56,915 nt of DNA from a virus: the IMG/VR virus record IMGVR_UViG_3300007735_000758, positions 1 through 56,915 of that record. One strand, written 5' to 3'. This document shows, piece by piece, positions 1-56,915 of the stretch. The notes beneath the pieces are model-generated. The model was given only the letters and a program-made list of their open reading frames with translations, made no database searches and was not told the DNA's origin. Numbering within the stretch: the first letter of the stretch is position 1; each line of letters opens with the position of its first letter. The translations under genes and the position numbers were made by a program.

Positions 1-127
1 ACATCTCTGTTGATACGCTGCTCTGCAAGCTGAATGATAGAATCCAGATTCGCAAGGAACGTGGTTTCGTCCGATTGAACGTAGTCCTGGATCTGCTGCT
101 TGAGTTCAGCGTATGTCATGATGGTCT
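1..127. repeat. Terminal direct repeat, left copy (circular overlap)
   Basis: The first 127 bases are identical to the last 127. The length equals a common maximum assembly k-mer, so this is most simply the overlap of a circular or circularly permuted genome and not a packaged terminal repeat. Bases 1-119 are the start of the adaptor gene whose complete copy is at 56251-56907 on the minus strand. Confidence 0.95.
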
Positions 128-136
128 ACTTCTAGA

Positions 137-1807
137 TTAGTTCATCGGCCCAGTCGGGCGGATCTTCTTGGCGATCCCGTAGCCTTTGCACATCCCGCCG
201 CTAGCATACTTGGCAGCGCCGCCCTTAGCGAACTTCTGCCCCATGCTCTGCGGGGTAGGCTTACCCATCGCCATCTTCTTGTGCTGAGGCATCTCGCCAG
301 CAGCCTTGCCCATCTTGCCTTTCGACATACCCTTGGGCATATCACCACCCTTCGCGTACTTCGGGGTGAGCGTACTGTCCATCGTGTTCCCTTTCATGGA
401 ACCTCCTTTAAATTTGCGGATAGCGCCGCCGCTGGATAAAGATTGCGAACCTTCGTCTTGACTACCACTTTTCTTTTTAATCCCGAGTCCTTTCCCAATC
501 ATCGAGAAAAACCTCTTCAAGCCAGATTTGTTTTTAGGAACAGAACTAGCAGGAATATTAGCATCCTTTGCCAAGGAGTAAATAGCATCTTCAATACTAC
601 GATTTCCACCACGAGTAGGCATATTCATTACTTCAGAAGAGGGGCCAGCTTCAGGGAGATCCCCTATCCCGGTAATAAATTTTCCCGTGGAAGAAGAACC
701 AGTGGGAAGATCTGGTGCCTCTTCAAGATTACGCATCATCCCCATTGCTTCAATATCCGACAAGTACGAATTATCTTCGAGAGAAGAAGGGGAGTATTTC
801 CGTGGAGAAGTTTTTACAGATTTCCTGGGAGATGGAAAATTTTGTTCATATACAAGCCGACCAAGCATCCGCTTTGCTGCATCAGGATTTTTAGATACAA
901 CCTGATCGAAGATTTTACTTGGTATCAGAGTCGTAGGTTGGTCAAAAAATTGTTTTTTCTTCCCACCTTCTTTGTACTTAATGGTGTTCATAGAACCTCC
1001 TTTGAATTTGCGGATAGCGCCGCCTTCGCTTTTCTTCGGAGGTTCACCCCCGGAAGACTTCTTCTTCTTCATCATTCCAATCAAACCAGGAAGAGCGGCG
1101 ATGATAGGAGCAGCGATCTGCCCACCTTTCCCTCCAGCGCCAGCCATAGCGCCAAGAGCGATGAACTTGCCGTACTCGTCCATAAACTTCTTCATGCCAG
1201 ACTTGGTTTTAGGAATCTCTCCAGCCAGCTTGGAAAGATCGACAGATGGGGCCATCGGAACATTCGGCGCTGGAGCATTAGCCGTTAAAGCTGGAGGCAT
1301 CTCCAGATCTTTTGCCCTGTACTGATCCATCGCGTTTGTAACGCGAGGAGAATACTTCTTTGGCTGTGCGGCAGTCGGAACACCGGAAGTAACCTTATTA
1401 GGCTTCAGAGCCAGAGTACGATTTACTGAAGGTACTGAAGGAGTAGTGGCAGTAGAATTTATTTTACCAAGAGCATTTTGTTTGCTTAGATCTATAGACC
1501 TATCCCCTGATGACTTTAATTGAAGTTTATCTAGGTTTTCCAGATTTGTTTTTTGAGGAATATCTGGATCACCACCCATTAAACGCACAAGAGTTCTAAA
1601 AGGCGAATTGACAGTATGTTTAGGTATTTCAAACATCTCACCTATAAGAGCTTTAGCATAAGGTGAATTGGCAGTTAGGTCGGGCATTTCAAACATTTCA
1701 TCTTTTTGCCCTTCTGGAAATTTCATTGGAGTTTTCCCAAAAGAAATACCCGCCTGCGCCCTTACAACCTTATTTTCTTTCTTAAACTTCTTCATGAATA
1801 TCCTCAA
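137..1807 (-). CDS. Gly/Lys-rich putative virion protein with repeated KFxxGG motifs
   Basis: This 556-aa protein belongs to the leftward late operon and overlaps its upstream neighbour by 4 nt. I do not recognise a catalytic domain. Motifs of the type GGAIRKFKGGSM occur twice (about residues 260 and 465), and the C-terminal third is full of AKGG, KYASGG and KKMAMGK segments. Similar GG-basic motifs recur in the 1479-aa and 446-aa internal proteins of this phage. That suggests a shared virion-association or processing signal, which is inference. The end lies just before the junction and is followed by the adaptor gene across the circle closure. Function unknown. Confidence 0.75.
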   Translation of the reverse strand: MRIFMKKFKKENKVVRAQAGISFGKTPMKFPEGQKDEMFEMPDLTANSPYAKALIGEMFEIPKHTVNSPFRTLVRLMGGDPDIPQKTNLENLDKLQLKSSGDRSIDLSKQNALGKINSTATTPSVPSVNRTLALKPNKVTSGVPTAAQPKKYSPRVTNAMDQYRAKDLEMPPALTANAPAPNVPMAPSVDLSKLAGEIPKTKSGMKKFMDEYGKFIALGAMAGAGGKGGQIAAPIIAALPGLIGMMKKKKSSGGEPPKKSEGGAIRKFKGGSMNTIKYKEGGKKKQFFDQPTTLIPSKIFDQVVSKNPDAAKRMLGRLVYEQNFPSPRKSVKTSPRKYSPSSLEDNSYLSDIEAMGMMRNLEEAPDLPTGSSSTGKFITGIGDLPEAGPSSEVMNMPTRGGNRSIEDAIYSLAKDANIPASSVPKNKSGLKRFFSMIGKGLGIKKKSGSQDEGSQSLSSGGAIRKFKGGSMKGNTMDSTLTPKYAKGGDMPKGMSKGKMGKAAGEMPQHKKMAMGKPTPQSMGQKFAKGGAAKYASGGMCKGYGIAKKIRPTGPMN

Positions 1808-2112
1808 CTGATAGAAACTTTAACACTACCTAAATTGACATAGATCTTGTTAGGTAACACTGGATTCCAACCGAAGTACGCTCTGGTAGGAGGGTTCTGT
1901 TGAGACGCAGTCCTGGGGTTGTTAAGAGCAATCGCTTCGCCTCTAACGTACTTGCCGATCTGAAGCTGAGGATTGTCTATGTCAAAACACTCTTCGCAAA
2001 CAAGAAGTCCATTCCATCTCTCGTTGTATATGTACTTCTTTAGAGCAGTGTACTTGATCTGCCTAGCGCAGATGTCGCACATTGCAATTGCGTGTTTACC
2101 GGAAGCAAACAT
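1804..2112 (-). CDS. Small zinc-ribbon-like protein of the late operon
   Basis: A 102-aa protein with CDIC near residue 12 and CEEC near residue 39, a two-CxxC arrangement able to bind one zinc ion. It has ATGA-type 4-nt overlaps with its downstream neighbour and directly abuts the adaptor-like gene upstream, so it is translationally coupled within the virion block. Conserved proteins of this kind occur beside podoviral adaptor genes, which suggests a virion or assembly role. No enzymatic signature is visible. The C-terminal half (about 60 residues) is without a recognised motif. Confidence 0.7.
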   Translation of the reverse strand: MFASGKHAIAMCDICARQIKYTALKKYIYNERWNGLLVCEECFDIDNPQLQIGKYVRGEAIALNNPRTASQQNPPTRAYFGWNPVLPNKIYVNLGSVKVSIS

Positions 2113-2804
2113 TACCAGCCGTATCCTCCCGGCACCAGCATAACCGCAGACCGTTGACGGTCTTCGTCAGCCGCACGTTGGAACTCTTCCTCGTACAGCG
2201 CCTTCAATTCAGGCATACGAGCAAATGCTTCCGGCCTCTTAGAAGCAAGGTGATAAGCAAGACCAGAGATCATCGCAGGGACAAACCGAAACGGCACGTC
2301 CATGTTGTTGTTAGCATTGCTCCCAACATCCTGCTGACGCCGCAACCTGTAGTAAACAAACTGACGAGAGATCGTATTGTCTGGCACCTGCCAGAACGTA
2401 ATCTCAGGAGTCGTTGTATCCCTGGCAACGTAGTACTGAATCGGAGTACCCTGCACCAGCTTGTTAGGCAACGTATTGTAGGTAACGAAAGAGATCCGGG
2501 TAATCGCAATATCAGTCTGATTGTTCTGCTGACCTGCATACGTCCGAATCACTCCTTCTAGAATGTCGATCGTATCGTCAGGAAGATTGTACGTTGCGGT
2601 GCCAGGAGTCAGCGACAGCGTTCCTGCCTCTACGCACCACAGATTCAACCCTCGATTCGCCCACTCCATCGAGAGAAGGTTAAGACTCCTACGGGCCGTC
2701 CTAATCTCGTAGCCACCCTTAACCTCTACACCAATTCGTTCGTAGGCTTCCTCGATAATGTCGAGGATGTTGATGTTCCAATTTGCCGTACCAGATGTAG
2801 CCAT
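2112..2804 (-). CDS. Head-tail adaptor-like protein (gp4 / tail-tube A type)
   Basis: A 230-aa protein resembling podoviral adaptor proteins that bind beneath the portal. The N-terminus (ILDIIEEAYERIGVE) is followed by a helix with SLNLLSMEWANRGLNLW, a beta-rich centre (YNLPDDTIDILEGVIR) and a C-terminal helical hairpin with LAYHLASKRP and LYEEEFQRA. These are typical of the family in which several subunits plug the portal and connect the nozzle. It lies among capsid and tail genes. A second adaptor-like protein is encoded at 56251-56907, so the two may form successive rings. Assignment is from pattern recognition only. Confidence 0.7.
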   Translation of the reverse strand: MATSGTANWNINILDIIEEAYERIGVEVKGGYEIRTARRSLNLLSMEWANRGLNLWCVEAGTLSLTPGTATYNLPDDTIDILEGVIRTYAGQQNNQTDIAITRISFVTYNTLPNKLVQGTPIQYYVARDTTTPEITFWQVPDNTISRQFVYYRLRRQQDVGSNANNNMDVPFRFVPAMISGLAYHLASKRPEAFARMPELKALYEEEFQRAADEDRQRSAVMLVPGGYGW

Positions 2805-3199
2805 TACCGGAACCTCTTAGCGATCTTCTTGGCGCTCTCAGGCTGACTAGAGAACTGCTTACCCTGAGAGCTTGCTTCCTTCTTCGCCTTCGTAGAGGCA
2901 GCGTAGACGCCAGCAGGCATAGCCTGAATCGCCTTCTTGGGAAGGTAACGCTCTCCAGTAGCCTTAGGGCCTTGCGTAGAAGGCTTACCGCTCTTGGTAG
3001 TCCACTCTTCCTTTGTCCATTTAGAAAGGCTCTTCTGGCTGCTAGACTTCGATCCAGAGTACCCTCCACCAGCAGCCTCATACTTCTGAGCGACTAGCTG
3101 CGCTTTACGCGCAGACCACTGTCCAGGCTTGCCACCCTTACCGGATGACATTACCTGCGACTTGATACGCTCTCGAAGCTGAGGCTTAGTGTAGGACAT
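2804..3199 (-). CDS. DUF5872-type basic protein
   Basis: A 131-aa lysine/serine-rich protein with the pattern I associate with DUF5872: an N-terminal LRERIKSQVM helix, GGKPGQWSARKAQL, KSLSKWTKEEW and GERYLPKKA. The family is common in phages and in some bacteria, and its biochemical role is unknown to me. It is coupled to both neighbours (ATG and stop codons touch). Its strong positive charge fits a DNA-associated virion component, but that is inference. Confidence 0.75.
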   Translation of the reverse strand: MSYTKPQLRERIKSQVMSSGKGGKPGQWSARKAQLVAQKYEAAGGGYSGSKSSSQKSLSKWTKEEWTTKSGKPSTQGPKATGERYLPKKAIQAMPAGVYAASTKAKKEASSQGKQFSSQPESAKKIAKRFR

Positions 3200-3405
3200 T
3201 AGAATCCTTTCTTCATTTTAGGCGTACCCATCTTGGGCATACCCATCTTACGCATACCCATCTTTGGCGTGTTCATACTCGATACCTTTCGAGAAACAAC
3301 TGCCTTAGGATACATCCCAGGAGTCTGCGCCTTTACAGCCTTGCCAGTTTTCTTCGACATCGAAGGAGTGCTGACCTGCTTAGACATAGAGAATCGTCCC
3401 ATCAT
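3199..3405 (-). CDS. Very basic Met/Lys-rich short protein
   Basis: A 68-aa protein dominated by Met, Lys, Ser and Gly with MGMRKMGMPKMG-like repetition at the C-terminus. It starts in an ATGA overlap with the gene upstream, so ATG at 3405 was chosen; a second possible start is the Met at residue 7. No domain is recognised. With its two basic neighbours it forms a run of small cationic proteins inside the head operon, perhaps packaged with the DNA. That role is speculative. Confidence 0.6.
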   Translation of the reverse strand: MMGRFSMSKQVSTPSMSKKTGKAVKAQTPGMYPKAVVSRKVSSMNTPKMGMRKMGMPKMGTPKMKKGF

Positions 3406-3569
3406 TTCTTTTTCATGCTCCTAGCTTCAGACAAGGCAATTGCAATGCCTTGCTTGGGATTGGTTACCTTTTGGCCTGACGAGGACTTCAGCTTGCCAGC
3501 TTTGAACTCGTGCATGACCTTACCAACCTTGCCCTGCTGCTGCATCGACATCTTCGTCTGGCCTTTCAT
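3402..3569 (-). CDS. DUF6496-type small basic protein
   Basis: A 55-aa protein with the signature KVGKVMHEFKAGKLKSSSG followed by KQGIAIALSEA, which I recognise as the DUF6496 pattern found in many phages and bacteria; function unknown. The start is the ATG at 3569, one base past the upstream stop. A longer in-frame extension upstream would run back through the preceding gene in another frame and is not credible. It belongs to the cluster of small cationic proteins between the adaptor and capsid genes. Confidence 0.75.
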   Translation of the reverse strand: MKGQTKMSMQQQGKVGKVMHEFKAGKLKSSSGQKVTNPKQGIAIALSEARSMKKK

Positions 3570-3570
3570 A

Positions 3571-3840
3571 TCAACCCCAGAAGACAGTAATACGGTCAAG
3601 AGCCGTAGCGGAAAGATAGATGTCGGTAGAAAAACGAACGCCCTGCCCATTCAATGGCACAGGGAAGTTGGCGTTAGCACCGTATCCAATCTCAATTTTA
3701 GTAGTGCCACCAGACCCACCGTCTTTCATGGTAAGAACGCCAGCCTGCTGAGAGTGGATTATAATGCAGCATACGCGCCCAGGGCCTTGAAAGACATAGC
3801 CGTTTGCTGTCATGCACTTCGACTGAAGATCACTAGTCAT
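3571..3840 (-). CDS. Small late-operon protein, possible minor virion protein
   Basis: An 89-aa, beta-rich sequence with alternating hydrophobic residues (VCCIIIHSQQAGVLTM, IEIGYGANANFPVPL, DRITVFWG). This resembles small jelly-roll or Ig-like decoration proteins, but no family is recognised. It overlaps the upstream gene by 8 nt and its stop lies 1 nt before the DUF6496 start. Its place among structural genes suggests a virion component. Confidence 0.6.
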   Translation of the reverse strand: MTSDLQSKCMTANGYVFQGPGRVCCIIIHSQQAGVLTMKDGGSGGTTKIEIGYGANANFPVPLNGQGVRFSTDIYLSATALDRITVFWG

Positions 3841-4171
3841 ATCGCTTCACCTTTTGACTGGCAGGAGGAGCTTTCTTGCTTCCGCTAGGGCCAGCCCACA
3901 ATACCTTTCTCGACCAATAGTTAGCCGACAGCTTGGAGTCCTTGCCTTTGATCCCGGCGCTACGAGCCATATAACTCTTACGCGCCGCAGCAGAATAGTT
4001 GTGTCCCATCTTGGCATCACCAAAGTGGACCAGCTTTACCTGATCTCCTTCTTTTGCCAGGACCATCTTCTTCTTTTCAGGCTTCGAGGATTTAATCGGC
4101 TTGTTGAAACCGGGGAACGTGTGTCCCCGGTATTCAATGCCACCGCTAGGCGTTCGCTTGAAGCTGGGCAT
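3833..4171 (-). CDS. Conserved phage protein with MVL..GDQVKLVHFGD motif
   Basis: A 112-aa basic protein. The middle contains KMVLAKEGDQVKLVHFGDAK, followed by a helix with RKSYMARSAG and ending in YWSRKVLWAG. I recognise this arrangement (VxxGDxxKxVHFGD, then SxxAR, then YWxxKxLW) from widespread phage proteins of unknown function that often sit near capsid or tail genes. It follows the 164-aa beta-rich protein with a 9-nt gap. No catalytic residues are evident. Confidence 0.65.
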   Translation of the reverse strand: MPSFKRTPSGGIEYRGHTFPGFNKPIKSSKPEKKKMVLAKEGDQVKLVHFGDAKMGHNYSAAARKSYMARSAGIKGKDSKLSANYWSRKVLWAGPSGSKKAPPASQKVKRYD

Positions 4172-4180
4172 GAGACATCC

Positions 4181-4675
4181 TTAGAACGTCACACTACCCA
4201 TGCTGTAGATCGTCACAGCAGCGGTGCTTACATCGGTAAAGTTTACGAGGAAGTCCTTCTGCGCGTTCTGAGCAATCGTCATCGTACCGCTCAGGGTGAG
4301 GCCCGTGTTTGTCGTCATCGTAATCGTCTCAGCAGCGTCAGCCGTGTTGCGGATTGTGACGATAAACGAGGTGCCAACGACAGCGCCAGGAACAGCGGCA
4401 AGGAGGTCGGCGGCAGTCGGGAAGACATCGCTACGACCAGCGCCGTTCGGGTCGCGGAGGATAAACCCAGTCTTAAGTTGCGCCGGGGTGTAGGTCACAA
4501 CGCCAGCCGTGGTCACCGTGGCTGGGTTCGCCTCAAAGAACGGGACACTGGAGGTGTTCAATACAACACCAGTACCCTGGGCGCTAAGAGTCAGCGATAC
4601 ATTCGAGGAATCATTGCTATAGCCCTGGAAACCATTCTGGCTTCGTACGGGTCCAGTAAACGAAGTGTTAGCCAT
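4181..4675 (-). CDS. Beta-rich putative capsid decoration protein
   Basis: A 164-aa Thr/Ala/Gly-rich protein located directly downstream of the major capsid gene. It starts with MANTSFTGPVRSQNGFQGY and shows alternating-hydrophobic beta strands (GTSFIVTIRNTA, ITMTTNTGLTLSGTM, VTIYSMGSVTF). Position next to the capsid gene, size and composition fit a head decoration or fibre-like protein. No Cys, signal peptide or membrane segment is visible. The exact role is inferred from context. Confidence 0.65.
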   Translation of the reverse strand: MANTSFTGPVRSQNGFQGYSNDSSNVSLTLSAQGTGVVLNTSSVPFFEANPATVTTAGVVTYTPAQLKTGFILRDPNGAGRSDVFPTAADLLAAVPGAVVGTSFIVTIRNTADAAETITMTTNTGLTLSGTMTIAQNAQKDFLVNFTDVSTAAVTIYSMGSVTF

Positions 4676-4761
4676 TATAATTCTCCTTCAAGGAAGTTTT
4701 CCCTATCCGTCTCTTGAACGTCTGCATAGCCAGTCTGATAGGGTAGTTTGCTATGAGTAAG

Positions 4762-4781
4762 GGGGGAGATTGCTCTCCCCC
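4762..4781 (-). promoter_or_regulatory. 8-bp GNRA-capped hairpin downstream of capsid gene
   Basis: On the minus-strand transcript GGGGGAGA pairs perfectly with TCTCCCCC around a GCAA tetraloop, in the 124-nt gap after the capsid stop. No U-tract follows in the direction of late transcription; the U-rich side faces the opposite strand. It is therefore better read as an mRNA 3' stabiliser or partial attenuator than as a full terminator. Confidence 0.5.
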
Positions 4782-4799
4782 TATTTTGTTTACAGAGTA

Positions 4800-5711
4800 C
4801 TAGGAAGCACCGGGGCTACCATACATACCCAGCGGATCAGACCAACCGAAGCTGTAACGCTCGCGTCCCTTGTACCGCATATTGCCCGTCTCGAAGTCAC
4901 CTTCAGCCGAGGTCTTGAGGTTGACGCGCTCAAACATCTTCAGGCCATTCGGCACGTCCGTCTTCAGGAACCAAGCATTGGTGTCCGTCAGATAGTGGTT
5001 GACCGCATAGCCTTCCGGCACCGAGGACAGGTTGTAGATCGCGTTGATGTCGTTGTCGGCAGTGTTGGTCCGAAGAACCGACTTCAACAGGCGCTCCGCA
5101 ACGAACATCAGAGCAGGCGGGACAACCAGCTTGCGCGGCTTGGCAGCAATCAGCAAACCACGCTCGTCCGTCCACCCAGCGATCTGGATGATCGCAGCCT
5201 CAAGCGAAGTCTCGTTGAGGTCAGCGCCAGTCGTAGGACGGTTGGAGTTTGAGCCACCCGTGATGAGCGGGTGATCGGTAGCAAACAGCCGCTTGCCGTC
5301 ACCACCAGTGTAGGAAGCGTTGAACCCGTTGTTCAGGACATTCGCACCCTTAACCTGCTTGGTGTTCGCAAACGCACGAGCCAGAGCCTTCGTATACCGC
5401 TGGGCAACGGCGACATACAGGTTGTCTTCCATCGCCTCTTCGGTAACCGCAAAGCCGAGAGCAATCGTTTCGTGGGTATAGCGCGAGGTGTAGGCTTCCT
5501 GCGCGTTGTCGTAGGCAATCGAACCACCTTCCGACTTAACCGGAGCAGTGCCGAAACCCGACAGCTTCACTTCTTCTTCAAACGCACGTTCCGAAGAGGT
5601 GATCTCGAAGATCTCTTTATGCTCTTCACCGTACCGAGCGTATTCCAAACCGAACAAGGCGTTCAGGCCGGGAACCAACTCTTTCAACATCTGTGAACGA
5701 GTAATAGCCAT
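4800..5711 (-). CDS. Major capsid protein
   Basis: A 303-aa protein with features of phage major capsid proteins of the gpT-like HK97 type: an N-terminal helix (LKELVPGLNALFGLEYARYG), EEVKLSGFGTAPVKSEGG, then YTHETIALGFAVTEEAMEDN. The central loop GDGKRLFATDHPL is characteristic, and the C-terminus reads GRERYSFGWSDPLGMYG. The position downstream of portal and scaffold genes, and a separate 124-nt downstream gap with a stable hairpin, fit the most highly expressed late gene. A clear AGGAGA sits upstream of the ATG at 5711. The family is recognised by eye. Confidence 0.85.
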   Translation of the reverse strand: MAITRSQMLKELVPGLNALFGLEYARYGEEHKEIFEITSSERAFEEEVKLSGFGTAPVKSEGGSIAYDNAQEAYTSRYTHETIALGFAVTEEAMEDNLYVAVAQRYTKALARAFANTKQVKGANVLNNGFNASYTGGDGKRLFATDHPLITGGSNSNRPTTGADLNETSLEAAIIQIAGWTDERGLLIAAKPRKLVVPPALMFVAERLLKSVLRTNTADNDINAIYNLSSVPEGYAVNHYLTDTNAWFLKTDVPNGLKMFERVNLKTSAEGDFETGNMRYKGRERYSFGWSDPLGMYGSPGAS

Positions 5712-5740
5712 GATTGATTCTCCTTTCCTTGTCCCTTAGA

Positions 5741-6337
5741 TTACGCGCCCGTAGCGTTCTGGTAGGCGTGGACGCCCTGGTTCCAGATGCAAAGGCAATC
5801 GGTATAAGCATCCCCCGGCTGAGAGTAGACCGAGTCTACAAAGCCGATGATCTTAACAGCCAGTGTGTTCGTGGTAGCAATCGAAGCGGCAAGCAAAGAA
5901 GCCGTCGAGTTGCCGCTAACCGTCGAACCAGAAGTGACCGCAGTCAAAGGAGCATTCTTGCCAAGATCCGTGGTGGCAACGGTGCCGTTGCCCTGAACCC
6001 TGAAGACAACCCGAGGATCGTCAACAACGTACACATAGATCTTGGTGAGGCCAGCCGTGGTAGCAGAAGCCGGAAGGTACTGCGCCCAGGTGGGACGGCC
6101 CGTAGCATCAACATACTCGCAGCCGACAAAGATGCCAACCGGAGTATTTCCGTTACGAGTGGTGGTAGGGGTAGCGCCACACACAGTGATGACGCCAGAG
6201 TTCAAACTGACCGGGGACCCAAAGTAGATGGCATTGGTGTTATCAGCACCAATCGGAAATTTCCGAGCAGCGCCACGGAGAGCAGCGCCAGCCAACTCAA
6301 AGGGAACGAGGCCGTAGGGAGTAGCGGTAGAAGCCAT
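5741..6337 (-). CDS. Putative head decoration / structural protein
   Basis: A 198-aa protein between the scaffold-side genes and the capsid gene. It begins MASTATPYGLVPFELAG and contains ARKFPIGADNTNAIYFGSPV, typical of conserved capsid-neighbour proteins in podoviruses that carry beta-barrel decoration domains (GxxVxxxxG, IFVGCEYVD, YVVDDPRVVFRVQ). No enzyme motif is present. It is separated from the capsid gene by 29 nt containing that gene's ribosome binding site. Confidence 0.65.
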   Translation of the reverse strand: MASTATPYGLVPFELAGAALRGAARKFPIGADNTNAIYFGSPVSLNSGVITVCGATPTTTRNGNTPVGIFVGCEYVDATGRPTWAQYLPASATTAGLTKIYVYVVDDPRVVFRVQGNGTVATTDLGKNAPLTAVTSGSTVSGNSTASLLAASIATTNTLAVKIIGFVDSVYSQPGDAYTDCLCIWNQGVHAYQNATGA

Positions 6338-6346
6338 TGTTATCCT

Positions 6347-6787
6347 CTAATTTCCTGTTCCGAAGGTAACAGTTGTTTTGGATTCTCTGAAGAGAGGCAT
6401 CCGGCTGTCCTGTTCCTTCATTAGGTTGTTGTTTACCGCATCGGCTTGTTTGGCTGTCATCTGCTCGTAGTAACGATTGCGCTGTTCAACCATATGCCGT
6501 GCCGTTTTACATAGAATGAGGCCACCGATCTCGATAGTGCCATTCTTCGACTCGTTCAAGATAATGTCAGCCATAATCTCAGGGTGATCTTCGGCCCGTG
6601 CTACAGTCCAACCTTCGCGAAGGCGCATGGACACATTAGAGGGATCGGCTTCACCACGAATCGACTTCCGTACCCACCGAAAAGCCCAATCAGGGCTGGG
6701 GGCAGGATCGGGCAACAACGAGGGCGGCTTCCAAGATTCAATGCGCGATTCTGCTTCGCGGGTTTCCATTTCACGATTCGGCTTCAT
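6347..6787 (-). CDS. Conserved late protein of unknown function
   Basis: A 146-aa hydrophilic protein with FRWVRKSIRGEADPSNVSMRL in its first half and a long helical C-terminus (MVEQRNRYYEQMTAKQADAVNNNLMKEQD). It is coupled to the scaffold-like gene: its ATG overlaps that stop. Proteins with this WVR...DxxNvxxRLxeGW signature occur beside scaffold genes in several environmental phages, which suggests head assembly. No domain was recognised with confidence. Confidence 0.6.
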   Translation of the reverse strand: MKPNREMETREAESRIESWKPPSLLPDPAPSPDWAFRWVRKSIRGEADPSNVSMRLREGWTVARAEDHPEIMADIILNESKNGTIEIGGLILCKTARHMVEQRNRYYEQMTAKQADAVNNNLMKEQDSRMPLFRESKTTVTFGTGN

Positions 6788-7773
6788 TACGGCATCTCCT
6801 TTTGCTGTTTCAGTAGTTCTTTCGCGTACTGCTGAGGAGTGATCCCCAGGCGTTTGGCTACAGCTAAAGCCGACTCTGTAAGCTGGACTTTAGTGCGGGT
6901 CTGTCCATTAGGCGTTCTAGACGAACTAATGACTACTCCGTTTTTGGATTTGTTTTGTGTTGGTGCTGGTGCTTGGCTTGTAGCTTGCGTACCAGAGATG
7001 TTTTGGTGAAATTGATACACGGCTTTGTCGATAGCTTCGTAGTACTGGTCGCTCTCAGGATCTACTCCAGCGTTCACCAACTTAGAGTGAACGTCAATGG
7101 CGTACCCAGTAAGAGCCATATCGCTGCCGAACCAAGGATTTGCCTCTTTCCAGAGGACAGCTTTAGCGGATACCCGAGGTTGTGCAGGTTGAGCCGCAAC
7201 AGGCTGTGTGTCCTGTGGTTGTAGATAGCTTACACTTGACGTAGATGGTGGTGTATAGGACTCCAGCACTCGCTTTTCATTAGCAAGTACCGCGATGGCT
7301 TCCTGTGCTGCTGCCATCTTGTCCGTATCACCAGCCTCGTAGGCTTCTTTAAGAAGCCGTTTAGCGGCGTCCAGGTCTGAACCCTTCTGCTTGGCAGAAA
7401 CTTGAATCAACGCCCGTTGGTTTTCCTCAGAGTTCCTGCGATACTGCTCGATCTGCTGCTGAAGAGAAGAAGCATACGTCAATGCCTCTTGCGCTTCCCG
7501 TGCGGCGCGTTCTTTCTGTCGGCGCTCTTCGTGGAACTCGTACTTTAGACGCTTGATGCGTTTTTGTACGCTTTCCGAATAGTTCTTAAGTTCTTCGTCG
7601 TCGCTAGCAGCCGCTTGCGGTTCGCTTGTTTCGTTGCGAGGAGGACGACGATCCTCAGGAGGGGTGTCATCGACTACCTCAATCTCTAGATCTTCCTCTA
7701 CCGCGACAGGCTCACGCTCTTCTGCTTCTTGCCCAGGGACAACGAGATCAGATTCGATGCGTTCTTCTAGCAT
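6787..7773 (-). CDS. Putative capsid scaffolding protein
   Basis: A 328-aa protein with a highly acidic N-terminus and a long coiled coil (about residues 60-150, e.g. KRIKRLKYEFHEERRQKERAA). A Pro/Gln-rich linker and a compact C-terminal domain ending in RLGITPQQYAKELLKQQ follow. The acidic-coiled-basic layout and the location between portal/GroES and capsid genes match phage scaffolding proteins, which guide procapsid assembly and then leave. There is no protease motif. It overlaps the GroES-like stop by one base, indicating coupled translation. Confidence 0.75.
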   Translation of the reverse strand: MLEERIESDLVVPGQEAEEREPVAVEEDLEIEVVDDTPPEDRRPPRNETSEPQAAASDDEELKNYSESVQKRIKRLKYEFHEERRQKERAAREAQEALTYASSLQQQIEQYRRNSEENQRALIQVSAKQKGSDLDAAKRLLKEAYEAGDTDKMAAAQEAIAVLANEKRVLESYTPPSTSSVSYLQPQDTQPVAAQPAQPRVSAKAVLWKEANPWFGSDMALTGYAIDVHSKLVNAGVDPESDQYYEAIDKAVYQFHQNISGTQATSQAPAPTQNKSKNGVVISSSRTPNGQTRTKVQLTESALAVAKRLGITPQQYAKELLKQQKEMP

Positions 7774-8108
7774 TAGACCCTCTCTACCTTGTCAGGATCA
7801 GGAACAACAGCCTCAGGCGTGTCGTCGTTGATGAGACGGTACTCTTCTCCATCAATTTTAATGCGAGTACCGGAATAACTGCGAAGAATGATGTGATCGC
7901 CCACGGAACACCAAGCCCCGTTAGGATATTTGATCGGATCTTTGTAAGCATCCGTCCCAAGCGCCAATACTTCAGCGATTAGAGACGCAGTGTTCTCGTC
8001 TTGCTTGGCTTGATCGGGGATATAGAGGCCAGACTTCGTCTTTTCCTCTACAACCTTTCGCATTTTCACCAAGATTTTGTAGCCAACTGGAGTTGGTAGT
8101 GTATTCAT
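7773..8108 (-). CDS. GroES-like co-chaperonin (Cpn10)
   Basis: A 111-aa protein of the Cpn10/GroES fold: VGYKILVKMRKVVEEKTKSGLY matches the first strand plus the mobile-loop region, and VLALGTDA...VGDHIILRSYSGTRIKIDGEEYRLINDDT matches the barrel with the conserved GD and roof strands. Co-chaperonin variants in phages (T4 gp31 and others) cap host GroEL so that the capsid protein can fold. Its position between portal and scaffold genes fits this. No GroEL is encoded, so it would work with the host chaperonin. A C-terminal PEAVVPDPDK tail is extra. Confidence 0.85.
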   Translation of the reverse strand: MNTLPTPVGYKILVKMRKVVEEKTKSGLYIPDQAKQDENTASLIAEVLALGTDAYKDPIKYPNGAWCSVGDHIILRSYSGTRIKIDGEEYRLINDDTPEAVVPDPDKVERV

Positions 8109-8149
8109 TGTTGTTTTTTGTCTATTCCTTGCGCTAAACAGCGTTTGCG

Positions 8150-8362
8150 TCAGTCTCCATCATCTTCTTGCACCATTTGTTTCCATGTTTCTAGAAACTC
8201 TTGGCGCATTTGCTGGAGTCCAGCGAGTTTGCCAACCATCATCTTGTACTCTGCGTAGTCAGCGCAGGAGCCAGAGACGAGATGGGTGGTAATCGTCTCT
8301 GAAAGTTCGTCTACTCGATGGAAAAACTTAGACTTCAGGTCCAACCGACCCTCCCATAGCAT
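8150..8362 (-). CDS. Small conserved protein following the portal gene
   Basis: A 70-aa mostly helical protein (ELSETITTHLVSGSCADYAEYKMMVGKLAGLQQM). Small proteins with the motif LVSGxxxDYAEYKxxVGxxxGL commonly follow portal genes in podoviruses; role unknown. The ATG at 8362 lies 35 nt inside the end of the portal gene in another frame. Longer upstream starts would overlap the portal by over 150 nt and give arginine-rich shadow sequence, so they are rejected. Confidence 0.65.
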   Translation of the reverse strand: MLWEGRLDLKSKFFHRVDELSETITTHLVSGSCADYAEYKMMVGKLAGLQQMRQEFLETWKQMVQEDDGD

Positions 8363-10895
8363 CCATTCGAGCCAGAATCTCAGCAATCTTGGCCTTTGCC
8401 ATGTCGTTTTCGGTCTGAATGCGCTGCATCTCAGCCTGAATACGGGCTTCGGACTCCTGCCGATCCTTCTGGAGACGTTCAATTTCTAGTTGCAGGCGCT
8501 GATTGTCTAGCGCCAGTTCGCTTTGTACCTGTTGCGCCTTTACTGCGGCGGTTTGCTGTGCCATTTGCGCTTGAGATTGGATCCGTGCCGTCTCCAATTG
8601 CGCTTTCGTCTGGTTCTTAACCATCTCCAACTGCGCTTTCTGCTGCGATTCTTGCGCTTTCTGCTGGAGTTCAGCCTGTTTGATCTGCAGCTCAGCCTGC
8701 TGAAGCTGCATAACAGGATCTTGAGCTTGCTGTTGAAACTGTTGCTGCTGCTGTTGCGCTTGCGCCTGCTGTAGAAGCATCGTAGATGCGTCTGCAATGG
8801 CCTTGCTGAGGTTCGATTCAATGTCCCCAGGCATAGGTTCTCCCGGCGCGGGAAGCGGTATACCGAGCTTCTGTTCAATCTGGGCGCGATATGCAAACCC
8901 AACGTGTTCTGCGATATGCGCCATGAATGCAGCGAAGATTGCGTTTGCCTGAGGATTCTGTCCTAGCTGTTGTTGGACGGACGGAGACTGCACATACGCC
9001 ATATGCGCTTTGATGTGCGACTCATGATCCTGCACCTGATAAGCCTTTGCAGGCTTCATGTTGGTGAGGTTGATATTCTCAGAGAGCGGGTCGAGTAGGG
9101 GAGCGTCTATCTTCTCTGGAATAATCTTCTTAACGTCCTTAATGCCAAGGACTTCCAGCATCTTCCGATGCAACTCAGGCAGGTCGTAGAATTGCGGCGC
9201 TTGAGCAGCAAGCTGGATTGCAGCCTGATACTGCATAACCCGCTGCGACATCGTAGCCGCATTCGGATCAGATACAGGGATAACGTCGATGCGATCACTA
9301 AAGTCATCGCGTTTGCTCCCGTCCATCTTTCCGAAATCAATCTTGTAACGATCCGATCCGCTATCGCGGATTACCCGGACCAGAATAGAAAACTCGTCTT
9401 GCAGGGAAGCGTGTAGCCTTGCCTGGATTGCGCTCATTACCTTGAGCGCCCGTTCCATAATTGCCAGCGTTGTCCCTACTGGAGCCTGAGAATTAACATC
9501 TCCAATCTCAGCATCAGCAATAGATGCCAACCTGCGACCATCTTCGACGACATTCCCCAAGAGTTGGAACAGAGTCTGCGAAGGCTCTTTGTACGGGAGG
9601 GGATAGAGCGAACGAGCGATGTCACCATTCGCAACGTCTACATCTCGCCACTCCCCAGGTTGAATTGGAGAGTCGTCTCCAGCAACACGCATCCCCTTTG
9701 CTTTCAAGCCGCCAGGAAGATTTGCCAGGGTGCCAGAATCAATTAGCTGGCGCAAAATAGCGGTAGAGGCTTTGGCGTTTCCACCGATGAGGTGAATCAA
9801 GCCGTAGCCGTATGCACCCATACCAGGAACATAGTTGTATGCCGAGAACCAGATCAGCTTGTTCTTCTTCGGATCGCTTTCGTCCCAATTGCGATAGACA
9901 GAAAGTACCTTGCCGGAAGACTTGTCTACCGTGACAACATACGGAAGAGCGATTCCTGTTGGCTCACCGTCTTCGTCGGTATGCTCCAGCCCTTCAATGT
10001 CCAGATCAATGTGGGCCTCAAGCAGCGTGACCATATCCTCGTCACCCTGCTTGTACTCGTAGCTAATCTTGTCGATCTTGTCTTTAAGCTGAGAGTTGGA
10101 GTCGTAATCAGGTTGAATGCTTGCTTCCCGATAAAACCCTGTATACTGTAGCTTCTTTACTTCGTTTATGTTCTTTGCAAGAACATGGATATACCTGCTT
10201 GCCGTTTTAAGCGATGTAGCTCCATACGGCATAATGAAGTCCTGCGCCGGGACATACTTGATATCGGGCATATCCGTCAGAGGATCGAAGCAGATCTTCT
10301 TGAAAGCAGATCCGCACAGCGCCAGACCAAACAGCATTCGCTCTGTTTCAGGCCGATAGTCTTTCAAATCCTGCGTTAGCAGGTAGTTCATGTCGGTCTG
10401 GATTCGGAGAGCCTGATCTTCTTTTTCTTCGGTTACCTCTCCAACGATCTGAGTCTTGACCGGACCGGAGGCCGGGAAGATCTCCATGATGGCATTGGAT
10501 TGGAAGCGAACAGCGGCCTCCATAATCATGTTGTGGAAAAGTCCACACGCGCCAGCCCAAGGCTTGTTGCGATCCTCTGTCTTTACCCCTAGATAATCCA
10601 GGCCCTCTTTATAGGCGCGTTCCCAATCCTGCCTGGAGTTCAAGTCCTCCTCGTATACATCGAGGACTTTTGTTCCGATGCTGGATAGGATATTGTCGTC
10701 CAGATGCTCTGCTAGGTTGGCAGAGTGAGGAAGGTCTTTCAGGCTATCGCCTTCCTCCTCAGGTGGGCCAAACTCAATAATCATCCCACCGTCTTCAGTT
10801 TCAATTGAGACAGCCTCTGGATTTACAATGTCAATCTCAACCTCCGCTTCTTCTCTAAGCAGGGGGTCCATCTCTTCCAAAGGCTTGTCGATCAT
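8328..10895 (-). CDS. Portal protein, podovirus type
   Basis: An 855-aa protein of the large portal class. After an acidic N-terminus it has the DVYEEDLNSRQDWERAYKEG segment, then WAGACGLFHNMIMEAAVRFQS, and the core GLALCGSAFKKICFDP and QDFIMPYGATSL, typical of portal cores. The last 200 residues form a Gln-rich coiled coil (QAQAQQQQQQFQQQA followed by heptads). Portals form the dodecameric vertex through which DNA is packaged and ejected. The gene lies one small gene downstream of the terminase. The long coiled C-terminus would form a barrel extending into the head, as in P22; that parallel is inference. Confidence 0.85.
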   Translation of the reverse strand: MIDKPLEEMDPLLREEAEVEIDIVNPEAVSIETEDGGMIIEFGPPEEEGDSLKDLPHSANLAEHLDDNILSSIGTKVLDVYEEDLNSRQDWERAYKEGLDYLGVKTEDRNKPWAGACGLFHNMIMEAAVRFQSNAIMEIFPASGPVKTQIVGEVTEEKEDQALRIQTDMNYLLTQDLKDYRPETERMLFGLALCGSAFKKICFDPLTDMPDIKYVPAQDFIMPYGATSLKTASRYIHVLAKNINEVKKLQYTGFYREASIQPDYDSNSQLKDKIDKISYEYKQGDEDMVTLLEAHIDLDIEGLEHTDEDGEPTGIALPYVVTVDKSSGKVLSVYRNWDESDPKKNKLIWFSAYNYVPGMGAYGYGLIHLIGGNAKASTAILRQLIDSGTLANLPGGLKAKGMRVAGDDSPIQPGEWRDVDVANGDIARSLYPLPYKEPSQTLFQLLGNVVEDGRRLASIADAEIGDVNSQAPVGTTLAIMERALKVMSAIQARLHASLQDEFSILVRVIRDSGSDRYKIDFGKMDGSKRDDFSDRIDVIPVSDPNAATMSQRVMQYQAAIQLAAQAPQFYDLPELHRKMLEVLGIKDVKKIIPEKIDAPLLDPLSENINLTNMKPAKAYQVQDHESHIKAHMAYVQSPSVQQQLGQNPQANAIFAAFMAHIAEHVGFAYRAQIEQKLGIPLPAPGEPMPGDIESNLSKAIADASTMLLQQAQAQQQQQQFQQQAQDPVMQLQQAELQIKQAELQQKAQESQQKAQLEMVKNQTKAQLETARIQSQAQMAQQTAAVKAQQVQSELALDNQRLQLEIERLQKDRQESEARIQAEMQRIQTENDMAKAKIAEILARMDAMGGSVGPEV

Positions 10896-10903
10896 AAGAG
10901 TAC

Positions 10904-11191
10904 CTAGTTTTCCGTGTTGGCCGGAATGGCATCAGCTTGAAGCATCTGCTGCCACATACCGGGGTTCTTGTTAATCGTATCTCGAATCAATCCAACATTG
11001 TGTCCGGTAGACCCATTGTTGTATTCGATGCAATACTGACGAGCCTTGCCGTCTCCCGGCTCAGGAAAAGGGCCAGACCATTGCGGGATATAGATTTTAG
11101 CAACCCCGCCGCCAATATTAGCCGCATTTAACTTGGCAACAATATCATCAACTTCTTCCATGGTAGCTAACTGATTGGGATTAAAAGACAT
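10904..11191 (-). CDS. Small protein between terminase and portal
   Basis: A 95-aa protein beginning MSFNPNQLATMEEVDDIVAKLNA, with a short central region (IYIPQWSGPFPEPGDGKARQY) and an acidic end. No known family is recognised. It is tightly packed (7-9 nt gaps) between the terminase and portal genes, so it is co-transcribed with head genes. Possible roles include a packaging accessory or minor virion protein. There is no catalytic or membrane feature. Confidence 0.6.
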   Translation of the reverse strand: MSFNPNQLATMEEVDDIVAKLNAANIGGGVAKIYIPQWSGPFPEPGDGKARQYCIEYNNGSTGHNVGLIRDTINKNPGMWQQMLQADAIPANTEN

Positions 11192-11197
11192 AAAGTT

Positions 11198-12739
11198 TTA
11201 GTAGTAATCTGCTTTGGCGCGAACAACGTATTCTTCTTCGTCGTCGTTCTGTGTGGAAATAAAACCACCTTGCCTAAACCTCAACAAAGCCTGCGTTGAG
11301 CTATCAACAAGGTCATCATGATCTGAATTAGGAAACGATGCAAACTGCTCTATCACCTCTTCTGCCCAGCGCAATGGAGGCGCATAGACAAAGCCAGAGG
11401 CAAATATGTCGCTTACAGCGTTCACGCGAACTATCTTATCATTTCCTCTAGATGGAGTGTAATCCTGTACCGGGATGCCCATCTTCCTCAACTCGAAGAC
11501 AAGAGGAGCGCCAGCAGCCTTTGCTTCGATAATGCAGGCATCTGGCTTCCAATACTTGTATTCCTCTAGGGCTTTTTGCTTGAGTTCGGGGAACTCAAGT
11601 TTATCTTGATAAGCATTGAGTAGGATGATGTTTGCCCTTTGCTTGCCGTCTGAATCTCTGTCGTAAAACACTCCCCATGTAGTACAGGCGCTGTAGTCTG
11701 ACCGAGTTCCCTTGGTAAGCGCCGTGTCCCAGGACTGGATAATGTACTCGCACTTGGGGGGATCGTCTTTATCCCAGATCTTCCACCACTCTCTCTTTAC
11801 CAGCGCCCCCTCTTCCGAGGTAGGATTTTGCTGGTACTGAGCATTCCACTTGGCAACAGGCAATTCTGCCTTGATCTTTTCCAGTTCTTCTAAAGGCCAA
11901 AACTCAGGCCACAGAGGATTACCGGAAGGCATGATTGCCGGGAACTCAATCACTTCCCATTCATCTGCACCGTCTCTTTCCGATGCGGCCTTCAAGATCT
12001 GCCCACAGAGGTCTTTTTTAGACCACCTCGTCATAACGAGAATAATTGCGCCTCCAGGTTGCAAACGCTGACGAGGGCCAGACGTATACCACTCGTATAC
12101 GCTATCGTAAACACCTGGGCTTGTTGCTGCTATAGCAGCCTCTTGTTCGCTATGTGGGTCGTCTATAATCAGAAGGTCCGACCCTTTGCCCGTCACACTA
12201 CCACCAACACCTATTGCAAAGTATTCGCCCTGCTTATTTGTGTTCCACCTGCCAGCAGCCTTGCTATCTGAAGACAAAGAGACTCCAGAGAAAATTGATT
12301 GATATTGTTGACTACCTACTAGGTTCCTGACCTTTCTGCCAAACCCAACTGCTAATTCAGCAGTATGTGCTGTTTGAATTACTTTTTTGTGTGGGTATTT
12401 ACCAAGGAACCACGCTGGAAGCAAATAAGAGCTAAACTCGCTTTTTGTGTGACGAGGAGCCATGTTAATTATCAATCTTTTGCATTTACCTTCTGCTACT
12501 CGCTCAAAGGCATCTGCCATGATTGCATGGTGCCGACCAGGAATAAACGCAGGCCACATCTCTTTTACAAAGTCTAAGAACTTGTTCTGGCAGGTTTGCA
12601 CCTTGAGGTACTTCTCGTATTTCGTTAAAAGCTCTGCCAGTTCAAGCTGCTCGTGGTATGGCAGCGTCTTTGCTTTTGCGATGATTGTGTCAATCTGCTG
12701 AGGAGTGTATTCCCCGGCGAGGACATTCCTTATATTCAC
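11198..12739 (-). CDS. terL: Terminase large subunit (packaging ATPase-nuclease)
   Basis: A 513-aa protein with two expected domains. The ATPase has a degenerate Walker A (MAPRHTKS, residues about 93-100), Walker B LIIDDPHS (about 190) and the coupling motif ILVMTRW. The C-terminal RNase H-like nuclease has QSWDTALTKGTRSDYSA near residue 340 and a late acidic segment (DACIIEAKAAG, then NDKIVRV and DHDDLVDSSTQAL). It cuts concatemers and drives DNA into the procapsid. The predicted start is GTG with a weak Shine-Dalgarno. It is the first gene of the leftward late block; the small subunit is 7 kb away. Confidence 0.9.
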   Translation of the reverse strand: MNIRNVLAGEYTPQQIDTIIAKAKTLPYHEQLELAELLTKYEKYLKVQTCQNKFLDFVKEMWPAFIPGRHHAIMADAFERVAEGKCKRLIINMAPRHTKSEFSSYLLPAWFLGKYPHKKVIQTAHTAELAVGFGRKVRNLVGSQQYQSIFSGVSLSSDSKAAGRWNTNKQGEYFAIGVGGSVTGKGSDLLIIDDPHSEQEAAIAATSPGVYDSVYEWYTSGPRQRLQPGGAIILVMTRWSKKDLCGQILKAASERDGADEWEVIEFPAIMPSGNPLWPEFWPLEELEKIKAELPVAKWNAQYQQNPTSEEGALVKREWWKIWDKDDPPKCEYIIQSWDTALTKGTRSDYSACTTWGVFYDRDSDGKQRANIILLNAYQDKLEFPELKQKALEEYKYWKPDACIIEAKAAGAPLVFELRKMGIPVQDYTPSRGNDKIVRVNAVSDIFASGFVYAPPLRWAEEVIEQFASFPNSDHDDLVDSSTQALLRFRQGGFISTQNDDEEEYVVRAKADYY

Positions 12740-12785
12740 ATCACCATCATGCCCTAAATATCTGTATGCCGATACAATTCATAGT

Positions 12786-13028
12786 ATGGAAAAAATTGAA
12801 CAGCTCCTTTCTGACCTTCGAGTCGAAGCGGCTGAAAGCAGAGTTCACCTTGCTCACATCTCAGAGCATCTAGCAAAGCTAAACGGGCGCACCCAAAAAA
12901 GCGAAGAAAGAATTTCCTCGCTAGACACTGAGATCCAAAGCGCCAAGAAAGCATGGACAGCCGTTGTAGCAATTGCCTCTGGCGTTGGAGCAACATTATC
13001 TTGGCTTTACAATTTCCTGTCGAAGTAA
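12786..13028 (+). CDS. XhlA-like coiled-coil protein with C-terminal membrane anchor
   Basis: An 80-aa protein: about 50 residues of amphipathic helix (MEKIEQLLSDLRVEAAESRVHL) followed by a single C-terminal transmembrane segment (AWTAVVAIASGVGATLSWLYNFL). This layout matches phage haemolysin XhlA/holin-associated proteins, so a lysis role is possible. It is divergent from the terminase gene and monocistronic, ending at a bidirectional terminator. No Shine-Dalgarno precedes the ATG, but TACAAT, a good -10 element, lies 8 nt upstream, so the message could be nearly leaderless. Earlier in-frame starts read through non-coding DNA. Confidence 0.7.
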   Translation: MEKIEQLLSDLRVEAAESRVHLAHISEHLAKLNGRTQKSEERISSLDTEIQSAKKAWTAVVAIASGVGATLSWLYNFLSK

Positions 13029-13032
13029 AAAA

Positions 13033-13060
13033 AGGCCCCTCTTTCGAGGAGCCTATTTTT
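13033..13060. terminator. Bidirectional rho-independent terminator
   Basis: AGGC/GCCT plus CCTC/GAGG pair around a TTTC loop with one C/A mismatch. ATTTTT follows on the plus strand and a run of U residues follows on the minus strand. It lies between the convergent genes 12786-13028 and 13132-13392 and can serve both. Confidence 0.75.
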
Positions 13061-13131
13061 ATGCCCAAACCAACAGGAGGACCGAACAATCGGAGGAGGT
13101 GTCCGGTACAAGACTCCTTTATCCTAGCACA

Positions 13132-13392
13132 CTACTTCTTGCCTGAGACGTAAATTTCGTAAGCGCCGTCTACTATTAGAAAATCTTCTTCTTTGCTTTG
13201 CTCTTTCCTGGGATCTACCAAACAAGACGAAAGCCAATTTGTAATGTGGGCGATCTCGTACACAACGATGCCTCTCTTGGTTTTAGAAAAGATGGGGCCG
13301 TACCCTACACTGCGCCAGTACTTTAGGCAAGGCACGGAGACTTTCAGGTACTTCGATAGCTCCCTCTCCGTTACGACCTCTTCTCTCTTCAC
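13132..13392 (-). CDS. Helix-turn-helix DNA-binding protein (excisionase/MerR-like)
   Basis: An 86-aa protein with a winged-helix-type HTH in its first 55 residues: VTERELSKYLKVSVPCLKYWRSVGYGP, then FSKTKRGIVVYEIAHITNWL. This is the layout of small excisionase/AlpA-type (HTH_17) proteins. It is the second gene of a short leftward operon with 13396-13656 (3-nt gap), separate from the late block. It likely binds DNA as a regulator; its target is unknown. Three related genes lie on the opposite strand at 14477-15185. Confidence 0.7.
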   Translation of the reverse strand: MKREEVVTERELSKYLKVSVPCLKYWRSVGYGPIFSKTKRGIVVYEIAHITNWLSSCLVDPRKEQSKEEDFLIVDGAYEIYVSGKK

Positions 13393-13395
13393 GCA

Positions 13396-13656
13396 CTACG
13401 AGCATAACAGCTTGAATGTCCTGCGCCCCGTAGTGAACCCCTGATACTCTGCGCCGATCAATTCTTGCCCCGTTAGCTCTTTAATGAACGGTGCCAGGGA
13501 ACGACACCACTCCTCCCCCTCCTCCACCTTTGCCTCCTCTCTCTGGCGCTCCTCTTCGAGGATCTCGCAAACCTCCTCTGCGCTGCCGCCTTCCTTCTCT
13601 ACACGCTTCATCGCGCAACGCATCGACTCCATCTCAATCAATTGTTCTTTATCCAT
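13396..13656 (-). CDS. Small acidic coiled-coil protein, unknown
   Basis: An 86-aa, Glu-rich protein with a long charged helix (EICEILEEERQREEAKVEEGEEW-like region, about residues 28-50) and a C-terminal half ending in TGRRTFKLLCS. No family is recognised. It is followed after 3 nt by the HTH gene, so the pair is probably co-transcribed. Its promoter must lie in the same region as the rightward promoter at 13707-13735. It could be a partner of the HTH protein, which is speculative. Confidence 0.5.
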   Translation of the reverse strand: MDKEQLIEMESMRCAMKRVEKEGGSAEEVCEILEEERQREEAKVEEGEEWCRSLAPFIKELTGQELIGAEYQGFTTGRRTFKLLCS

Positions 13657-13706
13657 GTAGACAGATTGTATACCACAGACTGCTACAGCGCCACATAAAA
13701 TTGCTA

Positions 13707-13735
13707 TTGCGATTGCGATCAGGGTGCTGTATGAT
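13707..13735 (+). promoter_or_regulatory. Sigma70-like promoter ahead of the structured RNA
   Basis: TTGCGA at 13707-13712 and TATGAT at 13730-13735 are separated by 17 bp, a good match to -35/-10 consensus. The predicted start of transcription (about 13741-13743) coincides with the first stem of the dyad-rich, gene-free region. TTGCGA is repeated at 13713-13718. Confidence 0.55.
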
Positions 13736-13740
13736 GAATG

Positions 13741-14385
13741 TGCCGAAAGGTTCTCAGGCAGACGTTATGGTGGCTGCATCACCACTGAGATAGCCATGGA
13801 TTCAAGAAAGCACTGGTGAGACGACAATAATTTTCCATAGGGCCGCAGTTCAAAGAGCGGTACTGAGTTCTGGTAGCCACCCACTATCGGCATTCACCTA
13901 GAGAATCAATGCTTACGCTCTAGGTCAAAGAGATGACGGGCCAGGGACATTGGGATGCCTTGGTCCAGCTTGGAAACCGAAGGAAAAGGATCAGACCCGA
14001 GATATTGCATATACCTTCCTTCTTATCTATATTTTAGATGCAATTCTATAATGTATAGATAAGAGTATATTATCTTAGATATTCTATAGATTATATACAA
14101 AGCCTACGCGCTGGATCTGTATATGGTATATCCCAAGAAAAGCCCTATTGTCTTTTTTTTGGATAAGGGGTAGCGCGAAGTGACTGGCTAACACTATTGA
14201 GCAAAGGAGAATCACCGTTGTTCTGGAAGTGGCAGCGTGGAAACTGTGGACCTTAGCCAGTCTCTTGGCGTTATCACCAGATAGCGTTAGATTTAAAAAT
14301 TCACACAAGGAAAAAAATAAAGGCAAACGACAAAACGGAAAACCCACAACTACCCGACAGCCCCCGCCTGAGCAGCGGGGGCGAG
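13741..14385 (+). ncRNA. Candidate large structured non-coding RNA
   Basis: No credible gene lies between 13657 and 14476. From 13741 on the DNA is packed with long perfect helices:
- 13741-13744/13757-13760.
- TGGTG/CACCA, 13768-13772/13780-13784.
- 8 bp, 13896-13903/13918-13925.
- 9 bp, 13938-13946/13958-13966.
- 11 bp, 14021-14031/14054-14064.
- 6 bp, 14107-14112/14172-14177.
- 10 bp, 14182-14191/14253-14262.
- The GC hairpin at 14360-14382.
The 9-bp helix contains two G-U pairs when read as plus-strand RNA, which would be C-A mismatches on the other strand. That supports rightward transcription. Size and phage context recall GOLLD/ROOL-type RNAs, but I cannot assign a class. Confidence 0.5.
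14360..14382 (+). terminator. GC-rich 8-bp hairpin at the 3' end of the RNA region
   Basis: CCCCCGC and GCGGGGG (plus a flanking G-C pair) form a perfect stem with a 7-nt loop. No U-tract follows, so it may be a structural 3' domain of the preceding RNA, a processing site or an intrinsic terminator of poor quality. It lies 95 nt before the first HTH gene. Confidence 0.4.
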
Positions 14386-14476
14386 CTAAAGCAGGTTAAG
14401 CAACTTTAACAATACGCGCCAAGTTTAGGCACGTCCCTCCCTCCTGCTACTCCCTGAAAAGCATAAGCTATTGAAT

Positions 14477-14704
14477 ATGCTAGGGAAACCGCTCCTACTC
14501 GATACTGACGTTGCAAAGCTAACAGGTGCCTCTGTGTCCTCCGTACGCAAATGGAGAAGCCAGAATAGAGGACCGTGCTTCTTGCGCCTTGGTGCATCTG
14601 TACGATACAAGGAAGAAGATGTGCTACACTACATGATGTCTGGCACACTCTATGAGGAAACAGGCATCAAGATAAAAAGGAATAAACGTAGTGAAAGACA
14701 ATGA
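14477..14704 (+). CDS. Excisionase-type HTH protein 1
   Basis: A 75-aa protein. Residues 8-55 form an HTH_17-like domain (LDTDVAKLTGASVSSVRKWRSQNRGP, then FLRLGASVRYKEEDVLHYM), as in small excisionase or AlpA-type regulators. It is the first gene after the structured RNA and overlaps the next gene by 4 nt (ATGA). No Shine-Dalgarno is evident before ATG 14477. An in-frame TTG lies 6 nt upstream. Such proteins bind short DNA sites as regulators or recombination directionality factors. With no integrase present, a regulatory role is favoured. Confidence 0.7.
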   Translation: MLGKPLLLDTDVAKLTGASVSSVRKWRSQNRGPCFLRLGASVRYKEEDVLHYMMSGTLYEETGIKIKRNKRSERQ

Positions 14705-14985
14705 CACTAAGCGAAATGATGAACAACAATATGCCGATTGAACCGCTTCTCCGGGAAGGCGATGTCGCGAAGATCTTGAACGTATCGGTTCAGCAGATCC
14801 GCACTATGCGCCGGATCAACACTGGGCCGAAGGTTACCAGGATTGGCGCTCGTACCGTTCGCTACAGCCCTTCGGATATTCGGGCATATCTAACGTCCTT
14901 CCAGCCCAAACAAACGAACCAGGAGGCTCCTGTGGCGCAGAAGCATCCCTCTACAACGATGTTGGTCGAGGACATCTTCAAATGA
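14701..14985 (+). CDS. Excisionase-type HTH protein 2
   Basis: A 94-aa protein with the same domain class as its neighbours: LREGDVAKILNVSVQQIRTMRRINTGP followed by RIGARTVRYSPSDIRAYL. The C-terminal 30 residues are Pro/Gln-rich and end in VEDIFK. It overlaps both neighbours by 4 nt, so translation is coupled. It is a likely paralogue of 14477-14704, sharing the GPxxxRxGxxxVRYxxxDI pattern. The DNA target is unknown. Confidence 0.7.
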   Translation: MTLSEMMNNNMPIEPLLREGDVAKILNVSVQQIRTMRRINTGPKVTRIGARTVRYSPSDIRAYLTSFQPKQTNQEAPVAQKHPSTTMLVEDIFK

Positions 14986-15185
14986 GCGTGAGCATGAGCG
15001 AAAACAACGAAGACATTGGCTTTGCCAAGATTACCGAAGTCGCCAAGTACCTCAACATCTCTAAGGCAATGGTAAACAAGATGCTGCACAAAGGACAGAT
15101 CCCGTATACCAAGTTTGGGAAGGTATACCGGATTCCGTGGGCGTGGCTTAAACAAGCCGCCAAGCCCAAGCAAATCGAACAATAA
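14982..15185 (+). CDS. Excisionase-type HTH protein 3
   Basis: A 67-aa protein of the DNA-binding excisionase family: AKITEVAKYLNISKAMVNKMLHKGQIPYTKFGKVYRIPWAWLKQA, with recognition helix and wing visible, and a short basic tail. It is the third successive HTH gene, again with an ATGA overlap. Unlike the first two, its wing reads KVYRIP, the pattern of classic excisionase-family domains. It may act jointly with the other two as a regulatory set. Confidence 0.75.
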   Translation: MSVSMSENNEDIGFAKITEVAKYLNISKAMVNKMLHKGQIPYTKFGKVYRIPWAWLKQAAKPKQIEQ

Positions 15186-15208
15186 ACCCAAACCAACAGG
15201 AGGAAGAT

Positions 15209-15496
15209 ATGACAGTTGATGACTGGAGAGTTAAGTACGAGATTTTAAACGCCGAGACCGACCGGCTGCGGGCGGAGGTCGAGCGGCTGCGGGAGGACGC
15301 AGCGCGGGCGCGGTGGTGCGAGGAGAACAAGGCCGATGTCGTGTGGGACTGGCGCGGAAACCAATGGCGCTGCGAGAACGGAGACGACATGTGGATGGAT
15401 CAGGACAGGAACGCCGCCATCGATTACGTGCGCAGGGGCGTGCCGTTTTGGCAGTCGCCAACCGCCGAGGATCAGCAGGAGGGACGCAATGTCTGA
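15209..15496 (+). CDS. Small early protein with N-terminal coiled coil
   Basis: A 95-aa protein. Residues 10-40 form a coiled coil (LNAETDRLRAEVERLREDAARA), followed by an aromatic, acidic segment (WDWRGNQWRCENGDDMWMDQD). No family is recognised. A good AGGAGG precedes ATG 15209. It starts a run of accessory genes (15.2-17.4 kb) with higher GC content than the preceding HTH genes, a possible sign of separate origin. Confidence 0.6.
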   Translation: MTVDDWRVKYEILNAETDRLRAEVERLREDAARARWCEENKADVVWDWRGNQWRCENGDDMWMDQDRNAAIDYVRRGVPFWQSPTAEDQQEGRNV

Positions 15497-15608
15497 CCGC
15501 CAAGCCGCCGAAGACCGCGACGATCTGGCGCGGGAGCAGCGGGAGAACAGACGAGAACGAGAGGAGTATTTGGAGGACGAGGAGAACACCTATGGAAAAC
15601 AGGATTGA
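15489..15608 (+). CDS. Tiny charged helical protein
   Basis: A 39-aa protein that is almost entirely charged (MSDRQAAEDRDDLAREQREN then RREREEYLEDEE). It starts at ATG 15489 after GGAGGGAC, overlaps the previous stop by 8 nt and overlaps the next gene start by 17 nt. It is a predicted single helix with no known family. It may be a genuine micro-protein or a translational coupler between neighbours. Confidence 0.45.
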   Translation: MSDRQAAEDRDDLAREQRENRREREEYLEDEENTYGKQD

Positions 15609-15945
15609 TCTGGACGCGCTGGAAGCGGCGCTGGCGAAGAAAAGCGAGAAGCCGTGGGGATGGGCGGATTGCGTGTCGGCGTGCGTAGAAAATATGCCCG
15701 CCCTCATCGCCGAGTTGCGGGAGCTGCGAGCGCGGGTGACGCCGGAGGTAATCAGGGAGAAGCACAAGGACGGCAACTGGTGGCTGGTGTGGAGTCCTTT
15801 GGGTAACCAGTGGTATAAAGCTCTGTGGCATAACGGCCATTGGGAGATGACCGGAAGATTGGGGTTGTTTAATAAAGCCACCCACGCCCTCCCGCTCCCG
15901 CCTGCGTTGGAGGTGCGGCGCGGGGAGGAGGTGCTGGATGCGTGA
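15592..15945 (+). CDS. Hypothetical early protein
   Basis: A 117-aa protein starting MENRIDLDALEAALAKKSEKPWGW, with a helix (MPALIAELRELRARV) and an aromatic centre (NWWLVWSPLGNQWYKALWHNGHW). No domain is recognised. Longer upstream starts would lie across two other genes, so ATG 15592 is chosen. It overlaps the next gene by 8 nt. Proteins of this type (leaa lineage, short acidic helix plus Trp-rich patch) are common in phage accessory regions without known function. Confidence 0.55.
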   Translation: MENRIDLDALEAALAKKSEKPWGWADCVSACVENMPALIAELRELRARVTPEVIREKHKDGNWWLVWSPLGNQWYKALWHNGHWEMTGRLGLFNKATHALPLPPALEVRRGEEVLDA

Positions 15946-16144
15946 TCCGTTCGTAGATCCCCAGCCGGGGGATGTCATAGAAGTAAACAAACTTAAAGCT
16001 TGGATCGTAAAAGAACGAACAGATGAATCAGTAGTGTTTGATGCAGACGAACCGGGAGCCGTAGAGGAATGCGAGTTGCCCTTGGGGGCATGGCAATCAG
16101 CACTAGAGAGAATAAAGACTGCTCGTGTTATTTGCCGAGGCTAG
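15938..16144 (+). CDS. Small protein of unknown function
   Basis: A 68-aa acidic protein (MRDPFVDPQPGDVIEVNKLK, then AWIVKERTDESVVFDADE). The GDVIEV...WIVKERTDESVVF pattern suggests a small SH3-like or beta-barrel fold, but the family is unknown. It is translationally coupled to the preceding gene, and the start codon sits in GGATGCG just before that stop. Nothing indicates an enzyme. Confidence 0.5.
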   Translation: MRDPFVDPQPGDVIEVNKLKAWIVKERTDESVVFDADEPGAVEECELPLGAWQSALERIKTARVICRG

Positions 16145-16154
16145 GAGGAGAAGA

Positions 16155-16334
16155 ATGAAGACGGCGCTGTTTGCCTTGCATTTTGCCTGTCAATGGACAG
16201 TTTTCGTACTGCTCTGGCGATATGTGGTGAGGCCCGAAAATGATTGGATGATCTGCGCCCTGGCGGCAGGATGTTGGCTTTGGGTGGCAGTCGTAGGCGT
16301 AATCGTTGGCATATGGATCAAGAACACCTTTTAG
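16155..16334 (+). CDS. Small two-TM membrane protein
   Basis: A 59-aa hydrophobic protein with two predicted transmembrane helices (FALHFACQWTVFVLLWRYVV and MICALAAGCWLWVAVVGVIVGIW) joined by a short polar loop (RPENDW). The start at 16155 follows AGGAGGAGAAGA, a strong Shine-Dalgarno. Location in the inner membrane is expected. It might be a superinfection-exclusion or holin-like protein, but there is no motif to decide. Confidence 0.6.
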   Translation: MKTALFALHFACQWTVFVLLWRYVVRPENDWMICALAAGCWLWVAVVGVIVGIWIKNTF

Positions 16335-16342
16335 GAAAACGC

Positions 16343-16732
16343 ATGGAACAAGTAAATCAATTAGAAAAGAAGTGGCCTAGAGAACACGATGCTGTTATCG
16401 CAGAGAAGGTAGAAGGTCTAAAGATAACAACAGAACGCTTCAGCGCCGGGGTAGAGGGCCGTACTACTACATGGAATCGGTACTTCTACAACAACCCTGA
16501 TTGGGGGATGATTGAGATTCCTTCCTACAACGAACCCAAGCATTTCTTTCGCGCCCTAGAGAAGTGGCGGAAAGAATCAACAAACCGATACTGGGTCATC
16601 GAATCAAGCTATGGGGCAGACGGTGAGATGGCTTGTTATTTAATCAATACAAAAGAAGGTATTAGGGTTAACGAATACGGCAAAGACGCTCCAGCATGGG
16701 CGCTATACAAAACTGTAGTTAATGAAGTATAA
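16343..16732 (+). CDS. Phage ABA-sandwich (BC1872-like) domain protein
   Basis: A 129-aa protein with the layout of small phage proteins of the ABA-sandwich group: HDAVIAEKVEGLKITTERF near the N-terminus, then a Trp/Tyr-rich middle (RYFYNNPDWGMIEIPSYNE, ALEKWRKESTNRYWVIESS) and a C-terminal helix. Function unknown. Start ATG 16343 has AGGA 7 nt upstream. A start 30 nt earlier exists but would overlap the membrane protein gene. Common in early or accessory regions. Confidence 0.6.
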   Translation: MEQVNQLEKKWPREHDAVIAEKVEGLKITTERFSAGVEGRTTTWNRYFYNNPDWGMIEIPSYNEPKHFFRALEKWRKESTNRYWVIESSYGADGEMACYLINTKEGIRVNEYGKDAPAWALYKTVVNEV

Positions 16733-16763
16733 TAGAACAACAGGAGAGCAATAGGAATACAAC

Positions 16764-17015
16764 ATGAAGATCCATAAAGACGATCACGCTACACAGCCAG
16801 TAAGAGAAAAGATTGAAATAACGCTTCCATATTTAACCCATGTAGAACTTACCAATCTCTTTGTAGAAGAGGTCAACGCGCCAGGATATATCTTCGATTA
16901 CATCTACAATCACTTTGCGTCTAGGTTTCCTGAGTGGAAAGAGCATGGGTGGAGCGTTGTTGCTAGTTCCTCTTACGAAGGGTACATTGGTCTAATCGCA
17001 CGGAGGGAGCCTTAA
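16764..17015 (+). CDS. Hypothetical small protein
   Basis: An 83-aa protein (MKIHKDDHATQPVREKIEIT) with a central helix LTHVELTNLFVEEVNAPGYIF and a C-terminal beta part (WSVVASSSYEGYIGLIARR). No family is recognised. The preceding CAGGAGAGCAATAGG supplies the ribosome binding site. Its stop is followed immediately by the zinc-ribbon gene. Confidence 0.5.
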   Translation: MKIHKDDHATQPVREKIEITLPYLTHVELTNLFVEEVNAPGYIFDYIYNHFASRFPEWKEHGWSVVASSSYEGYIGLIARREP

Positions 17016-17026
17016 GGCTCCCTTTC

Positions 17027-17323
17027 ATGCTTCTCCCTTCCCCTACCTGCCTAATCTGTTCTGCGCCAAGACACAACAAGAGAGACGGCCCTTACTGCCT
17101 AGAACACGTTCGAGAGCGCCACAGGAACAACCAGAGGCGTCTCTACGGCACAGACCCTAACCTACCTCCCCCCGCGCCAAGAAAGTTCCCTAGAGGCTGC
17201 TGTAGCGTTTGCGGCGCTACTCCCTACAAGGACGGTAAGTGCAACATTTGCTTGAAGATATACAAGCAGATCAAACAAAAAAAAAGACAATCCAACAAGG
17301 AGAAGATGTGCAGGAAGAATTAG
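17027..17323 (+). CDS. Double zinc-ribbon-like protein
   Basis: A 98-aa basic protein with three CxxC-type pairs: CLIC near residue 8, CSVC near 60 and CNIC near 73, plus a separate Cys and His (CLEH, 24-27). It probably folds as two small zinc ribbons. Basic and Pro-rich linkers and a Lys-rich tail (KQKKRQSNKEK) suggest nucleic-acid contact. The family is unknown. Its last 16 nt overlap the next small gene. Confidence 0.55.
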   Translation: MLLPSPTCLICSAPRHNKRDGPYCLEHVRERHRNNQRRLYGTDPNLPPPAPRKFPRGCCSVCGATPYKDGKCNICLKIYKQIKQKKRQSNKEKMCRKN

Positions 17324-17430
17324 ATTGCAAAAAATTGAAGCTGCGGCTAGATGCCGTGGATGTGTTGATGGAGAAGAAGGAGGAAGCGCAGCGGGTGATG
17401 GGTGGACTGCGGGAGGGGAAATGTGGCTGA
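17308..17430 (+). CDS. Short charged protein, GTG start
   Basis: A 40-aa predicted protein with GTG start 17308, preceded by AAGGAG at a good distance. Sequence VQEELDCKKLKLRLDAVDVL then MEKKEEAQRVMGGL is a single charged helix. The coding frame is open over the end of the zinc-ribbon gene and runs 8 nt into the methyltransferase start region. It may serve as translational coupler for the methyltransferase; function unknown. Confidence 0.4.
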   Translation: MQEELDCKKLKLRLDAVDVLMEKKEEAQRVMGGLREGKCG

Positions 17431-18428
17431 GAATACCTACATCTCACTGTTCTCCGGCTACGGAGGACTCGACCTCGCCGTCCGACGCGCTTTGCCAGAG
17501 GCTCGCTGTGTCTGCTACGTGGAGAGGGAAACTCCTGCGGCCGCAATCCTGGCGTCTCGCATGGAAGACGGAGGGCTGGAGGACGCGCCTATCTGGTCTG
17601 ACATTGTCACCTTCCCAAGCCGACTGTTTCGTGGCCGCGTGGCTGGACTCGTTGGCGGGTTCCCCTGCCAGGACCTCAGCGTTGCAGGGCGACAAGCCGG
17701 AATCGAGGGAGAGCGAAGCGGATTGTTTTTTGAGATCGTCCGACTCGTTCGCGAGTTGGAGTCCGTCGAGTGGCTCTTTCTTGAGAACGTCCCGCCAGTT
17801 CTCAATTTTCCAGCAGGAACAACCGTTCTTGGAGAACTTGCCGCGCTCGGGTTCGATGCGGAATGGGGAACTTTACGAGCGTCCGATGTTGGTGGATCGC
17901 ACCGGCGAGAGCGGGCGTTTGTGCTGGCTTACCGCACGGGCCGAGGACTCGGAAAGCTGCGGGAATCATCCGGGGGCGGTGGATTTATTAACGGAGGGGC
18001 AGACGATGCACAGGCCGACACCCCGCACGATCACGGGCGGCGCGGAATCAGCGGAGCGGAAACAGGAACTGGGCAGGACGGAGAGCGGTGGATCGGGCCT
18101 GCAATCGGCAGCCGCCAACTGGCCAACACCAACCACCCGCGACTGGAAATCCGGCGAGGCGAGCGAGGAAACGATGAACAGGAACGCAAGGCCGTTATCG
18201 GAAATCGCCTCCCACTTTTCCCTCCCGGCCCCGCCGACCTCAACGCATGGCGGCAAGTCCCCGAGTGGCTCCACCCGGCGGTTGAACCCGGACTTCGTCG
18301 ACTGGCTGATGGGGCTAATACCCGGATGGACCGACTACGCGCCGCTGGAAACGGCGTCGTACCTCTCCAGGGTGCGGTCGCTCTTGCGCTCCTACTCGGG
18401 AGGGCGCGGTAGCCGCGTAAGCCTTTAA
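17421..18428 (+). CDS. Second, coextensive reading frame inside the methyltransferase gene
   Basis: A 335-aa open frame, shifted by one base relative to the methyltransferase and spanning its whole length. ATG 17421 and the methyltransferase GTG 17423 share the bases ATGTG and one Shine-Dalgarno (GGGAGGGG). The product is Trp/Ser/Pro-rich and contains WPTPTTRDWKSG, ARPLSEIA and LNPDFVDWLMGLIPGWTD. From memory, I know these motifs from phage proteins annotated as methyltransferase-related or hypothetical. It may be a genuine overlapping gene or a long shadow frame kept open by the composition and conservation of the methyltransferase. I cannot decide without alignments. Confidence 0.4.
   Translation: MWLRIPTSHCSPATEDSTSPSDALCQRLAVSATWRGKLLRPQSWRLAWKTEGWRTRLSGLTLSPSQADCFVAAWLDSLAGSPARTSALQGDKPESRESEADCFLRSSDSFASWSPSSGSFLRTSRQFSIFQQEQPFLENLPRSGSMRNGELYERPMLVDRTGESGRLCWLTARAEDSESCGNHPGAVDLLTEGQTMHRPTPRTITGGAESAERKQELGRTESGGSGLQSAAANWPTPTTRDWKSGEASEETMNRNARPLSEIASHFSLPAPPTSTHGGKSPSGSTRRLNPDFVDWLMGLIPGWTDYAPLETASYLSRVRSLLRSYSGGRGSRVSL
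17423..18412 (+). CDS. DNA (cytosine-5) methyltransferase
   Basis: A 329-aa enzyme with the ordered C5 motifs: I (ISLFSGYGGLDLA, from residue 7, SAM binding), IV (GGFPCQDLSVAGR, catalytic Cys about 82), VI (FLENV, about 120), VIII (SHRRERAFVLAY, about 158) and X (RAAGNGVVPLQGAVAL near the end). The target-recognition region is about 170-260. It methylates C5 of cytosine in phage DNA, most simply protecting against host restriction. GTG 17423 is preferred because it places motif I close to the N-terminus and follows GGGAGGGG; an in-frame GTG at 17402 is also possible. The same bases encode another long frame. Confidence 0.88.
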   Translation: MAENTYISLFSGYGGLDLAVRRALPEARCVCYVERETPAAAILASRMEDGGLEDAPIWSDIVTFPSRLFRGRVAGLVGGFPCQDLSVAGRQAGIEGERSGLFFEIVRLVRELESVEWLFLENVPPVLNFPAGTTVLGELAALGFDAEWGTLRASDVGGSHRRERAFVLAYRTGRGLGKLRESSGGGGFINGGADDAQADTPHDHGRRGISGAETGTGQDGERWIGPAIGSRQLANTNHPRLEIRRGERGNDEQERKAVIGNRLPLFPPGPADLNAWRQVPEWLHPAVEPGLRRLADGANTRMDRLRAAGNGVVPLQGAVALALLLGRAR

Positions 18429-18449
18429 TGATTTGCATGGAGAAAAAGA

Positions 18450-18839
18450 ATGGATGAAAACAACCAACCTAAACCTCCTTCCTGGGAAGAGGAAATCTTT
18501 GAAAGCATTAATCCTGGCACCGAAGAAAAGAAACGCGAGTTCTTAAAGCAAGGGACAAGCTGGCTGCGCTCCGTTGCCCCTGATCCTACGGCTGATTGGA
18601 TAGGCCCACACAGTGGGCTTAACTTTGGCCCCTTGGAGTTCAAGCAAAAGCAAACTCCTCTCCCTGCGCCAGAGATTACCCCCACCTCCCTACTCTATTC
18701 CCTACAAGCATTCGATGCAATTGTACAGAAGGTCGTAGAGATAAATGCAGGTAGGTGGATCTTCCCGGAAGACGCTCCTATCCTCGTTCGCGCCGTGTTA
18801 AAAGCTATCGCAGAGGTCAACAATGCTCAACCCCGTTAA
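18450..18839 (+). CDS. Hypothetical early protein
   Basis: A 129-aa protein, acidic N-terminal half (WEEEIFESINPGTEEKKREFL) and a C-terminal helical part (LQAFDAIVQKVVEINAGRW, PILVRAVLKAIAEVNN). No recognised domain. GGAGAAAAAGA precedes the ATG. It overlaps the next gene by 17 nt. The AT-richer sequence contrasts with the GC-rich methyltransferase just before it. Confidence 0.55.
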   Translation: MDENNQPKPPSWEEEIFESINPGTEEKKREFLKQGTSWLRSVAPDPTADWIGPHSGLNFGPLEFKQKQTPLPAPEITPTSLLYSLQAFDAIVQKVVEINAGRWIFPEDAPILVRAVLKAIAEVNNAQPR

Positions 18840-19368
18840 AGACATTCACGTCCTCCCCTGTAACGACAACCAATCCCACACCGAAGGAAAAGATTGCCCC
18901 TGCAATCCAGAAGTAGAAAATCAATTTAACGGCGTCTCCCTAATTATTCACAACTACTTCATGTACCCAAAGATCAACTTCTTAATCGGGCGCACCTGCA
19001 CCCAGGTAAAGGTCATAGACATCAATTCCCAAGCCGCAACAGAACTCCCCCGGCGCGGTGACGAGATAGACGACTGCATCACCTTCACAACAGAAGACGG
19101 CACACTCACCATGCGCCATCAACAAGATTGCTGCGAAGCCGTACAAATCAAACAAATAGACGGCGACATCAACGACCTCGTCGGAACACCCATCCTCAAT
19201 GCATACTGCGAAACCAACCCCGTAGAAGATCTAGATTACGGAATAGGACAATGGACCTTCTATCGCCTCCAAACCGCTAAAGGCCCTGTCGTCATCTCTT
19301 GGTACGGAGAGTCCAACGGATACTACTCCGTAGAAGTAGACCTTATATGGACACCAAATACTCAATAG
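18823..19368 (+). CDS. DUF7448-like protein
   Basis: A 181-aa protein. The core (INFLIGRTCTQVKVID, ITFTTEDGTLTMRHQQDCCE, TFYRLQTAKGPVVISWYGESNGYYSVEVDL) matches the layout I associate with DUF7448: an ASxLIGK-like start, a short beta segment with HxxDCCE, and the ending WxGxSNGYYSxxV. Common in phages and bacteria; function unknown. It overlaps its 5' neighbour by 17 nt and its 3' neighbour by 22 nt. Confidence 0.7.
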   Translation: MLNPVKDIHVLPCNDNQSHTEGKDCPCNPEVENQFNGVSLIIHNYFMYPKINFLIGRTCTQVKVIDINSQAATELPRRGDEIDDCITFTTEDGTLTMRHQQDCCEAVQIKQIDGDINDLVGTPILNAYCETNPVEDLDYGIGQWTFYRLQTAKGPVVISWYGESNGYYSVEVDLIWTPNTQ

Positions 19369-19628
19369 ACGAAGAACAACCGAAACATCACTCCAGCAAA
19401 AACCGTAAGGCATGGTGCAAAGGAGTAGAAGGCAGACACCACCAAACTACCCTCGCGCCAGCAAAGTACTGCACAGAAGAAATTAAAACCCTCGTAGAAC
19501 TCTGCACAAAATGCGGCAAACACATCAACTACTTCTGGAAACCATACCTCCTCTCCCCTCGCTCCAATAGAGAATGGCAAATATGGGACGAAGCATGGAC
19601 CCGATACAGAGAACAACGTAAGCTCTAG
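19347..19628 (+). CDS. Small Cys/His-containing protein
   Basis: A 93-aa basic protein starting MDTKYSIDEEQPKHHSSKNR. It contains KYCTEEIKTLVELCTKCGKHINYFW: Cys residues spaced to bind zinc together with a His. The family is unknown. The start lies 22 nt inside the previous gene; a longer start would make a fully overlapping N-terminus. It is the last gene before the terminator at 19659. Confidence 0.55.
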   Translation: MDTKYSIDEEQPKHHSSKNRKAWCKGVEGRHHQTTLAPAKYCTEEIKTLVELCTKCGKHINYFWKPYLLSPRSNREWQIWDEAWTRYREQRKL

Positions 19629-19658
19629 CAGAGCCTAAATCTAAATACACACTCCGCA

Positions 19659-19688
19659 AAGGCTGGATAAACACCAGCCTTTTTTATT
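19659..19688 (+). terminator. Rho-independent terminator of the 14.5-19.6 kb operon
   Basis: AAGGCTGG (19659-19666) pairs perfectly with CCAGCCTT (19674-19681) around a 7-nt loop. It is followed by a T-rich run (TTTTTTATTT). It sits 31 nt after the last rightward gene and before the leftward small-terminase gene. Confidence 0.85.
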
Positions 19689-19737
19689 TGCCGCAGTGTA
19701 AATAAATATATCTGGGCGCAAGCAGGGGACCCAAATG

Positions 19738-19807
19738 GTAAGGGGGGGGGTCGGTTGGAGCAGGTGGAAGAAGGTGGGAGGGGATGGGGGAAATAAGGGG
19801 GGGGTAA
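19738..19807 (+). other. G-rich tract with many G-runs (G-quadruplex candidate)
   Basis: A strongly G-biased plus strand of about 70 nt contains G-runs of 10 and 8, plus GGGAGGGG, GGGGG and several GG runs. It lies in the 234-nt gap between two convergent genes. Next to it, 19855-19900 is C-rich, partly coding for the end of the small terminase. Confidence 0.7.
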
Positions 19808-19862
19808 ATGTGTGGAATCGGATGTGTGGAGTACTATGCATACACACACCACCGCACCTCCC

Positions 19863-20480
19863 CTACTCCCCCTCCCCCACCCCCGTGGGGGCCTCCGCTA
19901 CCGCCTCCAGCATCAAGCCACCAGGGCTAACATCACCATCCATGTTAGTAACATCAGAGTAAGTGGTAGTAAGTGAGTTAGCGCCATGCGTCTCCATGTT
20001 ACCAAGTAACATAGTTAGTTTGGCTCGCAACACATCGCCGAGTGACTTATTCAACTCAGCATTACTCTCGTTTGATGATGGCTCTTCGAAGATACTCGCG
20101 TATCTTGTTTTACCTACAAGCTCTAGTGCTTTCAGCCTGGTTATGTCTGAATCGGTGTTAGTTGCGGTATTAGTGAGGCCGTCCATGACGAACTTACGGA
20201 GCCTGGTCTTATCCTCCCACCAACTTGCCATTCTCTCCGCCTCCATTGCTTGTATCGCTACCGCAACATTAGGCTTCTTACTAACCTTCACCGATTGCAC
20301 TCTACCAGCGTTTGCGTTCCCATTCCACTTATACGCTTGCCTGTAGGCTTCCGCCTTACTAAGCCCTCCAAACACCAACCCCTCTGCAAACTTTCTCTGT
20401 TTCGGCGTTAACTTGCCTACTATCTCCTCTAGCGTGAGTTTCTTTCCATCCTGATAAACCCTAGTTACTTTGTTACTCAT
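19863..20480 (-). CDS. Putative terminase small subunit
   Basis: A 205-aa protein with LTPKQRKFAEGLVFGGLSKAEAYRQAY near residue 24. This is the helix-turn-helix pattern typical of small terminase subunits that recognise packaging sites. A central helix (DKTRLRKFVMDGLTNTATNTDSD then ITRLKALELVGK) follows, and a low-complexity, Asn/Thr-rich C-terminus. It is a lone leftward gene surrounded by rightward genes, far from the large subunit at 11.2 kb. There is no Shine-Dalgarno; TATAGT lies just upstream on the minus strand, so a short leader is possible. Confidence 0.7.
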   Translation of the reverse strand: MSNKVTRVYQDGKKLTLEEIVGKLTPKQRKFAEGLVFGGLSKAEAYRQAYKWNGNANAGRVQSVKVSKKPNVAVAIQAMEAERMASWWEDKTRLRKFVMDGLTNTATNTDSDITRLKALELVGKTRYASIFEEPSSNESNAELNKSLGDVLRAKLTMLLGNMETHGANSLTTTYSDVTNMDGDVSPGGLMLEAVAEAPTGVGEGE

Positions 20481-20520
20481 GCGACTATATTAACACATAT
20501 TAATCTATCCTTTCGCATAT

Positions 20521-20547
20521 AAGGAAACACGCGCGCGCGGTTTCCTT
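20521..20547. promoter_or_regulatory. 8-bp dyad AAGGAAAC/GTTTCCTT with CG-repeat loop
   Basis: Perfect 8-bp inverted repeat flanking an 11-nt alternating CG-rich loop, 40 nt upstream of the small terminase start. It could be an operator or a hairpin; nothing decides. Confidence 0.4.
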
Positions 20548-20613
20548 TAATCGCAAAAAAACACCAAACGAAAATTGCGGCGGCGGGCCCCACGAGCGCT
20601 ATTTCCGATAAGT

Positions 20614-20705
20614 CCTTTGTTTTCAACAAAACCCCCGAAATCTGGGACTTTTTTGGGAGAACATTAAAATCCCTCAATAATCGCTATCTCGTTGAAAACA
20701 AAAGG
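20614..20705. repeat. 14-bp inverted repeat flanking a 63-nt spacer
   Basis: CCTTTGTTTTCAAC at 20614-20627 is matched on the other strand by 20691-20705 (one extra A). In between lies GGGACTTTTTT, itself able to pair with AAGTCC at 20610-20615 to form a terminator-like hairpin on the plus strand. Confidence 0.5.
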
Positions 20706-20760
20706 ATTGGCCGGATGGACTTTCCTATAAACGGCGTGATTGAATAGTTGACAGTGGTGA

Positions 20761-20794
20761 CGCCGCCGCCTCAGGGCTGATAAACGTAAGCCGA
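20761..20794 (+). repeat. 34-bp iteron-like repeat, copy 1
   Basis: Identical over 34 bp to copy 3 at 20991-21024. It ends in the core GATAAACGTAAG. CTC and GGC near the 5' side can pair with GCC and GAG at the 3' side in copy 3. Copies are spaced 119 and 111 bp. Confidence 0.75.
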
Positions 20795-20879
20795 CCATCA
20801 CGAAATAGCCTGGAGAGACAACCAGGCGACAGCACGCCAAACGGACAGTTTGTGATGCTGACTGAGTCAGGAAAAACCT

Positions 20880-20913
20880 TGCAGCCGCTTTAGGGCAGAT
20901 AAACGTAAGACGA
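20880..20913 (+). repeat. 34-bp iteron-like repeat, copy 2 (diverged)
   Basis: Same core GATAAACGTAAG and the AGGGC just before it, with several substitutions elsewhere relative to copies 1 and 3. Confidence 0.65.
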
Positions 20914-20990
20914 GGTTGTTCGATGTTGACGGTCAGCGGCATGGGCGGATGTTCCCCTATAACGTGCCGATGTGTCTTAGCATATAATCT

Positions 20991-21024
20991 CGCCGCCGCC
21001 TCAGGGCTGATAAACGTAAGCCGA
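20991..21024 (+). repeat. 34-bp iteron-like repeat, copy 3
   Basis: Exact match to copy 1. It is followed by GAG that can close a stem-loop on the repeat, and by AGCTTACAAGCTAAG. Confidence 0.75.
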
Positions 21025-21137
21025 GCTTACAAGCTAAGATTCTCTCAGCCAACTACCAGTTAACGGAGTAAGTCACTAGGTAGACGTTGATCGTATCCAA
21101 TAGGAAACCCTCACGCGCAAGTAACAACGTGACGTTA

Positions 21138-21156
21138 AAGCCATAGCCTATGGCTT
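21138..21156. promoter_or_regulatory. 19-bp palindrome AAGCCATAGCCTATGGCTT
   Basis: Nine perfect base pairs around one central C. It lies 24 nt before the first 40-bp repeat. A dimeric protein binding site is plausible. Confidence 0.5.
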
Positions 21157-21180
21157 GTTGAGCAATAAATGCACGCGTTG

Positions 21181-21220
21181 CCGAAATAACAGTAACCATA
21201 ACGGTGAATACATAGTAGGC
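21181..21220 (+). repeat. 40-bp direct repeat, copy A
   Basis: Starts CCGAAATAACAGTAACC. It matches copy B at 21445-21484 except for a few substitutions in the middle and a shifted TA near the end. Confidence 0.75.
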
Positions 21221-21311
21221 GCATAAGCATAGCATTTAGCGGAGAAACACGCACCTACGGGAGCATCCGTCTAACGCATAATTGAACACTATAGGCACAC
21301 TGGTACTAACG

Positions 21312-21334
21312 TGTAAGTGATCCGGTCACTTACA
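21312..21334. promoter_or_regulatory. 23-bp near-perfect palindrome
   Basis: TGTAAGTGA and TCACTTACA flank a 5-nt centre containing CCGG. It is the longest palindrome in the non-coding region and is placed between the two 40-bp repeats. A second dyad, TTGGCGC/GCGCCAA, follows at 21346-21372. Confidence 0.6.
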
Positions 21335-21444
21335 GTCATATCATGTTGGCGCGTGGTAAAGGTAAGCGCCAAACAACGCAGAAGCGATAGCAAGTGGAGC
21401 GGGACAGGCGCGCTGATATATGGCACTCCGTCAGTAAATCAGAG

Positions 21445-21484
21445 CCGAAATAACAGTAACCCTAGCGGTGAATATACAGTAGGC
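21445..21484 (+). repeat. 40-bp direct repeat, copy B
   Basis: Second copy of the repeat at 21181-21220, 264 bp apart. The segment 21485-21562 after it is AT-rich. Confidence 0.75.
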
Positions 21485-21562
21485 CAGAATTGAATAGGAA
21501 CTATATATTAGATTAAACGCGAATAAGTTAAGTAGCGAGATAGTAGAAAAAGCCAAATCTAT

Positions 21563-21655
21563 AATGGGTCCGGTGCAAACTGGACCCATTTACCATTTAG
21601 CAACTAAATAAAGCCACATTCTGACAAGTGTGGCTCTATGTAGTTTCTAAACTAC
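21563..21655 (+). promoter_or_regulatory. Three consecutive leader hairpins
   Basis: AATGGGTCC/GGACCCATT (21563-21571/21582-21590), AGCCACA/TGTGGCT (21612-21618/21629-21635) and GTAGTTT/AAACTAC (21640-21646/21649-21655) lie in line just upstream of CAACAGGAG and the ATG at 21671. They lack U-tracts. A role in the 5' leader (pausing, translation or stability) is likely. Confidence 0.6.
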
Positions 21656-21670
21656 CAACAGGAGACAATT

Positions 21671-22348
21671 ATGACAACATACCACATCACGATGAAATCA
21701 CAGAACGGTAAAACCGGACCGATTCCGGTTACCACTACTAGTAAAGAAACTTGTTTCACTGGTTGCGGGCAGTATGAGAACTGCTACGCGAAACAGGGGC
21801 CTCTGGCGCTCCACTGGAACAAAGTCTCTGACGGGTCGCGCGGAATGACCCTGGCGCAGTTCTGCGCCGCTATCGAATCGCTTCCCGAGGGTACGCTCTG
21901 GAGACACAATCAAGCCGGGGATCTCCCCGGCGCTGATGGTAACATCGACCGCCGCGCATTGACAGATATCGTGATCGCCAACCTCAACAAACGTGGGTTC
22001 ACCTACACCCACAAGCCCATGACGCAGGAGAACGCCGGGATCGTGAAGAACGCTAACGCGCTTGGGTTCACCGTGAACTTGAGCGCCGATACCGTGGCGC
22101 AAGCTGACGAGTATGTATCGCTGGGCGTTGCTCCGGTAGTCCTCACAGTGCCGGAAGATACCCGCGCCAACTTCACCACTCCAGCGGGGAATAAAGTCGT
22201 AATCTGCCCCGCCGAAACCAAGGGCGTGACCTGCGCCGATTGCAAGCTTTGCGCGTGGTCGGGCCGGAAGGCTATCATCGCTTTCCCCGCTCACGGATCG
22301 AAGAAGAAGGCCGTCACCGCCGACAAGGTGTTTAACATCATCGCATAA
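21671..22348 (+). CDS. DUF7227-like conserved phage protein
   Basis: A 225-aa protein that I recognise as the DUF7227-type family common in phages. It has KTGPIPVTTTSKETCFTGC, CYAKQGPLALHWNKVSDG, SLPEGTLWRHNQAGDLPG, then KRGFTYTHKP and a C-terminal CPAETKGVTCADCKLC. The conserved Cys residues (CxxxGxxxNCYA and CADCKLCA) suggest a metal or Fe-S site. The layout recalls radical-SAM-related or nucleoside-modifying proteins, but the function is not established to my knowledge. It is the first gene of the 21.7-26.3 kb operon, behind three leader hairpins. Confidence 0.75.
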   Translation: MTTYHITMKSQNGKTGPIPVTTTSKETCFTGCGQYENCYAKQGPLALHWNKVSDGSRGMTLAQFCAAIESLPEGTLWRHNQAGDLPGADGNIDRRALTDIVIANLNKRGFTYTHKPMTQENAGIVKNANALGFTVNLSADTVAQADEYVSLGVAPVVLTVPEDTRANFTTPAGNKVVICPAETKGVTCADCKLCAWSGRKAIIAFPAHGSKKKAVTADKVFNIIA

Positions 22349-22419
22349 GGGCTGACAACAGCCCCAAGTGGTATCAACAAAGGGTAGCTACGGCTACCCT
22401 TGATTGGTGACACTTCACC
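22349..22419 (+). promoter_or_regulatory. Intergenic hairpin series before the Csx16-like gene
   Basis: GGGCTG/CAGCCC (22349-22364), AAGGGTAGC/GCTACCCTT (22380-22401) and GGTGA/TCACC (22406-22419) are all perfect. The last one ends 14 nt before ATG 22434. The first may act as a weak terminator or stabiliser of the preceding transcript. Confidence 0.6.
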
Positions 22420-22433
22420 TATTGGAGAAAGTT

Positions 22434-22757
22434 ATGTATATCATCATTTCGCGGCACCCTGCCGCTATCGATTTCATCCGCGCCAACGATGCGCGGTTTT
22501 TGACGGCGCCCGTCATCACGGGCAACGCCACGCCCGAAGATGTTCGGGGCAAGGTGGTAGCGGGTAACATCCCGCTATCCCTCGCCGCACTAGCAGACGA
22601 GGTCGTCGCCGTGGAGTTCTCCGGCGCACCGCCTCGCGGCGCGGAGTACACCGCCGCCGACATGGTCGCCGCTGGTGCGCGTCTGGAAGCGTATGTGGTC
22701 AAGCGCAGTATTGCGTTTGACTACTGCGTCACGCACTCGCGAGCTGACGCATTTTAG
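22434..22757 (+). CDS. Csx16-like protein (candidate ring nuclease / anti-CRISPR)
   Basis: A 107-aa protein resembling the CRISPR-associated Csx16 (VVA1548) family: N-terminal IIISRHPAAIDFIR, central VVAGNIPLSLAALADEVVAVEF and C-terminal PPRGAEYTAADMVAAGARLEAYVV. These match the family pattern SRHPGAxxW, GxxPLxLA, and RGxELxxxDMxxxGARLExYxV. Csx16 is normally found with type III CRISPR loci and has been linked to cyclic oligoadenylate degradation. A phage copy would lower that signal and protect against type III immunity; this role is inference. Start ATG 22434 follows TTGGAGAAAG. No CRISPR locus is present here. Confidence 0.65.
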   Translation: MYIIISRHPAAIDFIRANDARFLTAPVITGNATPEDVRGKVVAGNIPLSLAALADEVVAVEFSGAPPRGAEYTAADMVAAGARLEAYVVKRSIAFDYCVTHSRADAF

Positions 22758-22762
22758 TCGAA

Positions 22763-22804
22763 ACACGGGTATAACCCGTGTCTGCGGGAATTAGCCTACC
22801 CGCA
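22763..22804 (+). promoter_or_regulatory. Two perfect hairpins upstream of 22835
   Basis: ACACGGGT/ACCCGTGT with a 3-nt loop (22763-22781) and TGCGGG/CCCGCA (22783-22804), between the Csx16-like stop and AGGAGG. Confidence 0.55.
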
Positions 22805-22834
22805 CTGAAGAGACAGGCTAGGAGGATTGATTGT

Positions 22835-23089
22835 ATGTTGAATAGAAAGACCGTACGCGCCGCCAGGGTGCGGTTTGTTGAGGCGCTGTACAAGCGCCAC
22901 GCTGTTTCTGGGCTCCGTCAGGGCTACGATATCGCCCTGACTATTAGCATGAGAACAGGCGTCCCCGTGGCCGCTATCGTGGCTACCAAGGGTGAAGATA
23001 GCCTGACGTGGGGGTCATCCAGGATCAAACGCCACAAGGCGTGGAAATCGCTATTGCTGGAAGCAGACTTATTACTGGAGGTGGACTAA
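22835..23089 (+). CDS. Small basic protein of unknown function
   Basis: An 84-aa, Arg/Lys-rich protein (MLNRKTVRAARVRFVEALYK, then SGLRQGYDIALTISMRTGVPVAAIVATKGEDSLTW). The middle resembles a short helix-turn-helix (alternating helix, turn, TGVPVAAIV), but no family is recognised. Start ATG 22835 follows AGGAGG. Longer starts would read through the hairpins. It overlaps the following 27-aa gene by 1 nt (TAATG). Confidence 0.5.
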   Translation: MLNRKTVRAARVRFVEALYKRHAVSGLRQGYDIALTISMRTGVPVAAIVATKGEDSLTWGSSRIKRHKAWKSLLLEADLLLEVD

Positions 23090-23172
23090 TGGATTGGTCC
23101 GACATCCTCGACGGCTTCGCCTTCATGGGCGTAGCCGCTATCCTTTTGGTGATCTACATCACCATTTACTAA
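23089..23172 (+). CDS. 27-aa single-TM micro-protein
   Basis: MDWSDILDGF followed by one transmembrane helix (AFMGVAAILLVIYITIY), ending in TAA. The start overlaps the preceding stop (TAATG) and a GGAGG lies just upstream. It is too short for standard gene callers. Similar tiny membrane proteins occur at 25660, 26104 and 26199. Confidence 0.5.
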   Translation: MDWSDILDGFAFMGVAAILLVIYITIY

Positions 23173-23180
23173 CAAATAAC

Positions 23181-23196
23181 TGACCAGATTTGGGCA
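23181..23196 (+). promoter_or_regulatory. Degenerate copy of the TGTCCAAATTTGGACA palindrome
   Basis: TGACCAGATTTGGGCA matches the repeated palindrome at 13 of 16 positions. It lies 32 nt upstream of ATG 23228. Confidence 0.35.
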
Positions 23197-23227
23197 GTCT
23201 AAACACAAGACAACCAATAGGAGTAAT

Positions 23228-23413
23228 ATGAAATACGCAGAAGCAAAAAAGATCGTAAAAGAATTGGGCATGAAGTTGTCCCTGAATCGAGACTACAACG
23301 AGTATCGCGTTGCTCTACCAGGAGAAGATGCAGAGGCATCTGCCTACTACACAGAAGACCTTGAAGACGCCGTTGGGACAGCCAAGGCGATGACTCAGTG
23401 GGGGTTGCAGTAA
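23228..23413 (+). CDS. Small hypothetical protein
   Basis: A 61-aa protein (MKYAEAKKIVKELGMKLSLN). Residues 23-40 read DYNEYRVALPGEDAEASAYYTEDLEDAVGTA, a pattern seen in many short phage proteins with no assigned function (helix plus three-stranded sheet). Upstream AATAGGAGTAAT gives the ribosome binding site. It is coupled to the next gene (TAATG). Confidence 0.6.
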   Translation: MKYAEAKKIVKELGMKLSLNRDYNEYRVALPGEDAEASAYYTEDLEDAVGTAKAMTQWGLQ

Positions 23414-23694
23414 TGCTATTGACTACCAAATATCCCGGCACCTGCGGATCGTGCGGTGCCTCTATCAGCGCGGGGTCTCGCGCCAATTATCAGAAGTTGT
23501 TGGGCATCTACTGCCCGACCTGTCCTACGCCGAAGCGCAAGGGCAAGGCGACAGGCCAACGCCTTTACTCGCCCTATCGCCCTGCTGGCTACTACGCCAG
23601 CAAGGCTGACCCTCGCGGCCTGTACACTCCAGAAGGGAGATGTGTCGGGCGCATGGCGTGCGGCCACGAGGACTATCCCTGCTGCGGCTGCTAG
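23413..23694 (+). CDS. Zinc-ribbon-like protein
   Basis: A 93-aa protein with two CxxC pairs near the N-terminus (CGSC at residues 11-14, CPTC at about 34-37), which would form one zinc ribbon of the kind seen in phage and RNA-binding proteins. It ends with a second Cys cluster (CVGRMACGHEDYPCCGC). The intervening region is Gly/Tyr/Arg-rich. It starts at ATG 23413 overlapping the previous stop. Function unknown. Confidence 0.55.
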   Translation: MLLTTKYPGTCGSCGASISAGSRANYQKLLGIYCPTCPTPKRKGKATGQRLYSPYRPAGYYASKADPRGLYTPEGRCVGRMACGHEDYPCCGC

Positions 23695-23702
23695 CGTACT
23701 GA

Positions 23703-23746
23703 CCAAGCACATTCTATGAGTGTGCTTGGATGAGTACACTGTACTC
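23703..23746 (+). promoter_or_regulatory. Two hairpins upstream of the clamp-like gene
   Basis: CCAAGCACA/TGTGCTTGG (23703-23711/23721-23729) and GAGTAC/GTACTC (23732-23737/23741-23746) are perfect and directly followed by the palindrome at 23747. Confidence 0.55.
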
Positions 23747-23762
23747 TGTCCAAATTTGGACA
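23747..23762 (+). promoter_or_regulatory. TGTCCAAATTTGGACA palindrome, site 1
   Basis: Exact 16-bp palindrome, 21 nt upstream of ATG 23783 and before AGGAG. As RNA it can form a 6-bp stem with an AAUU loop. Confidence 0.75.
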
Positions 23763-23782
23763 AACCAACTAGGAGAAAACCT

Positions 23783-24346
23783 ATGCTTACAAAGTTAAGC
23801 CTGATGATCCAAAAGATCGTATCGAAGGAAGCGTCCCGCTTCACCCTGAACGGGATCTTAATTACCAATAAAGAGACAGTGGCAACGGACAGCCACCGTC
23901 TAACACGGGTCAAGCACCTGTTCGTACAGGACAAGATGGACCGTCACGTAGTCCTGAAGGCGACAGATGCCATCTCGCTGTCTAAGATGGCAGGGAAGGA
24001 ACCCATCGAGGTTATGGGGGCCACTGCCGCAGACATATCCTTCCGCACCAGGGCGAGTAATACTACCTTCGAGCCGCTGGAAGGTAGCTTCCCGGATTAC
24101 CTGCGGGTTATCCCGTCTAAGACGGAAGACCATATCTGTATCATCTTCAACCCCAAGATGATGCAGGGTCTCATGGAGATCCACGGCGCTGCGGATGATT
24201 GCGTGCGGATGTATGTTCACCCGCGCAATCCCAACAACAACGCCATCATCCTCGAATCTGCGCGGGAAGATGGGCAGGACGTGCAGTCTCTCTTGATGCC
24301 CGTGCGAGACGCTGATGGGTACAAAGCCAGGAGGTACAGTGTCTAA
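23783..24346 (+). CDS. Short sliding-clamp-like (DnaN-type) protein
   Basis: A 187-aa protein resembling part of the beta-clamp: KIVSKEASRFTLNGILITNKETVATDSHRLTRVKHL matches the domain with LxGVLxE...ATDxHRL, and FEPLEGSFPDYLRVIPS matches the EGxFPDYxRVIP segment. A full beta clamp is about 370 aa in three domains; this one has about half that. It might form a smaller ring or act as a decoy or partner of the host clamp. The gene belongs to the early operon and its stop codon lies within palindrome site 2. Confidence 0.75.
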   Translation: MLTKLSLMIQKIVSKEASRFTLNGILITNKETVATDSHRLTRVKHLFVQDKMDRHVVLKATDAISLSKMAGKEPIEVMGATAADISFRTRASNTTFEPLEGSFPDYLRVIPSKTEDHICIIFNPKMMQGLMEIHGAADDCVRMYVHPRNPNNNAIILESAREDGQDVQSLLMPVRDADGYKARRYSV

Positions 24347-24355
24347 ATTTGGACA
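24340..24355 (+). promoter_or_regulatory. TGTCTAAATTTGGACA palindrome, site 2 (1 mismatch)
   Basis: It contains the clamp-like gene's TAA stop and ends 4 nt before ATG 24359. In RNA the C-to-U change turns a C-G pair into U-G, so the stem is preserved. Confidence 0.65.
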
Positions 24356-24358
24356 CTT

Positions 24359-24742
24359 ATGAACACAAAAAAACTTACTTCGCATATCCTCTCGCTGCTA
24401 CTGCAACACACAATAGCAGTGACATGGAAAGATGGGACGAGTGGACGCGCCTGGGTAAAAACTAGGCGCGTTCGCTTGCGTCCTGTCAAGACACAGAAGA
24501 CCTACGCTGTTGCTCTTCACGAGATCGGTCACATCGTAGGCGACCAACCCAAGGCACGGCTAGACCGTGAAGCTGCGGCCTGGGAGTGGGCTATGCGTAA
24601 CGCTCTGAAGTGGACGCGCATAACCCATGCCACAATGCAACGCTGCCTCCAGTCTTATATGGATGCAGCCCAGCGCAAGCGGTACAAACCTTCGCCCCGT
24701 GCGAGCCGCTTGCTAGTGTCCAAATTTGGACAGGAGGATTAG
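24359..24742 (+). CDS. Putative zinc metallopeptidase (HEIGH motif)
   Basis: A 127-aa protein with ALHEIGHIVGD near residue 59, the HExxH zinc site, and a downstream REAAAWEWA segment with a Glu that may be the third ligand (LDREAAAWEW). The layout resembles small phage and mobile-element peptidases of the ImmA/IrrE or SprT-like kind. The rest is basic. Its last codons are formed by palindrome site 3 (SKFGQ). No Shine-Dalgarno precedes its ATG; the palindrome at site 2 ends 4 nt before it, so coupling to the clamp gene is likely. Confidence 0.6.
   Translation: MNTKKLTSHILSLLLQHTIAVTWKDGTSGRAWVKTRRVRLRPVKTQKTYAVALHEIGHIVGDQPKARLDREAAAWEWAMRNALKWTRITHATMQRCLQSYMDAAQRKRYKPSPRASRLLVSKFGQED
24717..24732 (+). 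promoter_or_regulatory. TGTCCAAATTTGGACA palindrome, site 3
   Basis: Exact copy, inside the end of the peptidase gene and 13 nt before ATG 24746 (GGAGG between). Confidence 0.7.
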
Positions 24743-24745
24743 TAC

Positions 24746-25018
24746 ATGACCCTACCAACCATCCATCTTAACGGCACGGACCCCCGTGACCTGCTGCAAG
24801 ACGTTCTGGACGCTTTAACAGCGATCAGAGAAGCCATCCGGGCGCTGGATAAAACAGCGCCCAACGGGCGAGACTACTACCCCCAGGGCGGCGATGCCCT
24901 GGGGCTGGCCTTCGGAGAGTATCTCCTACGGAGAGATAGCCTGTGCAATGTTCTGAAAGAACTTGAGCAGATTGCCGAATACTTGAGCGACAAAGCAGTA
25001 CAGCTCAATCGCCTTTAA
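24746..25018 (+). CDS. Conserved phage protein (IHLNGT...RDYYP type)
   Basis: A 90-aa protein. IHLNGTDPRDLLQ at the N-terminus and APNGRDYYPQGGDALGLAFGEYLLRRDSL in the middle recall a small phage family (HLNGTS...PNxRDYYxxxxxAxxxAxxxHxxR) known from many genomes without function. It is mainly helical. Start after CAGGAGG. The next gene follows palindrome site 4. Confidence 0.65.
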   Translation: MTLPTIHLNGTDPRDLLQDVLDALTAIREAIRALDKTAPNGRDYYPQGGDALGLAFGEYLLRRDSLCNVLKELEQIAEYLSDKAVQLNRL

Positions 25019-25030
25019 CTAACCAACAAG

Positions 25031-25046
25031 TGTCCAAATTTGGACA
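25031..25046 (+). promoter_or_regulatory. TGTCCAAATTTGGACA palindrome, site 4
   Basis: Exact copy in the intergenic gap, 11 nt before ATG 25058 and adjoining AAGGAG. Confidence 0.75.
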
Positions 25047-25057
25047 AAGGAGAACAT

Positions 25058-25309
25058 ATGCTTACGCCAGAATTAATATACGAAGCCATGAGACATGGCT
25101 ATAGCTGGGGAATGTGCGAGGCCGACCTCGATCTTGAGCAAGGTAGATGGCGAGAGTGGGTGAACGGCAACTATTGCGGGTGGTTGCCCAAGGATGACGC
25201 CGAGCGCACAGCTTACGAAGACCTATTAGACCGCTGTGCAAAGACGGCGTACGAGATGATGCGCGATGCCTTCAAGGCCAACCAGGAGGCAAAGTGCGCT
25301 ACGCTTTGA
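25058..25309 (+). CDS. Hypothetical early protein
   Basis: An 83-aa protein (MLTPELIYEAMRHGYSWGMC, then EADLDLEQGRWREWVNGNYCGW). It is helical with a Trp-rich middle and a C-terminal helix YEMMRDAFKANQ. No family is recognised. The ATG at 25058 has AAGGAGAACAT upstream; an in-frame ATG six codons earlier would lie inside the palindrome. It overlaps the next gene by 16 nt. Confidence 0.5.
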   Translation: MLTPELIYEAMRHGYSWGMCEADLDLEQGRWREWVNGNYCGWLPKDDAERTAYEDLLDRCAKTAYEMMRDAFKANQEAKCATL

Positions 25310-25497
25310 TGTCCCGGTCTAACGAAGGCGATGAATGGAATGACGCAGGGTACGCAAGTACCCTAAGCCAACTGAAAGAGTTGGCGCAGTGCTGGATCAT
25401 GCAGTACATGGCAGTAGACATGGAGAGAGGTCTGGTAGCAGACCTCAACGTAACTCCTCGATCCTGCACCCTTGCAAGCAAGTGGAGGAAAGCATGA
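25294..25497 (+). CDS. Small hypothetical protein, GTG start
   Basis: A 67-aa protein: MRYALMSRSNEGDEWNDAGY followed by ASTLSQLKELAQCWIMQYMAVDME. No known family. GTG 25294 follows CAGGAGGCAAA. It overlaps the previous stop by 16 nt and the next start by 4 nt. The pattern (short beta hairpin, then helix SQLKELAQCWI) is common in small phage proteins. Confidence 0.45.
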   Translation: MRYALMSRSNEGDEWNDAGYASTLSQLKELAQCWIMQYMAVDMERGLVADLNVTPRSCTLASKWRKA

Positions 25498-25667
25498 GCC
25501 ACACAAGGCGGGAAGGCCCCCGCTGCTACAACCCTGCCTTAGTCCGCCTACCTGACGGTACCTACGGCACCTTCCCGTTCGGTCATCCTATGCCGGAAGG
25601 CGCTGTCGTTATCGAGCGCCGGAGTACAACAGGATGGCGCAAGGTGCGAGAGTGTGAGTATGCGTGA
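25494..25667 (+). CDS. Small basic hypothetical protein
   Basis: A 57-aa protein (MSHTRREGPRCYNPALVRLP, then DGTYGTFPFGHPMPEGAVVIERRS). Start after GGAGGAAAGC. Its stop overlaps the micro-protein start by 8 nt. Nothing recognised; the beta-rich middle (PEGAVVIERRSTTGWRKV) may form a small sheet. Confidence 0.4.
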   Translation: MSHTRREGPRCYNPALVRLPDGTYGTFPFGHPMPEGAVVIERRSTTGWRKVRECEYA

Positions 25668-25767
25668 GCGTATAAACCAAATCCTCGACACCGTTACACA
25701 CTTCTGCTTCGCGTATTTGCCGTACATCGTAATCCTGGGTGCGGCATTCTATTTCTTCAGCCGATAG
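25660..25767 (+). CDS. 35-aa single-TM micro-protein
   Basis: MRERINQILDTVTHFCF then a hydrophobic stretch (AYLPYIVILGAAFYFFSR). Starts within the end of the previous gene (8-nt overlap) and ends at the palindrome (stop TAG 1 nt before it). A likely inner-membrane micro-protein; GAGTATG gives only a modest ribosome binding site. Confidence 0.4.
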   Translation: MRERINQILDTVTHFCFAYLPYIVILGAAFYFFSR

Positions 25768-25783
25768 TGTCCAAATTTGGACA
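25768..25783 (+). promoter_or_regulatory. TGTCCAAATTTGGACA palindrome, site 5
   Basis: Exact copy immediately after the micro-protein stop and 9 nt before ATG 25793, with GGAGAT in between. Confidence 0.75.
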
Positions 25784-25792
25784 GGAGATACT

Positions 25793-26107
25793 ATGCAAGA
25801 TTTCACATTAGGAACGTGCCAAGCCATGACCTTTGAGGAGTGGGCGCTCAGCCAACTGCTCATGATATGCAGACCCGATGGGTACCTCGATCAGACCAAG
25901 GATGGGATTCATTCCACCTACCTCGTCGAGAAAGTTCGCGCCCTAGTACTGGCGCTGGACCACGGCGACGAACTCCAGTACCGACTGGATGTTGCCCAGC
26001 TTGACCAAGACGAGCAGGAGATCCGGCACCTGCTCGAAGTTATGAGGTCGCGAGATCTCGATGGCGCAGGCTTCTCGCCGTACGTTGGAGGGCAAACGAT
26101 CCAATGA
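25793..26107 (+). CDS. Hypothetical early protein
   Basis: A 104-aa protein (MQDFTLGTCQAMTFEEWALSQ). The centre reads IHSTYLVEKVRALVLALDHGDELQY, a pattern common in short phage proteins near replication genes. The C-terminus is helical. Function unknown. Start ATG 25793 is preceded by ACAGGAGAT. It overlaps the next gene by 4 nt. Confidence 0.5.
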   Translation: MQDFTLGTCQAMTFEEWALSQLLMICRPDGYLDQTKDGIHSTYLVEKVRALVLALDHGDELQYRLDVAQLDQDEQEIRHLLEVMRSRDLDGAGFSPYVGGQTIQ

Positions 26108-26202
26108 CAGTTAAAGAAATCATCGAACTTATTCTCATCGCACCACTGCTCGTGGGAATGTACTTCATTGCGTGGAGGGCGTGGAGGAATCTAGATCTAT
26201 GA
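26104..26202 (+). CDS. 32-aa single-TM micro-protein
   Basis: MTVKEIIELILIAPLLVGMY FIAWRAWRNLDL: one transmembrane segment (residues about 6-24) followed by a basic/aromatic tail. Starts in an ATGA overlap with the previous gene and ends in an ATGA overlap with the next. Translational coupling makes it credible although it is very short. Confidence 0.5.
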   Translation: MTVKEIIELILIAPLLVGMYFIAWRAWRNLDL

Positions 26203-26324
26203 AGATTCTCAAGCTCATCGACGAGCTAAACGAAGCAATCATAGACGTTGTTGGCATGATCCTGTCAGGCGTGGCTGCGCTAGTATTATGCGCCATCATC
26301 TACTGGATCATTTCGCTACTGTAA
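26199..26324 (+). CDS. 41-aa single-TM micro-protein
   Basis: A predicted N-terminal amphipathic part (MKILKLIDELNEAIIDVVGM) and one C-terminal transmembrane helix (LSGVAALVLCAIIYWIISLL). ATGA overlap with the preceding micro-protein. It is the last gene before the hairpin at 26332. A holin- or antiholin-like role would fit, but there is no proof. Confidence 0.5.
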   Translation: MKILKLIDELNEAIIDVVGMILSGVAALVLCAIIYWIISLL

Positions 26325-26331
26325 AACACTA

Positions 26332-26397
26332 TAGGGCAAGTACTGCACTGCACTTGCCCTAAACCATTTGATAGAATAAAGAAGTGCTGCCCAGCAC
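26332..26397 (+). promoter_or_regulatory. 10-bp hairpin and short palindrome before the MoxR gene
   Basis: TAGGGCAAGT/ACTTGCCCTA (26332-26341/26352-26361), no U-tract, then GTGCTG/CAGCAC (26384-26397), directly before AACAGGAG and ATG 26410. The first may weakly terminate the micro-protein transcript; the second lies in the MoxR leader. Confidence 0.6.
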
Positions 26398-26409
26398 AAC
26401 AGGAGCTAT

Positions 26410-27438
26410 ATGTTTTCAACAGAACTCGTCAAGGCGATTCAGATCGCCATCAATGCCCGTGTCCCGATGTGGCTTTGGGGACAGACCGGAGTCGGCAAGT
26501 CCTCCATTTGGAGGCAGGTCGCGCAGTCCCTTTGCAGGACGCACATCGACGTGCGCCCTACTCAGATGGACCCAGTAGACATGGGCATCCCGTACATCAA
26601 GGATGGCATCTGCTACCGTGCCATTCCCAACTGGTTGCCGAAGGATGGCAGCGCGTTGATGGTCATCGAGGAGCTGCCGGATGCACCCCCATCTGTACAG
26701 TGCGCTCTGTACCAGCTTGTCTTAGAGCGTGAGCTTGGAGACTACAAAGTACCTGACGGCGCGTACATCTGCGCTACAGGCAACCGCGCCCAGGACGGTG
26801 GCAACTACAACCAACCTCCTGTCCCTCTTCTCAATCGGTTCCTGCACATTACCTTGGAGTCTGGCTACGATAGCTGGCACGAGTGGGCAGCTAAGGGCAG
26901 CAGCGCCATGAAGGTGGACGTCATCCCGCCCAAGCCTATCTCCCCCAACATTCGGCCTGAGATCCGGGGCTTCTTCTCTTTCCGTAAAGATCTTCTGGTG
27001 CAACAGCCAAACAAGAGTGAGTTTGCATTCTGTACCCCCCGTTCTGTCGAGATGCTGTCTCGCATCATGGATCAAGAACCCAGCGCCGATGTCGCTGCGG
27101 AGCTGGTACACGGCTGTATCGGTAGAGGTACAGGCACAGAGTTCCTGGGCTTCCTCCGCACCTACAGGTCGCTGCCTACGTTGTCTGCTATCCAGGCAGA
27201 TCCTATGAACGTCCCGGTGCCTACTGACCCAAGCAGTTCGTACGCAACATCCATCTATCTGTCCAACTCGTGGGCAGCAAAGTACTCGCACTCTATCTGC
27301 TCGTACATGACCCGTCTCTCGCCCGAATACGGTTGCCTCTTCCTTAAAGATCTTTGCACCAAGGATCAAACGGCAATCGCTCACCCCAGCGTTCTGGCTA
27401 TGCACAACAAGCCCGAATACAACAACCTGATGTTCTAA
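26410..27438 (+). CDS. MoxR-type AAA+ ATPase
   Basis: A 342-aa AAA+ ATPase: Walker A GQTGVGKSS (about residues 24-32), Walker B ALMVIEELPDAPP (about 83), sensor-like ATGNRAQDG (about 122) and the arginine region LLNRFLHI. It resembles the MoxR ATPases that pair with VWA-domain proteins. The following two genes (DUF3150-like and DUF2201-type VWA metallopeptidase) support a MoxR-VWA chaperone or remodelling system. Presumably it uses ATP to remodel a target together with the VWA partner; the target is unknown. Confidence 0.8.
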   Translation: MFSTELVKAIQIAINARVPMWLWGQTGVGKSSIWRQVAQSLCRTHIDVRPTQMDPVDMGIPYIKDGICYRAIPNWLPKDGSALMVIEELPDAPPSVQCALYQLVLERELGDYKVPDGAYICATGNRAQDGGNYNQPPVPLLNRFLHITLESGYDSWHEWAAKGSSAMKVDVIPPKPISPNIRPEIRGFFSFRKDLLVQQPNKSEFAFCTPRSVEMLSRIMDQEPSADVAAELVHGCIGRGTGTEFLGFLRTYRSLPTLSAIQADPMNVPVPTDPSSSYATSIYLSNSWAAKYSHSICSYMTRLSPEYGCLFLKDLCTKDQTAIAHPSVLAMHNKPEYNNLMF

Positions 27439-27462
27439 CCCCCAACCTAAGGAGATAATTCT

Positions 27463-28356
27463 ATGTCTATTCTTTCTGAGAAAGCGATCCTCGTCCGGTT
27501 CTCTGTCGCGCAATGGACGGCGCGGAAGTTCGACAAGAAGGCCACTGCCGAGGTCGAACAGAATCACGGCGCAAACGCCAACGCTGGGGAGGTAGGCCGC
27601 TTCAACAAGCAGCTTGCCAGCAAGCGGTATATGACGGAATTGTCCAGCAACATCTCGCTGGCACGGGCGTGGCACTACGAGCAGACGCTCCCTTGGCATG
27701 ATGCCGAGGGCGTCCGCATCCTCCCTGTCGCCAACTTCAACAAGTACCAGGAGGAGATGTCCAAATTTAGACAGAAGCACGAGGAGGCTCTCAATACTTT
27801 CGTCAAGCAGTACCCGGACGTAATCAACGAGGCCAAGTATCGTCTCAACGGTTTGTTCAATCAGGATGACTTCCCGCCTGTCGAGTCCATCCGTAGCAAG
27901 TTCTCGTGGGAGATCAGCTTCTCCCCGGTGCCTGAGTCTGGAGACTTCCGAGTTGCTTTAGGCAAGGATGTGATGAAGCAGATGGAGCAGGATTTACAGA
28001 AGCGTTTGTCACACAACTACAACTCCGCTTGCGTCGATCTCTTCGAGAGGGTCCAGCAACAGTGCCAGCATATGCACGAGAGGCTGACGGGGTACACGGG
28101 AGAACGTGCTGGGGCCTTCCGCGATTCTCTTGTAGAGAACATCCGGGAGCTTGCCTCTCTTCTTCCCCGGCTGAATGTCGGCGGCGATGAGCGGCTCGAT
28201 AGCATCGCTCGTCGCATCGACGAAGAGTTGTGCCAATACGATGCCGACTACCTGCGGGAGAACGACTCGACCCGCAAGGATGTCGCCACCCAGGCCAAGG
28301 TACTTGGCGACGAGGCCGAAGAGATCATCAACCAGATGAAGGGGATGTTTGCGTAA
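27463..28356 (+). CDS. DUF3150-like coiled-coil partner protein
   Basis: A 297-aa mostly helical protein. It starts with FSVAQWTARKFDKKATAEVE, continues with WHYEQTLPWHDAEGVRILPV, and ends in two long helices (QMEQDLQKRLSHNYNSACVD, RLDSIARRIDEELC). This order is typical of DUF3150 proteins, which sit between MoxR ATPases and VWA metallopeptidases. The role is probably an adaptor in that system (inference from context). It holds a one-mismatch copy of the 16-bp palindrome at 27758-27773. AAGGAGAT precedes the ATG. Confidence 0.7.
   Translation: MSILSEKAILVRFSVAQWTARKFDKKATAEVEQNHGANANAGEVGRFNKQLASKRYMTELSSNISLARAWHYEQTLPWHDAEGVRILPVANFNKYQEEMSKFRQKHEEALNTFVKQYPDVINEAKYRLNGLFNQDDFPPVESIRSKFSWEISFSPVPESGDFRVALGKDVMKQMEQDLQKRLSHNYNSACVDLFERVQQQCQHMHERLTGYTGERAGAFRDSLVENIRELASLLPRLNVGGDERLDSIARRIDEELCQYDADYLRENDSTRKDVATQAKVLGDEAEEIINQMKGMFA
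27758..27773 (+). promoter_or_regulatory. TGTCCAAATTTAGACA palindrome, site 6 (intragenic)
   Basis: One mismatch to the repeated palindrome, within the DUF3150-like gene, where it encodes MSKFRQ. Confidence 0.4.
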
Positions 28357-29537
28357 TGTCGGAAGCCTCAAAACGTATCGTACAAACGACCGTCCAGATG
28401 GCAATCGGGGGCGAGATCTTCTTCGGAAGTCTCGCTCTCCGGTACGATTGGCAGGCTGACAAAGCCTGCCCTACCATGGCGACAGACGGCAGACGGTTCT
28501 ATTACAATCCTGACTTTGTCCTATCCATTACTCAGGAAGAACTCAAAGCGGTCATCATCCACGAGATCATGCACGTTGCTCTCATGCATCCGTTGCGTAT
28601 CAAAAGCCACGACCATCGCAAAGCAAACATCGCGATGGACTTCGCTATCAATATCTTGATACGAGATTGTGGGTACAAGCTACCGTCTATGGCGCTGCTG
28701 GATAATCGGTACACAGGCATGGCATGGGAGCAGATCTACAAGCTGCTCCCTCAGCAGCAGAAGCAGAACCAACCTAGCAACGGTCAAGGACAAGGGCAGG
28801 GTCAACCCAGCCAGGACCAAAGCCAAGGCCAAGGCCAGCAGCAGCGTGACTACAGCAACGGCGATGTCTTGAGTGCTGGTGGTACAGCAGAGGAACGTGC
28901 TGACCTGGAGCAGCAGATCATGACGACCGTAGCGCAGGCCGAACAGACTGCGCGAGTAGCAGGCAAGATGCCGGGAGCTTTGCGGGATCTTCTCGTACAA
29001 GTGCGTGAGCCAGAAGAGGATTACCGTTATCTCTTCCAGAAGTTTATGGCACCCATCTTCCCGGTAGACTACACATGGCAGCGCCCGTCCCGGCGTTTCA
29101 TGGGTCAGGGTATGTATATGCCTTCACTCTTGAAAGATGGCGTAGGCAAGCTGGTAGTCGGGCTGGACACATCTGCTTCTGTATCTAAAGCAGAACTAGA
29201 GATGTTCCTGGGGCTGATCAATCACTTCCTCACCAAGGTCAAGCCTGAGAAAACACACCTGTTGTACTGCGATACTACCGTGTACAAGCACGAGATGTTC
29301 AAGCCAGGACAACCGATGGATGTCAGCGAGTTCCAAGCACAGCGTGGCGGCACTCGCTTCCGTCCAGTGTTCGATTATTCCAGCGAACACGACCTCAAAC
29401 CTAAAGCGTTTGTCTACTTAACCGACATGGAATGCGACGACTTCGGGCCTGATCCAGGCGTTCCGGTGTTGTGGTTCCAGGTCGGCAACTACAAGAGCCG
29501 CCCTCCCTTTGGGGAGGTCATCCGGCTTAAGAGCTAG
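28356..29537 (+). CDS. VWA-like metallopeptidase (DUF2201 type)
   Basis: A 393-aa protein. VIIHEIMHVALMH near residue 68 is an HExxH zinc site. After a Gln/Gly-rich linker and helical segment, GLDTSASVSKAELEMFLGLI near 275 is a MIDAS-like DxSxS of a VWA domain, and YLTDMECDDFGP follows near 360. This is the layout of DUF2201 metallopeptidases. It starts in a TAATG overlap with the DUF3150-like gene. Together with MoxR it forms a three-gene set. It ends 4 nt inside the convergent primase gene. Confidence 0.8.
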   Translation: MSEASKRIVQTTVQMAIGGEIFFGSLALRYDWQADKACPTMATDGRRFYYNPDFVLSITQEELKAVIIHEIMHVALMHPLRIKSHDHRKANIAMDFAINILIRDCGYKLPSMALLDNRYTGMAWEQIYKLLPQQQKQNQPSNGQGQGQGQPSQDQSQGQGQQQRDYSNGDVLSAGGTAEERADLEQQIMTTVAQAEQTARVAGKMPGALRDLLVQVREPEEDYRYLFQKFMAPIFPVDYTWQRPSRRFMGQGMYMPSLLKDGVGKLVVGLDTSASVSKAELEMFLGLINHFLTKVKPEKTHLLYCDTTVYKHEMFKPGQPMDVSEFQAQRGGTRFRPVFDYSSEHDLKPKAFVYLTDMECDDFGPDPGVPVLWFQVGNYKSRPPFGEVIRLKS

Positions 29538-31276
29538 GGCAACTCGTAGTAGGTACTCGTGGGGATGTCGTACTTCAATCGCGTCATCCCCTGCTTACCT
29601 ACCCATTTGAATCTACACTTCCAGCTATGGATCTCGACGTATCCATCTGCATCTTTCCGATGCACGGTTAGCCCACAGTCAGTCTTATTGAACCAGTGTG
29701 CGCTACCTGAGATGTCATACCCTCCAGGGACGGGATTCCCTCCCATCGTCTGCATCTTCTGCGGATGCGCCACGAACCAAACATGAATGTTCGATGCCTT
29801 AGCGAAGGCACTGATCTTCGATAGCATCGCGGAGACTGCGTCTGTTTCGCTCTGCTTATCCCCTCTGTGCAGGTCTAGACAGTTGTAAGGGTCAATGACT
29901 AGGCCGTCTATCCCGTAGCGCATAACGGCTGCGTGAGCGCGATCTAGCAGACTATCTACCGTAGGCAGATCCCTGCTGGTAGCGAAGTCGATAAAGGTGA
30001 AGTGCTTCTTGCACCAATCAACAGCGTCCTTTGCTTCCTGCATGGACATGGACCCAGGCCACTGCGAGAAGAAGGGTTTCTTCAGGTGCATCTCCGAGAG
30101 CTTGGCGATGTGCTTCGATGGCTCGTTCTCCATGGATGCTATCGCAAACTTCCACCCAACCTGATGCGCCAGATTCACCATGATCATGTCGAGGAAGTTC
30201 GACTTACCGGATGACGGCACGCCCGTGACTACGGTCATCTGTCCTCGCGCCACGGTATACAGTTGATCTACGCCGACAAACCCTGTACTCTCTCCTCTAC
30301 CGTCACCTTTGGTGAACAGTTCCATGACCTGATCGAAGTAATGGTCAGCAGTGTAGAGGGAGGTAAGAGGGATGGGCTTTGCTTCGTCAAGAACTTTAGC
30401 TAGAACTTCTTTCCCGTGCTGCATGAGGACATCGTTAGCGTCCTTACACCCCTTCGGGTACGTTACCGTCATGCACTTGCTGCGAGACAAGCGACGAGCG
30501 ATCTCTTCGGCAAGCTGCTTGCCGGGAGTATCGGAGTCTACACACAGAACGAACTGTCTAAATTTGGACAGGAACTCTTCGAGTTCAGCGATCCACGAGA
30601 AGCGCAGACTGTTGCCTTCTTCTTTCTTCGCTGGCGCACCAGCAGGAACGGACACCCAATTCGGATGCCCTGCTTCCGCAACAGATAAAGCATCCATCTC
30701 TCCTTCGCAAATGATGAGAGGCCTGGATGTGTCAAATGTCTGGTGCAGACCGAATAACAAACCTCCTGCCCCCTGATCCTGGCTAAAGGCTTTGGTGATT
30801 GTACTCCGGTACTTGCTGGAGGCGATCTCGCCATCCATATCGTAGAAGGGGAAGGCAATACAGTCTTGCTCTCCTCCCGTACGGAAGAACTTCCTGGCGC
30901 TGTACAGCTTGCCTAGATTCGCAGTCTCCTGCGAGATCCCTCGCTTAGACAAGTACTCCAGATGTGCCGCTTGCAAGCGCACAGGCTCAGCAGGACGCGC
31001 CGGAATCTCTTCAGGTACTTTCACTACCGGGATCGGTGCTGCAAAGTATTCTTCCAAGTCATTTAAATTCAAACAGTCTTCCTCCTCTCGCGCGACACCA
31101 GATGCGTTGCAGTGATGGCAGTAGTAGACGGGGCCAGCATCTCCATGCGACCACGCTAAGATGCGGATCTTGGAGTTCGCTCCTCGCCTAGTGTGACTGC
31201 ACTCCGGGCAAAGAGAACGCCACGACCCACGGCCACTACGCAGGAACTGCGCTGCAAGATCCTCGAATGTTGGCAC
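29534..31276 (-). CDS. Primase-helicase (T7 gp4 / Twinkle-like)
   Basis: A 580-aa bifunctional protein: a zinc ribbon (CPEC at 23-26 and CHHC at about 53-56), a TOPRIM primase domain (LIICEGEMDALSVAEAGHP) and a DnaB-like helicase domain with Walker A GVPSSGKSN (about 360) and Walker B LVIDPYN. It unwinds the fork and lays down primers. It is the only replication gene on the minus strand; the flanking 28-33 kb genes run rightwards. It contains a one-mismatch copy of the 16-bp palindrome (site 7). Confidence 0.85.
   Translation of the reverse strand: MPTFEDLAAQFLRSGRGSWRSLCPECSHTRRGANSKIRILAWSHGDAGPVYYCHHCNASGVAREEEDCLNLNDLEEYFAAPIPVVKVPEEIPARPAEPVRLQAAHLEYLSKRGISQETANLGKLYSARKFFRTGGEQDCIAFPFYDMDGEIASSKYRSTITKAFSQDQGAGGLLFGLHQTFDTSRPLIICEGEMDALSVAEAGHPNWVSVPAGAPAKKEEGNSLRFSWIAELEEFLSKFRQFVLCVDSDTPGKQLAEEIARRLSRSKCMTVTYPKGCKDANDVLMQHGKEVLAKVLDEAKPIPLTSLYTADHYFDQVMELFTKGDGRGESTGFVGVDQLYTVARGQMTVVTGVPSSGKSNFLDMIMVNLAHQVGWKFAIASMENEPSKHIAKLSEMHLKKPFFSQWPGSMSMQEAKDAVDWCKKHFTFIDFATSRDLPTVDSLLDRAHAAVMRYGIDGLVIDPYNCLDLHRGDKQSETDAVSAMLSKISAFAKASNIHVWFVAHPQKMQTMGGNPVPGGYDISGSAHWFNKTDCGLTVHRKDADGYVEIHSWKCRFKWVGKQGMTRLKYDIPTSTYYELP
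30554..30569. promoter_or_regulatory. TGTCTAAATTTGGACA palindrome, site 7 (intragenic)
   Basis: One mismatch to the repeated palindrome, inside the primase-helicase gene; on the coding strand it encodes SKFRQ. Confidence 0.35.
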
Positions 31277-31290
31277 CTGCCCATCCTACC

Positions 31291-31319
31291 TTGACGATGC
31301 ACTTGTGTGCAAATGTAAA
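31291..31319 (+). promoter_or_regulatory. Possible promoter with operator-like dyad
   Basis: TTGACG at 31291 and TGTAAA at 31314 are 17 bp apart. Within the spacer TGCAC-TTGT-GTGCA (31298-31311) is a perfect 5-bp dyad, well placed for repression by the RHH protein encoded just downstream. Confidence 0.4.
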
Positions 31320-31340
31320 AATGTGTATGCTCTACAGAGG

Positions 31341-31577
31341 ATGCCACGGATCACCATTACCACTACGAGCGATCTGCATCGAAGACTAAAAATTAAAGCA
31401 GTAGAAAATGAAACGACTATTAGGAGTTTAGTCACGGATGCCATCGAAAACATTCTGGAACAGACACAACCTACCGGACCCAGTAGCAGCGGTGCTGGCC
31501 TACGATGGGTACAACAGAGGGAACAGCCACATCAGCGTCACCGGACTGATCCAACCTCCACGGATCAGGATACTTAA
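31341..31577 (+). CDS. Ribbon-helix-helix (Arc/CopG-like) regulator
   Basis: A 78-aa protein: MPRITITTTSDLHRRLKIKA (residues 1-20) and VENETTIRSLVTDAIENIL form a ribbon-helix-helix DNA-binding unit. The C-terminal half (QPTGPSSSGAG...) is low-complexity and overlaps the nuclease gene by 140 nt. RHH proteins bind as dimers to palindromic operators, often upstream of their own gene. A dyad lies in the promoter 30 nt before the start. The tail may be unselected read-through. Confidence 0.65.
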   Translation: MPRITITTTSDLHRRLKIKAVENETTIRSLVTDAIENILEQTQPTGPSSSGAGLRWVQQREQPHQRHRTDPTSTDQDT

Positions 31578-32364
31578 GACCCTTGGCACAGAGGAGGACA
31601 TCATCGACAGGCTTTGGAGTTCTGTCGGGACTGCCTTCCATGCGTTCGCCGAAGAGGCTCTACAACCGTATACCGACGAGTACATCGTCGAAGAGCGGTA
31701 CTACCATACCATAAACGGGTGGGTAGTCACCGGACAAATCGACATCCTCGTCCCCCTTCCTGACGACACCTATTGTATCTACGACTGGAAGGTAACTACC
31801 ATCTCCAAAGTAGAGAAGGGAGTGCCAGCAGAATGGGAGGCACAGCTAAACTGCTATGCCCACATCGTGCGCCAGAATACTGGGCGCAGAGTGAGCCAAG
31901 CAAAGATCGTTGCCATCACCAGGGACCACGGTCGCAACCCGTTCAACCCTGAGCAGAAGCCACCGATTCAGATCCTAGACGTGCGTCTATGGGCAGACCA
32001 ACAACAGGAGGAATACCTTACCCAACGAGTACGAGAACACCAGAAAGCAGAGGAGGCACACGCCTTCGGAGATCCTCTCCCCTACTGCACCGATCAGGAA
32101 CAGTGGCGCACCCCTGACCGCTTCGCCGTTATGAGTCCCGATGCAACAAGAGCGCATCGCGTATTCGATACGCAAGAAGAAGCGGAACAGAAAGCCGCAC
32201 AGATTCGAGGCGGATGGGTAGAGATCCGCACCGGAACCGCACGGCGTTGCGAAGGCAACTACTGCGGCGTCAACAAGAACTGCGACCAACGCAGGAAAGA
32301 AGTATCAGAAGCACTAATTAATATCGTTCAAGCAAACAAGACCAAACTAAAGAGGAAGAAGTAA
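31438..32364 (+). CDS. PD-(D/E)XK-family phage nuclease
   Basis: A 308-aa protein. NLPDPVAAVLAYDGYNRGN...ISVTGLIQPPRIRIL, then GTAFHAFAEEAL, EERYYHTINGWVVTGQIDIL, YDWKVTTIS and EWEAQLNCYAHIVR give the ordered core of phage PD-(D/E)XK nucleases: D of GQID, D/K of YDWKV, Q of AQLN. A Cys-rich C-terminal segment (CEGNYCGVNKNC) may be an iron-sulphur or zinc site, as in Cas4-like nucleases. It precedes the ERF protein with a TAATG overlap, suggesting an exonuclease-annealing pair. Confidence 0.8.
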   Translation: MPSKTFWNRHNLPDPVAAVLAYDGYNRGNSHISVTGLIQPPRIRILKTLGTEEDIIDRLWSSVGTAFHAFAEEALQPYTDEYIVEERYYHTINGWVVTGQIDILVPLPDDTYCIYDWKVTTISKVEKGVPAEWEAQLNCYAHIVRQNTGRRVSQAKIVAITRDHGRNPFNPEQKPPIQILDVRLWADQQQEEYLTQRVREHQKAEEAHAFGDPLPYCTDQEQWRTPDRFAVMSPDATRAHRVFDTQEEAEQKAAQIRGGWVEIRTGTARRCEGNYCGVNKNCDQRRKEVSEALINIVQANKTKLKRKK

Positions 32365-33074
32365 TGGAAACATTAACTGATAAGGCAATCGAGACAGTAC
32401 CTGTAGATAAACTACAGGTGATCGCTGCTATCGGCAAGACGATGGCAGGCATTAGCTTTGTACACAAAGCTGGGAAGAACGAGTTCCACGGGTACAAGTA
32501 CGCAACGGAGGGAGATGCTCTCGCTGCACTGCGTCCCCATCTGATCGAGAACGGACTCATCATCATTTCCGATGTCCTGAATGTAGTAGGCCCAGACGAA
32601 TACGGCAACACCACTGTTAAGGTCAACTACCGGATCATCCACGAGATGGGAGGGGAGATCTCCTGCAACTTCTTCGGATGCGGCAACGACAAGAACAAGA
32701 ACGGAATCGGAGACAAGGGTCTGTACAAAGCCCTGACCGGAGCCAACAAGTACTTCCTGCTGAAGACCTTCCAGCTTGAAACGGGCGACGATCCCGAACG
32801 CGACGAGAACCAGATCGCAGAGTTTACCCCGCAGCCGAAAGCCAAGGTTACCCCCAAGGCTAAACCCACTCCTGCCCCCGAAGCAGAGCCAACCGATGTC
32901 GATGCTCTGATGGCGCAGATCCAGGACGAGTTGGAACACTGCTCCTCGAAGGAAGAGGCCCGACAAGTATGGGTTCGCTACAACCAACAGATCAATCAAG
33001 TCAAACTCCAAGCTCCTAACCGGGAGCAGGAACTGACCCAGATGTTTATCACCGCAGCAAATAAACTCAAGTAA
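32364..33074 (+). CDS. ERF-family single-strand annealing protein
   Basis: A 236-aa protein. HKAGKNEFHGYKYATEGDALAALRPHLIENGL and KALTGANKYFLLKTFQLETGDDPE are the two conserved parts of ERF recombinases. A Pro/Ala/Lys-rich linker and a C-terminal helical domain follow. ERF proteins anneal complementary single strands in phage recombination. The preceding nuclease and following RuvC-like gene give a full phage recombination set. The start codon overlaps the nuclease stop. Confidence 0.85.
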   Translation: METLTDKAIETVPVDKLQVIAAIGKTMAGISFVHKAGKNEFHGYKYATEGDALAALRPHLIENGLIIISDVLNVVGPDEYGNTTVKVNYRIIHEMGGEISCNFFGCGNDKNKNGIGDKGLYKALTGANKYFLLKTFQLETGDDPERDENQIAEFTPQPKAKVTPKAKPTPAPEAEPTDVDALMAQIQDELEHCSSKEEARQVWVRYNQQINQVKLQAPNREQELTQMFITAANKLK

Positions 33075-33083
33075 AGGACCAAC

Positions 33084-33368
33084 ATGGAAAACAAGTTTTT
33101 AGATTCCGGCGCTCTCTTTTTGAACGACCGCAAGCAGAATGAAAAGGCTCCCGACTGGAAGGGCGATGTCGAGTTCAGCACCGATCTCGTCATGCATCTC
33201 TACGGGGAATGCCAGAAAGGCAACAGCCCCAAGGTTGCCCTCGCAGGGTGGAACCGTAAGACGAAAACGGGGAAACCCTTTGTCTCCGTCAAAGTCTCCG
33301 CTCCCTTCACCCCGAAGGAATCCGCTATCGTCTCTGCCCCGAAGGCCGCTAAGAACCCCTGGGAATAG
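33084..33368 (+). CDS. Small protein next to ERF, unknown
   Basis: A 94-aa protein (MENKFLDSGALFLNDRKQNE). The beta-rich middle contains VALAGWNRKTKTGKPFVSVKV. The N-terminal LFxNxRKxxEKxPDWKG reading recalls small single-strand-binding-like phage proteins, but no firm family was recognised. Location between ERF and resolvase genes suggests recombination or replication. AGGACCAAC precedes the start. Confidence 0.55.
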   Translation: MENKFLDSGALFLNDRKQNEKAPDWKGDVEFSTDLVMHLYGECQKGNSPKVALAGWNRKTKTGKPFVSVKVSAPFTPKESAIVSAPKAAKNPWE

Positions 33369-33857
33369 ATGATGCACGATTCCGTACTGGCAATAGATCC
33401 CGGCCCCGTCAAGACCGCCTATGCCCTCGTAAGGCGAAAAGACAGGCATCTCTATGCCTTCGGAATCTGCAATAACCAAGAGCTTCTGCAACGCCTAGAG
33501 CAACTACTGCCTGCTGATGTGGCAATCGAAATGATTGCCTCGTACGGCATGGCAGTAGGGGCCGAGGTGTTCGAGACGTGCGTGTGGATCGGGAGAATTA
33601 TGCAGCACCTAGAATCTCATGGCGCTGACAATGTCTCCCGAATCTTCCGGCGCGAAGTGAAGATCGCTATGTGCGGGTCGATGAAAGCGAAAGACGCAAA
33701 CGTCCGTCAAGCCATCATCGACTCGTATCAGACTAACCAATCCACCGATGTGACAAAAAAAGGTGGCCCACTCTACAAGGTATCGAAGGACGTGTGGGCT
33801 GCTATCGGTGTCGCCCTATCCCAAATAGAAAAGGACAAGAATAGTCAAAATGGTTGA
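33369..33857 (+). CDS. RuvC-like Holliday junction resolvase
   Basis: A 162-aa RNase H-fold protein. LAIDPGPVKTAYAL near residue 7 supplies the first acidic residue, AIEMIASYGMAVG near 52 the Glu of the second motif, and VSKDVWAAIGVAL near 140 the closing acidic residue of RuvC family enzymes. It would resolve junctions in replicating concatemers. ATG 33369 or ATG 33372 may be used. It overlaps the next gene by 8 nt. Confidence 0.8.
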   Translation: MMHDSVLAIDPGPVKTAYALVRRKDRHLYAFGICNNQELLQRLEQLLPADVAIEMIASYGMAVGAEVFETCVWIGRIMQHLESHGADNVSRIFRREVKIAMCGSMKAKDANVRQAIIDSYQTNQSTDVTKKGGPLYKVSKDVWAAIGVALSQIEKDKNSQNG

Positions 33858-34155
33858 AGGAATACTTGGATTTATCATGTTGATAGTCATGGGAGGTGGT
33901 ATATTTGTATGGCTATTTATACGAGAAAATGGAAGAGCATACGCATGGGGGAGAATCGCTGCTCGTGCAAAAGCAAACTATGAAGCTGCTGTCTTGAGAG
34001 AGCGGCGGGACACAGAACTGAAGCAACAGATCATCAAGGAGATCAAACATGAAGAAGGTAACAACACAAGTACGAAAACAGAAGCTGATTGGCAAGTCTA
34101 TGAGAACACTCGCCGATCTGGTGCTGTCCAACCAACTCATGCCGGAACACGTTGA
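33850..34155 (+). CDS. Membrane-anchored coiled-coil protein
   Basis: A 101-aa protein with an N-terminal transmembrane helix (GILGFIMLIVMGGGIFVWLF) followed by basic helical segments (GRIAARAKANYEAAVLRERRDT, KQQIIKEIKH). The C-terminal 35 residues are low-complexity and overlap the next gene by 107 nt. Function unknown; possibly a membrane tether. The overlap into a well-supported gene makes the C-terminal part doubtful. Confidence 0.5.
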   Translation: MVEGILGFIMLIVMGGGIFVWLFIRENGRAYAWGRIAARAKANYEAAVLRERRDTELKQQIIKEIKHEEGNNTSTKTEADWQVYENTRRSGAVQPTHAGTR

Positions 34156-34228
34156 ACGTGAACTCGCTAGGGTATTCGATCTGGCTACTCGCTACGCAAA
34201 GGAAATCAAAACAAAAAATGAGAATTAA
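34049..34228 (+). CDS. Small basic protein overlapping its neighbours
   Basis: A 59-aa protein (MKKVTTQVRKQKLIGKSMRT, then LADLVLSNQLMPEHVERELARVFD). It starts at ATG 34049 after a strong AAGGAG. It lies inside the end of 33850-34155 in another frame and its stop overlaps the dUTPase start by 11 nt. The helical, basic composition and good ribosome binding site support it as genuine. No family is recognised. Confidence 0.5.
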   Translation: MKKVTTQVRKQKLIGKSMRTLADLVLSNQLMPEHVERELARVFDLATRYAKEIKTKNEN

Positions 34229-34667
34229 ACTGAAGACCTCAAACGCATCTGTTCGCATCCCGATCTACGCACACGGCGCTGACGAAGATGCAGGCATGGA
34301 CCTCTATGCCGACGAGACGGTATACCTTGTTCCTGGAGAACCGTTGCTGGTAAAGACTGGCCTCTCTATCGAACTTCCTCCAGGCTACGAGGCGCAGATC
34401 CGCTCTCGCTCAGGCATGGCACTGAAGCAGGGAGTGATTGTCCTAAATGCTCCTGGCACGATTGACCCCTCCTACCGGGGGGAGATCGGCGTCATCCTTC
34501 TGTGGAACGGGTACAAGCAGGTCGGCAATCAATCGTTGATGATCGAGAAGGGAACTCGCATCGCTCAGATGGTAGTGGCACAATACGAAGAGATCGAGTT
34601 TGAAACCGCCGAAGCACTATCGTCTACCGACAGAGGAGCAGGAGGCTTCGGTTCGACCGGAGCCTAA
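34218..34667 (+). CDS. dut: dUTPase
   Basis: A 149-aa trimeric-type dUTPase with all five motifs in order: EDAGMDLYADE, RSRSGMALKQGV, GTIDPSYRGEIGVIL, GTRIAQMVV and RGAGGFGSTG. It hydrolyses dUTP to dUMP, keeping uracil out of phage DNA and supplying dUMP. ATG 34218 gives the usual length; a TTG 22 codons upstream has no support. The stop overlaps the next gene's start. Confidence 0.95.
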   Translation: MRIKLKTSNASVRIPIYAHGADEDAGMDLYADETVYLVPGEPLLVKTGLSIELPPGYEAQIRSRSGMALKQGVIVLNAPGTIDPSYRGEIGVILLWNGYKQVGNQSLMIEKGTRIAQMVVAQYEEIEFETAEALSSTDRGAGGFGSTGA

Positions 34668-35131
34668 TGCAGTCTAAGAACTTCTCAAGCAACGAATTGA
34701 TGTGCAGACATTGCAAAAAGGCGGGGATCACCCCCGCCTTTCTTTCTGTCATGCAAGAGTTTAGAGACTTCCTGGGGAAGCCTCTTACCGTAACCAGCGC
34801 ATACCGTTGCCCCGATCACCCCATTGAAAAGGCAAAGGGCGCAGCCCCTGGACGACACACTCTAGGGGTAGCAGTAGATTGGTTCTGCCCAGAACTAAAC
34901 CTACAAGATCTCTACAGAGAAGTAGAGAGGTTTGGAAAGTTCCAAGGAGTAGGAGTATCTATCCAAGGGAACTTCATACATTGCGACACACGAGACAGGA
35001 GAACAAGATGGCAGTATCTAAGAAACGGGACAAGTACCCAGTGGGATGGCAGATGGGAAACCCTGACGCTATCGCAGAAGAACCTGAGGAACGCATCCTC
35101 CCCCGCAAAGGACAACCGATCAGGATCATAA
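34667..35131 (+). CDS. M15-family peptidase, endolysin candidate
   Basis: A 154-aa peptidase of the D-Ala-D-Ala carboxypeptidase / L-Ala-D-Glu endopeptidase type: VTSAYRCPDH, GRHTLGVAVDW (H, D) and GNFIHCD (H) give the zinc-binding set SxxH...HxxGxAxD...H. It would cleave peptidoglycan crosslinks and is the best endolysin candidate in the genome. The last 45 residues run into the following gene's frame and are probably not required. Start ATG 34667 overlaps the dUTPase stop. Confidence 0.8.
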   Translation: MQSKNFSSNELMCRHCKKAGITPAFLSVMQEFRDFLGKPLTVTSAYRCPDHPIEKAKGAAPGRHTLGVAVDWFCPELNLQDLYREVERFGKFQGVGVSIQGNFIHCDTRDRRTRWQYLRNGTSTQWDGRWETLTLSQKNLRNASSPAKDNRSGS

Positions 35132-35517
35132 TCAACGATCCCTTTATGCCGGAAAGCATGACGGCTAAAGGGGAGCATGGAGAAATCGTACAGAAGAGAG
35201 ATGCTAGCGCAGCGATGTATCGCATCGCTGCAACGATCTCCACCAGTCTCAAGTTCCTCCCCCTAAAAGCAGTTAAACTATCCATCATCAAAGAGGATAC
35301 ATACGGCATCCAGGACTACAGTGCGTTCCTAGATGTTTGCGTTCGCATCCTCTGGAGGGCTGGAGTAATCGACTGCATGACAGGATCCAGCGTAAAGTCT
35401 GTCGAGATGACACACAACAAGACAGACCGGAGGAAGGTTGTCATCCTGGTCACCCCTCTTAAAACCCGAGAAGTTTTGATAGACCAACTCGAAAACGAAG
35501 CGGCAACTCTGATTTGA
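35008..35517 (+). CDS. Protein of unknown function (weak RusA-like pattern)
   Basis: A 169-aa protein starting MAVSKKRDKYPVGWQ. The C-terminal half (YSAFLDVCVRILWRAGVIDC, then SVEMTHNKTDRRKVVILV) recalls the order of RusA resolvases, with the helix before Gly and the final strand. The catalytic aspartates are not convincing, so an inactive or unrelated protein is equally likely. ATG 35008 follows AGGAGAACAAG and overlaps the M15 gene by 124 nt. Its 3' end overlaps the convergent late gene at 35459 by 59 nt. Confidence 0.6.
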   Translation: MAVSKKRDKYPVGWQMGNPDAIAEEPEERILPRKGQPIRIIINDPFMPESMTAKGEHGEIVQKRDASAAMYRIAATISTSLKFLPLKAVKLSIIKEDTYGIQDYSAFLDVCVRILWRAGVIDCMTGSSVKSVEMTHNKTDRRKVVILVTPLKTREVLIDQLENEAATLI

Positions 35518-38500
35518 GATCTTTGATCTCAGAAGAAAGCGAGACGATCTCTTCTTGAATAGAGTTGAGTTCGTCTCGTTTCTGTTCTGGAGACATATCT
35601 TCAGCCGCAAGAACAGTACGCTTCATGCGGTTCAATGCTTGAACCCGTTTCAGGGTAGGCTGAATAGCCTTGTCGATGTACAGCATAGAGCGAAGCTCAT
35701 CCTGGCGCTCAGGAGACATCTCCCTCTGCCCTCTGGATACTGCTCTCAGAGTGGCTACTGCCATATTCGCAGCCTCATCCAGCTCGTACAGATCCTCGAC
35801 AGCCTTGCGTCCATTAGCACTGCGGAATAGCTGACCGATCCCAGGAAGAAGGTACGGTTCGCTAAAGCGAATACGCTCAGGCTTAGGAGCAGCTTTGCCT
35901 TCTTCGAGAATCATGCCGATAATATCAGCGGTCATAGCGCCAAGAGATCCCGTATAACCACGAATCAAATGATCCAGCTTTACTGGGGATACACCCATAG
36001 CTTGACCTGCCATCTTATAAACCTCAGAAGTGTATTCGGTGTAACGCTCTTCAGGAAGAAGCCGTTGAAGATAAGCGTTCTCGATAGGCTTCTGAGTGTA
36101 CATATCAAAGTTGGCAGTATGCTCAAAGTACGGACGAAAAATTTGAGGGATAGGGTTCATGCTTAACGTAGCAAGCAATCCACGAGCCATTGCATCTACT
36201 AATTCTGGGCCATCATCCAGGCCCCTATAGTAGGAAACCAATCTCTCAGGGAACATCTTAGTAACAAGGCCAAGCTCCTGAGGGATGGGAAACTTTAAGA
36301 CAGTTCCCTCTTTTATTCCAGGAATCCAGTCTATAGGAACAAAGATATTACTATCTCGCTCTTCATCTGTTGCATTCAGCCAAGCCTTAGTGCCTGAGAT
36401 TAAAACAGCATAAACCCCCGAAAGAGCAGAGACGTAAGCCATTCGGGTATAGACCGCTTTCTTTGAACTTCCTGTCAGTTCAGTAGGGATCATCTTGTCG
36501 CCCTTCAGGGTGCGATAAGCAACATCTAAACCCTGGAGCCGAGCATTAAAGAATGGCAGCAAAGCAATCGCTACCTGCGCGCCACGAGATGTGCCACGCC
36601 GAGAGAAGTTAATAGTCTCCATCGCGGCGAACAAAGCCTCCGCTTCATCTCCAGTCTTTTCTAATGCATTTTTGTATGCCTGAACACGACTGATTCCTTC
36701 AGACTTATCTGCTGCATTCTCAAGTATGTCGTAGAACTTTTTATAGAAAGCTCTCTGCTCAACTCCAATCTTTTCTCGAATTGATTTTGCAGCAGATGCA
36801 ATGTTTTGAGTTCGAATGCCAGACCCAGCAATACCAGCACCTTGCAGCGCACGGTATTCAGGAGAGTTTTGCAACACAGAAGTAATGCCTTTAACGTATT
36901 CGCCAACAGGAGGCGTAAGGTCAGATCCAAAGCCGCCCTGCATCCATACCTGTAAAGTATCTCGAATTGGATTTTTTAGAATAAACGAAGGAGTCGTAGT
37001 AACCCCGCGCCGAAGTGCTGTAGTAAACGATCCCATCATCTTCAGCGCATCCTGCACCGGGATAGTAGACTTTGCAACGGCATCGTACACCAGCGGATCA
37101 TCAACCTGATAGAACTTCTTGACACCGTTCTCTCGAATGCTGATGACATTCGACCCAGGATCTTCCTTGGCGCGACGTTTAGTCTTCTCGTCGATAGGTA
37201 GTTCTTTTATATACCCAGTTGTAATGCCATCCCTTACGATTCGTTCACCTGCTACGTTCTTCATAGCAGTGCCGATCATGAAGTAGGTGTTGTAGATGAT
37301 GTTCTCCATGGCATCGTTGACACGGAGGTTGCGCCCAGACAATGACTTTGCGGCAGCTAGATTCGTCGCCTTTGTTCCAACCTTCGGCGCGTCCACCTCT
37401 CCCGTTTCAACGTCTCCATCCTGAGTCTTGACAGTAGGCAAACGATAGAAAGGAATGTAGTAGGATTGCTTCCACGACTCTGCCATTTTTTTGTCAATGA
37501 AACCACTCTTCCTTAAGACATCAATCAAGTTATCGTTGAATGCCTTGAAGCGTTTCATTGCATCGTCGATGACTTTATCGTCCTTAAAAGCATCCCATGT
37601 GCGTCTGACATCCTCGATCTTAACTACGCCACCAGGATCTCTGTTTTGTCCTTCCGCAAGATCCAGGTAGCGCCGAGCATATGCTGCCTCAAAGAACTCT
37701 TCCAGCTTGTTAGCAAACCCAGATTGAGATGCAGGCATAGCAGCCAACTCTCCAAAGAGTTTGATCGGAGAGTTCTTTTCATTCTCTACAGCACGAAAGA
37801 TACTTCCGTCATAAGAGAAGCCGCCAAACTCCAAACCTGCCATCGCAATGTCTTGCGCCTTATCGGAGAACAGGAGAGCCTGATAAGCACCGGATGCAGC
37901 AGCAAGGTACTTCCTGTCACCCGTTTGCTCGTATGCTTTAATTGCCCATTCCTTTACAGGATCATACCGATCCAAGAACTTCTGCCGGAAAGAGGAGCGA
38001 CGATCAATCGAGAAGAAGTTGTAGATCTTGTCTACCAAGTTCTCTTTAGAGCGAGGAGAGAAAGCCCGGACCAACCCATCAGGAGTAACAGAAGAAGAAC
38101 TTGAGGCAGAATCCTCATCCTCTGCTAAAGAATACATAATATCTTTAGATGAAGAAGGAGAGCCTTTACCACTATAGGTAATAGCAAACTCAGGTTTAAG
38201 TAATGAAGATGAAAAAGGAGTAATTTTTTTCCTTCTTACTGGAGAAAAGTTGATTCTAGATTCTACATCTCTAGACTCAATTTCCCCGGCAAGCCTATTG
38301 TACAAATGCCAAGACTCCGGGCTTTTCTTCAATACTCTTTTTATATCTTGGATGTTGGACCCACGAAGAATACTTCTCTGGTCTGATGCCCTTGCGATTT
38401 CGTTTTCCAAATCATATCGCGTAGATGATATGTATTTCTTTACTCTGTCATCGTAAGTGTCAGATGGTCCCGCAGAAAAAGGATCTCCACTATCAATTTT

Positions 38501-41500
38501 TTTGAATGCACCCAAAACTTGCTCTGCCAAGAAACGCTGATATTCACGGTTACCCGCCTTGTAACCGTATAAATCAAGAACGCTTTTTGCATATGGCAAG
38601 AGATTGCTTATTCCAGTATAAGGATCGTAAGTGTTAGAGTTATCAAGTATTTCATTTTTAAATGAAAGAAGCATAGTCTGGACTGGCGTTAAGAAATCAA
38701 CACGATCTTCCAAACTGCGTATATCCTCATTAAGCCTTCTCTGCATTGAGGTTGCGGTAAGTTTGATTAGTTTGTCAGAAGCAAACTCAACAGCTACTTC
38801 ATTGTTGCCACCACTTGCAAACCCCTCTTTGTCCTGAATCCAATGCTGCACTTCGTGCATGAGAGTTGATCTCTGCTGTGCAGCAGACTGGCTTGGGTTA
38901 ATAACGATAGCACTTGCATCAGGAACAAAAAAACCCATTGCGTCAATATCATTTAGCTTGAAAACCTTGATGTTCATCAGCTCTGGGTAAGCATCAAACA
39001 ATTCAGGATGATCTAATGCCTCTGCGAGAGTAATACTTCCAAAAGCTGAATAGGGATCTGTTTCGCCTTGTGAGCGCGAGGGCATTTTGAGAAAATCATC
39101 GGTCAGTCTTGCTGACTTGTCTTCAATCTCAAACCTCAGCTTCTTGTCGTATGGGCCTTTGAACCAGCCAGTCGCGAGTCTAATTTGCTCAGGGGTCTTG
39201 CCTTCGGCTTCCATTTGCGAAGCAGCAGCCTTCCGATATGCCATCGTTGCTGATTTTATTGGGTCTGCCTCGTAAGCATTCTCCCCAAGAAATGCGTACA
39301 AAGCCTCTTCTACGGCTTCGTCTTTCTTTTCGGTTGATTTGTTTTTCTGCTGTTTAATTTTACCTTTAGCAGCTTTAGGTTTTTCGGTAGCTACTGGCTC
39401 AGGTGCAGGGCGAACAAACTCAGCAACCTTCCCCGCCGCTGGAATCTTTATCTCCCGTGGTGCAGAGATCTCTTTCCCGGTAATCGTCTGCTCGTAGAAA
39501 GGGGTAAAGCGCCTGCCTCCAATCTCTCCAGACTTGACAGCAGCCAGCACATCCTCAGCCGAGGCATACCCCATCTGTGCAGCAGTGCGACCAAACCCAA
39601 GGAATGCTTCAACTTTTTTGACGAGGCTCTTCGCTACAGGGTCCAACCGTTTAGGATCTACGTTAGAGAAATCAGCAGCAGCTTTAGCAATTGCTTCTTC
39701 CTGCAACAAGCTATTCAAGTCTTTTCGGCTAGCGTAACGATTCCGATAAGCCTTCTCTCTCTCTTCTCCCAAGTACGAGATCTTGAATCGGGTAGTCAGC
39801 ATCTTCCATTCAGCATCGGAAAACAGATTCAATGCCTTCATGCCATGAATAATTTCATGGTCAAGGGTCTTTATCATGTCATCTTTAGTGCGAACCTTGC
39901 CTTCAGGAGAGTATGCAAGATAGATAACTCGATTCAGGTATTGACCATTTGCTGGCTGAACATTCCCCTTTGCATCAAGCAACGCATTAGAAATGCCGAG
40001 AAGAAATAGATCCTCAGCCTTGCGCTTCTTTAGCGCCGCAACAAGATCCGGCGCATACTGCGCTGCAATCTTCTCATCGAACTCAGGTTGCGTTGTCGTA
40101 GTTTGTGCAATGTTGAACAACTGTTCCCCAGTAGGCTGAGGCTGAGGAGTGGGTTCAACCATTTCATACAGAGGGCCTTCAGCCTTAGGCTCAACAAAAT
40201 ACTTTGGCGCTCCTTTGCCCTCTACTTCTTTAAGATCTCCACGCTTCCGCATCAACGCCATCATGCTATTAGCAGCAGGGGCAGGGAGATCAAACGTCTT
40301 TTTAATATAAGTCGTGGTAACAGGAGTGTCAGGGTTAGCCTGCAACACATCCAATACTTGTCTGTATTTAGCTGTAGTGAAGGGCATCCCTTCAAACTGC
40401 TTGCGCTCCAGCATTTCTTCTGGAGTTATCTGGAGGCTTCTAATGTCTCCTTCATCAACTAACTTGCCTACAGTCTCCAGTTCTGAGACAGAGGGAGTAG
40501 CCGAAGGGAAGAAGCTAGGAGTGCTGAGTTTCTCAAGAGGCTTCCCGTAGATTGCCTGCGCTGCACGTTTCTGCCTTACGTCTACAGGCTCAACGCTAGA
40601 TCCCTCTACCCCCATTGCGGTACGGATCTCAGCTTCCTCTACAGCGTCTTGATATTCTTTCTGGTTCAGTTGAACCTGAGTATCGACGAGAGCAGACAGT
40701 TCAAGTTTCTGGTTATCGTTCAGCTTGCCGAGAGATTTATTTAGCTCCTCCCGAGCCAGATAAGAAGCTATTGGGTAGTTATCCTGAATGTTCTTGTTGG
40801 CCGCAGTCAGTTTCTCTTGGCGCTTGTACGTCTCCTCCAGCATGAGATCGACAAACGTAGGGATGTCTTTAGCTTCTACGTCAGCCAAAGACTCAATACC
40901 CATCTGAGAGAAGACAGTATCTGCTACCTCAGGGTTTTGATTGACAAACTTAGTAGCGTCTTTCAGATCCTTCTTAGCTTTAATCTCCAAGCCTTTTTCG
41001 TAAAAAAGACGAGAAGCCTCGTTGGATCTTTGAGTTTGTTCTTCTAGTTCTTGAAGTTGCTTATCAGCAAAGTCAATATCCTGCTGCGTAGCTCCAGCAG
41101 GGAGAGTAATCATTCTCCCGGAAGGAGCCACGACTTGCGTATATTCTCCACCAGGAGGTAGCTGCTTCTGGAACCCAGACTTCTGCTTCTCTATTTCTTG
41201 CTCAATGTACGCACGACCAGCCGCCCGTCCAGCCTCCTCACTCTCTATACGGCTTTTCTCTACTTCTTGAACGACTTGTTCGATTTCTTCATCAGTTGCA
41301 TTTGACCTAACAGTAACGGTCCCTACCCTTGTATTCACATCACGAACAGAGCCACCGGGAGGGAGTAATCCTCTTATGCCCTCAGGAACTTCTCCTGCTT
41401 TGGCAATAGACTCTTCAATCTTCCTTACGCCTTTCTCTTTCGGCGTCTCCCTGTCTACAACACGCTGCTTTCCTGTGACAGGATCAATGAATACCGTAGT

Positions 41501-42592
41501 CTGTGCCGCAGTCTCTGGCGCGGTAGGAGGAGCCGATAGTTCTCGATTCGCTCTTGCCATTGCCCTTTCATTCGCAGACTTAGCCTGCTTGGCCTGGAAG
41601 ATCTCTATCCCGCCCTGAATTGCAGTACCACCCAACCCTCCGGCAATCAAAGACTCCTTCAGCCCTTCAGTAATCTGCTGCTCAGGATCATATGCGTACT
41701 TGGTAATTACATTCTGAAGAGTATTCTGCAACCCTTCTACCGGAGACTCTAAGGCTCCAGCCTGGAGCGCAGACTTTACCCTGGCACCCGTCCCAAGGTT
41801 GGCAATAAGACTGTCTTTCTGACGCGCCAACTCCTCTGCTATCTTCACAGCAGCTACGTCTGGTGCTTCTCCTGCAAATCTTTTCTCGATACCCTTAACA
41901 ACATCAGGAGCCAGTTCTCCTGCCTCTCTAAACAAACGTCCAACAAGAGGGAGCTTCTGCGCGACAGGAGATCCAAGCATCTTTCCTAAGGGAAGGGCTT
42001 CCAGAGCAGCAGAACCTGCGCCAGCCAAAGCAGACAGACCTGCTTCTTCCGCTTCGGAGATCTGCTTGCCTGCTTCTCTCGCTTCTGCAATCCGTTGAGA
42101 CTGCTCCCCCGCTCCGCTTAATCCCGATACAGCAGAACCAATGCCAAGAGCAGCACGACCACCAAGCCCTGCAACCTTAGCCAATACGCCTGGGGTGAGG
42201 TAGGTAGCAAGATTACCGACAAGACGACCTCCAGCACCCCCCAGGCTTTGGCGCTGTTCTTCGTCAAGCAGTTCTTTGGATATGTCCTCTCCGAATTGAG
42301 AGATGCCTTGACCTGCCTGCTTTAATGCGTCAATCGTAGTGAGAGCGCCGATGCCTGATACGGTACTGCCAACGCCCTGCGCGATACCTTCAGGGATGCT
42401 GCCTAGAAAGGCACCAGCTTGGGAAAGAATACCGGGAGAAGGAGGTTGCTTCTTGGGCGGCGCAGGAGGAGCGGGAGGAGAAAGTAAAGACTTATCTACC
42501 TGTTCGCTAACGTACCTCTCTAGATCAACTCCCTGCAATTCAACAGGGACACGCATCAGACCAAAGCCGTTAACGTATACAACCTTTTCCAT
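35459..42592 (-). CDS. 2377-aa virion protein with two HExxH motifs and LPD38-like domain
   Basis: The largest gene. The N-terminus is Pro-rich with a hydrophobic glycine-rich segment (about 60-180). HEIIH lies at residues about 912-916 within TLDHEIIHGMKAL and HEVQH at about 1246-1250 within STLMHEVQHWIQDKEGF, so two zinc-peptidase-like sites are present. From about residue 1750 the sequence (LSGRNLRVNDAMENIIYNTY, TPSFILKNPIRDTLQVWMQG) matches my recollection of the large polyvalent protein domain LPD38. Such giant proteins sit inside podoviral heads and are ejected with the DNA. Peptidase activity is predicted, not shown. Confidence 0.75.
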   Translation of the reverse strand: MEKVVYVNGFGLMRVPVELQGVDLERYVSEQVDKSLLSPPAPPAPPKKQPPSPGILSQAGAFLGSIPEGIAQGVGSTVSGIGALTTIDALKQAGQGISQFGEDISKELLDEEQRQSLGGAGGRLVGNLATYLTPGVLAKVAGLGGRAALGIGSAVSGLSGAGEQSQRIAEAREAGKQISEAEEAGLSALAGAGSAALEALPLGKMLGSPVAQKLPLVGRLFREAGELAPDVVKGIEKRFAGEAPDVAAVKIAEELARQKDSLIANLGTGARVKSALQAGALESPVEGLQNTLQNVITKYAYDPEQQITEGLKESLIAGGLGGTAIQGGIEIFQAKQAKSANERAMARANRELSAPPTAPETAAQTTVFIDPVTGKQRVVDRETPKEKGVRKIEESIAKAGEVPEGIRGLLPPGGSVRDVNTRVGTVTVRSNATDEEIEQVVQEVEKSRIESEEAGRAAGRAYIEQEIEKQKSGFQKQLPPGGEYTQVVAPSGRMITLPAGATQQDIDFADKQLQELEEQTQRSNEASRLFYEKGLEIKAKKDLKDATKFVNQNPEVADTVFSQMGIESLADVEAKDIPTFVDLMLEETYKRQEKLTAANKNIQDNYPIASYLAREELNKSLGKLNDNQKLELSALVDTQVQLNQKEYQDAVEEAEIRTAMGVEGSSVEPVDVRQKRAAQAIYGKPLEKLSTPSFFPSATPSVSELETVGKLVDEGDIRSLQITPEEMLERKQFEGMPFTTAKYRQVLDVLQANPDTPVTTTYIKKTFDLPAPAANSMMALMRKRGDLKEVEGKGAPKYFVEPKAEGPLYEMVEPTPQPQPTGEQLFNIAQTTTTQPEFDEKIAAQYAPDLVAALKKRKAEDLFLLGISNALLDAKGNVQPANGQYLNRVIYLAYSPEGKVRTKDDMIKTLDHEIIHGMKALNLFSDAEWKMLTTRFKISYLGEEREKAYRNRYASRKDLNSLLQEEAIAKAAADFSNVDPKRLDPVAKSLVKKVEAFLGFGRTAAQMGYASAEDVLAAVKSGEIGGRRFTPFYEQTITGKEISAPREIKIPAAGKVAEFVRPAPEPVATEKPKAAKGKIKQQKNKSTEKKDEAVEEALYAFLGENAYEADPIKSATMAYRKAAASQMEAEGKTPEQIRLATGWFKGPYDKKLRFEIEDKSARLTDDFLKMPSRSQGETDPYSAFGSITLAEALDHPELFDAYPELMNIKVFKLNDIDAMGFFVPDASAIVINPSQSAAQQRSTLMHEVQHWIQDKEGFASGGNNEVAVEFASDKLIKLTATSMQRRLNEDIRSLEDRVDFLTPVQTMLLSFKNEILDNSNTYDPYTGISNLLPYAKSVLDLYGYKAGNREYQRFLAEQVLGAFKKIDSGDPFSAGPSDTYDDRVKKYISSTRYDLENEIARASDQRSILRGSNIQDIKRVLKKSPESWHLYNRLAGEIESRDVESRINFSPVRRKKITPFSSSLLKPEFAITYSGKGSPSSSKDIMYSLAEDEDSASSSSSVTPDGLVRAFSPRSKENLVDKIYNFFSIDRRSSFRQKFLDRYDPVKEWAIKAYEQTGDRKYLAAASGAYQALLFSDKAQDIAMAGLEFGGFSYDGSIFRAVENEKNSPIKLFGELAAMPASQSGFANKLEEFFEAAYARRYLDLAEGQNRDPGGVVKIEDVRRTWDAFKDDKVIDDAMKRFKAFNDNLIDVLRKSGFIDKKMAESWKQSYYIPFYRLPTVKTQDGDVETGEVDAPKVGTKATNLAAAKSLSGRNLRVNDAMENIIYNTYFMIGTAMKNVAGERIVRDGITTGYIKELPIDEKTKRRAKEDPGSNVISIRENGVKKFYQVDDPLVYDAVAKSTIPVQDALKMMGSFTTALRRGVTTTPSFILKNPIRDTLQVWMQGGFGSDLTPPVGEYVKGITSVLQNSPEYRALQGAGIAGSGIRTQNIASAAKSIREKIGVEQRAFYKKFYDILENAADKSEGISRVQAYKNALEKTGDEAEALFAAMETINFSRRGTSRGAQVAIALLPFFNARLQGLDVAYRTLKGDKMIPTELTGSSKKAVYTRMAYVSALSGVYAVLISGTKAWLNATDEERDSNIFVPIDWIPGIKEGTVLKFPIPQELGLVTKMFPERLVSYYRGLDDGPELVDAMARGLLATLSMNPIPQIFRPYFEHTANFDMYTQKPIENAYLQRLLPEERYTEYTSEVYKMAGQAMGVSPVKLDHLIRGYTGSLGAMTADIIGMILEEGKAAPKPERIRFSEPYLLPGIGQLFRSANGRKAVEDLYELDEAANMAVATLRAVSRGQREMSPERQDELRSMLYIDKAIQPTLKRVQALNRMKRTVLAAEDMSPEQKRDELNSIQEEIVSLSSEIKDLKSELPLRFRVGLSKLLGF

Positions 42593-42605
42593 TTAGATTT
42601 CCTAT

Positions 42606-43946
42606 TTATTTTGCGCCAAGAACTTTAGAGAAAGAAGGGTTTACCGATTGAATTCCAGAACCAATGCCGCCACCACCAAAAGGTTGTTGGTTGGAAAGAT
42701 CAATCAGCTTTCCCATTTCACTGTTTAATATATTGCGCCTAGACTGCAAGGCAGCAGCTTGTTCTTTGTTAAGAGTTAGATCTGAAAGCTGAGAGTTAAT
42801 AGATTTTAACCCTATATCAATCAACTCTGCTCTTTCTTGAATACCGAGCGGCTTACTCGACCCGGATGCAGACGCTCGAATACCAGCCTGTCTCTCTTCA
42901 GATCCAAGCCGCTCTCGATTTATCTGTAAATTAGTTTGTAAATTCAAAGCAGTCTTCAATGTTTCCAGCTTGACGTCTTGCTTCTTGATCTCCAGATCAT
43001 AGGCTCTCTTGTCTGATTCCTTGATCGACTTGTTGCGCTTTTCGATAAAAAATCGTTGATTTTCTTGAGCAATCTTGTAGGCATCGATCAGCTTGTTCTG
43101 GTCGAACTGGGCAAGCTGCATTGCAGCAGCGCCTCTGCGCTGCCTCTCTTCCTGCTTCATCTTATCGAGAGCTACCTGCGCCATCATCGCGGCATTCAAT
43201 TCTTTCTGCTGCTCTCGTTTAGCCGTATCGTAGGTCTGCGATCCAACCCCGATAGCTTGCGCCAAGAGATTAGCCAGCCCTACTCGATTATCCCTGTTGG
43301 ATGCCATAGCAGCACCAGCAGCAATCAAGGCATCCCCAATCCTGGGACGACGAGCCTGAGCCTGTTGCATCTGCTGGCGCACAAGGTTCTCAGCAGATCC
43401 GTAATTAGTTTCTCCTTGCAATTGGCTTAACTGAGAAAGGTAATCCTCGAAAGGCTTGGGCGCAAATTGACCCTTGATCTGGTTAGGGTCCATGCCCAGC
43501 ATCGAAGTGTCTGCCATCCGAACAGGAGCGTTGGATAAATTCTGCAACTCTTGCATAGATCTAGCCGCTTCATTTTGATACTGCTGAATAAGAGAAGGAG
43601 TAGTCACCCTGCCTTGGTTTGCATACCTAGCAACGTGTCCTCCTCCTGCCATCGCAGCTACCTGAGGAGGCGCAGCCTGCATAATCCCCTGTGCCTGAGG
43701 AGGCTGCTGCTGTTGCTGAGGCTGCTGCTGTTGCGGTTGCTGCACTAGATTCTGCGTAACCTGCTGCATTACCGTAGGCTGCTGCTGCGCCTGTGCAGAT
43801 TTAGCGTACTCAGCCCTCAACTGTTCTCTGCGCTTCATCTCTGCAAGCACCAGATAAGGAGGCACTACCACAGGATTCTGACCAGCCATCATTAGCTGCT
43901 GGTCAGAAAGGTTCTTTAAATCATCTGCTGCTTTTACGAGATTCAT
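42606..43946 (-). CDS. 446-aa Gln-rich internal virion protein
   Basis: N-terminal ADDLKNLSDQQLMMAGQNPVVVPPYLVLAEMKRREQLR is a conserved phage start. A Gln-rich stretch (about 50-90, QQPQQQQQPP), MAGGGHVARYANQG, and a long helical C-terminal part with ARRPRIGDALIAAGAAM follow. It is co-transcribed with the giant 2377-aa and 1479-aa proteins (gaps of 7-13 nt). Probably packaged within the capsid or part of the ejection apparatus; no enzyme motif. Confidence 0.65.
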   Translation of the reverse strand: MNLVKAADDLKNLSDQQLMMAGQNPVVVPPYLVLAEMKRREQLRAEYAKSAQAQQQPTVMQQVTQNLVQQPQQQQPQQQQQPPQAQGIMQAAPPQVAAMAGGGHVARYANQGRVTTPSLIQQYQNEAARSMQELQNLSNAPVRMADTSMLGMDPNQIKGQFAPKPFEDYLSQLSQLQGETNYGSAENLVRQQMQQAQARRPRIGDALIAAGAAMASNRDNRVGLANLLAQAIGVGSQTYDTAKREQQKELNAAMMAQVALDKMKQEERQRRGAAAMQLAQFDQNKLIDAYKIAQENQRFFIEKRNKSIKESDKRAYDLEIKKQDVKLETLKTALNLQTNLQINRERLGSEERQAGIRASASGSSKPLGIQERAELIDIGLKSINSQLSDLTLNKEQAAALQSRRNILNSEMGKLIDLSNQQPFGGGGIGSGIQSVNPSFSKVLGAK

Positions 43947-43953
43947 ACGCTAC

Positions 43954-46900
43954 CTACTTGTTCAAATAGTTGAGGAGAGAACCAGCACCTGCGCTAACCA
44001 GCCCACTCAACCCACCAGCAGCAGGGCGCTGGAACTGAACGCCTTCTACCTGCATACCTGTCGGCACTCCACCCAAGATTCCCTGGAGGAAGTTCATCTG
44101 CTGATAGGGGAAGTTCTGCTGATTGATGAAGTCTTGATAGGCAAGATCCAAAGCCTGCTGAGTACGAGCATCAACCGCTCCTCCAGCCTGCTGCATCGCA
44201 GCAAGACGCTGGAGTTCAAGCTGTTGCGCCATACCAGGAATACCCATCATTGTACCTCCCAGACCAGCAAGCCCAGCAGCACCAGCCTGAGCCTGCTGCA
44301 TCGCTGCTAACCGATTCTGGAAGCCACGCTGACGAGCAGCTTCCTGCTCCGCAGAAGCCTGTTTAATTGCATCTAACTGCATCTGCCACGTTGCCAGATC
44401 TCCAGACTGAGAAGCCTTCGCAGCTTCCAATCCAGCTTGTGTTGCCAACTGCTGGGTAGCAAGAGCAGATTGCAGGTTGCCCTGTCCTGCTGTCAGCCCT
44501 GCCTGTTGATTCGCTAGCTGGGCCTGTAGAGCCTGCTGTGCAGCAAGCTGCTGCGTCCCTAGACGAGCAGCAAGGTTCTCTCGTCCTGCGGTAAGACCCG
44601 CCTGCTGATTCGCAAGAGCCGCTTGGAGGTTCTGAGCAGACTGACCCCGAAGGATATCTGCCGTTGTACCGTACTGCGTAAGCCCTGCCTGCTGCCGTGC
44701 CTGTTGGTTAGCGAGAGCAGCCTGAAGACCAGTTTGAGTGCCAAGCTGTTGAGTGGCAAGTTGAGCGCCCAAATTCTCTCGTCCAGCCGTAAGGCCAGCC
44801 TGTTGATTCGCAAGGGCAGCTTGAAGATTTTGAGCGGATTGCCCTCTAAGAATATCAGCCCTTGTGCCATATCCAGTAAGATTAGCTTGCTGTGCTGCCT
44901 GCTGATTAGCCAATGCAGCTTGAAGAGCCTGTTGAGATCCAAGTTGCTGAGTTGTAAGATTAGCGGCAAGGTTTTCCCTTGCTGCGGTCTGTGCAGCTTG
45001 TTGATTAGCAAGAGCAGCTTGAAGATCCTGAGCGGATTGACTTCTGAGGATGTCTGCTCTGGTGCCGTATTGAGTGAGGCCAGCTTGCTGTGCTGCCTGC
45101 TGATTAGCGAGAGCAGCCTGAAGACCAGCTTGAGTTCCTAGCTGTTGGGTAGCAAGTTGAGCGCCCAAGTTTTCTCGTCCAGCCATAAGGCCAGCCTGTT
45201 GATTCGCAAGAGCGGCCTGAAGGTCTTGAGCAGACTGAGAGCGAAGGATATCGGCTCTAGTGCCGTATTTAGTAAGATTAGCTTGCTGTGCTGCCTGCTG
45301 ATTTGCAAGAGCGGCTTGAAGACCAGCCTGGGTTCCCAATTGCTGGGTGGCAAGCAAAGCACCCAGGTTCTCCCTGCCTGTCGTAACACCAGCCTGTTGA
45401 TTGGCAAGAGCAGCCTGCAAGCCAGACTGTACGTTAGCTTGCTGCGAAGCAAGAGAAGCAGCACGATCTCTTTCAAACTGTGCTTGTGCATTCTCGAATG
45501 CTCTCTGCCTACCTATTGCTTCGATGTCTCCAATCTGACGCTGGAGTGCTTCCTCTGCCAGCCCTTCCTGAATAGCCTGACGGCTACCTCCGAAGGCACC
45601 AGCACGGACAGCAGCAGCACTACGGCCAGCTTTCTGCATCGCAGCTTGGCGGGAGGCTTCTCGCTTCTGTACATCCGTTACGGCATCCATATACGGAGAC
45701 ATATACTGTTCAGCCTGAGGCCTGCCAAAAGCGTCTACGCGAGTACGTTCAGCCGCAACTCGCTCCGCTGGACCCATTTGGAATTGCTGAACTTGAGGCA
45801 CCCCTTCAACCTTGAATCCAGAAACATCTCCCAATGCGGATAAAATATCTCTCGTTTGCCCAGTAACTCTTTCTGGCCCCTGCATCTGGAACTGCTGGAC
45901 CTGAGGAACACCCTGCACCTGAGCAGATTGCAAACCTCCAAGAATCCCAAGAATGTCTCTTGTTTGACCAGTTACCCTTTCAGGAGCAGCAATTTGGAAT
46001 CGCTCTAGAGAAGGAATAGGATCAACTCTAGCGCCCTGAATGCCACCAAGAGATCCAAGAATGTCTATGTTTTGCCCAGTTACCCTTTCAGGCCCTTGCA
46101 TCTGAAACTGCTGAACCTGAGGAACGCCTTCAACCTGCGCTGCGTTAAGCCCACCCAGCCTGCCCAGGATGTCAATGTTCTGACCAGATACACCCATTGG
46201 TTCAGCCATCTGATAATCTTTCAAGTTTGCGGCAGTTACCCCGGTGGGAGCTTGTAAGGTAGGTGCCATCAAAGGATCTATTTTGATTGGACCCTTGAAT
46301 CCCATCTCCTTAATTCCAGGCATCAGGCTCATCAGATAGCTTTGCTGTTCCGGCGAAGCCATTGTCTGCCCAAGGAAATCTCTACCAGCAGCAGCCGATT
46401 CCCCTGCGATGTCGGTAGCAAAGTTGATGCTCCTTACACCTTTACCAAAATCAGTCCCGGCGCTGATCTGTCCTTCGGGAGTAAAGATACTGGGGAGACC
46501 ACCAGCTCCGCGCAAAGCATTCAGCGTCATGTCGCTTGCTTTGAAACCAACGCCAGGAGCATATTGCCCAAACTCAAGAGGATTCTGAGTTGTTCCGAAC
46601 TGCATAATCCTCTGCTGTCCGTATACAGGAGGAGGATTAAAAATGTTTGGGATCCCAGAAGTGTTAACATTCGGGTTTGCAGCAGCAAACAAATTCTGGA
46701 ACCCACCCATAGAAGGCTGAGAAGCAAAGCCAACCCCACCGGGGTTAGGCCCAGAGAATCCACCCGTCTGCTTTCTGATAGCACCACCCTTACGGTAGTT
46801 TCTTACCTTGCCATCATCTCCAATATCAAATTGAGCAAGAGAACCACCAGAAGCAAACCCCCTGCCAAAGTAAGGGACGACTGGTTTCTGCTCAAGTTCT

Positions 46901-48393
46901 TTCAGCCAATCTGGAACACCATCATCAAAAGTTGATTCAACCGGAGGTTGATAAACCGGAGGTTCATAGGAATCTTGAACCGGAGGTTGATAAACCGGAG
47001 GTTCATAGGAAGACTCGGATCTACCCGACGAAGAAGTGGAAAGACGACCAGTGCCTCCACGGCTAGGAGTATCATTACTTGCCATACTTCCTCTTGTCGC
47101 TGGAGCAGGATTAGAAGAAGCATTAGATGCACTTGAAGATGCACTTGAAGACGCTCCTAACCCAACAGGAGAAGTCTTAGCGCCAGCAGCATACGCACGG
47201 TTGTTCTGCTCGATCATCCGATCAATCTCAGCAGTGTTCCCACCAGAACGAGCAACCTCGTCTCTCATCATCTGAAGAGACATAGTCATCTCGCTAGGAG
47301 TTTGCCCAGCACGAAGACGCTGCTGTACCAGCCCTGCATTAAACGCATCAGAGCCGCCCAGGTTGATTAGATTCTGAGAGGGAGGGGCATTGGGTCCACC
47401 GACATTCGTCGCAGCCGTAGTGCCGCCCAGAATCTTTGCAATGCCCTGCGCTTGAGCATCGGTAGCATACTGTGCAGGGTTATACCCCGCTGGAGCCTGT
47501 GTTGTTCCAGCAAGCCCAGGCGAATAGATCGGCACAACAGCTTGCGTAGATCCTGTAAGGCCAGAAATCCCTGAAGGAGAATAACTAGAGGCTCCTGGGG
47601 CAGAAGGAGAACTCGCACTAGGAGGACGATAAGAAGAAGTCCCGGTAGAAGGAGGACGAGTAGAAGGAGAAGATGGAGGAGAAAATCTCTCTGGAGCAGG
47701 TGGAGCAGTAACCCCAGTGCCGATAGGAGGAGTCGGCGCAGAAGTTATATCCGGCGGTTGGTTAAACCGATCTAACGCAGTACCGAAACTGGAACCAGTC
47801 GTGTACAGAGAAGTCTGGGCAGGGCCGATCAAGTCCCCAAAAGGATTCTTTCGTGCGGGTGCGGTAACAGCACCAGTCAATGCATCAGGCTTGGACTTAT
47901 CTTGAGAATCGTAAAGACTCTCTGTCAACCCAACAGGCATATTCTCTCTAAGTTCTTGATATTCCTTCAAGATCTTTTCGATAACACTGTCTTCAACCAT
48001 CCCGCCTTTTGACATACCTCTAGTTACGATTTCCCTGTACGCCTCAGGGATATAGGTACGAGTCTTCGGATCGTAGACCATCCCTAAGAGATTAGGCAAG
48101 CGAGAGCGAGAAGACTGAAGAGCAGCGGCAATCCCCTGCTGATCTGGAGATTCTCCGGTGCGAGTGTTGTCTGGAGGGGTGCCGCCACCACCGCTTGGTG
48201 GTTGATCGGTGGCAGCGGCAGTAGGAGGAGGTTGTCCAGGCAATTGAGAGAACTGCCCTTTAGGAAACTGTTGGCGCAGGTAAGGTTCATTAAAAACAGA
48301 AAGAAACGCTGCGTTCATGAGAGCAGCACGGTAATCCCTTAGATACTCAGGAATATCCCGATTTTCTACGTTAGTCTGAAGTGGATCTGCCAT
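43954..48393 (-). CDS. 1479-aa repeat-rich internal virion protein
   Basis: It begins MADPLQTNVENRDIPEYLRD with DYRAALMNAAFLSVFNEPYL, a conserved phage start. Residues 130-540 are low-complexity Ser/Pro/Thr. Residues 728-871 are four 36-aa repeats (core GPERVTGQ..DILG.LGG), and residues 992-1255 are four 66-aa repeats (cores LQAALANQQ, GRENL, YGTRADILR) plus a partial fifth. The helical, Gln/Ala-rich repeats resemble a long coiled rod. GGAIRKQTGG near 530 is a motif shared with 137-1807. Likely an ejection or tail-inner protein. Confidence 0.75.
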   Translation of the reverse strand: MADPLQTNVENRDIPEYLRDYRAALMNAAFLSVFNEPYLRQQFPKGQFSQLPGQPPPTAAATDQPPSGGGGTPPDNTRTGESPDQQGIAAALQSSRSRLPNLLGMVYDPKTRTYIPEAYREIVTRGMSKGGMVEDSVIEKILKEYQELRENMPVGLTESLYDSQDKSKPDALTGAVTAPARKNPFGDLIGPAQTSLYTTGSSFGTALDRFNQPPDITSAPTPPIGTGVTAPPAPERFSPPSSPSTRPPSTGTSSYRPPSASSPSAPGASSYSPSGISGLTGSTQAVVPIYSPGLAGTTQAPAGYNPAQYATDAQAQGIAKILGGTTAATNVGGPNAPPSQNLINLGGSDAFNAGLVQQRLRAGQTPSEMTMSLQMMRDEVARSGGNTAEIDRMIEQNNRAYAAGAKTSPVGLGASSSASSSASNASSNPAPATRGSMASNDTPSRGGTGRLSTSSSGRSESSYEPPVYQPPVQDSYEPPVYQPPVESTFDDGVPDWLKELEQKPVVPYFGRGFASGGSLAQFDIGDDGKVRNYRKGGAIRKQTGGFSGPNPGGVGFASQPSMGGFQNLFAAANPNVNTSGIPNIFNPPPVYGQQRIMQFGTTQNPLEFGQYAPGVGFKASDMTLNALRGAGGLPSIFTPEGQISAGTDFGKGVRSINFATDIAGESAAAGRDFLGQTMASPEQQSYLMSLMPGIKEMGFKGPIKIDPLMAPTLQAPTGVTAANLKDYQMAEPMGVSGQNIDILGRLGGLNAAQVEGVPQVQQFQMQGPERVTGQNIDILGSLGGIQGARVDPIPSLERFQIAAPERVTGQTRDILGILGGLQSAQVQGVPQVQQFQMQGPERVTGQTRDILSALGDVSGFKVEGVPQVQQFQMGPAERVAAERTRVDAFGRPQAEQYMSPYMDAVTDVQKREASRQAAMQKAGRSAAAVRAGAFGGSRQAIQEGLAEEALQRQIGDIEAIGRQRAFENAQAQFERDRAASLASQQANVQSGLQAALANQQAGVTTGRENLGALLATQQLGTQAGLQAALANQQAAQQANLTKYGTRADILRSQSAQDLQAALANQQAGLMAGRENLGAQLATQQLGTQAGLQAALANQQAAQQAGLTQYGTRADILRSQSAQDLQAALANQQAAQTAARENLAANLTTQQLGSQQALQAALANQQAAQQANLTGYGTRADILRGQSAQNLQAALANQQAGLTAGRENLGAQLATQQLGTQTGLQAALANQQARQQAGLTQYGTTADILRGQSAQNLQAALANQQAGLTAGRENLAARLGTQQLAAQQALQAQLANQQAGLTAGQGNLQSALATQQLATQAGLEAAKASQSGDLATWQMQLDAIKQASAEQEAARQRGFQNRLAAMQQAQAGAAGLAGLGGTMMGIPGMAQQLELQRLAAMQQAGGAVDARTQQALDLAYQDFINQQNFPYQQMNFLQGILGGVPTGMQVEGVQFQRPAAGGLSGLVSAGAGSLLNYLNK
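44629..45420 (-). repeat. Four 198-bp tandem repeats in the 1479-aa gene
   Basis: Exact 198-bp period at 45420, 45222, 45024 and 44826, followed by a partial fifth unit to about 44500. The encoded 66-aa units are highly alike while many codons differ synonymously. Confidence 0.85.
45780..46211 (-). repeat. Four 108-bp tandem repeats in the 1479-aa gene
   Basis: Four units of 36 aa with cores GVPQVQQFQ and ERVTGQ.IDIL; the copies vary mainly in the two inner positions. Confidence 0.8.
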
Positions 48394-48401
48394 ATCTGCT
48401 C

Positions 48402-49577
48402 CTATGCAGGAAGTACCCTGCTGTCCTTTACCTTTCCAGGTTGTTTCGTTGTTCCGGTACGATCCTTCCGCACTCGATCCATCATCGCGTACAGCTTCCT
48501 TGCACCAGCTTCGCTGCTTCCATCTCCCAACCCAGAGACAACATCAGCAGGAATAATAAACTCATCGTTCGACAGGAGAACCTTCTGCCCCCCTCGTGCC
48601 ATACGAGCGGTAGCCATGTCGTCCATGCCGTTGCCCGGACCCTTTATCATGCCCTCAGGAGGGGTGTATTCCTCTTCTTCTGGAACTTCCTCTTCTTCCC
48701 CGGACATCCGCTTGTAGAGATCCTGTAGGGCGTCCTTGCCGTAGTAAGCAATATAGGTATTCAATGCGCCTTCAGGGTCTGCGCCCTCTCCTCGAATCGC
48801 ATCCATCGCATCGCGGATAATCTTCTGCGCCTTCTCTTCTTCAGGCTCAAGCTTGCCACCTTGCGCGGAACGGATTGCATCCTCTTCTTCGTCGGGAGGA
48901 TTTAATGACGGAGTCCCCATGCCTAGAGTTGAAACAATCCCTTGAGGCTGAGGGCCTTGCTGTACAGGCTGTTGCTGTTGAGGCTGTCCGTAAATAGGAA
49001 CAACAGAAGGACCAGAGATAGCAAATCGCTGACGAGCATAGTCTGGTGCGAAGAGATTCTGTTTGTAGTTGGCTACATCGCTCATAATTTGCTGCCCTTT
49101 GTTTTTAGGATCAGGCATTAAAGCACCGACTCCTTGACTAGCAGCACTACTAACGAGAGCAGGGACAGCTACAGAACCAAGAAACTTGCTAAGGCCAGAA
49201 GCAGTAGCAGCTTTACCCGCACCAGCAGCAGCAGCTTTAACGCCAAGGGCAGCAGATCCTTTTATCCCAAGAGAGCTTCCAACTTTTGCAGCAAGTCCAG
49301 CCAGCTTTGCACTAAGCCCTGATCCAGCGCCGCCAGTGCCTACAGCAATACCAACCGCAGCAGCGCCCAGCCCTATTGCGCCCAACAACTTCTTCCACGA
49401 GAACGCCTCGTACATCCCCGTCTCCGGGTTAAGGGTGATCTTTACATCCGGGTCCAACTGCCGAAGGATCGCTTCGATCCCAGCTAATTCGCTAGGGTGA
49501 ATATGCAAAAGGGTGGAATCCCCACCCCTGCCTTCCGAAGCAACCTGCTTTGCAAGAGACGCAATACCTTTGCTCAT
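48402..49577 (-). CDS. 391-aa putative internal / tail virion protein
   Basis: Starts with MSKGIASLAKQVASEGRGGD. Hydrophobic Ala/Gly-rich segments at about 70-170 (LLGAIGLGAAAVGIAVGTGG) recall membrane-inserting ejection proteins. A disordered middle follows, then a C-terminal domain ending in ARGGQKVLLSNDEFIIPADVVSGLG and KLYAMMDRVR. I know this C-terminal GGxxVxLSxxEFVIPADVVSxLG type from phage structural proteins. It may penetrate the cell envelope during DNA ejection; this is inference. Confidence 0.7.
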   Translation of the reverse strand: MSKGIASLAKQVASEGRGGDSTLLHIHPSELAGIEAILRQLDPDVKITLNPETGMYEAFSWKKLLGAIGLGAAAVGIAVGTGGAGSGLSAKLAGLAAKVGSSLGIKGSAALGVKAAAAGAGKAATASGLSKFLGSVAVPALVSSAASQGVGALMPDPKNKGQQIMSDVANYKQNLFAPDYARQRFAISGPSVVPIYGQPQQQQPVQQGPQPQGIVSTLGMGTPSLNPPDEEEDAIRSAQGGKLEPEEEKAQKIIRDAMDAIRGEGADPEGALNTYIAYYGKDALQDLYKRMSGEEEEVPEEEEYTPPEGMIKGPGNGMDDMATARMARGGQKVLLSNDEFIIPADVVSGLGDGSSEAGARKLYAMMDRVRKDRTGTTKQPGKVKDSRVLPA

Positions 49578-49870
49578 GTCGTTACTGTCACCGTACCCAG
49601 TTTAATCTTTATCTTGTTTGTTGGTGCGAACACTTGTCCTTGCACGACAATCCTTAATACGCCATCTCCATCTGCCCACACCATGCCATCTCTAAGCCCA
49701 TATCCACTTCGTGGGCATTGCAGGAGCATGATGGATGCTCCAACCATTTCTCCAGGAACCCGTTGATTGTATATGTGGATTCCAAGGTTCTTAACAAGAG
49801 AGTCGAAGTATGTCTGATCGTATTCTGATGGAGGCTTGGGGAGCGTCTGTATTGGAGTGTTGCGGTTCAT
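49574..49870 (-). CDS. Small late-operon protein, unknown
   Basis: A 98-aa protein (MNRNTPIQTLPKPPSEYDQT). A short beta-rich middle and end (VVQGQVFAPTNKIKIKLGTVTV) are present. It is coupled to both neighbours (stop/start overlap of 4 nt on each side). It may be a small tail or virion component; no family recognised. Confidence 0.6.
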   Translation of the reverse strand: MNRNTPIQTLPKPPSEYDQTYFDSLVKNLGIHIYNQRVPGEMVGASIMLLQCPRSGYGLRDGMVWADGDGVLRIVVQGQVFAPTNKIKIKLGTVTVTT

Positions 49871-51774
49871 TTCATGCCGTCCGGTTGAATCTGAAGACGG
49901 TTAGACCCAAGTCTCCACTTGTACACAGGATCTCCACCCGTGAAAGACTCTGCCTTCAATACAATCTGTCGCGCCCGAATACGCAAATTCTTCTGCGTAG
50001 AAGTTGGGATCTCTCCCTGCACAAGCACAGTGTTTGTCTGATACCCTGATTGGCTCATCGGATAATTGACACCGTACACCTGCACATTCACCTTCTTCGT
50101 AATTCCAGCAGCACTCACCCTTGGATCGGTAACAAACTGGACGTCAGGGATAATCCTGCTGATGAAGGAGAACTGCTCCCCATCTTCGATGTCGATAGGG
50201 CCAGAGGTAACGTGAGCAACAATGTTAGATCCATCAGCAGTATATCCGTACTCGTGCTGGTAGAGGCTAGTCGTAGTATTCTTCTCTGTTAAATCTCCAT
50301 TCGGCATAGCGCCAATAGGAAATCCATCCGTAGCCAGATCCAACCATGCAGTACGATTCATCGTTCCTATCGTCCACAGGTTCTCAACGTAGTTGTAGCA
50401 AACGTATCGGCTATTCTCTCCAGTTCCATCTGTAACACTGGGATACCACCAGTAGATCTCATTGAACTGAGCGTTTACTCCAGCAGCTACCTTCTGCTTC
50501 TGCGACCATTCCAAGTCTGAGAACACATAGCTCAACACAGGACACTGCATCTTAACAACACTTCCGCTGTACATATAGAAGTTGTTGTTGTCCATCCAGT
50601 AGACTGTGCCTCTGGCGTCTACGCCAGCCTTAGGCCCGATAATCGAGACAGACTCGCCAATCCGGGTGAAGCTAAAGGTGTAGGGCGGTCCCGTATATGC
50701 CATCGCAAACAGCGCCTTGTCCGTAAAGACAAGGATCTGCTGTTGGGTAGGAATAGCAGAAACGATCTCAGAACCGTTGGAGATGGTGAAACCTCCAGCA
50801 GTGTTGTCCGTCCTGGGTTCCCAGTCCAGATAATCTTCCTGGGAAGACCAACGAACCAGCAAAAGGTTCTGGCTTGAAGATCCTATCTCGTTGCATCCGA
50901 AGGCAATCAAATGCCTATCAACGTCAGAGACAAGTACCTGAGACGCTACCGTAGGCGCATCGTTAGCGCCAGCAATAGAGGATAAAGACACCGCTCTCGT
51001 ATTAAGAGGGTCAACCCCGCTAGCGGTCCAGAAGTAGATGTCTCCATACCTGGGGTTGATAACCAAGTCCTGGCCGTAGTTAGAGTTCGACCAAAACCTA
51101 AGATTATCGGTAGGGCTGACTGGCGCAAATGCACTACCCCAAGGACCACGACCCCAAGGGCCTGATCCCCATCCGGTAGCATACACCTGAGTGTTCAAGC
51201 CAACACTGATCTGAAAAGCAGCACTAACGCTAGCCCCTCCTCCTGAAGTGGAAGGAGTAATCGTAGCGCCAGCAGGGAACACAACGTAGAAATTGGTGGC
51301 GTCAATAACTTCAGTCACCTGTACTTCTACATTCAATTGATCTGCTGTAAAGCCGTCAAATCCAGTAGCCCCAGAGAAGGTTACCCAATCGCATTCGATT
51401 GCATCGTGACCTGTAGGAGTCGTCACCTTCATCTTCCCAGTGCCTACTTCCTGCGTCTGGAAAGGATTGCTCCCTAGGGCAATCGTTGCTCTAATCGGGG
51501 TGATGTCGTTAATGTATTGACCAGCTTCGATGTAATACTTCTGATTTGTTCCCAAACCAATAAACCTCTCTAGCGAGAGAGAGGTCCATTGAATCATCGA
51601 CCTGCAAGTGCCGTAGATGGTTTCAGCATCTGCATATGCCTGCCATCCACCAATCACCTCCGGGAAACCCAACCTAAACCTAATCTTGTCTGAGTCGTAC
51701 CAAGACCCTTCAGAAGAGTATTCGGTAACGTCCTTGACGATCCCAGGTTTAGGTTGGATTTTTACCAGAGGCAT
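49867..51774 (-). CDS. 635-aa tail nozzle / stabilisation-like virion protein
   Basis: A 635-aa beta-rich protein. The N-terminus KPGIVKDVTEYSSEGSWYDSDKIRFRLGFPEVIGGW is the start of a widespread podoviral family I have seen annotated as a virion or DNA-stabilisation protein. WGRGPWGS and several short, repeated beta motifs follow. Proteins of this class commonly form the tail nozzle or seal the portal. It lies between fibre-side and internal-protein genes. The exact ring position is inferred. Confidence 0.7.
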   Translation of the reverse strand: MPLVKIQPKPGIVKDVTEYSSEGSWYDSDKIRFRLGFPEVIGGWQAYADAETIYGTCRSMIQWTSLSLERFIGLGTNQKYYIEAGQYINDITPIRATIALGSNPFQTQEVGTGKMKVTTPTGHDAIECDWVTFSGATGFDGFTADQLNVEVQVTEVIDATNFYVVFPAGATITPSTSGGGASVSAAFQISVGLNTQVYATGWGSGPWGRGPWGSAFAPVSPTDNLRFWSNSNYGQDLVINPRYGDIYFWTASGVDPLNTRAVSLSSIAGANDAPTVASQVLVSDVDRHLIAFGCNEIGSSSQNLLLVRWSSQEDYLDWEPRTDNTAGGFTISNGSEIVSAIPTQQQILVFTDKALFAMAYTGPPYTFSFTRIGESVSIIGPKAGVDARGTVYWMDNNNFYMYSGSVVKMQCPVLSYVFSDLEWSQKQKVAAGVNAQFNEIYWWYPSVTDGTGENSRYVCYNYVENLWTIGTMNRTAWLDLATDGFPIGAMPNGDLTEKNTTTSLYQHEYGYTADGSNIVAHVTSGPIDIEDGEQFSFISRIIPDVQFVTDPRVSAAGITKKVNVQVYGVNYPMSQSGYQTNTVLVQGEIPTSTQKNLRIRARQIVLKAESFTGGDPVYKWRLGSNRLQIQPDGMK

Positions 51775-51777
51775 ACA

Positions 51778-51996
51778 TTAGGCAACTACAGGTTCAAGCT
51801 CTTCTTTCTTTCGGCTGTGCTTCAGTTCCTCAGAGAAGAACTTCAGCGCCACATTCAACTGATCGGCGCTAAACTGAACTTGCGTCAGCTTCGCCTGAAG
51901 GTCAGAAATCTGAGACACCAAGTATTTCTGACGATCACTTAACTCACTCATGAATACTCGTTCGTTGTCAATGTAGATGAATTGATCTGGATTCAT
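51778..51996 (-). CDS. DUF6447-like coiled-coil protein
   Basis: A 72-aa protein (MNPDQFIYIDNERVFMSELS) in which residues 20-60 form a coiled coil (DRQKYLVSQISDLQAKLTQVQ). The start FIYIDNERVF.SELSDxQKYL matches small DUF6447-type phage proteins as far as I recall. Function unknown. It follows the 105-aa gene by 16 nt and precedes the nozzle gene by 3 nt. Confidence 0.55.
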   Translation of the reverse strand: MNPDQFIYIDNERVFMSELSDRQKYLVSQISDLQAKLTQVQFSADQLNVALKFFSEELKHSRKKEELEPVVA

Positions 51997-52012
51997 ACTC
52001 TACATTCTACTA

Positions 52013-52330
52013 CTACAGCTTGGCTACTGCCTTCATCTGCTGATACGCTACTTCCACGGCGCGACCAATAATTTCCTTCGGCACCTGAGGAAGACGCCGT
52101 TGCGCCTGCTGGATAGCAATGTCCTTTATCACTTCTCCCTTGCTCTTGGATCCGTCCAACATCGCTTGCACTCCCCACTGCTTTGCAAGAACGATGATCT
52201 CATCGTCAAACTTGTTTGGGGTATACACCGCAGCAATTTCGACAATCGGATAGACGACAGACACATAATCCAAGAACTTGGTAGCAGCACTACGAGAGAA
52301 CAGCTTCTTCGCAAAAGACTTGAAGGACAT
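52013..52330 (-). CDS. Small late protein, possible holin-related
   Basis: A 105-aa basic protein (MSFKSFAKKLFSRSAATKFL). The segment DYVSVVYPIVEIAAVYT is moderately hydrophobic and the rest helical. This resembles small holin-superfamily proteins in layout, but no clear transmembrane helix is present. It sits in the tail and internal-virion part of the late operon, so a virion role is also possible. Confidence 0.5.
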   Translation of the reverse strand: MSFKSFAKKLFSRSAATKFLDYVSVVYPIVEIAAVYTPNKFDDEIIVLAKQWGVQAMLDGSKSKGEVIKDIAIQQAQRRLPQVPKEIIGRAVEVAYQQMKAVAKL

Positions 52331-52337
52331 AAGACTC

Positions 52338-52709
52338 CTAAGAAAGATTCTTTAGCTTGTAAAGGGTAGAAGCAAGAAGAGACAGAATGCTGTCTACGGT
52401 ATTCTGCAAGTGGCTTTCGCTACCGATTTGGCTACGATTGTTTGTGACGTAATGATACAGTTCCTCTACGAAATCAACAGCGTTCTTAGGAGGGGTAAAC
52501 TTCTCAGCCGGGAAGGAGTCAATCACTCCATGCACTCCCATGCACTCTTCCGCTAGAGAATCCGTCAATTCTTCAAGCTCTTCGTAAAGGTTTCCCAATG
52601 CCTTGTGCGCTGCAAAGCTCCCAGGGCCTTTAGCCTGGAGATGCAGCATATGCGCTGCCGTCACGCCGTGCAGCAGCTTAGAGATCAAATCAGATTGAGG
52701 CTTTGCCAT
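52338..52709 (-). CDS. DUF5856 / ferritin-like (Dps-type) protein
   Basis: A 123-aa helical protein starting MAKPQSDLISKLLHGVTAAHMLHLQ, then GSFAAHKALGNLYEELEELTDSLAEECM. Residues typical of the ferritin-like helix bundle (LHGVTxAHxLHLxxxxxxAHxAxxxLYxxLxxLxDxxAE) indicate the phage DUF5856 family, a Dps-like fold. Iron binding or DNA protection is unproven in this group. It is unusual to find it in the fibre/tail section of the late operon. Confidence 0.65.
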   Translation of the reverse strand: MAKPQSDLISKLLHGVTAAHMLHLQAKGPGSFAAHKALGNLYEELEELTDSLAEECMGVHGVIDSFPAEKFTPPKNAVDFVEELYHYVTNNRSQIGSESHLQNTVDSILSLLASTLYKLKNLS

Positions 52710-52712
52710 AGT

Positions 52713-53039
52713 TTATTTCCAAGGTGGAGGTAAAGGAATCGTCGGAGGGTTCTTCTGGTCTGCAATGTTTTGCGCCAGACTTGCATCGTATTGAGCAACG
52801 ACCTCCTGCGTGAGGATAGAAACTACCCATCCCTGTACCTGCGCTTTCGTCAGGTCTGCGAATGCAGTGTAATTGCTAGGGTTGGGAGGGCCAAGGGAAA
52901 CCTGACCATATACGCTACTAGCGTAGTTGCCGTCAACGGCTGTGCGCCGCCAATCGACAGTGATAACCACATCCGTCAAAGAACCTTCTACGGGCTTGAC
53001 GGTGAGGGGGTTGAGGATCCAATCGTAAATAATTGCCAT
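52713..53039 (-). CDS. Fibre-adjacent small protein (DUF7936-like)
   Basis: A 108-aa protein with the pattern IYDWILNPLTVKPVEGSLTDVVITVDWRRTAVDGNYASSVYGQV, which I recognise from proteins next to cyanophage-type fibres. The C-terminal half ends NPPTIPLPPPWK. It directly follows the fibre gene (gap 10 nt), so a fibre-assembly or tip role is likely by context. No enzyme motif. Confidence 0.6.
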   Translation of the reverse strand: MAIIYDWILNPLTVKPVEGSLTDVVITVDWRRTAVDGNYASSVYGQVSLGPPNPSNYTAFADLTKAQVQGWVVSILTQEVVAQYDASLAQNIADQKNPPTIPLPPPWK

Positions 53040-53049
53040 ATGTGTCCTT

Positions 53050-55818
53050 TTACATCGCTACCCAGGCACCGTTGATTCGGCCCTGCATCTGGTTGTCGGT
53101 CGTGTTGTAGATAATCATGCCGTTTACCGCAGTGAGCGCGTTTCGTTCCGTTGTCGTAAGGCGCGGCACAAGTAATGCGCCAGTAGTACCAGCGATCTCT
53201 AATCTTGCCGACGCCGCCGGACTCGCCGTTCCAATACCGACGTTGCCGCCGTTGGTGATTTGCATACGCTCCGTCAGCGTGGCAATGTTTCCCCCCGTGC
53301 CACTCGGGGCGGTGAAGATCTTTGTGTCCCCAGCGGTAAGCTGCAATAAAGAGGCCGCTCCGGTGTTTAAGTACCTCCAGTTAACCCCGTCGAAGCGGAG
53401 ATTATTCCCGATATCCGACGATGCGCTGCCACCGTCAAGAGCGTTAATGATAGTGTAATTGCCAATTGCCAACTTGCCCTGAGGGCTCGCCGTTCCGATA
53501 CCGACGTTCCCATCTTTGTTGATTCTGACTCGCTCAGAGCCATTGGAGCTGAAGTTGGTACTCGTGTAGAATACCATCTCCATGCCATTCCCATCAGAGT
53601 TGAACGTGGCTCCAAGGCGAACCGGAGATGCGCTTTGATTGACGTAGTTCCAGTCTATTGAATTTACTGCGGTGACACCACTGTAGGTGGCGCTAAGGGT
53701 CAGGCCAGCGGTTACAGCAGGGCCAGTGATGGTCCCAACATTGGTGTTCAGGATCGAGCGGATAGTTGATCCAGTTCCAATACCGATATTTCCGCTGGCG
53801 TTAATGCGCATGCGCTCAGTTAACGATGTGTCACCTGTGGCATTTCGTGTGGAAAACGCAAGATCGCTTTGTCCATTGGTGAAACCACTGACCAATAAAC
53901 TTTTTATGGCACAACCAGGAACAGCTCCATTGGTGACTTGGGCAGCGAACAACAGCGCGCCACCATTTCCAGGAGAGACACCAGTATCGGCGATTAAAAT
54001 CGAACCTCCCTTGTTTCCAGAGTCTGTAAGTGCAGCGGTTGTCTGACCAGAACCACTGACCTGCGTCTGATAAGCCGGATTCGTTGTTCCAATACCGACG
54101 TTGCCGCTGGAGTCGATACGCATCTTCTCAGAGCCACCGCCCTCGCTAAATACCAACGCATTGTTTGCTGAGTTCGAGCCAATCCAATAGGCAGAACCGC
54201 TAGAGTACCCCACGCCAACGGCATAGGGTTCGCTATTTGCTACAAATACCGATCTTCCGCCAGATACATGGAGCCTATAAGATGGAGTCGTTCCAATGCC
54301 AACATTGCCGCCGTAACCTTGCAAAGTTAAATTTGACGCCACCGCACCACCGTTAAAATTCACACCCTGAATATACGGCGACCCATCTACGCTCGTAGCG
54401 CCGACTGCTAACTGATATCCGCTGGAAGCATTGGCACGAACCGTGAAGCCAGCGTTTGAGTTTGAGGTGGCAAGCGTACTGGCAGATTGGTTCAACGACC
54501 CAACTACAACCAGCTTTGCGTTAGTTGATTCTGTCGCAGGACTCGCCGTCCCAATGCCGACATTGCCGCCGTTCTGAAGCCGCATTACTTCAGTCGCGCC
54601 GTTGTTCCCCGCCTGGAAGATAATATCCGCGCCAGTCGTGCCAACGCCAGAGGTGGACCGCAGGGTAAGAGTAGAGGTGGTTCCTGTGCCGCCGATAACA
54701 AGCGGAACAGTTGCGCTCGTTGTAATCGTAGGAGTCGCAATCGTAGGCGATGTGCCGAATACAAGCGCCCCACTACCCGTTTCGTCCGTTACCGCAGAAG
54801 CCAGATTCGCACTGGAAGGGGTAGCAAGGAACGTAGCAACATTAGACCCCAGGCCAGAGACACCCGTGCTAATCGGCAAACCCGTACAGTTCGTCAGTGT
54901 TCCAGAGGTCGGAGTGCCAAGAATTGGGGTTACCAGCGTAGGAGTGTTTGCAAATACATTAGCCCCAGTTCCCGTTTCATCCGTAAGTGCAGCAGCAAGA
55001 TTTGCGGAAGAAGGAGTAGCTAAAAAAGTAGCAACATTTGCCGCAAGACCGGATACACCTGTAGAAATTGGAAGCCCAGTGCAGTTTGTTAGGGTTCCAG
55101 AAGTTGGCGTACCCAAGAGCGGGGTGACCAACGTGGGGGAGGTAGCAAGAACGACAGAACCCGTACCCGTTACAGCACTAACCTGCGTACCGTTGATCCG
55201 CAAGACATTCCCGGCACCAGCAGTGTCAAGCGTCTTGTTCGTAAACGTATCGGTCGTAGCCTTGCCTACAAGCGTGTCTGTTGCGGCGGGAAGAGTAAGG
55301 GTACCTGAGGCCGTAGCATTCGCTTGCAACGTCGTGTTGCCGCTGCTAGAGCCAACAAACACAACTCCTGTAGCCTCCAACAGAGCAGTCAGCTTTAGGC
55401 TGGTTAAGACCTCTTTAGCGGAAGCACCCGACCCTGCACCGTTAAGATAAACAATCGACGAGTACCCAGGTTTGATCGTAACGGTAGAGCCAGATCCCTG
55501 CGAGATGATGACGTTCTGCCCACCTGTCGTATTGTTCTGGACAAAGTAATGCTTCTTAACCGTGTTCGGCGTAATGCTAACCGTATTCGCAGCAGCAAGC
55601 GTACCCGTAAAGCTGATTACCTTGTTCCTTCCATCGGCAGCAGTACCGTCAGGAATGTTTAAGGTATGCGTTGTACCCGTCAATGCAACAGCAACAAACC
55701 CATCAATCGCTGTATCGAACAAATCGAAGTTCGTGTTGGTAGTATTGCCCCAAGTACCAGACTGTTCACCTGTTGCAATCTTTTGGATCTTGTTATTAGA
55801 AGTATATGTAGAGGGCAT
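53050..55818 (-). CDS. Tail fibre / tailspike-like protein
   Basis: A 922-aa protein. The N-terminal portion (QKIATGEQSGTWGNTTNTNFDLFDTAI) is a typical virion-attachment domain. Residues about 230-360 hold two 65-aa repeats (GTPTSGTLTNCTGLPISTG). The long C-terminal part has many GNVGIGTxxP turns and MRIxxxGNVGIG units, the hallmark of trimeric beta-helical fibres. It ends with a small domain of the type IYNTTDNQMQGRINGAW. Its role is probably host adsorption. Confidence 0.85.
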   Translation of the reverse strand: MPSTYTSNNKIQKIATGEQSGTWGNTTNTNFDLFDTAIDGFVAVALTGTTHTLNIPDGTAADGRNKVISFTGTLAAANTVSITPNTVKKHYFVQNNTTGGQNVIISQGSGSTVTIKPGYSSIVYLNGAGSGASAKEVLTSLKLTALLEATGVVFVGSSSGNTTLQANATASGTLTLPAATDTLVGKATTDTFTNKTLDTAGAGNVLRINGTQVSAVTGTGSVVLATSPTLVTPLLGTPTSGTLTNCTGLPISTGVSGLAANVATFLATPSSANLAAALTDETGTGANVFANTPTLVTPILGTPTSGTLTNCTGLPISTGVSGLGSNVATFLATPSSANLASAVTDETGSGALVFGTSPTIATPTITTSATVPLVIGGTGTTSTLTLRSTSGVGTTGADIIFQAGNNGATEVMRLQNGGNVGIGTASPATESTNAKLVVVGSLNQSASTLATSNSNAGFTVRANASSGYQLAVGATSVDGSPYIQGVNFNGGAVASNLTLQGYGGNVGIGTTPSYRLHVSGGRSVFVANSEPYAVGVGYSSGSAYWIGSNSANNALVFSEGGGSEKMRIDSSGNVGIGTTNPAYQTQVSGSGQTTAALTDSGNKGGSILIADTGVSPGNGGALLFAAQVTNGAVPGCAIKSLLVSGFTNGQSDLAFSTRNATGDTSLTERMRINASGNIGIGTGSTIRSILNTNVGTITGPAVTAGLTLSATYSGVTAVNSIDWNYVNQSASPVRLGATFNSDGNGMEMVFYTSTNFSSNGSERVRINKDGNVGIGTASPQGKLAIGNYTIINALDGGSASSDIGNNLRFDGVNWRYLNTGAASLLQLTAGDTKIFTAPSGTGGNIATLTERMQITNGGNVGIGTASPAASARLEIAGTTGALLVPRLTTTERNALTAVNGMIIYNTTDNQMQGRINGAWVAM
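54745..55134 (-). repeat. Two 195-bp tandem repeats in the fibre gene
   Basis: Copies at 55134-54940 and 54939-54745 encode 65-aa units that start TLVTP.LGTPTSG and end with TDETG.GA.VF. The copies differ at several codons. A third partial unit start follows at its end. Confidence 0.75.
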
Positions 55819-55819
55819 A

Positions 55820-56251
55820 TTAGTTCGTTACAGAGCTAATCACTGCAATTGCAGTATTGGAGTTCGCGGTAGGGAATTGGATTGTCAACGTACCGGAAGA
55901 GACAGTCTTGTTGGTGCCGAAGTCTAAGACAAAAATAGACTTGTTGGATTTGGAAGAGTTGTACACAAGAGCGCCCCGGCAAGTAAACGAAGCAGAAGTC
56001 CAGCTTATATCGGCAAAGTCGAGGATCGTATAGATCCCGTCAGGAGTAACGGTAGCGGTCAACGTCTTCCCTCCAGCGGTATATCCCGTGCCGGATACTT
56101 CGTTCGTGGCGCTGTAGGCAGTCGTAGTGTTGTCGATGGTCGCAGAGTCTGTATACAGTGCGATCTTGATGACATCCGTAGAGAAATCGTGTACAGCAAG
56201 GAGCAGTTGCTCCTTAAACGAGTTGGTTACATAACTGCCTGTGAATGCCAT
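55820..56251 (-). CDS. Conserved virion protein next to the fibre gene
   Basis: A 143-aa beta-rich protein: MAFTGSYVTNSFKEQLLLAV, then DVIKIALYTDSATIDNTTTAYSATNEVSGTGYTAGG and LDFADISWTSASFTCRGALVYN. This sequence order is common in phage structural proteins near fibre genes. It ends IAVISSVTN. It overlaps the adaptor stop by one base, and its stop is 1 nt before the fibre start. Confidence 0.7.
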   Translation of the reverse strand: MAFTGSYVTNSFKEQLLLAVHDFSTDVIKIALYTDSATIDNTTTAYSATNEVSGTGYTAGGKTLTATVTPDGIYTILDFADISWTSASFTCRGALVYNSSKSNKSIFVLDFGTNKTVSSGTLTIQFPTANSNTAIAVISSVTN

Positions 56252-56907
56252 TAGCCGATATTCCTTTTGCTGTCAGGGTTCCTGTAGTTGTCCATTCTCT
56301 GCTCGTCTTCACAGACGTTCTTCAATTCAATCAGCCCAAGCTGATACAGCTTCTCGTACTGCTGCTGCATTTGAGGCTCACCCTTCAAGAAGGAATAGGC
56401 TTCAACAAGGCACCCGTAGAGCAACACTTGAGGGAAGTAGTTGCTGACCCATGTAATGTTGCTGCTTGCGCCAACAATCGTATCCGGGGTCTTGTAGTAG
56501 TAAAGAGTGTAAGTATAAGGTACGTCTGCTGATGGCGCTACAAGAAGTGTAGTGGATGAATCGCCAGATGACTGAATAGCGTAATACGAAGGAGGCCCCG
56601 TTGTGCCAGGAGAACTTCCTGTCACGCCATACGCCTCTGTTAGATACGAAGGCTCTTTAAGGAGAAGCCCAGTCTGGGTGCCTCCGATATTGACAAAGAC
56701 ACTCAGTGGCATAACGAAATCGCTGGGAGTCGTTATAGTCTGAGTTGTTACGTTGCCAGTAACGGAGGCCCTAGAGTCAGGAGACTTTACATCTCTGTTG
56801 ATACGCTGCTCTGCAAGCTGAATGATAGAATCCAGATTCGCAAGGAACGTGGTTTCGTCCGATTGAACGTAGTCCTGGATCTGCTGCTTGAGTTCAGCGT
56901 ATGTCAT
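56251..56907 (-). CDS. Adaptor-like protein spanning the circle junction
   Basis: A 218-aa protein starting MTYAELKQQIQDYVQSDETTF then LANLDSIIQLAEQRINRDVKSPD. Two beta stretches and a C-terminal helical segment (QQYEKLYQLGLIELKNVCEDEQRM) follow. This layout resembles phage adaptor proteins of the DUF6682 type. The upstream part of its start region is duplicated at 1-119. It follows the Gly/Lys-rich gene 137-1807 through the junction, with the stop of that gene 17 nt before this ATG. Confidence 0.75.
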   Translation of the reverse strand: MTYAELKQQIQDYVQSDETTFLANLDSIIQLAEQRINRDVKSPDSRASVTGNVTTQTITTPSDFVMPLSVFVNIGGTQTGLLLKEPSYLTEAYGVTGSSPGTTGPPSYYAIQSSGDSSTTLLVAPSADVPYTYTLYYYKTPDTIVGASSNITWVSNYFPQVLLYGCLVEAYSFLKGEPQMQQQYEKLYQLGLIELKNVCEDEQRMDNYRNPDSKRNIG

Positions 56908-56915
56908 GATGGTCT
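56789..56915. repeat. Terminal direct repeat, right copy (circular overlap)
   Basis: Identical to bases 1-127. Joining the two ends keeps the order of late genes unbroken and gives a circle of about 56,788 bp. Confidence 0.95.

Follow-up and report, generated by a model that had tools for sequence, protein, structure and literature searches.

The 56,915-nucleotide window, which is the whole stretch of viral DNA analysed here and which carries tailed-phage packaging and tail genes elsewhere along its length, contains a locus that very probably encodes a two-subunit C5-cytosine methyltransferase of the M.EcoHK31I kind, with its parts interleaved across two reading frames of the same strand. The C5-cytosine methyltransferase catalytic subunit, alpha (17423..18412, + strand; GTG start; 329 aa), carries motifs I-VIII and X and is without motif IX. 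The recognition/motif IX subunit, beta (17421..18428, + strand; ATG start; 335 aa), is read in the +1 frame of alpha. Judged by the statistics of the sequences, this second frame is a real gene, and the pair a real and widespread dual-coding gene. Beyond what the initial annotation had proposed, the analysis addresses the role of beta and describes a switch of constraint between the frames along the gene.

Alpha and beta are coextensive. The two long same-strand frames, one base apart, to which the initial annotation had drawn attention are both present, from GTG 17423 to 18412 and from ATG 17421 to 18428; their stops end 16 nt apart, as it had noted, and the three motifs that it quoted from the second frame (WPTPTTRDWKSG, ARPLSEIA and LNPDFVDWLMGLIPGWTD) were all recovered in beta. 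Both starts lie in a shared ATGTG (17421..17425, + strand; beta ATG at 17421, alpha GTG at 17423) behind a single purine-rich GGGAGGGG (17411..17418, + strand), a putative Shine-Dalgarno for both starts whose GGAGG stands 4 nt upstream of the beta ATG and 6 nt upstream of the alpha GTG, in keeping with the earlier proposal of one start and one Shine-Dalgarno common to both frames. Because upstream start codons are available in both frames (GTG 17402 for alpha and TTG 17325 for beta), the shared start is a predicted one. RTGTGG is kept at the alpha/beta start position in relatives, and close relatives have either GGGAGGGG itself or a G-rich stretch 5' of it. A start offset of -2 nt with RTGTGG was counted at 34 of 147 loci, and the beta start lay within 30 nt of the alpha start at 121 of 147 when the earliest possible beta start was taken. 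The median beta/alpha length ratio among relatives was 0.97.

Alpha matches PF00145 (Pfam) at 1.4e-31, over profile positions 3-165 only. The Pro-Cys-Gln of motif IV, with the catalytic Cys82, lies at 17663..17671 (+ strand); P81 and C82 are invariant, and the beta frame reads SPARTSA there. Motif X is also in the alpha frame (RLRAAGNGVVPLQGAVALALLLG; 18335..18403, + strand) and is modelled as a helix with a pLDDT of about 93. In the AlphaFold2 model of alpha, pLDDT was >90 for most of residues 1-170, <50 at 189-262, and about 93 at 310-329. A Foldseek search with this model gave M.HaeIII (2e-13) and M.HhaI (2.5e-13) as the nearest folds. The prediction thus agrees with an ordered catalytic domain and motif X helix and with a disordered TRD stretch at 189-262.

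In beta, the most conserved part is LNPxFVEWLMGxPxGWT, found in the window as RLNPDFVDWLMGLIPGWTD (18279..18335, + strand), in which LNP, WLMG and WT are near-invariant. We assign this block to motif IX, because one-piece relatives (L090, L187, L197, L021 and L023) hold the same block in the catalytic frame between motifs VIII and X, and in L187 the PF00145 match covers it. The motif falls in the confident part of the AlphaFold2 model of beta (residues 281-330, with a helix at 290-297); since that model is of low confidence overall (pLDDT 57.6), a TRD fold for beta remains a prediction. In the stretch from alpha motif VIII to beta motif IX, beta chains contain from 0 to 7 W.TP-type modules at a median spacing of 35 aa. 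Close relatives with flanks about 92% identical are wholly different in the module stretch, and the modules reappear in changed order among relatives; each such exchange must preserve both frames. By analogy with the TRDs of monomeric enzymes, we infer that the W.TP modules may set target specificity.

Family searches with beta gave matches among phage protein clusters. The window beta matched phrog_1008, annotated as a DNA methyltransferase, at 6.5e-22, which bears out the link that the initial annotation had drawn to methyltransferase-related phage proteins. Among 67 aligned betas, homologue families were phrog_1008 (67), phrog_27243 (65) and phrog_26627 (63); these are listed as stand-alone 'DNA methyltransferase' or as unknown, with descriptions that do not mention the overlap with alpha. 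Searches of beta against Pfam and NCBIfam returned no family match, the beta profile had no match among PDB sequences even at E 10, and the one-piece enzyme of Propionibacterium phage B22, used to seek an alignment of motif IX with HhaI, had no match in the PDB.

Whether beta is more than a shadow frame was assessed by recoding, by phase and by selection in both frames. The initial annotation had offered, as the alternative to a fully dual-coding gene, a frame kept open by high GC content and by conservation of the enzyme; GC is indeed 63%, and some of the similarity does come from shadowing, since about 54-80 bits remain after recoding. When the codons of the window alpha were permuted synonymously 20,000 times, the beta frame was stop-free in 0.6% of permutations (mean 3.5 stops), and the +2 frame of the same gene contains 9 stops, an ordinary number. 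Close and distant relatives keep the beta frame open: 145 of 145 were stop-free in the overlap against 4.4 expected (recoding gives 3.9 stops expected), a figure inflated by ascertainment because beta was searched for as a single open frame. With a profile built from nine distant betas, the window beta scored 317 bits, whereas 200 recoded versions scored 80 +/- 16 with a maximum of 115. At held-out loci, the real beta outscored every one of 20 recoded versions in 133 of 133 cases (mean 184 versus 54 bits). ORFs found with the beta profile lay over a C5-methyltransferase (alpha) ORF in 190 of 191 cases, always in the same +1 phase, and the sole exception was a one-piece enzyme with the beta C-terminal motif in its own frame; the 191 come from searches of genome and viral collections with the beta alignment only, plus earlier loci, and some loci overlap between searches. 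Substitutions were then counted by their effect in each frame, as uncorrected pairwise counts in which few changes fall in the SS class, itself partly saturated, giving for beta (25 pairs) NN/NS of 0.29 (CI 0.23-0.34) and SN/SS of 0.31 (0.24-0.39), versus 0.79 (0.70-0.91) and 0.85 (0.71-1.08) for control genes (51 pairs taken from these loci, with the same fake frame imposed on them). The confidence intervals are disjoint, so that the extra constraint beyond alpha is strong and is not seen in control genes; in the TRD, moreover, alpha synonymous sites are conserved and alpha nonsynonymous sites drift. An AntiFam-type shadow would show no constraint other than that imposed by the host gene, and beta does show additional constraint. 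A spurious ORF held open by GC content and methyltransferase conservation is therefore extremely unlikely, being contradicted by the two-frame selection tests, and the proposal of a fully dual-coding gene is supported by selection, phase conservation and profile scores alike.

Selection in the two frames changes along the gene in an ordered way. For 43 disjoint pairs, with alignment-based landmarks from methyltransferase motifs, alpha w was 0.18 from the N terminus to motif IV, 0.17 from IV to VIII, 1.05 (0.83-1.30) in the TRD, 0.70 at IX and 0.16 at X; the corresponding values for beta were 0.48, 0.54, 0.22, 0.20 and 0.48. Both frames are conserved under purifying selection, though it is weak in the N-terminal half of beta (NN/NS about 0.5). 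Across motifs I-VIII it is the alpha frame that is constrained; constraint then passes to the beta frame for the recognition region and motif IX and returns to alpha for motif X, so that the DNA spells one methyltransferase by two frame changes. The variable (TRD) region (17925..18275, + strand) encodes W.TP-type modules in beta and a neutral, G/R-rich linker, predicted to be disordered, in alpha. That the order I-VIII, TRD, IX, X is spelled exactly by this relay would also fit a single polypeptide made by two programmed frameshifts, from alpha into beta after motif VIII and back into alpha before motif X. One-piece relatives exist, and in three others (L051, L061 and L062) alpha has 4-5 stops in the TRD, yet motif X stays in the alpha frame. 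Of 160 loci, however, 153 have no alpha-frame stop in the TRD, where recoding of beta predicts 7.7 such loci if alpha were untranslated there; openness across a neutral stretch suggests that alpha is still translated through it, which is hard to square with a double frameshift. Beta, furthermore, has its own start beside that of alpha and is under stronger constraint over I-VIII than are the controls, and M.EcoHK31I consists of two polypeptides (PMC3404938), so that we regard the frameshift explanation as unlikely. Beta could alternatively be a separate protein outside the enzyme, for example a regulator or an anti-restriction factor, that overprints the methyltransferase; known methyltransferases offer nothing that corresponds to its N-terminal half, and the lack of a Pfam family match points the same way. 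We consider this very unlikely, given that relatives have the beta motif within the enzyme polypeptide itself, between VIII and X, and that alpha alone has neither motif IX nor a constrained TRD.

In the preferred two-subunit reading, one Shine-Dalgarno would direct ribosomes to two start codons offset by 2 nt. Alpha would fold as the AdoMet-binding catalytic domain with the motif X helix and would have a disordered linker in place of a TRD, and beta would dock via motif IX and contribute the small domain that reads DNA. The two together would form a cytosine methyltransferase whose target site depends mainly on the W.TP modules of beta, and the methylation would probably protect the phage genome from host restriction.

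Relatives were typed by the frame of motif IX and of motif X relative to motifs I-VIII, and they include metagenome contigs, which may be mis-binned. One-piece enzymes (0,0) were found in L090 (Lentzea), L187 (Propionibacterium phage B22), L197 (phage Darolandstone), L021 and L023, and AquI-like forms (1,1) in L185 (Arissanae gp80/gp79), L191 (Streptomyces phage phiBT1), L020 and L089. The window type (1,0) was found in an E. coli prophage (L188), Vibrio, Synechococcus, Microcystis, Acinetobacter and Sphingomonas, and in about 150 more. On a quick, unrooted tree of the catalytic domain, 45 of 46 (1,0) forms fell on one side, which also took in L089, an AquI-like form, and two indel derivatives; the other group, mostly from actinobacterial phages, contained one-piece and AquI-like forms mixed. 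A simple one-gain history of the architecture finds no support, as the forms are mixed and this tree requires 4 changes of the EcoHK31I-like label. We read the distribution as suggesting repeated single-indel conversions and an old and stable (1,0) form.

Several relatives depart from these types or carry additional features. The 4-5 alpha-frame stops after motif VIII in L051, L061 and L062 are as many as expected without constraint, and motif X, in the alpha frame, lies there in a short separate ORF, making each a candidate three-piece methyltransferase. In L112 and L026, motifs IX and X are shifted equally relative to I-VIII with the IX-to-X offset kept, as if by one TRD indel. The phage B22 enzyme (L187:1-1764) contains an intein with a LAGLIDADG domain (Pfam) just before the PCQ motif. 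Marine Poseidoniaceae MAGs, which are archaeal, also include short contigs with alpha/beta pairs (L038 and L050), and these may be mis-binned viral contigs. The most inclusive reading has about an even chance of being right, namely an ancient, coextensive, same-strand dual-coding family spanning several bacterial phyla and phages, in which one enzyme fold is encoded via two frame changes with exchangeable beta recognition modules readable in both frames, and in which L051, L061 and L062 encode a three-piece enzyme.

Lee et al. reportedly found in 1995 that the EcoHK31I beta (176 aa) is nested in another frame of alpha (309 aa), and M.EaeI is presumably of the same kind. A small subunit in another frame inside the large one is likewise what we observed, at the same +1 phase in 190 of 191 cases. 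A split C5-methyltransferase with motif IX in the small subunit is already known: M.EcoHK31I (YGGCCR) has two polypeptides, the larger with I-VIII and X and the smaller with IX (PMC3404938). The window large subunit also has I-VIII and X without IX, its PF00145 match ending at profile position 165, and the window small subunit also supplies motif IX. From this precedent the window locus may work like an EcoHK31I-type enzyme, the likeness being drawn from the published motif split. The window beta differs in being as long as alpha, with the start region shared, and in carrying the selection on the TRD (w 0.22, versus 1.05 in alpha), whereas the predicted TRD of M.EcoHK31I was placed in the larger subunit (PMC3404938). 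The window gene also differs in that the few neighbouring genes scanned included none recognisable as a restriction gene. M.AquI (CYCGRG), another two-subunit C5-methyltransferase, is divided in its variable region, beyond motif VIII, as is the window enzyme, but its beta holds both IX and X (PMC3404938), whereas motif X of the window enzyme is in the alpha frame. Phage methylases can also harbour an HNH endonuclease (the ShiLan domain) as a hidden second gene that is out of frame. These endonucleases are mobile insertions of about 200 aa (PMC11855218), whereas the second frame at the window locus spans the whole gene and is part of the enzyme. As far as we searched, in open-access text, near-complete overlap as the norm, the relay of selection between frames and exchangeable beta modules are new, as are the breadth of the family and its one-piece, AquI-like and three-piece relatives; in the open-licence literature we found no paper on the alpha/beta overlap family.

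Database records of this family vary in which frame they carry. RefSeq has alpha only for an intact copy in E. coli PT62 (L188), and beta only, as a 'hypothetical protein', for Sphingomonas paeninsulae; GenBank has the beta frame only for phage Alfacinha3, named cytosine-specific methyltransferase. The beta frame is annotated and the catalytic alpha missed at L186:1408-2499 (hypothetical protein) and at L001:1501-2667 ('cytosine-specific methyltransferase'). In phage phiBT1 (L191:1492-2539), gp9.1, of about 166 aa, is annotated 'DNA methylase may be inactive', and a +1-frame ORF that lacks annotation (1610-2539) holds motifs IX and X. The copy in E. coli PCP07014 (L189:1500-2277) is a RefSeq pseudogene with an internal stop, in which alpha and beta are broken within a few bases of each other and are decaying together. 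Downstream of the window methyltransferase, positions 18823-19368 encode a DUF7448 protein (6.7e-24).

It is rare for two same-strand frames to overlap over about 330 codons and to be conserved across phyla, and the evidence put forward for such overlaps is mostly disputed; the alpha/beta overlap can be demonstrated from sequence statistics alone, with internal controls included. The frame relay is a clean natural example of two proteins sharing one stretch of DNA by setting structured parts of one against disordered parts of the other. Many phage, prophage and plasmid methyltransferases are mis-annotated as alpha only or beta only, and the 'missing' motifs of phiBT1 gp9.1 lie in the other frame. 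Target specificity becomes testable in beta, where nobody would look.

Follow-up and report, generated by a model that had tools for sequence, protein, structure and literature searches.

A divergent Csx16-family protein of a tailed phage, a candidate anti-CRISPR predicted to cleave cA4, is encoded in an apparently exchangeable ribozyme-ended cassette

Csx16 has been shown to degrade cA4, but not cA3 or cA6, to linear products; cA4 is fully degraded by the characterised enzyme, whose specificity is kept even at high enzyme levels, and the family was found in two of 28,114 phage genomes (Hoikkala et al., PMC12409355). With these two earlier genomes (PMC12409355), phage-borne Csx16 as such is already known. 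Ring nucleases carried by viruses, such as AcrIII-1, are anti-CRISPRs (cited in PMC12409355). Hammerhead ribozymes have been described around single prophage genes, including the anti-restriction gene ardA, and transcript processing was proposed for them (Perreault et al., PMC3088659). A partial literature search found no link between Csx16 and ribozymes. The window analysed here, the whole 56,915 nucleotides of IMG/VR virus record IMGVR_UViG_3300007735_000758, contains both, side by side. The most probable reading is that a divergent phage Csx16 cleaves cA4 and dampens the signalling of type III CRISPR, and that it is expressed from a cassette ending in a ribozyme. The Csx16 family itself is known; more unusual is that the gene occupies an exchangeable cassette with a ribozyme at its end.

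The csx16-like gene occupies positions 22434..22757 of the + strand, with an ATG start at 22434, a TAG stop at 22755-22757 and a GGAG ribosome-binding site at 22424..22427, and encodes a protein of 107 aa. The preliminary description, made from the letters alone, had placed a Csx16-like gene at exactly these coordinates; the open reading frame is real, and each of the motifs quoted for it (SRHPAA, GNIPLSLA and RGAEYTAADMVAAGARLEAYVV) is found in the protein. The profile search that the same description had proposed for Csx16 / cas_VVA1548 gave a PF09652 (Cas_VVA1548/Csx16) match of 35.2 bits (E 1.5e-8), which exceeds the cut-off of 25 and covers profile positions 2-90 of 91. Csx16 was also the top PADLOC assignment, with two Csx16 models matching at E 6e-8 and 3e-7. 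NCBIfam TIGR02620, a hypothetical-equivalog domain model narrower than the Pfam one, scored 17.5 bits, under its cut-off of 46.35, which indicates a divergent member of the Pfam family and no TIGR02620 equivalog. Six-frame searches with PF09652 matched the csx16 frame alone in the 56,915-base record and nothing in 14 control genomes. Sequence searching of solved structures with the phage protein returned chance matches only. Judged by its sequence, the gene product is thus a divergent Csx16-family member, and the family call made earlier holds, given the PF09652 and PADLOC matches and the motifs that the protein has in common with cellular Csx16 encoded near cas genes.

The record is that of an environmental tailed phage, as follows from a PHROG gene set that comprises large and small terminase, portal, head/protease, virion and tail-fibre proteins, as well as a primase/helicase, an exonuclease, an Erf-like annealing protein, a Holliday junction resolvase, a dUTPase and an endolysin. 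The nearest named phages by TerL, at 55-57% identity, are 023Pt_psg01, Pelagibacter phage HTVC027P and DSL-LC04. No Cas10 or RAMP protein was found in the phage records searched and no CRISPR-like array in this record, in agreement with the initial view of a phage genome with no CRISPR locus. Apart from Csx16, the PADLOC matches, judged from the best 25 of 55 families, were mostly to the cytosine methyltransferase. The csx16 gene is therefore virus-encoded and lies outside any CRISPR locus, in a variable region that separates terS from the replication module.

Several other elements were observed around this region. Upstream of csx16, a structured RNA (22349..22414, +) folds into two hairpins, the long imperfect one capped by C(UACG)G, at -39.2 kcal/mol (z -6.17); its sequence is common to L002 and L004 only among the related contigs, it has no Rfam match, and it is possibly an RNase III-type processing site, a terminator or an undescribed element. 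Further upstream, about 1.2 kb of apparently non-coding DNA (20480-21670) bears a 43-nt motif three times, spaced 111-119 nt, and a 41-nt repeat twice, with no Rfam match at gathering score. Downstream, a gene of 84 aa (ATG 22835), for whose product no family was found, forms with its Shine-Dalgarno sequence AGGAGG (22820-22825) a unit at 22820..23089 (+). The protein encoded at 23720-24346 (+) has a best PHROG labelled RusA-like, also matches DNA polymerase processivity factors, and scores weakly against Pfam DNA_pol3_beta_2 (26.1 vs 27 bits); from these matches it is probably a phage sliding clamp. The palindrome GTCCAAATTTGGAC occurs at 23748, 24341, 24718, 25032, 25769, 27759 and 30556, that is, at seven sites with at most two mismatches against 0.13 expected. 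Five of the seven lie closely upstream of small-gene starts, the palindrome is present in related phages too, and GTCTAGAATCTAGAC occupies the corresponding place in other hammerhead phages; an operator or promoter element is probable.

Scanning of viral contigs for csx16 revealed eight loci, of which five (L002-L006) encode proteins with 86-95% identity to the phage protein and three (L007-L009) encode more distant ones. L002, L004 and L006 have the gene in the corresponding position, between a terS-like gene and an AAA ATPase/replication module, so that it belongs to the phage group and is no assembly artefact. Terminase and head genes, together with a methyltransferase gene, are also present on the L009 contig, which marks a second phage lineage with csx16. 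Profile-style rescans of the viral and genome collections added a single locus, L011. This contig belongs to an Armatimonadota MAG and bears both a RusA-like phage gene and a csx16 copy 65% identical to the present one; since PF09652 matched nothing else in 149 genomes of the phylum, L011 resembles a mobile element and not a host trait. In named phages, tblastn found no close homologue, and a plasmid Csx16 and the L007 protein used as queries matched only Methanobacterium virus Drs3, which has an annotated Cas_VVA1548 gene. The Allochromatium plasmid Csx16 has csm6, cas1 and cas2 close by, and the neighbours of the Deinococcus plasmid Csx16 have no annotated cas genes. Separately, an Allomeiothermus plasmid protein annotated Csx16 (L010, 4998-7013; about 670 aa) is, by sequence, an N-terminal Csx16 domain fused to a large region with no assigned family.

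Alignment of 11 Csx16 proteins showed H8, V27, V42, G44, P47, L50, R68 and G69 to be invariant and R7, G39, A51 and E71 nearly so, and the CRISPR-linked Allochromatium protein is among those that share the conserved motifs with the phage protein; active-site intactness was judged solely from this residue conservation. The tree of the same 11 proteins was weakly supported and was left out of the argument. Four phage csx16 copies gave dN 0.026-0.091 and dS 0.22-0.83, a ratio of about 0.11, which indicates purifying selection and, taken with the conservation of the gene in independent viral contigs, shows that csx16 is no chance reading frame.

An AlphaFold2 model built from the viral alignment reached a mean pLDDT of 87 and a pTM of 0.79. 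Foldseek found no significant match for it in the PDB or among viral models. A second aligner placed SiRe_0806 with cA4 (9jxx) at the top, with a weak Z of 4.6 over 87 residues at 3.5 A, followed by AFV3-109 of the AcrIII-1/Crn2 family (2j6b), with a likewise weak Z of 4.1 over 70 residues at 2.4 A; Cad1-CARF and AcrIII-2 ranked lower, amid unrelated Rossmann-like folds. The published Csx16 similarly matches 2J6B, with Z 4.8 (Hoikkala et al., PMC12409355). The model suggests that phage Csx16 may be CARF-like, and this small protein is probably a homodimer. Because cA4 ring nuclease activity is proven for Csx16 (PMC12409355), anti-CRISPR action by cA4 degradation is the best inference. The phage protein would most likely bind and cleave cA4, which Cas10 makes as second messenger in type III CRISPR, so that cA4-activated host effectors would stay off during infection. 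The preliminary description had named both cA4 and cA6 as substrates to assay; the first agrees with the characterised enzyme and the second does not (PMC12409355), which makes cA6 an unlikely substrate of the phage protein.

Immediately at the end of the gene, and overlapping its stop codon, lies an element (22756..22822, +) that matches the Rfam type II hammerhead model RF02276 at 37.1 bits against a gathering score of 37; a cousin copy reaches 42 bits. Ten copies, from this phage group and from Anoxybacillus phage A403, were aligned, and with the structure written out 99.4% of cells were paired. Compensatory changes on both sides occurred in 8 of the 22 pairs, a number reached in none of 500 shuffles, and slid structures gave at most one. 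The RNAalifold structure behind an earlier covariance model (R1) lacked the true stem II, and a second model, R2, took its place. The core elements GAAA and CUGANGA are invariant, GUC and the three helices are present, and loop I (UAGCCU, 22792-22797) forms with AGGCUA (22815-22820) a pseudoknot of six invariant pairs (22792..22820, +), as described for type II hammerheads (PMC3088659). From these sequence features the element is a type II hammerhead ribozyme, and its presence beside csx16 appears to be unreported. Cleavage is predicted after C22782, 25 nt beyond the csx16 stop. The predicted downstream fragment begins at the stem I hairpin, and the pseudoknot abuts the Shine-Dalgarno sequence of the next gene. 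Self-cleavage in vivo would separate the csx16 mRNA from that gene and leave it with a hairpin-capped 3' end.

Ribozymes also accompany csx16 elsewhere. The L005 gene is flanked on both sides by hammerheads (3656-3721 and about 4054-4120), a pair that is predicted to cut out csx16 as a monocistronic mRNA. The twister-P5 ribozyme of L011 (2831-2891, 56.4 bits) begins at the base directly following the stop of the gene 5' of csx16 and ends about 20 nt before csx16; a second twister (2487-2546), below gathering score, overlaps the stop codon of another small gene, the two small genes standing in succession.

From the csx16 start to the hammerhead end the phage is 87% identical to L006, and the flanks on either side are unalignable, whereas identity in the shared replication genes is only 65-68%. 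This block with sharp edges indicates that csx16 and the hammerhead appear to move together, exchanged between phages as a one-gene cassette; the right edge of the exchanged block in L004 again falls near the ribozyme end. The distribution of the ribozyme was surveyed with a pattern of relaxed loop lengths, which found hammerheads in 78 viral stretches (a fixed-length pattern gave no match because of loop-length differences). Among the 57 distinct viral hammerheads left after removal of near-duplicates, 41 begin no more than one base from the stop of an ORF that is 50 aa or longer, compared with 0.8% of control positions. The genes flanking them are mostly small and of no known family, csx16 being the sole CRISPR-related family among 69 scanned, which gives no support to the idea that hammerheads mainly mark anti-defence genes. 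The hammerheads at csx16 stops in several phages, the L005 pair, the L011 twister, the 41 abutments and the cassette edges are consistent with a broader but tentative proposal, to which we give distinctly less than even chances: that ribozymes at stop codons are a general punctuation of phage accessory regions, which would divide early transcripts into single-gene mRNAs with set ends and provide homology edges for trading anti-defence genes such as csx16 and ardA.

Other explanations of the protein and of the cassette have to be weighed against the same evidence. The cassette may be kept for its ribozyme, the repeats serving as homology handles that shuffle small genes, with csx16 as one cargo among others; the hammerhead does occur in 78 viral stretches beside many unrelated small genes, and the exchange edges do fall at its end. 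This reading is nevertheless rather unlikely, since it accounts for mobility but not for the purifying selection on csx16, and most such phages have one hammerhead copy per stretch. It is highly improbable that csx16 is a mere passenger that came from a host CRISPR locus and does nothing for the phage: variability of the locus and swapping of the cassette would fit, but a dN/dS of about 0.1 among four phage copies, persistence at one site in several phages and the gene's own ribosome-binding site argue for selection.

The remaining alternatives concern the activity of the protein. Phage Csx16 could be a sponge that binds cA4, or another cyclic nucleotide, tightly and cleaves it slowly or not at all. 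Csx15, classed alongside Csx16 among candidate ring nucleases, binds cA4 and is a very slow enzyme that still neutralises CRISPR when over-expressed (PMC13148439), phage sponges are already known, and the sub-threshold TIGR02620 score marks the present protein as divergent. Against these points stand the complete degradation of cA4 by the characterised Csx16 (PMC12409355), the retention of the most conserved family positions in the phage protein and the view, expressed in the Csx15 paper, that a sponge is poorly suited to the large amounts of cA4 that type III systems produce (PMC13148439); we consider a sponge unlikely. Quite unlikely, too, is a protein that keeps the Csx16 fold and acts on another signal, for example a nucleotide of CBASS, Thoeris or Pycsar. 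Divergence from CRISPR-linked Csx16, the broad specificity of phage-borne Crn4 (PMC12830947) and the fact that no type III host has been linked to the phage would fit such a role, but the Csx16 that was assayed stays specific for cA4 when much enzyme is present (PMC12409355), and the most conserved positions of the family are unchanged here. Cleavage of cA4 as an anti-CRISPR thus remains the preferred reading.

The present results add at least two phage lineages, and probably a third, to the known carriers of Csx16; the gene is mobile as a unit and evolves under purifying selection, and this lends weight to the idea that phages repeatedly destroy cA4 by means of many unrelated enzymes. The ribozyme setting offers a concrete hypothesis for how swappable phage anti-defence genes are packaged and expressed, and a stop codon joined to a hammerhead or twister may be a sequence marker for others. 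Compared with the type II hammerheads of prophages (PMC3088659), the present ribozyme is of the same class, with the same pseudoknot and a similar single-gene position, which there includes an anti-defence gene; here the gene is csx16, and the stop-codon overlap measured here is absent from the main text of that paper.

Like Csx16 (VVA1548) of type III loci, the phage protein is small and stand-alone, matches over the whole domain and has the RH, GxLP-type and RGxE motifs; unlike it, the phage copy lacks cas neighbours and falls below the TIGR02620 cut-off. Association with type III CRISPR is usual for Csx16, not obligatory. The plasmid and Drs3 members of the aligned set are about 27-37% identical to the phage protein. 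Drs3 (AXN53384.1) resembles the present case as a tailed virus genome with a Csx16-family gene, but it is an archaeal virus whose protein is 27% identical and whose gene has no Rfam ribozyme match nearby. The viral SAVED ring nuclease AcrIII-2 (9r8s) and phage Crn4 are likewise virus-borne degraders of cyclic oligoadenylates, from other families. The likeness to AcrIII-1/Crn2 (DUF1874) lies in the expected function, viral cA4 destruction, and in the weak similarity to AFV3-109; the sequence families differ, the Pfam scan of the phage protein giving Cas_VVA1548 only. Phage Csx16 would be a functional analogue of AcrIII-1 drawn from a different protein family.
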